From a virus, in IMG/VR virus record IMGVR_UViG_3300028297_000018, positions 1 through 23,029 of that record: DNA of 23,029 nucleotides. One strand, 5' to 3'. Positions 1 through 23,029 of the stretch are shown in pieces. Numbering within the stretch: the stretch's first letter is position 1; every line of letters starts with the position of its first letter. The notes under the pieces are model-generated. The model did no database searches and was not told where the DNA came from. It saw only the letters and a list, made by a program, of their open reading frames with translations. Position numbers and translations under genes: made by a program.

Positions 1-1425
1 CCACCTTCCTTGGTGGTTTGGTAGGAAAACAACCTCAGTATCAGGCACCCCGCCTTTCCATTGAAAGTTTCCCCTTACTACCGGGTTTGGATATAGCGAT
101 TCGTTATGTTCTACCTGCTCGTAAATCTTTCCAATGTTAAACAAGCTACCCTCCACGCTATCCCTGAAGGCTTCATCTGGAGTAAATGGAAACTGCCTAA
201 TGGTTTCGTTCAGCTCCTTAGCGTCGTTCTTCAGAGCATCTCTTTCGTTCTTGAGGAATGTCTTAGAACCAAAGGTCATAAAGTCTCCATCGAGTGTTTT
301 AATCTCGGAGCTTGGGTCTTCGACAATGGGATTACCATGCATATCAAAAAACCCCTCTAACGATTCGTATGCCGGAATAAAGAGCCTGTAAAGTCCAGAG
401 GCAGTTCTGCCATTGGCATTCCTCTTCGCGGGGTCTGAGTCTTTCCAAATCTGCTTGTACTGGGAACCGCCTTTATCCATAGGGTTTACGGTGCTACCAA
501 CAAGTGCCTTGCCTACAATACGACGACCAACAATAAGACAAGTCCTTTCAATGCGCCAAGCTTCGCGGATGTCAGAAGGTTTTTCCCATTTGCCCGCCTC
601 ATCCATATACAGCATGTGAAGCTTCTCACCATCGTAAGCATTGTTGGTAGTGTTCTTCCAGTTAAGCACTGTATTGAGCGCGTCACCAACATACGATGTT
701 TTATTGTTCTTGGTTATCCTTTTAGATGGCTCGCGGAACGCAAGCTCCATGCGCGGGTTTGTGGTGCCGTCTTGAATGGGCTTGAAGAAAAATGGGTAGT
801 GCCGAAACATCGACACCACTTTTTTCATGAAGATGTTTTCCTGAGCGTCCTTACCAGTCTTCGACTGTATGCCAAGAAGCTTGTCTTTAACTTGAGTAGC
901 CTCGTCAAGAAGAACAGAAGAGCAGATATTAGTGTAACCAGAGCGGCGACACTTAGTGTAAAGCTGGCCAATACAGCGCGGGTCAGCTTCGCACGCAGCC
1001 ATGTGAAGGAAGATATCTCTTTGGAATCCCAGATATGAGGGGTAGCCAATGTCAATCTTCGTCCACTGGAGGAGCATGTAGTGCCGCCCCGTGATAAACG
1101 TAGGCTCACCCTTATTGTAAAACCAAAAACCTTCCCTACGCCTTCTAAACTCTTCCTCGATAAATGGACGAAACTTTTCTCGAAACTCTTTGGGCGTTTC
1201 GGCCCACTCATCCATGCTTCGAATACGGGACAGTTCTGCTGGCATAGGTAGCCTTTCCCACATCTGCATACTTGCCTCCAGACCTTCTCCTTTGATTCCT
1301 TTTGATGGGGCTTCAGGAAGACCAATGAGAATCCCACCAAGCTCCACGATATCTCCGAGCGTACCGTTGGGACAAATCTTAACAATCGGTTCTTCATAAT
1401 CATCTATTTTAAATAGGACGTCCAT
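1..1425 (-). CDS. terL: terminase large subunit (TerL), 3' end cut by window edge
   Basis: The minus-strand frame opens at ATG 1423-1425 and stays open for 475 codons to base 1, so the C-terminal part (nuclease domain) lies outside. TerL is the ATPase/nuclease motor that packages DNA into the prohead. What I see: a degenerate Walker A region RRSGYT (residues 160-165), a Walker B LHMLYMDEAGKW (269-280) with the catalytic DE pair, a coupling-motif-like GSTVNP (310-315), and FPFTPDEAF (412-420), a signature common at the end of the TerL ATPase domain. The P-loop lacks the usual GKS/T, as is frequent in phage TerL families. The start overlaps the upstream zinc-ribbon gene by one base (TAATG), which implies translational coupling. 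The family call is firm; the exact terminase subfamily is not. Confidence 0.88.
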   Translation of the reverse strand, partial: MDVLFKIDDYEEPIVKICPNGTLGDIVELGGILIGLPEAPSKGIKGEGLEASMQMWERLPMPAELSRIRSMDEWAETPKEFREKFRPFIEEEFRRRREGFWFYNKGEPTFITGRHYMLLQWTKIDIGYPSYLGFQRDIFLHMAACEADPRCIGQLYTKCRRSGYTNICSSVLLDEATQVKDKLLGIQSKTGKDAQENIFMKKVVSMFRHYPFFFKPIQDGTTNPRMELAFREPSKRITKNNKTSYVGDALNTVLNWKNTTNNAYDGEKLHMLYMDEAGKWEKPSDIREAWRIERTCLIVGRRIVGKALVGSTVNPMDKGGSQYKQIWKDSDPAKRNANGRTASGLYRLFIPAYESLEGFFDMHGNPIVEDPSSEIKTLDGDFMTFGSKTFLKNERDALKNDAKELNETIRQFPFTPDEAFRDSVEGSLFNIGKIYEQVEHNESLYPNPVVRGNFQWKGGVPDTEVVFLPNHQGRW

Positions 1426-1610
1426 TACATCACCTGACCCCAGTGGTTAGACTTAAAGCTAGGCATGCCTGACTTAGGCTCCTTTAATTCCATGTAACTC
1501 CCACACTTATCGCACATGACATCATGACGAGCCTTCCCCTCTATAATCCTAATCGAGGTATTGGTTGCTTCTTGTTCGTGGCTACAATCGCTACAGATAA
1601 ACTTTGCCAT
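1425..1610 (-). CDS. small zinc-ribbon protein
   Basis: A 61-residue protein with two CxxC pairs, CSDC (6-9) and CDKC (33-36), spaced as in a zinc ribbon; a structural zinc site is the natural reading. It ends at TAATG, sharing one base with the terL start, and begins two bases after the stop of the gene upstream, so it is part of one leftward operon. The role is unknown; small zinc ribbons beside terminase genes may assist DNA or protein contacts in packaging, but that is inference from position only. Confidence 0.75.
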   Translation of the reverse strand: MAKFICSDCSHEQEATNTSIRIIEGKARHDVMCDKCGSYMELKEPKSGMPSFKSNHWGQVM

Positions 1611-1612
1611 AT

Positions 1613-1903
1613 CTATTTACTAAATTTTTCAGCAAATCCGCCAGAGTAATCCTTTTCTTGCTCAATGCTTCCGTTTGACTTCAGGTCTTTTACCATTTGC
1701 TCAAGCCGCTGTCTTTCAACCAGCAACTCCTTGCAATCAATAGCTGTTTGTTTGATAGACTGTAGTTCGGCTTTACGCGCAGAGCCACCAGCCTCGGGGT
1801 CAACAGGACGCTTTACCTCATCAATCATATTGTCTATAGCCATCTCCATAGACTTCATTAGCCTTTGAGCGGCACCAATGGTTGTGAATTTACTTGACGA
1901 CAT
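1613..1903 (-). CDS. hypothetical helical protein; candidate small terminase subunit
   Basis: 96 residues beginning MSSSKFTT; I prefer ATG 1901-1903 over two ATGs 12-15 nt upstream because it leaves only a 14-nt overlap with the GroES-like gene. The sequence is largely helical and charged, with a coiled-coil-like stretch (about residues 45-75, rich in E/K/L/Q) and no recognisable domain. It lies in the place where a small terminase subunit (TerS) would be expected, two genes upstream of terL. TerS proteins usually have an N-terminal helix-turn-helix, which I do not see clearly, so this is a positional guess. It could equally be a scaffold-like or unrelated small protein. Confidence 0.6.
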   Translation of the reverse strand: MSSSKFTTIGAAQRLMKSMEMAIDNMIDEVKRPVDPEAGGSARKAELQSIKQTAIDCKELLVERQRLEQMVKDLKSNGSIEQEKDYSGGFAEKFSK

Positions 1904-2471
1904 AGAGGATATCATCATCTGTCATACGATACACAATACTATCGTCATCCAGTGTCATTTTGTAATCACGGTCTGGCAAGAAGCCAACTACGTCTCCTTT
2001 CTTTACACCTTGTTCGAGCATCCGTTTCGATGGGGTAACGACCCTAGCCTCTGCCTCTTTTTTCTCTTCATGAGAAACTATGATTACACCACCCTCGGTA
2101 ACCTCCTCTTCGTTAGAGGATTCTACAGGCTCAAGAAAAACCCAGTCGGCGAGCATGCGCAACTCACCATCTGAATTTCTATACGCAATAGCATGACTAC
2201 CTCTAGGGTTTGAGTAATTCAACACAGCCATGTACACACCATCATCTATCCGTAGATTGTCACTGATAGTTACATGATGGTGAAAGAACAGGGTGTCTCC
2301 TTTCTTTACTCCGGTCTCAAAAGAATTAGGGGCGGATAGGACTTTCCCATGACAAACACGATGCTCAAATTCATTGAACCTTGTGTCGATGTAAAGCTCT
2401 TTGCCTCCTACCGTTATAGTGCCTGTAGTTTTTTCGGGCACCTCAACGAAGAAGTGTCTTAATGATTTCAT
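1890..2471 (-). CDS. GroES-like co-chaperonin with two GroES-type domains
   Basis: 193 residues. The C-terminal half matches the GroES pattern well: DWVFLEPVE (109-117, like the DRVIVKPLE start of GroES), an acidic flexible stretch followed by EGGVIIVS (126-133, matching the GroEL-binding GGIVL mobile loop), EARVVTPS (141-148), GVKKGDVVGF (155-164) and YRMTDDDILYVV (181-192, like the GroES ending). The N-terminal half repeats much of this: HGKVLSAP (41-48) and GVKKGDTLFFHHHVT (54-68). GroES caps the GroEL chamber during protein folding; T4 gp31 is a known phage example needed for capsid folding. Here two domains appear fused in one chain. It overlaps the upstream gene by ATGA and sits in the head/packaging operon. 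GroES relationship of the C-terminal half is strong; of the N-terminal half, moderate. Confidence 0.78.
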   Translation of the reverse strand: MKSLRHFFVEVPEKTTGTITVGGKELYIDTRFNEFEHRVCHGKVLSAPNSFETGVKKGDTLFFHHHVTISDNLRIDDGVYMAVLNYSNPRGSHAIAYRNSDGELRMLADWVFLEPVESSNEEEVTEGGVIIVSHEEKKEAEARVVTPSKRMLEQGVKKGDVVGFLPDRDYKMTLDDDSIVYRMTDDDILYVVK

Positions 2472-2704
2472 TCAAAATTACAATCGTACTCAATTAAAAT
2501 AGGTTGGTTCTCAACCGTCTTCCAAATATACGTTGAATCTTTGTCCTCTAGATAAACATGGTACCTTCTTACGTTGTACCTGTATAGTGCTGCATCGTCT
2601 TCCTTGATTGCGCAAACCTTAGCTTGCCCCGCTTTCATCCCGACATAATACGCCATTGCGTCCTTGGGGTTTGGCCCAACGACAATCTTTCTAATAAGTT
2701 GCAT
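2468..2704 (-). CDS. hypothetical protein, 78 aa
   Basis: Begins MQLIRKIVVGPNPKDAMAYY and contains alternating hydrophobic and charged residues suggesting a small beta-rich fold (VGPNPKDAMAYYVG, then YHVYLEDKDSTYIW). I recognise no family. It is coupled to the GroES-like gene through a 4-base ATGA overlap (2468-2471), so the two are probably translated together. The conserved-looking opening suggests a genuine phage protein, but the function is unknown. Confidence 0.7.
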   Translation of the reverse strand: MQLIRKIVVGPNPKDAMAYYVGMKAGQAKVCAIKEDDAALYRYNVRRYHVYLEDKDSTYIWKTVENQPILIEYDCNFE

Positions 2705-2708
2705 GATT

Positions 2709-2996
2709 TTAGTTTAGGTAGAAACCCATAAAGCCGTCGTCGTCTTCATCCTCTTCAGCACCTTGAAACGCTTGAAACTGAAGTGTCATGAACTCCTCGA
2801 ACTCTCCTGAATCTCTACAGTTGTTTCCGTAAGTTAAGCTCCAACGGTTTTCCTCCTCGCCTTCTTCTTCAAGAAACCCAAAGGCAGCCGTGTAAACTAA
2901 ATCCCCGGAGTGATTGTACTTCTTGGTAATCTCCTCTATTGTCTCCATCACACCTGCGATTTCAGAGAACATTGCTTTCTTTAGAATATCGTCCAT
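2709..2996 (-). CDS. hypothetical acidic protein, 95 aa
   Basis: I choose ATG 2994-2996 (MDDILKKAMFSEIAG), which lies just after the stop of the fibre-like gene at 3001; longer versions from 3020 or 3059 would overlap that gene. The protein is strongly acidic, with a helical N-terminus (residues 1-30) and a C-terminal run of D/E (EEDEDDDG) before the hydrophobic tail FMGFYLN. No domain is recognised. It lies between a structural gene and the GroES-like operon on the same strand, which suggests late expression. Confidence 0.65.
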   Translation of the reverse strand: MDDILKKAMFSEIAGVMETIEEITKKYNHSGDLVYTAAFGFLEEEGEEENRWSLTYGNNCRDSGEFEEFMTLQFQAFQGAEEDEDDDGFMGFYLN

Positions 2997-3000
2997 AGTA

Positions 3001-3858
3001 TTAAGTGGTTGAGAAGACATCACAGCTAGTCGCGGCACCAGTTGTTGTGAGGTTAGCATTTACAAGCCAGAACTCTGTATCAACAGCGATACACTCAATA
3101 ACATCCCCAGCTTTTCCTCCACTGCTTGCGCTGGTTGCCGCAAGAGTAATTGTGTTGTTTGAGCCAGACTTGACATTATTTTGAATCGCCCTAGAGCTAC
3201 CATCGCTTTTGTCAAGAGTGACCTTCCCGAAGAACTTGTCACCACTAGCGGACTTGATTGTCATGGCGGTAGACTTCTCTGTTGAGACAACGAACTTTAA
3301 ATTATCACCAGCAGCACTGATTGAAGGCAGGCTAATAGTACCACCGTTAATTGAGTTAACATCCAAGAGGTAAACCACACTGCCGTCACTGGCCTGAACG
3401 CCTGCGGTGGTCGTAAGGGTAGACATGGTGGGAACGGCGGAATCCGCAGCAATGGTAATCGTGTCTGTTGCTGAATTTCTAGAAAGAGTAATTCCACCTC
3501 CTGAATTGAACGTCACAGTCTTGCTTGACCCAGTGGACTGGGCTACAGTAATCTGTGGACTGGCAGTTCCTGATGTACTAGTCGTTACGGTTGAAGCTGA
3601 AGGGAATGCCCTCTTCTTGATAGTACCATCACTAGCAATAATCAAGACATCTGTTTCGGTTCCGGTAGCTAAGCTAGTTGGCCCACTGCCAATCTTCAGT
3701 CCAGCAACTTTTACTTCCGTAGTAGAAAGTGAGAGTGCGGAAGAGTTTCCGCTCCCGTCTTCAATTACCTTTAGACTGGATGTAAGGTTCGCGGCATCTG
3801 TTGTTTTCAGAAGGCCTTGATACGTTGACTTAATCCTATTTCCACTAAGTGTTCCCAT
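3001..3858 (-). CDS. fibre-like virion structural protein
   Basis: 285 residues dominated by Ser, Thr, Gly, Ala and Val with alternating hydrophobic positions, typical of beta-rich phage fibre or head-decoration proteins. The N-terminus MGTLSGNRIKSTYQGLLKTTD resembles the short attachment segments of fibre proteins, followed by repetitive segments such as VKVAGLKIGSG, ASDGTIKKRAFP and GGTISLPS. No enzymatic motif is visible. It is preceded by a Bacteroidetes-type TATATTTG box (3875-3882) 16 nt upstream of ATG. It could be a tail fibre, a head fibre or a minor structural protein; the sequence does not decide. Confidence 0.7.
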   Translation of the reverse strand: MGTLSGNRIKSTYQGLLKTTDAANLTSSLKVIEDGSGNSSALSLSTTEVKVAGLKIGSGPTSLATGTETDVLIIASDGTIKKRAFPSASTVTTSTSGTASPQITVAQSTGSSKTVTFNSGGGITLSRNSATDTITIAADSAVPTMSTLTTTAGVQASDGSVVYLLDVNSINGGTISLPSISAAGDNLKFVVSTEKSTAMTIKSASGDKFFGKVTLDKSDGSSRAIQNNVKSGSNNTITLAATSASSGGKAGDVIECIAVDTEFWLVNANLTTTGAATSCDVFSTT

Positions 3859-3874
3859 GCTATTAACTTTACAG

Positions 3875-3882
3875 CAAATATA
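3875..3882 (-). promoter_or_regulatory. Bacteroidetes-type -7 box (TATATTTG) for the fibre-like gene
   Basis: On the minus strand this reads TATATTTG, matching the Bacteroidetes consensus TAnnTTTG. It lies 16 nt upstream of ATG 3858, giving a leader of roughly 10 nt. I see no convincing -33 TTG box at the expected distance. It sits in the 30-nt gap shared with the divergent gene at 3889. Confidence 0.55.
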
Positions 3883-3888
3883 CTACTA

Positions 3889-4323
3889 ATGAGTAGACAC
3901 CATCCGTCACGCAGAAGGCGTGAATTTAGCAAATTGAATAAACGATATGTAAAGCGTAACGACCTCAAGAAACTATCGTTAGTACTAAGAGATGTAAAGC
4001 TTAACTTCGATATAGGGCTGGCCGAAGTCGAGGCACTTTTGTTCTGTTACGACTACGAGTTTTTCACCATCAACCATCTCTCGAAGGCCATGGGCAAAAG
4101 CAGGAAGAAGCTGTATGAAAGGACCGTGTTGCCCTTGAAGCAAAAAGGGTACATAGAAGTAATACATCATGGCAAGGAGATTGATTCTTACATCAATGCC
4201 TTATTCCATGAGAAATCAGGTAACGAGCACAGACTCGGTTTGTCTCAATCGGGGCGGATGCTTGTGCAACGAATATACAGGAAGCTGGAGGGCGGAGAGC
4301 CTATTAATCTTCAGACCTCTTGA
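3889..4323 (+). CDS. winged-helix DNA-binding protein, MarR-like
   Basis: 144 residues. A basic N-terminus (RHHPSRRRREFSKLNKR) is followed by a winged-helix-like core: helix FDIGLAEVEALLFCYDY (about 40-56), a helix-turn-helix INHLSKAMGKSRKKLYERTVLPLKQKG (about 61-87), a wing YIEVIHHG and a C-terminal helix after LGLSQSGRMLV. This pattern resembles MarR/PadR-type regulators. It stands alone on the plus strand inside the leftward late block, divergent from the fibre-like gene and convergent with the transglycosylase gene (20-nt 3' overlap). It is a good candidate for a phage regulator, perhaps acting on one of the two promoter classes, but the target is inference. Confidence 0.68.
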   Translation: MSRHHPSRRRREFSKLNKRYVKRNDLKKLSLVLRDVKLNFDIGLAEVEALLFCYDYEFFTINHLSKAMGKSRKKLYERTVLPLKQKGYIEVIHHGKEIDSYINALFHEKSGNEHRLGLSQSGRMLVQRIYRKLEGGEPINLQTS

Positions 4324-4858
4324 GGGATGAATCTGAATACTCTGACTCGAACCTTTCGTTGTAACCTAGAATCTTAGAGACGTAATCTCTAGTCTCAAGA
4401 GGAAGTCTTTCCAACCAGTCTAATGAGTCGTAGATGTCTACCCCATCTTCTCTCGCTTTGTTCAAAGTACGGACCACAGCCGTAGGTCCAAAGTTGTATG
4501 CAGCGAGAGCCTTTGCAATCTTGACTTCCTCGCTACCCTTATTCCAGCTCCTGTCCAAAAGGGATTCCATGTATGCACGTTGAGCCAACCTCGAATCATC
4601 CGGGTTGAACGCATCGAAACCTTCGGGAATCATTCCCTTCTCCTTCATGTAGCTTTCGGTGCCCGGCATAATCTGAGCTAGTCCACGAGCTCCCGCAGGT
4701 GACTCAGCTAAAGGGTTAAACCTAGACTCCTTAAAGATTTGTCTTTCAAGAATGTCATTAAAACTCTTAGCACCAGACGGTGGCCAATCAACTGAACCGC
4801 CCTCTCTCATGCTTACTCTGGCTACCCTTTGAAATTTTTTTTCTCGTTTTACAAGCAT
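4304..4858 (-). CDS. lytic transglycosylase (SLT domain)
   Basis: 184 residues from ATG 4856-4858 (a GTG two codons upstream is an alternative). It carries the SLT/goose-lysozyme-like signature: FKESRFNPLAES with the catalytic Glu at residue 44, then AGARGLAQIMPGT, and AKALAAYNFGPTAV (about residues 118-131). These enzymes cleave the glycan strand of peptidoglycan, forming 1,6-anhydromuramic acid. In phages they serve either as virion-associated enzymes that open the wall during DNA entry or as endolysins. No signal peptide is evident; the basic start MLVKREKKFQRVARV is not a typical export signal. Its place among structural genes favours a virion-associated role. Confidence 0.88.
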   Translation of the reverse strand: MLVKREKKFQRVARVSMREGGSVDWPPSGAKSFNDILERQIFKESRFNPLAESPAGARGLAQIMPGTESYMKEKGMIPEGFDAFNPDDSRLAQRAYMESLLDRSWNKGSEEVKIAKALAAYNFGPTAVVRTLNKAREDGVDIYDSLDWLERLPLETRDYVSKILGYNERFESEYSDSSLKRSED

Positions 4859-4860
4859 GG

Positions 4861-4903
4861 GCACAATATACGGAATCTAATAGCGTTAAGGATGTAGACA
4901 AAC
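4861..4903 (+). promoter_or_regulatory. phage-type promoter element upstream of the secreted-protein gene
   Basis: GCACAATA (4861-4868), 15 nt, then CGTTAAGGATGTAGACAAAC (4884-4903), ending 16 nt before ATG 4920. Both halves and the spacing match the element found in front of the early genes further right (CGTTnTnACTATAGAAAC), although the second half has several changes. The upstream TTAACATCC part is missing. Its presence outside the early block suggests this gene is expressed with the early programme. Confidence 0.6.
4863..4870 (-). promoter_or_regulatory. degenerate TAnnTTTG-like box abutting the transglycosylase start
   Basis: The minus strand reads TATATTGT, close to TATATTTG, exactly 4 nt before ATG 4858, the same spacing as three better boxes at 6001, 6891 and 7404. 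It overlaps the plus-strand GCACAATA half-element, so the two promoters would compete for the same bases. Weak by itself; the spacing is what makes it worth listing. Confidence 0.35.
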
Positions 4904-4919
4904 CCCCAAACACAATGTC

Positions 4920-5411
4920 ATGAAGAACATCATTTTCATCCTAGCCATCGCATTGGCAACCGTGAGCAACGCTCAATCCCTTAATAGTATCCTCGACGGT
5001 GTGTACGCACCAACAGAGAAGAACGCACTTAGCACACCCCTACTACTAAGTATGAAACCACAGAACGGAATACCGCACGAGGTTCTCGTAATCCGGGTCG
5101 TGGGCATGAATCCAGACTCAATCTTTGGAGACGTACTAGACCCGAACTTGGGTACCTCGCTGGAAACGTACACCGTATTCCACGGAGCAGACGTATTAGC
5201 CTTACCTCTTTTTGAGAAAGGTATCTACACCATCCTTTGCTTAGACGAGGATGGAAACAACGTAGGAGAGGGAGTACATATCGTCGTGAACGAAAACTTC
5301 ATTCAGGGAGTCATAGATACAGGATACGCAGAAAAAAGAAGCAGCCTAATCGTATCGACTAGACCGCTTCGTATTGGTCGGGATAGAACCGAGTTCGTTT
5401 CCTTCAACTGA
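4920..5411 (+). CDS. secreted small protein with signal peptide, unknown function
   Basis: 163 residues. The N-terminus MKNIIFILAIALATVSNA is a textbook signal peptide with likely cleavage before QS. The mature part is beta-rich, with a segment FEKGIYTILCLDEDGNNVGEG (about 98-118) reminiscent of small beta-sandwich domains of Bacteroidetes secreted proteins. It is one of only two plus-strand genes in the leftward block and has its own early-type promoter. An exported phage protein expressed early could alter the host envelope, for example to block superinfection, but no family supports that directly. It ends immediately before the stop of the convergent gene at 5412. Confidence 0.72.
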   Translation: MKNIIFILAIALATVSNAQSLNSILDGVYAPTEKNALSTPLLLSMKPQNGIPHEVLVIRVVGMNPDSIFGDVLDPNLGTSLETYTVFHGADVLALPLFEKGIYTILCLDEDGNNVGEGVHIVVNENFIQGVIDTGYAEKRSSLIVSTRPLRIGRDRTEFVSFN

Positions 5412-5996
5412 TTACATTCCACCTCGAAGACCGGGAACGAGCTTAGGGAGGTCTCTTTCCCTATCGTACTTAACGGGGGCGATGTTGAGTTTAGCTCTGA
5501 GGCCGTCCATGTCTTCGGCACCAAACTCTTCGAACAACGATTTGGTGTAAGAGCCTTGTTTCATCTCAGGGAAAGTGACACCTTTGTCACCGGCCTCCAC
5601 AGCGATACCAGCCATACGATATGCCTGCATCATGTTCTCCGCGTCAGGGAAGATTTCCATGAGGTCTCCCGGATTGATTTGCTTTACTCCATCTTCTGTT
5701 CTCATGAAGACTGCTGCAATCTGTTTACCCGATGGGTCGTCACCGCGATTGTCAAACCCAGAAGCTACGAAAAACTTTCTAGGTGGGTCTCCCACTTCTC
5801 CGCCTTCGTCGTACTGCTTGACGAGACCACCGCTCATCATCTCGTACATCTTACCGCCACCACCCATCTCGACCTTGGTGCCGTGAGCAGCCCTATTCAT
5901 CTTCATGCCGTACATGGCTTTCTTGAGGTCATTACCTCCCTTGCCGTCGGCTGCAAAAAACGGGACGCTCTTGCCCCCAACTTTAACCATTTTCAT
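5412..5996 (-). CDS. putative virion protein, Gly/Met/Lys-rich N-terminus
   Basis: 194 residues beginning MKMVKVGGKSVPFFAADGKG. The N-terminal 70 residues are rich in Gly, Met and Lys, with repeated YGMK/YEMMSGG-like units (residues 29-60) and QYDEGGEVG. The C-terminal part (about 75-194) looks globular. Such N-termini occur in small structural or internal proteins of marine phages, but I know no assigned function. A TATATTTG box with a -33 TTTG lies right before it and would give a leaderless transcript. It faces the secreted-protein gene tail to tail without a gap. Confidence 0.65.
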   Translation of the reverse strand: MKMVKVGGKSVPFFAADGKGGNDLKKAMYGMKMNRAAHGTKVEMGGGGKMYEMMSGGLVKQYDEGGEVGDPPRKFFVASGFDNRGDDPSGKQIAAVFMRTEDGVKQINPGDLMEIFPDAENMMQAYRMAGIAVEAGDKGVTFPEMKQGSYTKSLFEEFGAEDMDGLRAKLNIAPVKYDRERDLPKLVPGLRGGM

Positions 5997-6000
5997 ATCG

Positions 6001-6029
6001 CAAATATAACTGTTGTTTATCTTCTCAAA
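6001..6029 (-). promoter_or_regulatory. Bacteroidetes promoter (-33 TTTG, 17 nt, -7 TATATTTG), leaderless start
   Basis: On the minus strand TTTG (6029-6026), 17 nt, TATATTTG (6008-6001), then 4 nt to ATG 5996. This is the best match to the Bacteroidetes consensus TTG-N17-23-TAnnTTTG in the window. Transcription is expected to start within a few bases of the box, i.e. at or next to the start codon, so the mRNA would have essentially no leader. The -33 box lies just inside the 3' half of the gene ending at 6017. Confidence 0.65.
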
Positions 6030-6439
6030 TCTGTATCGTGCTTCTTAGAGCCACGGATGTAACTGTTGACTCTACCCATAGCCCATGCAGCCATGGATGC
6101 TCCTCGACGAGAGCCAGACGAAAGCCAAGCACCTTGACCCCTTCTGTAAACTTTCTTTAAGGTTCCGAAAGAAATTCCGGAACTCTTGGCTTTCTTTTGT
6201 AGTGTTGTTATTGTAGAGCTACTCAAGGGTTTGGCTTTTACTTTAGCCCCCTTCTTAGCCTCTACCCTCTTCTTGAATAGGGATAGCTTAATGCGCTTGC
6301 CAGACTTGTAGTCCTCCGACATCTTCTTCTTGTTGTCGGCATCCTCCTCTACAGTGGCCTTGATTTCTTTACCCTGTCCGGGGTCGGTGTATCTAGTCGG
6401 GAGTCCGAGTCTATACGGTTGTTTCCTCTTACTTGCCAT
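6017..6439 (-). CDS. basic phage protein, DUF5824-like
   Basis: 140 residues, very rich in Lys/Arg. The C-terminal region SGISFGTLKKVYRRGQGAW followed by RGASMAAWAMGRVNSYI (about residues 86-129) matches the pattern I associate with DUF5824 proteins (a GI-FG-LK-VY-RG-AW core, then W-xx-RVNS), which are common in tailed phages and of unknown function. The N-terminus contains KQPYRLGLPTRYTDPGQGKE. The charge suggests DNA or capsid-interior association. It overlaps the gene upstream by 11 nt. Confidence 0.7.
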   Translation of the reverse strand: MASKRKQPYRLGLPTRYTDPGQGKEIKATVEEDADNKKKMSEDYKSGKRIKLSLFKKRVEAKKGAKVKAKPLSSSTITTLQKKAKSSGISFGTLKKVYRRGQGAWLSSGSRRGASMAAWAMGRVNSYIRGSKKHDTDLRR

Positions 6440-6617
6440 GGTCAGCCACTTTAAACGATGCCTTCTCTACAGCTCCGGGATGCGGTTTGTACTCACCTTT
6501 CATAAGGTAGTATCTACCCTGCTCCTCCATCCAGTGATATCCAGAAGGGGGAGAGACTGAAACCTTCTTAGAAGAAACCTTCAGCTTTGCGCGTTCTGAT
6601 TTCTTAGCCGTCTTCAT
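6429..6617 (-). CDS. small basic phage protein, 62 aa
   Basis: Starts MKTAKKSERAKLKVSSKK and continues PPSGYHWMEEQGRYYLMKGE and KPHPGAVEKASFKVADHG. The central PPxGYHWMEE-GRYYLM-GxYxPHxGAV pattern looks conserved rather than random and suggests a small folded unit behind a Lys-rich tail. Function unknown. It overlaps both neighbours (ATGA at 6614-6617 with the upstream gene; 11 nt with the DUF5824-like gene), so the three are one translation unit. Confidence 0.68.
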   Translation of the reverse strand: MKTAKKSERAKLKVSSKKVSVSPPSGYHWMEEQGRYYLMKGEYKPHPGAVEKASFKVADHGK

Positions 6618-6886
6618 GATTTCATCTTAGGTTTTGGCAAACCCTTAGACTGTCGCTCCTTCTCTTTGGAGATGATGTCCTTCAATGCCTCGTCTCTTCT
6701 TCCGGTAAGGAGCCAAGTCATGGCGTATCCTTTCATTACCTTATCAGGGATTGACACATCGGGAAAAGCATCACCCATGTGTTTAGCCATGTCCTTTAGA
6801 TTAGACTCTTTTGTTATCGGCTTTTTAGTTGGGTCACCATTTATCTTGGCACCCTTTGCGGCTTTCTTTTTGCGCTTGTATAGCAT
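6614..6886 (-). CDS. hypothetical basic protein, 90 aa
   Basis: I start at ATG 6884-6886 (MLYKRKKKAAKGAKING) because a TATATTTG box stands 4 nt upstream and a longer version would run into the upstream gene ending at 6900. The N-terminus is Lys-rich; the middle (ESNLKDMAKHMGDAFPDV, then VMKGYAMTWLLTGRRDEALKDI) is helical. No family recognised. Together with the next two genes downstream it forms a small operon of basic proteins, plausible as minor virion components. Confidence 0.65.
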   Translation of the reverse strand: MLYKRKKKAAKGAKINGDPTKKPITKESNLKDMAKHMGDAFPDVSIPDKVMKGYAMTWLLTGRRDEALKDIISKEKERQSKGLPKPKMKS

Positions 6887-6890
6887 AACG

Positions 6891-6898
6891 CAAATATA
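6891..6898 (-). promoter_or_regulatory. Bacteroidetes-type -7 box (TATATTTG), 4 nt before ATG
   Basis: Minus strand TATATTTG then CGTT then ATG 6886. Same box and same 4-nt spacing as at 6001. I do not see a clear -33 TTTG 17-23 nt upstream, so the promoter strength is uncertain. Confidence 0.5.
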
Positions 6899-6899
6899 G

Positions 6900-7166
6900 T
6901 CATTTGGTGAGACCCCATTTGTGATTGCTGTATCCAACATGAACCTTGAAGTCAATGGACTTTACGCTCAGTCTTAAGTTATCTTTCTGCTTCTTAATTC
7001 TAGCAGGACTCTTGAACGCGAGCTGTATTAGTCTATCTCGGTGTACGTCACTTCCCCAGATGAGACTTTTATCGTTGCCAGAAAGAACCACATCATTTAT
7101 GCGGTAATCTTTTTTGGTTTTGCCGTCGTGAAGAACAACGTCGCAGAGGTGTATAGGGTCTTTCAT
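6900..7166 (-). CDS. hypothetical protein, 88 aa
   Basis: Begins MKDPIHLCDVVLHDGKTKKDYRINDVVL; beta-rich N-terminal half, basic C-terminal half ending VGYSNHKWGLTK. There is no other Met, so the start at 7166 is the only ATG choice. The start codon falls at the end of a possible minus-strand copy of the phage promoter element (7164-7200), which would again give a transcript with little or no leader. No family recognised. Confidence 0.62.
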   Translation of the reverse strand: MKDPIHLCDVVLHDGKTKKDYRINDVVLSGNDKSLIWGSDVHRDRLIQLAFKSPARIKKQKDNLRLSVKSIDFKVHVGYSNHKWGLTK

Positions 7167-7200
7167 AGACCTATAACGCTATTAGCTGTAGGTTATTGTA
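7164..7200 (-). promoter_or_regulatory. possible minus-strand copy of the phage promoter element
   Basis: On the minus strand: TACAATA (7200-7194), 15 nt, CGTTATAGGTCTATG (7178-7164). The first eight bases of the second half equal those of the copy at 14064 (CGTTATAG), and the 15-nt spacing is preserved. The end of the element runs into the ATG, 12 nt from CGTT instead of 27-55 nt in the plus-strand copies, so this may be coincidence. Confidence 0.3.
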
Positions 7201-7399
7201 GTTGGTTTTTGGCCAACAAAACCTTTAGTTCTTGGACTTCTTTGAGCAGTTGCTTCACGTCATCCTTCATTTCCCCGTTATCATTCTCAAGTGCAATCAC
7301 TCTCCCCTTCAGGTGCGCGTAATCTGAATTGTGTTTAATCCACGTTCCAATTATCGAACCCGCAATGATAATCATCTCAAATTGCGTCAATGTGTCCAT
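7193..7399 (-). CDS. small membrane-anchored coiled-coil protein, 68 aa
   Basis: N-terminal hydrophobic segment FEMIIIAGSIIGTWI (residues 7-21) followed by a charged helix with heptad-like spacing of hydrophobics (LKGRVIALENDNGEMKDDV, QLLKEVQELKVLLAK). This topology, one N-terminal membrane helix and a cytoplasmic or periplasmic coiled coil, is common for small proteins in phage lysis regions. It could act in lysis, for instance with a holin or spanin, but no family motif confirms that. A TACTTTTG box lies 4 nt before its ATG. Confidence 0.65.
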   Translation of the reverse strand: MDTLTQFEMIIIAGSIIGTWIKHNSDYAHLKGRVIALENDNGEMKDDVKQLLKEVQELKVLLAKNQLQ

Positions 7400-7403
7400 G
7401 CTA

Positions 7404-7439
7404 CAAAAGTAGTAAAATGAATACTACATTAACTCAAAA
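7404..7439 (-). promoter_or_regulatory. Bacteroidetes promoter (-33 TTTTG, 23 nt, -7 TACTTTTG), leaderless start
   Basis: Minus strand TTTTG (7439-7435), 23 nt, TACTTTTG (7411-7404), TAGC, ATG 7399. The -7 box fits TAnnTTTG and lies 4 nt before the start codon, as at 6001 and 6891. The -33 spacing is at the long end of what is reported for flavobacteria. Confidence 0.5.
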
Positions 7440-8555
7440 CCTTCTTTCTGACTTCCTCCTTACTTGCTCTTCTCTATAGAAGGGGTCGAGCTCCGAACCG
7501 AAACAAATCTGCCCCCAGTTAGCTAGTACAATTTGAAGGTCGCTAACTGTAAAGAAGCCATCTCCGTTTAGGTCTCCCTCAATCCAATTAAAGTCACCCC
7601 AATGGCTGAGCATAAGCATTAAGTCGTTAGTACCTACAACTAAATCGCCGCTGATGTCACCTGCGCAATACGGGTCTCCCGTCGTCATGCCCGGCCTAGT
7701 AATCTCAATCATGCTATGCATCCGCTCAATCTGACCTTCAGTAAAGTGTTGCCGGCATGAATCTACATAGTAGTCCATGTGATTGTCCGGTGTGTAGCTG
7801 TACAGGGCAGGGGGGCATATTGGGTTCTCGCAACTCCAGTTCAGTTTAGTTGGCGGGGTATCGCAAACAAAGTCTCCTGTCTCCTCGCAATCACCGAGGT
7901 TTTGTCCGCAGTTGTCTACGTTCCGAAAGACGTGATGCAAACTTAGGAAGTGACCGACCTCATGGATAAGTGTTTTGTTCTCATCTCTATTATCCAATAG
8001 GTGGTCTCCTAGCCTTCCGAATACACTTGTCTTGACCCACACTCCGTCTAGTGTTGTTTGAGGTGTGTACGCTGTCCATGCAAAACCTAGTATGCCTTGA
8101 CAAAGAGCTGGGAATACATGTACGTTCATTACCGTTTCTCTGTCCCATACGATATCCTCTAAGTAGTCATTCATAGAGTTAAAAGCAAACCCATTGTAAG
8201 GAATGCAATTAGTGTTGAGCAACGCATAGGAATCTTCGTACTCATCAAAGTCATGATACTCTATGGCCAATAAATCAAACTCATACATCGCCTCCTCGAA
8301 CTCCTCATTCAGATGAGCAGCTGCATCGTTAACGATATAGAGCGGTAGATTGCTGTGAGAGATGCTGTCAGTGTAGTAAATGTGAACGACGTAGTTGACC
8401 GTCTTCCATTCTGGTTCATCTGGGAAGAACCCCATTGTTCTTACAGCTAAATCCTCTGGCTCACCGAATGTGACACACTGAGAGTTGGCCTTGCTTACAA
8501 GCAGGAGGGTTAGCATCCATAGGACAAAGATTGCATGGAACTTATAGCGTGACAT
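7434..8555 (-). CDS. secreted M43-type zinc metalloprotease with dockerin-like calcium repeats
   Basis: 373 residues from ATG 8553-8555, chosen because it opens a signal peptide (FHAIFVLWMLTLLLVSKANS, residues 6-25) with likely cleavage before QC; a longer start adds 12 residues before it. M43 (pappalysin/cytophagalysin) features are clear: zinc site HEVGHFLSLHH (198-208; ligands H198, H202, H208, catalytic E199), GDFVCDTPP (227-235) and the Met-turn region NHMDYYVDSCRQHFTEGQ (258-275). Two calcium-loop repeats follow: GDISGDLVVGTNDL (299-312) and GDLNGDGFFTVSDL (327-340), each ending in a WG, as in type I dockerin-like repeats. The usual Gly of HExxHxxGxxH is Ser205. A secreted protease is unusual phage cargo; a role in host-surface or matrix degradation is inference. 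Confidence 0.85.
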   Translation of the reverse strand: MSRYKFHAIFVLWMLTLLLVSKANSQCVTFGEPEDLAVRTMGFFPDEPEWKTVNYVVHIYYTDSISHSNLPLYIVNDAAAHLNEEFEEAMYEFDLLAIEYHDFDEYEDSYALLNTNCIPYNGFAFNSMNDYLEDIVWDRETVMNVHVFPALCQGILGFAWTAYTPQTTLDGVWVKTSVFGRLGDHLLDNRDENKTLIHEVGHFLSLHHVFRNVDNCGQNLGDCEETGDFVCDTPPTKLNWSCENPICPPALYSYTPDNHMDYYVDSCRQHFTEGQIERMHSMIEITRPGMTTGDPYCAGDISGDLVVGTNDLMLMLSHWGDFNWIEGDLNGDGFFTVSDLQIVLANWGQICFGSELDPFYREEQVRRKSERRF

Positions 8556-8618
8556 GTGGTTGGATTTAGGGTAAAGCATTCCCCCGCACACTATTAGTAT
8601 TCAACAAGAACGATAGCC

Positions 8619-8777
8619 ATGTTTCCAGAAATGCTGGATGCTGTCGTAGCTATACGTGAGTGCTCTACTAGCACTCTACGTGAAGCGTCCGTTGCTAAGC
8701 TTATGCGAAGGTACACGAAAAAATTTAGAAAGTCAAGTGCCTTTATGAGATTGAAAACGATTGCCCGACAAAAGTAG
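8619..8777 (+). CDS. small basic ORF, 52 aa
   Basis: ATG 8619 to TAG 8775-8777. The peptide begins MFPEMLDAVVAIRECSTSTL and ends RLKTIARQK; it is helical with a Lys/Arg-rich second half (KLMRRYTKKFRKS). It lies in the divergence zone, reading right, immediately upstream of a gene-free stretch. A GCACACTA sequence 15 nt before AACGATAG precedes it, a weak echo of the phage promoter element. No family recognised; it could be a small regulator or simply a chance ORF. Confidence 0.42.
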   Translation: MFPEMLDAVVAIRECSTSTLREASVAKLMRRYTKKFRKSSAFMRLKTIARQK

Positions 8778-9102
8778 TATTTAAAACCCTCATGCTGATA
8801 CGCTTTTCAGGTGAAAAAAGCGATGAGTAATGTATGCCCGGGGGATTATACATACACACAGACGCTACGCTGCGCAAACCGAAACGCAATCGCTGACCCC
8901 ACCCCCTGCAAACGTGTCGGGTTGCCGCCAAACATTCTAGCTTTTTGCTTGCGTGCTCTGCTGGTCTGGTCGATGGCCTGCTCCATCCATGGTCTGAGAC
9001 GTGAGCTACAGACAACCGATTGGTGGACGAGAACCAAAGACCCAAGGCACAATCACCACCCCTGCATTCGGTTGCTCCTATACGCTACCCACAAATGGGG
9101 CA
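8778..9102 (+). other. gene-free stretch at the divergence of leftward and rightward blocks
   Basis: No convincing coding frame: overlapping frames encode Cys/His/Trp/Arg-rich text without recognisable protein character. It contains an imperfect hairpin (8801-8822, CGCTTTT against AAAAGCG with a short loop), a TGTATG/CATACA inverted pair (8831-8836 with 8851-8856), and by eye appears richer in G+C than the flanking genes. It ends where the first, degenerate promoter element begins (9103). A non-coding RNA, a regulatory region or a replication origin are all possible; nothing decides between them. Confidence 0.45.
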
Positions 9103-9166
9103 TTAACATCTGTTGGCAATTAGCTCATACTAGAACAAGATTGATATCCGTTATACACTCAACAAC
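9103..9166 (+). promoter_or_regulatory. degenerate first copy of the phage promoter element
   Basis: TTAACATCTGTTGGCAA (9103-9119), GCTCATACTA (9123-9132), 16 nt, CGTTATACACTCAACAAC (9149-9166). When aligned with the copy at 10549 all three blocks fall at identical distances, though the GCACAATA and CTATAGAAAC blocks have several changes. It lies 43 nt before the first rightward gene at 9210. Confidence 0.5.
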
Positions 9167-9209
9167 GCGATAGCTAAATAGATAACATAAACCACATAAC
9201 ACACTGATT

Positions 9210-9527
9210 ATGAACGAGATAACCAACAAAAACAACGGATTGCAAGCGACTATCGAAATGGTTGAGATGCACTTGAAGAGTGCCAGAGTCCTTGCTGAGA
9301 CTGCATTCGGGATGGCTAAGTTCAGCCTTGAATCCATCGAAAGTGAGTTGCGAACCGCTGAAGCCTTGTGCTTGTGCGACCAGACTAAGCGCAATATCCA
9401 AGAGCGTGAGGCAGTAGCCCTAGACGAGCTAGTAGCCGCAAGGAGCACGATGAACGATATCAGGAGAACGCACATCAATCTCAAGTCCAGTATCGGCATG
9501 GGAGATTTCTCAGCACTTGCACAATAA
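9210..9527 (+). CDS. hypothetical helical protein, first gene of the rightward block
   Basis: 105 residues, nearly all helical, with regularly spaced hydrophobics (LQATIEMVEMHLKSARVLAE, then FSLESIESELRTAEALC). No domain recognised; it could form a coiled coil. Its stop codon lies in the GCACAATAA of the next promoter element (9519-9526), so gene end and promoter are fused. As the first gene after the divergence zone it is likely to be among the earliest expressed. Confidence 0.7.
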   Translation: MNEITNKNNGLQATIEMVEMHLKSARVLAETAFGMAKFSLESIESELRTAEALCLCDQTKRNIQEREAVALDELVAARSTMNDIRRTHINLKSSIGMGDFSALAQ

Positions 9528-9560
9528 GCAGAAACCGAGATACGTTAACACTATAGAAAC
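9519..9560 (+). promoter_or_regulatory. phage promoter element upstream of ardC-like gene
   Basis: GCACAATA (9519-9526), 16 nt, CGTTAACACTATAGAAAC (9543-9560). Lacks a TTAACATCC block because it overlaps the end of the preceding gene. It is followed by an unusually long leader (37 nt) containing a hairpin. Confidence 0.65.
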
Positions 9561-9561
9561 A

Positions 9562-9583
9562 GGGGAGGCAATCCAGTCTCCCC
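9562..9583 (+). promoter_or_regulatory. leader hairpin GGGGAG...CTCCCC before the ardC-like gene
   Basis: GGGGAG (9562-9567) can pair with CTCCCC (9578-9583) across a 10-nt loop, directly downstream of CTATAGAAAC and 14 nt before ATG 9598. Only this early gene has such a leader; the others carry A-rich unstructured ones. It could attenuate transcription, protect the mRNA or control translation. No T-run follows. Confidence 0.45.
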
Positions 9584-9597
9584 ACAAATTGAAAGCC

Positions 9598-10524
9598 ATG
9601 AGCAAAGCGAAGAAAGACGTCTACCAGCAGGTCACCGACCGCATCATCGAAGGTCTCCAGACCAAGGGTCTCCAGTGGTTCAAGCCTTGGAACGCAGGTG
9701 ACGGCATGGGTGCTTTGATGCCCATCAATAACACCACGGGGAAAGCCTATCGTGGTCTCAACCAGCTGTTCCTCTGCATCGAGCAGACGGCCAATGGCTA
9801 CGAGCACAACGAATGGTTGACCTACAAGCAGGCGGCTAAGGCTGGCGGCAATGTGGTTAAGGGTTCTACAGGAACTGAGATTGTGTTCTGGAACATCAGC
9901 TACAAGGGTGAGGACGGCAAGTTCTACCGCAAGATTCAGGACATCCCTGTAGGCATGGCGTTCGACAAGCTTTTCAGCCCACGCCTCTGGAACGTGTTCA
10001 ACATCGCCCAGTGCGAAGGCATCGAGCCACGCCGCAAGCCCATGACTCCGGTCGAGCCAGCGGAGCAGTTCAATCCAATCGGTGAGGCTGAGAAGGTGTA
10101 CGCAGAGCTGTACCCCACCAAGCACAAGCCCACGTTGGGTCACGGCGGAGCCAGCGCGTTCTACGCTCCAATGCGCCACCACGTCCAGATGCCCAAGCCT
10201 GAGACCTTCGTCACCAACGATGACTACTACAAGACTCTGTTTCATGAGTTGGTGCACAGCACTGGTCACGAGGATATCTTGAATCGCCTGAACAAGGTGG
10301 CTGCCTTCGGGTCTGAGGACTACAGCAAAGAGGAGCTGGTGGCTGAGATTGGTGCGCAGTTCCTCGTGGGTCTCACAGGCATCAAGCCAAAGGATGACCA
10401 CGTGAACAGCCAAGCCTACGTCAACAACTGGGTCAAGCAGTTGAAGGACAAGCCGAAGATGGCTCTGTCTGCCGCGAACAAGGCAATGAAGGCTGTGGAC
10501 TTCATCATGGGGGGAGAGGCGTGA
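9598..10524 (+). CDS. ardC: ArdC-type antirestriction protein (ssDNA-binding plus zincin)
   Basis: 308 residues from ATG 9598 (the frame is open upstream to 9517, but that would run through the promoter). The N-terminal domain (about 5-130) matches the ArdC ssDNA-binding domain (former DUF1738): DVYQQVTDRIIEGLQ, GLQWFKPWN, NNTTGKAYRGLNQLFL, NEWLTYKQAAKAGG. The C-terminal half carries a zincin site FHELVHSTGHEDILNR (215-230; H216, E217, H220) with a likely third ligand in EELVAEIGAQF (245-255). ArdC proteins protect incoming DNA from host restriction and occur on plasmids and phages. Third codon positions look noticeably richer in G/C than in neighbouring genes, suggesting a separate origin. 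First large rightward gene, fitting early anti-defence expression. Confidence 0.88.
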   Translation: MSKAKKDVYQQVTDRIIEGLQTKGLQWFKPWNAGDGMGALMPINNTTGKAYRGLNQLFLCIEQTANGYEHNEWLTYKQAAKAGGNVVKGSTGTEIVFWNISYKGEDGKFYRKIQDIPVGMAFDKLFSPRLWNVFNIAQCEGIEPRRKPMTPVEPAEQFNPIGEAEKVYAELYPTKHKPTLGHGGASAFYAPMRHHVQMPKPETFVTNDDYYKTLFHELVHSTGHEDILNRLNKVAAFGSEDYSKEELVAEIGAQFLVGLTGIKPKDDHVNSQAYVNNWVKQLKDKPKMALSAANKAMKAVDFIMGGEA

Positions 10525-10548
10525 GCCTCCCCTCCGCCCTTCGGGGCG
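10511..10548 (+). terminator. double hairpin after ardC, second with a TTCG tetraloop
   Basis: First stem: GGGG-AG bulge-AGGC (10511-10520), loop GTGA, GCCTCCCC (10525-10532); it includes the ardC stop codon in its loop. Second stem: CGCCC TTCG GGGCG (10535-10548), a perfect 5-bp stem with a very stable UUCG loop. No U-tract follows, so this may be a weak terminator or an mRNA 3'-end stabiliser. The next promoter element starts at 10549. Confidence 0.6.
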
Positions 10549-10612
10549 TTAACATTAATTCACAAGTAGCGCACAATAAAACGAATACATCCAGCGTTAC
10601 TACTATAGAAAC
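10549..10612 (+). promoter_or_regulatory. phage promoter element
   Basis: TTAACATTAATTCACAA (10549-10565), GCACAATA (10571-10578), 16 nt, CGTTACTACTATAGAAAC (10595-10612), then 9 nt to ATG 10622. The downstream block is one of the best matches; the upstream TTAACATCCGTTAACA block is partly changed. Confidence 0.68.
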
Positions 10613-10621
10613 GAGAGAAAC

Positions 10622-10957
10622 ATGAAAAAATACGACTCAACACCGATTGCCTACGCAAGCTACCCAGAGACTGGAGTAGTCCGAACCGACCGCAAGTTCC
10701 GCGCCACCATCCAGTTCTACACTGGTAGTGCATGGGGGAAGGGCACATGGGCATGCTCCAAGACGTTCAACAACGAGAGCCACGTGGACAACTTCATTGC
10801 ATACATGGAGAGGACTAAGGGCTGGAACGTCGATGAGGTTTGGTATGGAAAGAACCTGACTCCGCTTGAGGACTCTTGGGCGTATCAAGGTGAGGCTGTA
10901 AAGACCAAGTTTCACAAGCCTAATGGATGGAAGGCTAGACGCGCCGCCGGACACTAA
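10622..10957 (+). CDS. hypothetical protein, 111 aa
   Basis: Begins MKKYDSTPIAYASYPETGVV and contains many aromatic residues (AWGKGTWACSKTF, GWNVDEVWYGKN, DSWAYQGEAV). The compact alternating pattern suggests a small folded beta/alpha protein. No family recognised. It has its own promoter element and is followed 12 nt later by the next gene, so the two probably share a transcript. Small proteins of this kind in early phage blocks often target host functions, but nothing here shows which. Confidence 0.7.
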   Translation: MKKYDSTPIAYASYPETGVVRTDRKFRATIQFYTGSAWGKGTWACSKTFNNESHVDNFIAYMERTKGWNVDEVWYGKNLTPLEDSWAYQGEAVKTKFHKPNGWKARRAAGH

Positions 10958-10969
10958 ACAGAAAATAGT

Positions 10970-11263
10970 ATGGGACAGAAAATGATTAAGATAGACACCA
11001 TGACTTGCGGCAAGCACTTCCTTCCTGCAATCTTCAACGGAGACTTCGAGGGTCTCAACGCAAACGAGGAGTTCCTCCTTGAGCGTGAGGTGGGTTGGTA
11101 TAACGCGACGGCTGAGGAGGACTACCCAGACTTTGTTAGCATCGAGTTCGAGTGCACGTCAAGTGAGCGATACATCTGTGGATGTGACCTGACAGGACTA
11201 TTCGGCGAATGCGTGGAGGTAAAGGTCTTCGTGACCTTAGACGAGAACTACGTGAAGGATTAA
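10970..11263 (+). CDS. hypothetical protein, 97 aa
   Basis: Begins MGQKMIKIDTMTCGKHFLPAIFNGDFEGL; an alternative start is the ATG four codons later. The segment LPAIFNGDFEGLNANEE resembles a motif (A-NGD-GL-xxE) of small phage proteins grouped as DUF6926-like, though I hold that loosely. Acidic overall, with several Cys (YICGCDLTGLFGECVE). Its stop codon TAA lies inside the TTAACATCC of the next promoter element. Confidence 0.68.
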   Translation: MGQKMIKIDTMTCGKHFLPAIFNGDFEGLNANEEFLLEREVGWYNATAEEDYPDFVSIEFECTSSERYICGCDLTGLFGECVEVKVFVTLDENYVKD

Positions 11264-11323
11264 CATCCGTTAACATACTGCGCACAATAACAGCAAACTT
11301 GCCGCGTTATTACTACAGAAGAC
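11260..11323 (+). promoter_or_regulatory. phage promoter element
   Basis: TTAACATCCGTTAACA (11260-11275), GCACAATA (11282-11289), 15 nt, CGTTATTACTACAGAAG (11305-11321). A conserved leader AAAAACAATTCAAT (11330-11343) follows and abuts ATG 11344. The first base of the element belongs to the last sense codon and the stop codon of the preceding gene is inside it. Confidence 0.7.
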
Positions 11324-11343
11324 ATCATTAAAAACAATTCAAT

Positions 11344-12549
11344 ATGAGAGTTACCAAGAAAAACGACATTGCCTTCACGCCTGATTCCAAGTCAGCCATC
11401 ATCGCACTTGTAAGACTACGCAAAGATTCGTTTGCAAACATCTACAAGATTGAGCGAGCAATCCGAGACGAGTACATCAAGCTTACAGCTAACAGCTTCG
11501 GCCTCATCCCAGCAGATTACTATCAGCTCCAAAAACCGGAGAACGCCAAGGCTATGGCAAAGGCTAGGTTGTCTGTAATTAGTGGGGATGATGTGGCTAT
11601 ATGCAAGCGGTTCGTTGAAGTCGTACCAAACAAGTCTGACTACACGATATCGCTATGTGAGGAAGGTGAGGCTGTATTGGAGGAGGCGAACGGCAATGGG
11701 TCAAGCCATTCATCATACAGCAGTCGTGTTAGTGAGTACGACATAAACCGAGTTTTAGAATTTGTCTTAGGCAAAAAGAGCATTGACAACCAAGAGCTAC
11801 TAGACCACAACGAAGACGTTAAAAGGTCTATCAAGAGAGGCAAATATCTCAAGGCAGTACGCAAGGGTAATCCGCTACGCGCTGGACTTGAAGATGGGCG
11901 GGTGTGCTACGAGTTCACCGATGCTGTGTTCGATGACCACATTGACATGTTTACTCGTGTACTCTTCATTGGTCACCAACTACGTGTCGTAAAAGATACT
12001 GACTCCCCTGTGTATGTCGTAGAAAAACTGACTACCAATTCAGTCAATCCATGGAGGATAGTGGCGTTCGAGGACAAGCTGTACGACGTTATCGTGGGGC
12101 TGTCTTATAAGCTACACGACCGAGAACTGCGGGCAGTAGAGTCAGCGATTCGACAATGCGAGCGAGGTATGCCATTGATTCAAGACCTGTTCACACAGGA
12201 CGAGATTCGACAGCTGGCCGATGCCCAGTGCGTGGAACTGCCAGAGCAGACTACGTTCTCTGTAGTGAAAGTTGGCTCAGAGTCTTTCGGGTGCGTTGAG
12301 TGCTCTAAGGTCAAGCCAGAGGCGAACGTGATTGCATCTGGACTCAAGTATGAGGATGCTGATAAGTTGCGAGGGCTATCAGACAGAGATGCTACAGCAA
12401 AGCGACGAGTGGAGAACAAAGTCAATCGCATCAACAACATGAGAGAACAGCTCGTTCAAGAAAGGGCTGAGTTGGTTAAGCTGGAGGAGGAGCAAGAGCA
12501 GGCTGAAAGCAACTTGACTAATCACCAGAACCAAATACATGCGGCATGA
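11344..12549 (+). CDS. large hypothetical early protein with C-terminal coiled coil, 401 aa
   Basis: The longest unassigned rightward protein. N-terminus MRVTKKNDIAFTPDSKSAI, then a helical region with LRKDSFANIYKIERAIRDEY (28-47), a Ser/Asn-rich linker NGNGSSHSSYSS (about 116-127), a second helical/beta region (VSEYDINRVLEFVLGKKS onward) and a C-terminal coiled coil (about 350-395: NKVNRINNMREQLVQERAEL, KLEEEQEQAESNL). No enzyme motif or known domain recognised. It has its own complete promoter element and leader. Could be a scaffold or adaptor for other early proteins; function unknown. Confidence 0.75.
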   Translation: MRVTKKNDIAFTPDSKSAIIALVRLRKDSFANIYKIERAIRDEYIKLTANSFGLIPADYYQLQKPENAKAMAKARLSVISGDDVAICKRFVEVVPNKSDYTISLCEEGEAVLEEANGNGSSHSSYSSRVSEYDINRVLEFVLGKKSIDNQELLDHNEDVKRSIKRGKYLKAVRKGNPLRAGLEDGRVCYEFTDAVFDDHIDMFTRVLFIGHQLRVVKDTDSPVYVVEKLTTNSVNPWRIVAFEDKLYDVIVGLSYKLHDRELRAVESAIRQCERGMPLIQDLFTQDEIRQLADAQCVELPEQTTFSVVKVGSESFGCVECSKVKPEANVIASGLKYEDADKLRGLSDRDATAKRRVENKVNRINNMREQLVQERAELVKLEEEQEQAESNLTNHQNQIHAA

Positions 12550-12713
12550 TGTTCGATAACGCACACAACCCATTCATCGAGCTTAACCTATCGAAGGAAG
12601 AGCTGGTGGAAGCATACAACTTCTTCCAAGGAGTTGACCTAGAATCCCAGATGCTAGTAGCTGATGCACTTGATGCTAAGTACAGCTTGATGGAGTTAAT
12701 TAACATCCGTTAA
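12546..12713 (+). CDS. small hypothetical protein, 55 aa
   Basis: ATG 12546 overlaps the stop of the 401-aa gene (ATGA), with a second in-frame ATG right after. The peptide begins MMFDNAHNPFIELNLSKEEL and ends LMELINIR; the helix VEAYNFFQGVDLESQMLVAD looks like a genuine folded segment. The last residues (LINIR) and the stop are encoded by the TTAACATCCGTTAACA block of the next promoter element. Unknown function. Confidence 0.62.
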   Translation: MMFDNAHNPFIELNLSKEELVEAYNFFQGVDLESQMLVADALDAKYSLMELINIR

Positions 12714-12762
12714 CAAACGACGGACAATATCTCAGAACAAGGTGCGTTCTAACTATAGAAAC
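12700..12762 (+). promoter_or_regulatory. phage promoter element
   Basis: TTAACATCCGTTAACA (12700-12715), GGACAATA (12722-12729), 15 nt, CGTTCTAACTATAGAAAC (12745-12762). The leader AAAAACAATTCACC (12768-12781) abuts ATG 12782. One of the three most complete copies. Confidence 0.72.
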
Positions 12763-12781
12763 ACCACAAAAACAATTCACC

Positions 12782-13033
12782 ATGAGTAAAATCATTAAGA
12801 CAACAGAAGACGGATGGGACTGCGCTCCCGCCATCATGGAGGTATCCGAGCTACTACCACATGCTCGTGAGATGCACTACGAGATTCAGTGTTGCACGCG
12901 AAGCATGAGCGCAAAGGAAATGCTCAGTGACCTCAAGGATTTTGTCACCGAACTGCATGACAGGATAGATGGCGCAATCGAAGAGTACACGGGAGTTGAA
13001 TTTGAAACCATTGAGGAAGATGATGAAGAGTAA
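12782..13033 (+). CDS. hypothetical acidic protein, 83 aa
   Basis: Begins MSKIIKTTEDGWDCAPAIME; mainly helical, with an acidic C-terminus EFETIEEDDEE. Two adjacent Cys at QCCTRS. Start supported by the conserved 14-nt leader directly before ATG. No family recognised. It overlaps the following gene by 14 nt. Confidence 0.7.
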   Translation: MSKIIKTTEDGWDCAPAIMEVSELLPHAREMHYEIQCCTRSMSAKEMLSDLKDFVTELHDRIDGAIEEYTGVEFETIEEDDEE

Positions 13034-13253
13034 AGCCGCAATCCCAGAGAGAGGTCAGTTGACCGACATGATTATCAGCTTCGAGGAGCGACAATCTACA
13101 GTTGAAGAAGTATTGGAGTTGTTCTCCGTGCTCATCCAAACTGGCATGGCTTGGTCACTTCAAGGTAGCTATGGTCGTACTGCTCGTCACCTCATCGACC
13201 AAGGAAGTTTATCCGAGGATGGCACAATAACTCACGAGTTTCTGCCGTTCTAA
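13020..13253 (+). CDS. conserved-type hypothetical phage protein, 77 aa
   Basis: I start at ATG 13020 (a second ATG follows immediately); a longer version from 12969 would be buried in the upstream gene. The segment VEEVLELFSVLIQTGMAW followed by LQGSYGRTARHLIDQGSLS matches a pattern (ELF-LI-TG-AW-LQGxYGRxA-xLI-xG) seen in many small phage and plasmid proteins of unknown function. The downstream promoter element overlaps its last 32 bases. Confidence 0.7.
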   Translation: MMKSKAAIPERGQLTDMIISFEERQSTVEEVLELFSVLIQTGMAWSLQGSYGRTARHLIDQGSLSEDGTITHEFLPF

Positions 13254-13263
13254 CTATAGAAAC
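13222..13263 (+). promoter_or_regulatory. phage promoter element inside the end of the preceding gene
   Basis: GCACAATA (13222-13229), 16 nt, CGTTCTAACTATAGAAAC (13246-13263). The second half is identical to the copy at 12745 even though here its start encodes the last residues and stop codon of a protein. Leader AAAAAACAATTCAAT (13265-13279) abuts ATG 13280. No TTAACATCC block. Confidence 0.7.
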
Positions 13264-13279
13264 CAAAAAACAATTCAAT

Positions 13280-13513
13280 ATGAGTATGTTCGATAAAACC
13301 CCACGTCACTTCAGCGTGACACAAAACAAGGCCACCGAAGCCGGAGTCATGAAGATTCAAATCGGAAAGCTTGAGCTGTCAATCACAACGCTCAACGGAA
13401 TCAATGAAGCTGTAGTGTTCTCAGAGAGCGGAGACCAAGTTTCTGAGACCAAGTTCACAGACTTCAACGATGTCATATCGTTATTCTGGAAGCTAGAATC
13501 ACTGGACATTTAA
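13280..13513 (+). CDS. hypothetical protein, 77 aa
   Basis: Begins MSMFDKTPRHFSVTQNKATE and looks beta-rich (MKIQIGKLELSITTLNG, AVVFSESGDQVSETKF). Start supported by the promoter at 13222 and the conserved leader. No family recognised. Confidence 0.68.
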   Translation: MSMFDKTPRHFSVTQNKATEAGVMKIQIGKLELSITTLNGINEAVVFSESGDQVSETKFTDFNDVISLFWKLESLDI

Positions 13514-13524
13514 GTTAACCCCCC

Positions 13525-13538
13525 AAAAACAATTCACC
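13525..13538 (+). promoter_or_regulatory. conserved 14-nt translation leader without its own promoter
   Basis: AAAAACAATTCACC directly before ATG 13539, identical to the leader at 12768-12781, and nearly identical to those at 11330, 13265 and 14084. Here no GCACAATA/CTATAGAAAC element precedes it, so the leader must act independently of the promoter, most likely as the ribosome-recruiting sequence in place of a Shine-Dalgarno. Confidence 0.6.
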
Positions 13539-14018
13539 ATGGGATTAGATATGTACCTGACTCGGAATCACTATGTGAGGAACTGGAGTCACCGACCAGA
13601 CAGAGACTACAAGGTCTCTGCTAAGATGAACAACAAGAGCGTACCCTTCCTCGGAAGCGTGGGCGAAGTGACCAGCATCCGCGAGGAGGTGCTGTGCTGG
13701 AGAAAGGCCAACGCCATCCATAAGTGGTTCGTTGATAACGTACAGGACGGAGATGATGACTGCGGGAAGTACTACGTAGGTATCGAGCAACTACAAGAGT
13801 TGCGACACGCATGCCTTGCCGTCATCGCATCGCCAGAGCGAGCCGAGGAACTACTTCCCACACAAGGTGGGATGTTCTACGGGAGCACAGAGTTTGATGA
13901 GTACTACTTAGAAGACTTGCGCATGACCGCAAAGGTTATAGAGAAGCTTGTGCAACAGCAAATCCAAGCCAAGGATATGAAGCACTCGATGGACTTCGAG
14001 TACAGCTCATCTTGGTAA
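13539..14018 (+). CDS. conserved-type hypothetical phage protein (MGLDMYL family), 159 aa
   Basis: Begins MGLDMYLTRNHYVRNWSH, an opening shared by a widespread group of phage proteins. Further matching segments are CWRKANAIHKWFVDNVQDG (53-71), a YYVGIEQLQEL segment and GMFYGSTEFDEYYLEDL (about 112-128). The function of that group is unknown to me. Ends two bases of spacing-free before the next promoter element: its stop codon TAA (14016-14018) is followed directly by TTAACATCC. Confidence 0.75.
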   Translation: MGLDMYLTRNHYVRNWSHRPDRDYKVSAKMNNKSVPFLGSVGEVTSIREEVLCWRKANAIHKWFVDNVQDGDDDCGKYYVGIEQLQELRHACLAVIASPERAEELLPTQGGMFYGSTEFDEYYLEDLRMTAKVIEKLVQQQIQAKDMKHSMDFEYSSSW

Positions 14019-14081
14019 TTAACATCCGTTAACAAACGGAGTGCAATAACCCAGATACTCTGGCGTTATAGATATAGAAAC
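14019..14081 (+). promoter_or_regulatory. phage promoter element
   Basis: TTAACATCCGTTAACA (14019-14034), GTGCAATA (14041-14048), 15 nt, CGTTATAGATATAGAAAC (14064-14081). Leader AAAAACATTTCATC (14084-14097) abuts ATG 14098. Last clear copy; the genes further right lack it. Confidence 0.7.
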
Positions 14082-14097
14082 CTAAAAACATTTCATC

Positions 14098-14502
14098 ATG
14101 AGTAAAGTAAATAGTAATATCGAGTGGACAGACGAGGCAATGATGGCCTTCTGTCAAGTGTACGCAGGCAACACCAACTCATCGAGAGTGCCAATGCAAG
14201 TCAGCTACAAGAAGTATCACAAGCTGAAGATTAATGAGAAGCTGGAGGCATTCAAGCAAGACTGGTCAGAGTACCAGCGTAGGCTCAAGTTTCCCTTCAG
14301 CGAGGGAGATGAGTACTGGGTTTATGGTGATGATGGAGTTCTGCGCTACAGCGTATGGGACGATGTGTCCGAGGAAGACCACATGGAAGAACCCGACCGC
14401 AAGTACTTCACCTACGAGCAAGGCATGGATATGGCTCGTCGCAACGGAATCCTGAGCGACTATCACCGGTTGACTGGTATTCTTAAAGCACCAACACCAT
14501 GA
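14098..14502 (+). CDS. hypothetical protein, 134 aa
   Basis: Begins MSKVNSNIEWTDEAMMAFCQ. Aromatic- and acid-rich middle (DEYWVYGDDGVLRYSVWDDV, 91-110 region) that looks like a small beta sheet, then helical C-terminus EQGMDMARRNGILSDYH. No family recognised. Overlaps the following gene by ATGA (14499-14502). Confidence 0.7.
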   Translation: MSKVNSNIEWTDEAMMAFCQVYAGNTNSSRVPMQVSYKKYHKLKINEKLEAFKQDWSEYQRRLKFPFSEGDEYWVYGDDGVLRYSVWDDVSEEDHMEEPDRKYFTYEQGMDMARRNGILSDYHRLTGILKAPTP

Positions 14503-14786
14503 GTTACGAATCATTCCGCAACAGAGAGACGTGGTTGGTCAACGTCTGGGGTTTTGTTGATGGTCTAGCAGAGACCTACATCGACACCGAGAATCCGAAA
14601 GACCTAACGGGAGCAAGTCCCCAGTGGTGTAGAGATTGCTTCGATATGATGGTCGAGGATACCTACAGCAAACTACCTAACGGAATCCTCAAGGACTTCG
14701 TTGATGGATGCCTTCAGACAATAGATTGGCACGAGCTGTCAATTACGGTGAAGGACACAATAAAAGAGCAACGCGAAACGTTGTAG
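14499..14786 (+). CDS. conserved-type hypothetical phage protein, 95 aa
   Basis: Begins MSYESFRNRETWLVNVWGF; the NRETWLVN-W motif followed by a DWHEL segment near the C-terminus is characteristic of a group of small phage proteins (DUF7249-like, from memory) of unknown role. Translationally coupled to the upstream gene through ATGA. Confidence 0.7.
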   Translation: MSYESFRNRETWLVNVWGFVDGLAETYIDTENPKDLTGASPQWCRDCFDMMVEDTYSKLPNGILKDFVDGCLQTIDWHELSITVKDTIKEQRETL

Positions 14787-14812
14787 ATGTATAAACCATA
14801 ACCCCTTTTACA

Positions 14813-15031
14813 ATGAGTAAGACAACAGAAGATATGAGCCGTGTGGAGATGTTGACAATGCACTTCGACCTTCACGATAGTAAGACAGTGTGCCGGATGT
14901 TCCTTGATGCTTGCCGCAGGTACGACCAAGGCAGGATAGACCAGAGTCAGATGGTGCAGGCATGCATGCTGGCCGCAGACGAAGCAGAAAACCTTGGGTT
15001 GCGAGACCCTTTAAAAGAATGGGACTCATGA
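14813..15031 (+). CDS. hypothetical protein, 72 aa
   Basis: Begins MSKTTEDMSRVEMLTMHFDL; helical, with MVQACMLAADEAENLGL near the end. No family recognised. The leader CCCCTTTTACA is unlike the A-rich leaders upstream. Ends with ATGA overlapping the next start. Confidence 0.65.
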   Translation: MSKTTEDMSRVEMLTMHFDLHDSKTVCRMFLDACRRYDQGRIDQSQMVQACMLAADEAENLGLRDPLKEWDS

Positions 15032-15300
15032 ATGAAGCAATCAACATGTGGAAAAAAATGTGCGGTAATCTGTTGAAAATGTCACGGAAAACATCGAACT
15101 TTGCAAAAGCGGTTCACGTCGAGAGGGAAGCTTACAACAACTTGATACGACAACAGAGTGTACTACTTGATGAATACGAAGATTTAGTTAAAGCCTATGA
15201 TGAGAGCAATCAAGATGCTAATAGCATCACCCCTACTCCTCCTGTCAATCCTACTACACCCAGTAGTGATACTACAAGGATGGATAATGAAAGAAGTTGA
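15028..15300 (+). CDS. hypothetical protein with helical body and Pro/Thr tail, 90 aa
   Basis: ATG 15028 chosen because it overlaps the previous stop as ATGA. Begins MNEAINMWKKMCGNLLKMSR; a helical, coiled-coil-like middle (VEREAYNNLIRQQSVLLDEY) precedes a disordered Thr/Pro/Ser tail (TPTPPVNPTTPSSDTTR). Such tails often tether domains. No family recognised; it lies just before the recombination genes. Confidence 0.6.
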   Translation: MNEAINMWKKMCGNLLKMSRKTSNFAKAVHVEREAYNNLIRQQSVLLDEYEDLVKAYDESNQDANSITPTPPVNPTTPSSDTTRMDNERS

Positions 15301-15319
15301 ATCCTTTATTAAATAGAAT

Positions 15320-15838
15320 ATGTCACAACACAAATTCAAGACCACGAACATCCGTGGCAAACAATACGTCGAAGTAAACGAGCGTATCAAATTCTTCCGA
15401 CAGGAAGACCAGTACAAGAACTGGACAATCTCAACCGACTGCTCCTTGTCTGATGATGGGACGGAGGTTTTATGTAAGACCATCGTAGCAGACACTGAAC
15501 AACGTGTCATTGCCACAGGAACTGCTCACGAAGAGAAATCCTCAAGCAACATCAACAAGACATCCTTTGTTGAGAACTGTGAGACCTCAGCCATTGGTCG
15601 TGCACTTGCGGTGATGGGCATTGGAATAGATGCCAGCATTGCCTCGGCTAATGAGGTCAAAGAGGCTATCGCAAAACAGGACAAGCCGGAAGATGTTGAG
15701 CAGGACTACCAAAAGGCGGTGACCTACCTCAAGAACGCTAAAGACCGGAAGGACGCTTGGGGTAAGATTGAAAAGCAATCCAAGACCAAGTTCAGTAAGG
15801 CTCAGTACAGCAAACTAGTGGAATACTCCGAAGCCTAA
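15320..15838 (+). CDS. putative single-strand annealing / ssDNA-binding recombination protein
   Basis: 172 residues. The core NINKTSFVENCETSAIGRAL (about 78-97) followed by MGIGIDASIASANEVKEAI is a hallmark of phage recombination proteins of the Erf/Rad52/DUF1071-like kind, which anneal complementary single strands. The helical C-terminus (125-172) ends KLVEYSEA. It directly precedes a RecE-type exonuclease (stop/start TAATG overlap at 15836-15840), the classical exonuclease-annealase pair of phage homologous recombination. The family assignment rests on one core motif plus context, so the exact subfamily is open. Confidence 0.66.
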   Translation: MSQHKFKTTNIRGKQYVEVNERIKFFRQEDQYKNWTISTDCSLSDDGTEVLCKTIVADTEQRVIATGTAHEEKSSSNINKTSFVENCETSAIGRALAVMGIGIDASIASANEVKEAIAKQDKPEDVEQDYQKAVTYLKNAKDRKDAWGKIEKQSKTKFSKAQYSKLVEYSEA

Positions 15839-16602
15839 TGCTGTCAGTTCAATTAGCAGAAGCCGTAGGTAAGGGTCACTTATCATACAGCTCAGTGAAG
15901 TACGCACTGCAAGACATGCGCTTGTGGGAGATGTACATGAGGGGACAGCTCTTCAAGGAGAGCGAAGCCCTAACGTTTGGAAGTATGTACGACTGCCTTC
16001 TGTTTACACCAGAGGATTTCGATAAACAATTCTTAGTGCTTAATGACAGCGCAAAGTGTGAAGAGATTGGTGGTCGTGCACCACGCATGACTAACAAGTA
16101 CAAGGCTTGGGTTAAGGACTTCCAAGAGGAGGCCGAAGAGAAGAAAGTCAAGCTGATTGGTCAGGACGATTTCAAGAAGGCTCAAGAAATGATTGAGAGA
16201 TTGAAGGTGACTGGTGTCATGGAGGAGTACCTCATCGGTGATTACCAACACGAGTTCAATAAAGAAATCTCAGGCGTTCCTGTACGTGGATTCTTGGACT
16301 GCTTGAACAAGGACTACATCAGCGACCACAAGACCACTCGTAGCCTATCGGCATTCCGTTACGCAGTACGGGACTACGGGTACGACATCCAAGCCTACAT
16401 CTACTGTAGTGTGCTTGGTCTGGATAAGTTCTACTGGGTGGCGCAAGAGAAGGCGTATCCCTACGTCATCGGTGTGTACCAAGCCAGTGACGAAACCATT
16501 GAGAATGGCAAGGTGAAGTTTGACAAAGCAGTAGAAAGAATTACTCGATACTTGGACAACAACCTTGAGACAGAGACGTTCTACATCAAAGGATTAATCT
16601 AA
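15838..16602 (+). CDS. RecE/exonuclease VIII-like PD-(D/E)XK exonuclease
   Basis: 254 residues. Features of the RecE/YqaJ-like nuclease fold: LSYSSVKYALQDMRLW (15-30), FGSMYDCLLFTPEDFD (47-62), QHEFNKEISGVPVRGFLDC (137-155) with E139 and D154, ISDHKTTRS (161-169) with the D163-x-K165 pair, and the YGYDIQAYIYC motif (180-190). These enzymes resect 5' ends of double-stranded DNA to give 3' single strands for annealing. Coupled by TAATG overlaps both to the annealase upstream and to the next gene at 16602. Strong call for the fold and role. Confidence 0.84.
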   Translation: MLSVQLAEAVGKGHLSYSSVKYALQDMRLWEMYMRGQLFKESEALTFGSMYDCLLFTPEDFDKQFLVLNDSAKCEEIGGRAPRMTNKYKAWVKDFQEEAEEKKVKLIGQDDFKKAQEMIERLKVTGVMEEYLIGDYQHEFNKEISGVPVRGFLDCLNKDYISDHKTTRSLSAFRYAVRDYGYDIQAYIYCSVLGLDKFYWVAQEKAYPYVIGVYQASDETIENGKVKFDKAVERITRYLDNNLETETFYIKGLI

Positions 16603-16871
16603 TGAAGGCACAAGAGTTAATCAACCGAGCAAACCTGCACTTTGGTATCGACGTTACCAAGTGTAAGGACTTTGGCAAGGACGGTTTCACCGACCGATGC
16701 TTTACAGCATACTATGCCATCACTGAATTGAAGATGCCCTACAAGGAACTGGCTGATGCCATGGACGAGCAGGACAGAACTAAGCTACGCCTAATGTGGC
16801 TGTACGCTGAAGGACTTATGGGAGTTGTACAATCCCGCAACCGGTACAAGCAGTTTACATTAACCTTTTAA
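16602..16871 (+). CDS. small helical protein, possibly DnaA-domain-IV-like
   Basis: 89 residues. Begins MKAQELINRANLHFGIDVTK; a segment RCFTAYYAITELKMPYKELA then DAMDEQDRTKLRLMW (about 32-66) recalls the helix-turn-helix of DnaA domain IV (R-xx-A-xY, then an xIA-xL unit, then DHTTV). Here the diagnostic DHTT is replaced by DRTK. It follows the exonuclease by a TAATG overlap. Could be a replication or recombination accessory; the resemblance is modest. Confidence 0.6.
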   Translation: MKAQELINRANLHFGIDVTKCKDFGKDGFTDRCFTAYYAITELKMPYKELADAMDEQDRTKLRLMWLYAEGLMGVVQSRNRYKQFTLTF

Positions 16872-16881
16872 TTTTTTAGAC

Positions 16882-17142
16882 ATGGCTGATAACAGCAACG
16901 TGTATGTGGGATACACTGAATCCCCACGAGTAAACCAGCGAGTATCATTTACGCTGGAGGAGTTGGACAACTTGAAGCAGTACGCAACTGCAAAGGGTAG
17001 AGTTTACATTGATGTAGTCTCTGTACCAGACCGAGAAGACAATCGAAAGATGAAAGCCTTCTGCTCTGTGTATGACCCTAATAGTCAAGGTGAACAGCAA
17101 CGCAAGGTAGATAAGCAAAGCACTTCTGAAGTGCCATTCTAA
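16882..17142 (+). CDS. small protein with SSB-like C-terminal tip, 86 aa
   Basis: Begins MADNSNVYVGYTESPRVNQR; predicted beta-rich with FTLEELDNLKQYATAKGRVY and VDVVSVPDRED. A disordered Gln/Lys/Ser tail ends SEVPF, which resembles the acidic-x-PF tip of bacterial SSB (DDDIPF) that docks replication and repair enzymes. At 86 residues it is too short for a full OB fold of usual SSB size. Location beside annealase and exonuclease makes an ssDNA-related role plausible, but it is inference. Confidence 0.6.
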   Translation: MADNSNVYVGYTESPRVNQRVSFTLEELDNLKQYATAKGRVYIDVVSVPDREDNRKMKAFCSVYDPNSQGEQQRKVDKQSTSEVPF

Positions 17143-17172
17143 TTAGTGGTCAAGACCATCGTGACCGCAAGG

Positions 17173-17206
17173 GGGGAGTCAGTTTCGTGAATTGTTCTGG
17201 CTCCCC
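17173..17206 (+). terminator. 10-bp stem-loop before the tRNA
   Basis: GGGGAGTCAG (17173-17182) pairs with CTGGCTCCCC (17197-17206) with one G-U, loop 14 nt. No U-tract follows. It lies between a protein gene and the tRNA, so it may terminate, or mark a processing point that frees the tRNA from a longer transcript. The GGGGAG/CTCCCC core repeats that of 9562 and 10511. Confidence 0.5.
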
Positions 17207-17213
17207 TCGCTAT

Positions 17214-17287
17214 GCTCTCGTAGCTCAACTGGATAGAGCATCACCCTTCTAAGGTGAATGTTGCAGGTTCGAGTCCTGCCGGGAGTA
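17214..17287 (+). tRNA. tRNA-Arg (anticodon TCT)
   Basis: Full cloverleaf: acceptor GCTCTCG/CGGGAGT, D arm GCTC-GAGC, anticodon stem TCACC/GGTGA with loop CTTCTAA (anticodon TCT), T arm GCAGG-TTCGAGT-CCTGC, discriminator A at 17287. CCA is not encoded. It decodes AGA (and AGG). It lies within the rightward block, 16 nt before the next gene. Phage tRNAs usually compensate for codons rarer in the host than in the phage. Confidence 0.93.
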
Positions 17288-17302
17288 CAAAATTTTATTT
17301 CA

Positions 17303-17914
17303 ATGGACATCTTCAGACAAACATACCAAGCCTACATCGAGGCTATCGGTGCAGAACCAAACAACTCAAGAACACGACAGCAGGTAGAGATAAGGGCAGC
17401 TTTTGCCAATGCTACATCAGCCTTCTTTCACCACAGCGTGTGTTCAAACCTGTTCAATAAAGACAGGACAACTATCTATCATTACAAGCAGAGTCATGAG
17501 ATGTATTTTGTCTCAAGCCCTGAATACAGAACGTACTTCGAAACAGCCTCTCGAATCGTGCTGGAAAAGCTAGACTCCTTTAAGAAGGAGGACTTAAATT
17601 TAGAGGCTCAAAACTTTCTTTCTCCTCATGAGCAAATTGATACAATCAAAGGCATCATCGAAACTCTCGAAGCCTTCAAAGACCGAATCCAAATCAGACT
17701 TAGACGCTATAAACCCAGAACACTACAAGAAGGGGGGCAAGCAAGTGTGGCAGATGATGATAGATATCTGGGGCAAAGACTCATACATCGCGTTCTGCGA
17801 GATGAACGCCTTCAAGTACCGCATGCGGGCAGGGAACAAGCCGGGGAACAGCACGGAACAGGACATGGAGAAAGCGAAGTGGTACGAGAACCAGATACAA
17901 CAGCTGCGCGATGA
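17303..17914 (+). CDS. DnaA-domain-IV-like protein; 3' third overlaps another gene
   Basis: 203 residues from ATG 17303 (frame is open upstream through the tRNA, which is not translated). Residues 23-90 look like a helix-turn-helix domain: RTRQQVEIRAAFANATSAFF, then NKDRTTIYHYKQSHEMYF (52-69), where DRTTIYHYKQ matches the DHTTVLHA signature of DnaA domain IV. A helical segment (108-136) follows. From about residue 110 the frame is shared with the DUF3310 gene; beyond about 137 the sequence is Arg/Gly/Gln/His-rich and looks unfolded. Its TGA overlaps the primase-helicase ATG (ATGA, 17911-17914). The N-terminal part is convincing; whether the whole tail is translated is uncertain. Confidence 0.6.
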   Translation: MDIFRQTYQAYIEAIGAEPNNSRTRQQVEIRAAFANATSAFFHHSVCSNLFNKDRTTIYHYKQSHEMYFVSSPEYRTYFETASRIVLEKLDSFKKEDLNLEAQNFLSPHEQIDTIKGIIETLEAFKDRIQIRLRRYKPRTLQEGGQASVADDDRYLGQRLIHRVLRDERLQVPHAGREQAGEQHGTGHGESEVVREPDTTAAR

Positions 17915-18002
17915 ACAATCAAAAGGTAACCATCTATCCGACAATCTATCGCACACAGGAGGCAGTAATAACATCGTTAGATACAGTTCTAACGAGGATT
18001 AA
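17628..18002 (+). CDS. DUF3310 protein, embedded between two overlapping genes
   Basis: 124 residues. Residues 28-95 are a clear DUF3310 domain: INPEHYKKGGKQVWQMMIDI (28-47), WGKDSYIAFCEMNAFKYRMR (48-67), EQDMEKAKWYENQI. These proteins are common in phages (sometimes called nucleotide-kinase-like) with no settled function. The N-terminus is Ser/Lys-rich. The gene overlaps the 17303 gene by 287 nt in another frame and the primase-helicase by 92 nt in the third frame. The domain itself is certain; its ends are not. Confidence 0.72.
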   Translation: MSKLIQSKASSKLSKPSKTESKSDLDAINPEHYKKGGKQVWQMMIDIWGKDSYIAFCEMNAFKYRMRAGNKPGNSTEQDMEKAKWYENQIQQLRDEQSKGNHLSDNLSHTGGSNNIVRYSSNED

Positions 18003-19707
18003 GGAAGGCAAGAGCCAACCAAAGGTTGAGCTAATAAGGGAAGGTGATAAGTCTATTAAGCAAGAACTACCTGCGGTATGTTTTAGCGGAGTCTTTGAGA
18101 AGAACAAGCGAAGCGATGACAGCTTAAAGTTTCACAGTGGCTTGGTAGTCCTAGACTTTGACCATGTTGACGTAACAAGAACTAAGTCTGCCTTAGCTGG
18201 AGACAAGTACATCATGTCGTGCTGGGCATCACCCAGTGGTGAGGGAGTTAAGGGTCTAGTAGAGATAACAAACACGGAGAGACATCGTGACCACTACCGC
18301 TCACTGATTAAATACTTCGATGAGCAGTACGGCCTTGAGTTAGACAGCACCGGAGAGAATGAAAGCCGAGCGTGCTTTGAGTCATACGACCCAGACATCG
18401 TTGTCAAGGCTGAGTACGAGAGGTATGGTGGCATGATGTCGGAGCATTCTCAGAATCAGGTTGTTAAAGACTTGTCTGGGAGGACTGACTTCAATAAGAT
18501 AAACATAGCAGCAGCTATGATACGCAAGGCGGAGGAAGGAGAGAAGCACAACGTTCTTGTCAAAGCCTCTAGTTTGATGGGTGGGTACATTGCCAGTGGT
18601 ATTGTTGAAGAAGATGTTGCTCGTTGGATACTCGAAAGAGAGATTCAGAAGCGGGACATTGACAATTTGGAAGGGGCTTTGTTAACCATCAGCGACGGTA
18701 TAGCGAACGGAAAGAAGCTACCGATTAGCGAGGTCATTAACAGCGAGGAGAAGATTAAGAGGGACATGAAGCTGAACGATGGGGACATGTCCTTTATCAG
18801 CAGTGACGACATCGACTACGATTGGATTGAGCAGTATGTGGACGGTAAGATACCCTTGGGTCTTAGCACAGGCAATCAGTTCATGGATGAGAGCTTCGTA
18901 TTCAAGAAGGAGTTTGTCATGATTAATGGACACAGCAACATAGGAAAGACAACCTTTGCTTTGTGGATGATGGTGGCAAGTTCAATGCATCACAACTGGA
19001 GGTGGGTAATCTACAGCTCAGAGAATCGTTCTGCTGCTGTGAAGATGAAGCTGGTTCAGTTTGCGCTCAATAAGAAAATTGGTAGCACCACACACATCGA
19101 ACGTAAGAAGGCTAGGGACTGGGTTGAGAAGCACTTCGTTGTTATTGACAACAGCAAGACCTACAGTTACATGGACATCATCTTGTTTTGTGAAAAGGTG
19201 CACAGACAGAATCCGATTGACGGGTTGTTTGTTGACCCATACAACAGCCTTAAGATTGAGATGAGTGCTAACCGTGGGGTCGGCCCTCACGAGTATCACT
19301 ATGAGGCAGCGTCAGAGTTTCTGACATTCAGCAACAACATGGATGTAGCTGTATGGGTAAACGCTCACAGCATTACTGAGAGCCAGCGCAGGAAAGGCGA
19401 TGACGGTTTGCAAGTCGCTCCTTACGCAGAGGATACTGAGCATGGCGGAAAGTGGGTGAATCGTAGTGACTGCTTCATCACGTTACACAGAAAGATTCAG
19501 CACCCCGATGTTCTCCAGCGCAGGTGTATTGAGATGCACGTTCGAAAGGTTCGAGAGGTGGACACTGGTGGCAAGCCTACTCCCTACGCGCAGCCAATGA
19601 TTTTTGAATTGAACTCAACACAGAGCGGATTCTCCATGCACGCACCTAACCAAAAGCTATTCACATCCCTTGGTGAACAACTTGTTGGCAAACAAGAGCA
19701 CTTCTGA
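17911..19707 (+). CDS. primase-helicase: BT4734/VirE-type primase domain plus RecA-like helicase
   Basis: 598 residues. N-terminal domain (about 1-170) matches the BT4734-like (VirE N) family, typical of Bacteroidetes mobile elements: ELPAVCFSGVFEKNKR (52-67), HSGLVVLDFDHVD (75-87) with a D82xD84 pair, ASPSGEGVKGLVEI (106-119), GLELDSTGENESRACFESYD (141-160). A helical linker (about 195-270) leads to a RecA-like ATPase: Walker A GHSNIGKTTFALWMM (340-354), IYSSENRS (367-374), Walker B DGLFVDPYN (437-445), then WVNAHS. This suits combined primer synthesis and DNA unwinding at the phage fork. Starts with ATGA overlapping the 17303 gene. Domain calls firm; primase activity is inferred from family. 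Confidence 0.84.
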   Translation: MNNQKVTIYPTIYRTQEAVITSLDTVLTRIKEGKSQPKVELIREGDKSIKQELPAVCFSGVFEKNKRSDDSLKFHSGLVVLDFDHVDVTRTKSALAGDKYIMSCWASPSGEGVKGLVEITNTERHRDHYRSLIKYFDEQYGLELDSTGENESRACFESYDPDIVVKAEYERYGGMMSEHSQNQVVKDLSGRTDFNKINIAAAMIRKAEEGEKHNVLVKASSLMGGYIASGIVEEDVARWILEREIQKRDIDNLEGALLTISDGIANGKKLPISEVINSEEKIKRDMKLNDGDMSFISSDDIDYDWIEQYVDGKIPLGLSTGNQFMDESFVFKKEFVMINGHSNIGKTTFALWMMVASSMHHNWRWVIYSSENRSAAVKMKLVQFALNKKIGSTTHIERKKARDWVEKHFVVIDNSKTYSYMDIILFCEKVHRQNPIDGLFVDPYNSLKIEMSANRGVGPHEYHYEAASEFLTFSNNMDVAVWVNAHSITESQRRKGDDGLQVAPYAEDTEHGGKWVNRSDCFITLHRKIQHPDVLQRRCIEMHVRKVREVDTGGKPTPYAQPMIFELNSTQSGFSMHAPNQKLFTSLGEQLVGKQEHF

Positions 19708-19723
19708 CCGTACCTTTTAGGGC

Positions 19724-20206
19724 ATGGCTAAACGCCGGAAGAACTTAACAAGACCAACAAAGGGGAGGAAGCGCAAAGACCTCAATAGGGGTTCAGTAAA
19801 ACTGAAGTCAACTCTTGAGACCTATTGTTACGATAGGCTGAAAGAATCAAAGATTGATTTCGGATACGAGAGCGAGACATTTCAGTTGATGGACTCGTTT
19901 AGGTATCCCGGAGTTTATCATAAGTCTACACGGGGTAAGGATGTTATGACTGATGCGACAAACAAGGTGGTGCTTTCGATTAAGTACACTCCAGACTTTG
20001 TTAGCCATGAGAATCGTTTCATTATTGAGACGAAGGGTTGGGTTCCGTCACAACACACTTTTCCTTTAAGGTGGAAGCTGTTTTTAAAGTACATGTCAGA
20101 CAATGACATGGATGACTACATGCTTTTCATCCCTAAAAACAAAAAACAAATAGATGCCGCGATAACAATCATACTAAACCACATCAATGGAGAAGCAAAA
20201 ACTTAG
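19724..20206 (+). CDS. T7 endonuclease I-like PD-(D/E)XK nuclease
   Basis: 160 residues. Basic N-terminus (KRRKNLTRPTKGRKRKDL) followed by KSTLETYCYDRLKE (28-41; E32), a YE-containing strand, IKYTPDF (86-92; P90 D91) and FIIETKGW (99-106; E102-x-K104). This E ... TPD ... ExK arrangement is that of T7 endonuclease I and related Holliday-junction or branched-DNA nucleases. It follows the primase-helicase and overlaps the next gene by 20 nt. Role in resolving recombination or replication intermediates before packaging is inferred. Confidence 0.78.
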   Translation: MAKRRKNLTRPTKGRKRKDLNRGSVKLKSTLETYCYDRLKESKIDFGYESETFQLMDSFRYPGVYHKSTRGKDVMTDATNKVVLSIKYTPDFVSHENRFIIETKGWVPSQHTFPLRWKLFLKYMSDNDMDDYMLFIPKNKKQIDAAITIILNHINGEAKT

Positions 20207-20420
20207 TCAGCTCTACAGCTACTGTACTCAGGAGATACAGAGGTTGACTACGGAGCTGTACGAGCAGCTTCATGATAACAAGGGTGCACCAACTACGAGT
20301 TGGGAACAAACGCTAGACAACGTAAGAAAGTACAAGAAGCTGGTAATCTTGGAACTTGAAGCGATGAAGTCTGCCCTCAAAGAATACATAGAAGAATCAG
20401 ATGGCGAGCAGCTTTCGTAA
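20187..20420 (+). CDS. hypothetical coiled-coil protein, 77 aa
   Basis: Begins MEKQKLSQLYSYCTQEIQRL; two helices (1-28 and 38-70) with heptad-like hydrophobic spacing, suggesting a helical hairpin or dimer. Overlaps both neighbouring nuclease genes by 20 nt. No family recognised; might be a partner of one of the nucleases, but only position supports this. Confidence 0.68.
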   Translation: MEKQKLSQLYSYCTQEIQRLTTELYEQLHDNKGAPTTSWEQTLDNVRKYKKLVILELEAMKSALKEYIEESDGEQLS

Positions 20421-20985
20421 AGACCTTGAGTTCGGCAACAGGATAGAGCTTGCTTGGATGAACTTCATGGGGGACAAAACCCTAAAGACATACGAGCAGT
20501 CAAAGGGCAAGGAGCCCGGCTGGGATATCGTTGAGTTAAACGATAAGGTTTACTTCGAGGTCAAGTGGGATACCAAATCTTCGGCAGCTTGGTCTTCATA
20601 CGGAACCCGTAGAGACCCCACTGGCAACTTGTTTATTGAGTATGTAAACCCAAGTGCGGATAAAGACAGTGGGATTCGAGCGTCGATTTCAAAGTTCTGG
20701 GTCTATGTGGTTAAGTACGCACCTAATTCTGTAGTTGATGAGAATAGTTTCGGTGACTACAAGGCTCACGCACATCTCTTCAATCGCGAAGCCCTACTAA
20801 GATTCTGTGAATCAAGCAACTTGAATACACGCGACACAAAAAGAGACGTGGGTAAGGGCATGCCGGTAAATGCTCGTGGTTGGATTCTCCCTTGGGACAT
20901 TGTTAATGAATCGAAAAAAGACAGCGGATGGTTGGCTGTTTATGACATCTCTGACTATCTTTCTCTTCCGATTTTAACACAATGA
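20401..20985 (+). CDS. PD-(D/E)XK nuclease-like protein, 194 aa
   Basis: FRKDLEFGNRIELAWMNFMG (5-24) supplies the N-terminal helix with E16; GWDIVELNDKVYFEVKWDTK (40-59) gives D42 and the E53-x-K55 pair; RDPTGNLFIEYVNP (71-84) follows as in restriction-endonuclease-like families. Together this is a good nuclease-fold match. Substrate unknown: host-DNA degradation, restriction-like cutting or branched-DNA resolution are all possible. Second nuclease in the cluster. Its end overlaps the next start by ATGA (20982-20985). Confidence 0.72.
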   Translation: MASSFRKDLEFGNRIELAWMNFMGDKTLKTYEQSKGKEPGWDIVELNDKVYFEVKWDTKSSAAWSSYGTRRDPTGNLFIEYVNPSADKDSGIRASISKFWVYVVKYAPNSVVDENSFGDYKAHAHLFNREALLRFCESSNLNTRDTKRDVGKGMPVNARGWILPWDIVNESKKDSGWLAVYDISDYLSLPILTQ

Positions 20986-21518
20986 AAAAGATTATTAACA
21001 AGGAGTTTGGCGTTCTTCATGAAGCCATTGAAAGTATTCTTCATGTTGAGCTGATTACAACATGCCGAAACAGAGAGAACGTAAATGCCCGTATGATTTT
21101 CTCCAAGATTTTACTGGACAAAGGCTACACTACGGTGGCTATTGCTGAGTACTTAGGTAAGACTCACTGCACTATCGTTCATTACAAGAAACGATTTGAC
21201 GGATACATTCTAAATGATAAAAGGCTAAAGGGTTCTTACGAAAGCGCAAAGGCAGTGTACTTCGGTAGCTTCGACCCAGTGTTTGACATGAGCAACAAAG
21301 AACTCAAGGACGAGGTGTTCAACCTTAGAAAAACAATCAAGTCACTAGAGAATGATGTCACCGAAGCGAAGGAATACCTACGCGAAGTGAAAGAGAAGTA
21401 CGTGTGGAAGGGTGGCTTTGATGGGATACAGGAATTGCTGCATCAAAAGTGTCCGATTGGAGAAGAGACGAATGTACAACGCGCCCTTAACAGTTACCTA
21501 AATGGATTACACTATTAA
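20982..21518 (+). CDS. DnaA-domain-IV-like helix-turn-helix protein with coiled coil
   Basis: 178 residues. Residues 30-75: RENVNARMIFSKILLDKGYT then VAIAEYLGKTHCTIVHYKKR. The spacing and residues match DnaA domain IV (helix with ARxxF, xxIAxxLGxxHxTVxH), which binds DnaA boxes. It lacks any ATPase domain; from about 105 to 140 there is a coiled coil (SNKELKDEVFNLRKTIKSLE). Probably a phage DNA-binding protein for origin recognition or transcription, possibly dimeric. Shares this domain type with the 17303 protein. Confidence 0.72.
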   Translation: MKKIINKEFGVLHEAIESILHVELITTCRNRENVNARMIFSKILLDKGYTTVAIAEYLGKTHCTIVHYKKRFDGYILNDKRLKGSYESAKAVYFGSFDPVFDMSNKELKDEVFNLRKTIKSLENDVTEAKEYLREVKEKYVWKGGFDGIQELLHQKCPIGEETNVQRALNSYLNGLHY

Positions 21519-21738
21519 CGACCTTGATAAGATTCTAGGCTTCACGACTTGGACAAACAAACAAAAGATGGACGAACTCCTTAGGATGGACTGTGCTTTG
21601 CACTGCGGCCTAGGAACGGATTCAACGAAGGGTGAGCGGGAAGCTGTGAAAAGAGAGTCTCGAAAGATTTACAAAGCAATCAAGACGTTTGATGAGCAGA
21701 GCGGGGAGATGTTCTTACGAGTAATGGATTTGAAATGA
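21502..21738 (+). CDS. conserved-type hypothetical phage protein, 78 aa
   Basis: Begins MDYTINDLDKILGFTTWTNK; continues MDELLRMDCALHCGLGTDST and REAVKRESRKIYKAIKTFDE. The pattern (SW-xxKxxELLxxDxxxxxxLGxDSxxxER) looks constrained and I associate it with other marine phages, without known function. Overlaps both neighbours (17 and 4 nt). Confidence 0.68.
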   Translation: MDYTINDLDKILGFTTWTNKQKMDELLRMDCALHCGLGTDSTKGEREAVKRESRKIYKAIKTFDEQSGEMFLRVMDLK

Positions 21739-22028
21739 ACACACGACCCACTAAAGAGTTTATCGCTGGTCTCAATAAGTTTAAAAGAGACTACCTTATC
21801 GAGGTGTTAGCAGAGAACGATGCACTATTGGCTGATGGCTTCGAAGAAGCTTTGATTGGTCACACGCAAGGGGCAAACGTCGTAGCTGTGTACGATTACG
21901 ACACCTGTGTTGCAATCCTAATCCATAGAGACGGTATGACTATTGAGGATGCTGTTGAGTTTATGGAGTTTAATGTCGTTGGCTCGTACGTTGGAGACAA
22001 GACTCCTGTATTCATCTCGTATGGTTGA
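21735..22028 (+). CDS. conserved-type hypothetical phage protein, 97 aa
   Basis: Helical N-terminus, then AVYDYDTCVAILIHRDGMTI and EDAVEFMEFNVVGSYVGDKT. This AVYD-xxxC-xxLxxRDGMxxxEAxEFxEFNVxGxYVG pattern recurs in many phages and some bacteria; function unknown. ATGA overlap with the previous gene and 8-nt overlap with the next. Confidence 0.72.
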   Translation: MNTRPTKEFIAGLNKFKRDYLIEVLAENDALLADGFEEALIGHTQGANVVAVYDYDTCVAILIHRDGMTIEDAVEFMEFNVVGSYVGDKTPVFISYG

Positions 22029-22506
22029 GCTCTCGGTAACATCTAGCATGATTACCAGAGCGGAAGAACGCGCAGAAGAAATGGGCGCATTGAACAACAG
22101 TATCACAGAGGGTGAAGCAAATCTAGAGGCATTCATTGCAGAGCAATCGGTTTCAGAGCACCTGAAACAGAGCCTTGAAGACACTTACGACTACGATTTA
22201 TTATGGGCACCCAAAGGCAACGTCCTTACAGCCGACATCAAGACCAAGCGCAGAACCAAACTACCATCACCTTACTTCGATTGCCATATTGCAGACACTA
22301 GTCTGCATCAGGACTGTGATACATACATCTTTACATCTATCGTCAAGACAGACAATAGCTTCAGGGTGTGGGCACTAGGCTGGATAACCAAGAAAGATTT
22401 TCTTAGTAAAGCGAAGCGCGTACGCAAGGGGGATAGAGATGGACGCTTTGTTGAGCACGTTGACGCTTACAAATGCAAGGTGTCAGAGCTCTGGCGAATG
22501 CCATAA
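22021..22506 (+). CDS. putative PD-(D/E)XK-like protein, 161 aa
   Basis: Start at ATG 22021, inside the last codons of the previous gene; a longer version would overlap it for 80 nt. After a helical N-terminus, FIAEQSVSEHL (38-48; E41) is followed by YDYDLLWA (56-63; D59) and VLTADIKTKRR (68-78; D72-x-K74), then FDCHIADT, CDTYIFTS and VWALGWITKKDF. The E...D...DxK order fits a minimal PD-(D/E)XK nuclease, but there is no close family I can name. Last rightward gene, followed by a strong terminator. Confidence 0.6.
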   Translation: MVELSVTSSMITRAEERAEEMGALNNSITEGEANLEAFIAEQSVSEHLKQSLEDTYDYDLLWAPKGNVLTADIKTKRRTKLPSPYFDCHIADTSLHQDCDTYIFTSIVKTDNSFRVWALGWITKKDFLSKAKRVRKGDRDGRFVEHVDAYKCKVSELWRMP

Positions 22507-22566
22507 AGATGTATATTGCATTGCGTTACGCCGGATAGTGCATAGCGAATTTTGGTTACCTTTCAG

Positions 22567-22594
22567 ACCCCTGCTCTTCGGAGTGGGGGTTTTT
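22567..22594 (+). terminator. intrinsic terminator ending the rightward block
   Basis: ACCCCTGCTC (22567-22576), loop TTCG, GAGTGGGGGT (22581-22590), 10 bp with two G-U pairs, followed by TTTTT. Textbook Rho-independent terminator on the plus strand. On the minus strand there is no U-tract, so leftward transcripts are not obviously stopped here. Confidence 0.88.
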
Positions 22595-22595
22595 G

Positions 22596-22727
22596 TTAGC
22601 CACTACATGACTCGCAATCCTCTGGACTTTCAATGTTACAGGTGATTTCCCCCGATTCAATCTTGTCTTCTGACTCCTTAAGTTTCTTCGGGTCAAGAAA
22701 GCTGATATCAAATTCTTCTTCGCTCAT
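22596..22727 (-). CDS. small acidic protein with Cys-rich end, 43 aa
   Basis: ATG 22725-22727 overlaps the holin-like gene's stop (ATGA), stop TAA at 22596-22598. The peptide begins MSEEEFDISFLDPKKLKESE and ends with three Cys in TCNIESPEDCESCSG. Acidic and likely disordered. Its translational coupling to the gene upstream is the main evidence that it is real. Ends directly beside the terminator. Confidence 0.6.
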   Translation of the reverse strand: MSEEEFDISFLDPKKLKESEDKIESGEITCNIESPEDCESCSG

Positions 22728-23029
22728 TTTGTTCTGGATTTCTCAATGGTTCGTCCTGCAAAGTAAGCACCAAATGATGTAAGCATAAGTATCTCAAGGA
22801 GAGACACGTAGCTGTCCTTCACGTTGAATGGAAGGTTATCCATAGAGTCTAGCACCATGGTCATTACAAACATTACCATCAAGGCAATCAGTGTTACTGG
22901 CCTAATGTACTTAGCGAGCTTTACATCGCTGCTCATGTCGGCTTTCCAACGCTCGGTCACATTGTTTTGGTAAGCAATCTCCGCATCAACACGAGCCTTA
23001 GCCTCCTCTGGTGAAACACCCGGCTCTTT
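22724..23029 (-). CDS. holin-like phage membrane protein, 5' end beyond window
   Basis: The minus-strand frame is open to the window end, giving at least 101 residues. It begins within EPGVSPEEAKARVDAEIAYQ, continues NVTERWKADMSSDVKLAKYI, then two hydrophobic segments: VTLIALMVMFVMTMVLD and a second, LLEILMLTSFGAYFAGR, with a basic C-terminus. This layout (charged amphipathic helix, RP before the first membrane helix, a second helix ending YFxGRxxEK) matches the holin-like family near the GTA/3TM holins. Holins form membrane lesions that release lysis enzymes. An internal ATG at 22960 exists, but the upstream sequence fits the family, so the true start is likely outside. Confidence 0.72.
   Translation of the reverse strand, partial: KEPGVSPEEAKARVDAEIAYQNNVTERWKADMSSDVKLAKYIRPVTLIALMVMFVMTMVLDSMDNLPFNVKDSYVSLLEILMLTSFGAYFAGRTIEKSRTK

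Follow-up and report, generated by a model that had tools for sequence, protein, structure and literature searches.

The rightward genes of an uncultured phage are punctuated by a recurring bipartite element, and the question that it raises is what, if anything, transcribes from it. The window, the whole stretch of DNA analyzed here, comprises 23,029 nucleotides (IMG/VR record IMGVR_UViG_3300028297_000018). The phage is presumed to be one of Bacteroidota-type bacteria. At the level of titles and abstracts we found no such element described in the literature, subscription papers being mostly outside that coverage.

Architecture and copies of the element

The core of the element is (G)CACAATA-N15/16-CGTTnTA-N5-AGAAAC. 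A leave-out model, trained on other phages and then applied to the window, identified nine sites, eight rightward and one leftward, that score 22.8 to 40.7 bits; the top score over 100 shuffles was 15.5 bits. These sites, a degenerate copy, and two genes of the block are as follows, with the number of homologue contexts in which the copy is kept.

4863 to 4901, forward: ACAATA at 4863, CGTT at 4884, AGACAA at 4896; 28.8 bits; kept in 3 of 3; precedes an isolated rightward gene (4920-5411) within the leftward arm
7161 to 7199, reverse: ACAATA at 7199-7194, CGTT at 7178-7175, ATG start codon at 7166 (CGTT+8); 22.8 bits; precedes the leaderless gene 6900-7166
9103 to 9166, forward: degenerate copy in full register, with block at 9103-9118, ATACTA at 9127, CGTT at 9149, AACAAC at 9161; below 8 bits; precedes gene 9210
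9519 to 9560, forward: GCACAATA at 9519, CGTT at 9543, AGAAAC at 9555; no TTAACA block; 33.7 bits; kept in 14 of 18; precedes ardC
9598 to 10524, forward: ardC, ArdC-like anti-restriction gene and first large gene of the rightward arm (Pfam ArdcN 5e-30, MPTase-PolyVal 2e-31)
10549 to 10612, forward: TTAACATTAATTCACA block at 10549, GCACAATA at 10571, CGTT at 10595, AGAAAC at 10607; 36.2 bits; kept in 8 of 10; precedes gene 10622-10957
11260 to 11322, forward: exact block at 11260-11275, GCACAATA at 11282, CGTT at 11305, AGAAGA at 11317; 37.3 bits; kept in 9 of 9; precedes gene 11344-12549
12700 to 12762, forward: exact block at 12700-12715, GGACAATA at 12722, CGTT at 12745, AGAAAC at 12757; 38.2 bits; kept in 12 of 13; precedes gene 12782-13033
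13020 to 13253, forward: DUF7417 gene (Pfam PF24192, 5e-22), its last codons overlapping the next copy
13222 to 13263, forward: GCACAATA at 13222, CGTT at 13246, AGAAAC at 13258; no upstream block; 40.7 bits, the top score in the window; kept in 14 of 16; precedes gene 13280-13513
14019 to 14081, forward: exact block at 14019-14034, GTGCAATA at 14041, CGTT at 14064, AGAAAC at 14076; 32.2 bits; kept in 6 of 6; precedes gene 14098-14502
14755 to 14796, forward: ACACAATA at 14755, CGTT at 14779, ATAAAC at 14791; 33.3 bits; kept in 6 of 9; precedes gene 14813-15031

Several copies have an A-rich leader in common after the element.

An earlier sequence-only reading had recognized six clear copies, and these held up: CGTTnTnACTATAGAAAC boxes lie at 9543, 10595, 11305, 12745, 13246, and 14064 with 0 to 3 mismatches (0.18 expected; at least six in 0 of 100 shuffles), and the upstream boxes are where they had been placed. 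The degenerate copy that it noted at 9123 belongs to the full-register copy listed above. Among its five upstream blocks, those at 11260, 12700, and 14019 match TTAACATCCGTTAACA (0.20 expected in the window) exactly and the one at 9103 with three mismatches; the block at 10549 reads TTAACATTAATTCACA. The copies at 4863 (+), 14757 (+), and 7199 (-), found by the leave-out model, were absent from that list, and the distance to the next ATG, given as 17 to 38 nt, is 9 to 37 nt past the box, the value of 9 belonging to gene 10622.

Across 25 whole phage records, ACAATAN14-17CGTTNTA had 48 matches versus 0 for its reversed control, with at least one match in 15 of the 25. Of 79 anchored sites, 50 have a 15-nt spacer and 29 a 16-nt one, the search having permitted only these lengths; with 11 to 20 nt permitted and gaps other than 15 or 16 penalized by 2 bits, the spacer is 15 nt in 71, 16 nt in 43, and 14 nt in 1 of 115. 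The element is real and wider than first described.

Predicted start and promoter geometry

Of 159 non-redundant [AGT]CAATA-N15/16-CGTT sites, 46 have AGAA at CGTT+8, and no other offset below 40 holds it in more than 5. ATG lies at CGTT+8 in 13, of which 12 are orthologues of one gene, and at any other offset below 21 in no more than 4. Of the 159 sites, 80 have no ATG and no AGAA-like stretch at that offset; these include several that are coding, and all 80 were excluded from the logo. CGTT-N8-ATG is found in 12 orthologues of the leaderless gene 6900-7166, the window gene counted. Because AGAAAC or a leaderless start codon falls exactly 8 nt past CGTT, we place the transcription start there; judging from these letters, the predicted start is the A of AGAAAC itself and not a few bases beyond, as had been expected. 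A start at CGTT+8 sets the two boxes at -33 and -12. The sigma-A promoters of the late arm have this same geometry, for which one leaderless promoter serves as a ruler:

5996 to 6029, reverse: sigma-A-type leaderless promoter with TTTG at 6029-6026 (-33), TATATTTG at 6008-6001 (-12 to -5), and ATG at 5996 (+1)

The same arrangement is present in G001, G002, and G008, and a report on Flavobacterium johnsoniae places the promoter box at -12 to -5, matching the frame of the element (PMC6847099).

Some copies are preceded by a directly repeated hexamer, TTAACA-N4-TTAACA, which occupies about -57 to -42 and sits 9 nt nearer in diverged relatives. Counted from the upstream box, its TTAACA-like half-sites fall at -24/-25, -14/-15, and -5, one helical turn apart. 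PhoB/OmpR-type sites are likewise direct repeats with half-sites one helical turn apart, and the TTAACA spacing agrees with that arrangement. The two-half-site block accompanies 24 of 66 AGAA-like sites and is absent from the other 42. The earlier reading was right to see a two-part promoter of sigma-like form that carries an activator-like block upstream. The element is almost certainly a promoter.

Conservation and distribution in related phages

The sequence-only reading had named genes kept without their element as evidence against it. By this test the element mostly passed: element-bearing genes keep it in 72 of 84 homologue contexts, and six replication genes have it in 0 of 114, these contexts including records near-identical to the window and not being independent. 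The totals exclude the gene labelled 13027, which had been entered in an incorrect frame. Gene 16602 (13 of 22 contexts) was counted on neither side, since its match falls in the coding end of the upstream gene. Five genes that lack a strict element in the window also stand outside both totals (9210, 3 of 4 contexts; 10970, 7 of 9; 12546, 0 of 13; 13539, 2 of 8; 14499, 3 of 13).

A TerL scan yielded at least 599 related stretches. The TerL-nearest isolates are Flavobacterium, Cellulophaga, Tenacibaculum, and Maribacter phages and one unassigned phage, at only 27 to 45% identity; the element was not found in the isolate phages examined, elemo, phi18:3, and MW202828. In the TerL relatives without the element (G019, G024, and G022), TATATTTG-type words are among the commonest upstream 9-mers. 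Among named phages, the sole DNA relative of the block is a 33-base stretch inside ardC, found in five Brevundimonas phages.

The same boxes precede bacterial ECF sigma, secretion, and gliding genes

Exact-pattern searches of bacterial genomes fix the boxes by construction; independent evidence comes from which genes lie downstream. A Lentisphaeria genome (G055) and its phylum served as one test: 59 genomes of that phylum hold 15 pattern matches versus 9 control matches, the latter counted by eye. Four of the 15 exact sites are immediately upstream of ECF sigma genes, 2 are upstream of efflux adaptors, and 3 are upstream of small proteins that are apparently secreted. Bacteroidota have such sites before gldJ in four loci: L246, L278, and L288, which score above the NCBIfam cut-off, and L453, a truncated frame below it. 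L246 and L288 came from searches other than the one over 395 Bacteroidota genomes, and the L246 genome was picked for its exact match. Further sites precede porT/SprT (L451), a Band-7 gene (L465), and a gene with a weak PorG match (21 bits against a 130-bit cut-off). Of the 24 new loci read from the 395-genome search, only 10 have a frame of at least 60 amino acids starting within 120 nt; three of these 10 are T9SS/gliding/Band-7 genes.

Bacteroidota genomes as a whole showed no excess of matches. The 100 genomes that follow G038 in one search gave 75 against 114 for the reversed control, and the set of 395 gave 35 against 53, the control figure of the latter being an eye count. In 1.6 of the 3.47 Mb of G113, ACAATA-N15/16-CGTT occurs in 0 of 1,398 gene upstreams, other spacings giving 0 or 1, a comparison of low power. 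A general Bacteroidota promoter class was rejected on these counts. We also set aside gldN as a test gene, as only 2 of 40 loci (10 + 30, mostly flavobacterial by sight) have an exact site, in one of which ACAATAA doubles as the end of the upstream gene.

The occurrence of the same boxes before bacterial ECF sigma and T9SS/gliding genes points to a host sigma-ECF class copied by the phage, and the earlier description of the element as phage specific is probably wrong. ECF promoters have a -35 region box with an AAC core and about 16 nt between boxes. The spacing of the element agrees, and its conserved CGTT, at a fixed distance from the predicted start, is a CGT-type -10 box; its upstream box is (G)CACAATA, without the AAC core. 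Since this same box precedes four ECF sigma genes, that core may not be general. We file the element as ECF-like, not as a proven ECF member.

A close parallel is the SM6 class of Flavobacterium psychrophilum, described as sigma-ECF promoters whose -10 region holds a CGT box and whose gene set comprises gldN, porU, a PG0189 homologue, two Band-7 genes, and an ECF/anti-sigma pair (PMC9723704). The likeness, drawn from that described box and gene set, is a shared CGT-type -10 box and possibly a Bacteroidota T9SS, Band-7, and ECF/anti-sigma context; phage-type boxes precede gldJ, porT, and a Band-7 gene in Bacteroidota, in a phylum that as a whole shows no excess of them. Unlike SM6 as described there, the phage class would serve presumed early genes, and it has two additions, AGAAAC at the predicted start and the TTAACA repeat. 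The SigP motif proposed for Porphyromonas gingivalis is unlike ACAATA (PMC4800418).

Alternative readers

An alternative that we judge unlikely is that a phage factor re-specifies the host polymerase, either a sigma-appropriating protein with an activator or a sigma too diverged for Pfam. T4 middle promoters work through such a pair (MotA/AsiA) and likewise serve one phage gene class, their -30 region box being exchanged for another and an activator taking part; the -10 region of the element differs too, and we identified no MotA- or AsiA-like gene. Under this alternative the boxes belong to a phage system and their likeness to host sites is chance. The confinement of the element to one lineage, with TATATTTG-type words in G019, G024, and G022, favors it, as does the resemblance of the TTAACA repeat to a regulator site. 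So does co-segregation: by tblastn, ArdC and the DUF7417 protein each match in all 9 of the element-positive relatives and in 0 of the 7 without the element, several records being covered in part and the negative set including G022 and G025, with one pattern match each, judged not promoter-like. However, both genes sit within the controlled block, and other phages have DUF7417 proteins too, in 167 records. A profile search for sigma domains PF04542 and PF08281 had no match in 13 phage records, with positive controls. The winged-helix gene 3889-4323, considered as a specific activator, is conserved but present in element-negative relatives as well. A phage factor also leaves the ECF, gldJ, and porT genes behind the same boxes unexplained.

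We think it quite improbable that the element is no promoter but a leader, translation, or regulator-binding repeat, comparable to the SAS and stoperators of mycobacteriophages, or that it marks the boundary of a recombination cassette, as PeSLs do in T4-type phages. It does precede variable small genes, and the shared A-rich leader would suit a leader function; the fixed -33/-12/+1 distances, the helically phased half-sites, and the position of the element upstream of the ATG in leaderless copies argue instead for polymerase binding. The SAS of cluster K mycobacteriophages contain a ribosome-binding core and lie 3 to 7 bp ahead of the start codon; they resemble the element in preceding non-structural genes, mostly in one orientation, with gene-linked conservation and an extra upstream block in a subset, but the element is anchored to the predicted transcription start (PMC3203893). 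PeSL cassettes combine a stem-loop with an early promoter; the likeness is in promoter repeats between small, variable genes (PMC4503421). Cassette exchange may be a side effect of the element.

Promoters of a phage RNA polymerase, T7-like or of a virion polymerase hidden in the 3,286-residue P0001 of G001, seem very improbable. The idea draws on CTATAGAA, which we take to resemble SP6/T7 promoters, and on P0001, which matches no Pfam family above cut-off and no PDB sequence. T7-like promoters have a conserved ACTATAG core ending at +1, and a -33 box with a 15/16-nt spacer is foreign to them. TATAG, earlier taken as part of the core, is found at CGTT+5 in only 29 of 159 sites and is replaced in diverged relatives, CGTT and AGAAAC staying at a fixed distance; we dropped the T7/SP6-like reading for this reason. 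PF00940 had no match in 17 records, a search in which no control genome matched either, and P0001 has four invariant DxD pairs only, with the D.DGD motif not found; P0001 was rejected as a polymerase for want of an RNAP signature in the searches run.

Least probable of all is a variant sigma-A promoter, in which the housekeeping sigma tolerates CGTTnTA aided by a TTAACA activator: the -33/-12 geometry is that of the late-arm promoters (TTTG at -33, TAnnTTTG at -12 to -5), but both boxes differ in their letters, neither TTTG nor TAnnTTTG occurring in the element (the sequence-only reading had likewise seen no resemblance to TAnnTTTG), the two-half-site block is missing in 42 of 66 AGAA-like sites, and the context is of ECF and T9SS genes.

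Preferred reading and its implications

We consider it probable that host RNA polymerase with an ECF-type sigma reads the element, starting at CGTT+8, with help from TTAACA at some copies. In this mechanism (G)CACAATA at -33 would be the site of sigma region 4 and CGTTnTA at -12 that of region 2, with transcription predicted to start at the A of AGAAAC or, in leaderless genes, of the ATG. TTAACA-N4-TTAACA would be a putative activator or UP-like site on one helix face that boosts some copies. The likeliest reader would be a host sigma of the kind behind flavobacterial SM6 promoters, which serve type IX secretion, gliding, and Band-7 genes. If so, the presumed early host-takeover block, ArdC first, would be expressed through that regulon, and the structural arm would use ordinary sigma-A promoters.

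Tentatively, the early programme may run via the type IX secretion/gliding sigma of the host together with a response regulator, also of the host, acting at a phased TTAACA site. If this is true, early genes would fire best in cells building the gliding/secretion surface, possibly those to which the phage can adsorb, and the infection decision would be coupled to host surface physiology. A promoter class with a predicted start base would make early transcription annotatable in widespread uncultured podovirus-like phages, and the host-side matches suggest an upstream box for T9SS sigma-ECF promoters. The element offers a testable example of how phages may exploit an ECF regulon of the host rather than the housekeeping sigma.

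Recurrence of the element in the phage genome

The window comprises an entire IMG/VR record (23,029 bases). The sequence-only reading had described a recurring bipartite, promoter-like element in its rightward block. Its boxes, (G)CACAATA-N15/16-CGTTnTA-N5-AGAAAC in the form used here, were present where that reading placed them and far more often than expected by chance; the copy at 9103 to 9166 is degenerate, yet in register. A position model was built from 69 sites in other phages, with the window and the related phage records G001 and G002 left out. Above 8 bits it found exactly nine sites in the window, each scoring at least 22.8 bits, and no score exceeded 15.5 bits in 100 dinucleotide shuffles of the window.

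Model sites of the element in the window
4863, rightward (+)
7199, leftward (-)
9521, rightward (+)
10573, rightward (+)
11284, rightward (+)
12724, rightward (+)
13224, rightward (+)
14043, rightward (+)
14757, rightward (+)

Copies are concentrated where the rightward arm begins, and two more lie within the leftward arm. The terminase TerL is 27 to 45% identical to those of Flavobacterium elemo, Cellulophaga, Tenacibaculum, and Maribacter phages and of one unassigned record, and a structural protein of G001 carries a crassvirus muzzle domain. The two-arm layout recurs in four relatives (records of 57 to 61 kb, viewed in full or nearly so), whose leftward arm holds structural genes and whose rightward arm holds ArdC, small genes, and recombination/replication genes. 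From this gene content we infer that the rightward arm is early and the leftward arm late.

Several other features of the window were recorded.

Additional features of the window
3889-4323 (+): small rightward-encoded protein, located within the leftward arm, that weakly matches winged-helix domains
7434-8591 (-): predicted secreted protein, unusual for a phage, with (both by sight) an HExxH motif and a dockerin-like end
17214-17288 (+): tRNA-Arg(TCT) gene within the replication arm
11330-11345, 12768-12783, 13266-13281, 13525-13540, 14084-14099: A-rich leader AAAAACAatTCA..ATG common to several early genes

Relatives of the 3889-4323 protein occur in both element-positive and element-negative phages; it is a candidate general regulator. 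The gene at 13539 has the A-rich leader and lacks an element of its own. Kozak-like initiation has been described for Bacteroidota, and the leader would fit it.

Conservation in related phages

The element was retained in 72 of 84 homologue contexts of eight element-bearing window genes and in 0 of 114 contexts of six replication genes, both sets including near-identical records. The pattern ACAATAN14-17CGTTNTA gave 48 matches in 25 records, at least one in each of 15, versus 0 for the reversed pattern. ArdC and the DUF7417 gene were each matched in 9/9 element-positive and 0/7 element-negative relatives, several of these records being covered only partly. In 13 of 22 homologue contexts of window gene 16602, the coding sequence of the gene before it ends with a stretch carrying ACAATAACC..ACGTTCT, which the window lacks; it is either a promoter or a coding coincidence.

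Anatomy and predicted start

The TATAG letters, originally counted in the core, are not conserved: they are replaced in diverged relatives (e.g., CGTTATAGAGACAGAAAC and CGTTCTAATAACAGAACA), and CGTT and the AGAA stretch stay. Among 159 nonredundant [AGT]CAATA-N15/16-CGTT sites, AGAA begins at CGTT+8 in 46 (at most 5 at every other offset below 40) and ATG at CGTT+8 in 13 (at most 4 at every other offset below 21). Twelve of these 13 belong to orthologues of the leftward gene 6900-7166 and the other to a different gene, so they do not count as independent cases, even with differing surroundings. In light of the two peaks, we place +1 at CGTT+8, a prediction that would put ACAATA at -33 and CGTT at -12.

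Window gene 5412-5996 is preceded by a leaderless, sigma-A-type promoter in which TTTG lies at -33 and TATATTTG spans -12 to -5, the arrangement described for F. johnsoniae (PMC6847099). The element and the sigma-A-type boxes are different sets sharing one geometry. TATATTTG-type words are among the commonest upstream 9-mers of the element-lacking TerL relatives G019, G024, and G022. Sigma-A-type promoters nearly abutting the start codon, at 6001-6029 (-) and 7404 (-), suggest leaderless late mRNAs.

TTAACA half-sites lie 24/25, 14/15, or 5 nt 5' of the upstream box, spaced by about one helical turn. The two-half-site block accompanies 24 of 66 AGAA-like sites, shifted 9 nt closer in 3 of those 24. 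Such an arrangement would suit a putative regulator or UP-like site.

Element-type boxes in bacteria

No sigma-70 domain was detected in 13 phage records (controls positive), and no T7-like polymerase in 17, in a search in which no control was positive. An exact 18-base form of the element had 20 matches in GTDB contigs, 12 of them Bacteroidota by title and several shortly 5' of an ATG. A set of 59 genomes from the phylum to which G055 belongs (a bacterial genome titled Lentisphaeria) contained 15 matches of ACAATA-N15/16-CGTTATA, compared with 9 of the reversed control, tallied by eye. Directly 3' of these sites lie ECF sigma genes in four cases (L255, L437, L441, and L442; Pfam, one search on the first 80 residues); efflux adaptors follow two and small, apparently secreted proteins (by sight) three. 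The four loci possibly represent an autoregulated ECF class with a regulon of secreted Pro-rich proteins and efflux adaptors.

In Bacteroidota, gldJ lies 3' of sites at L246, L278, L288, and L453 (at L453 a truncated frame scoring under the cutoff), porT/SprT at L451, a Band-7 gene at L465, and a weakly PorG-like protein at L222, L223, and L230 and, by sight, L232. L246 has two tandem ACAATA-N15-CGTT sites upstream of gldJ. At L457, L458, and L291 (L292 is similar), sites precede a common stretch ending AATTAGAATTTTA with no open frame nearby, possibly an RNA gene under this promoter class.

The SM6 sigma-ECF class of Flavobacterium psychrophilum has a CGT box and includes gldN, porU, a PG0189 homologue, two Band-7 genes, and an ECF/anti-sigma pair (PMC9723704). 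The likeness is between that CGT box with its type IX secretion (T9SS), Band-7, and ECF genes and the phage-type boxes before gldJ, porT, and Band-7. Taken with the bacterial sites before ECF, gldJ, porT, and Band-7 genes, the SM6 gene set leads us to read all of these tentatively as one sigma-ECF promoter class.

Boxes showed no overall excess in 100 Bacteroidota genomes (75 matches versus 114 in the control) or in 395 (35 versus 53, the control counted by eye). The latter search gave 24 new loci, 10 with a frame of at least 60 aa starting within 120 nt; 3 of these 10 frames are T9SS/gliding/Band-7 genes. In G113, a flavobacterium-like genome, 0 of 1,398 gene upstreams in 1.6 Mb had the boxes, a comparison of low power. 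ECF -35 boxes typically carry an AAC core, which the element does not have. A different motif is assigned to P. gingivalis SigP (PMC4800418).

These results leave the ECF-type reading stronger than the claim for a T9SS/gliding sigma. That such a sigma in particular reads the element is a tentative proposal. Taken as a whole, the explanation is somewhat favored as the best one. We are confident that the element represents a real promoter class, and that class is probably of the ECF type.
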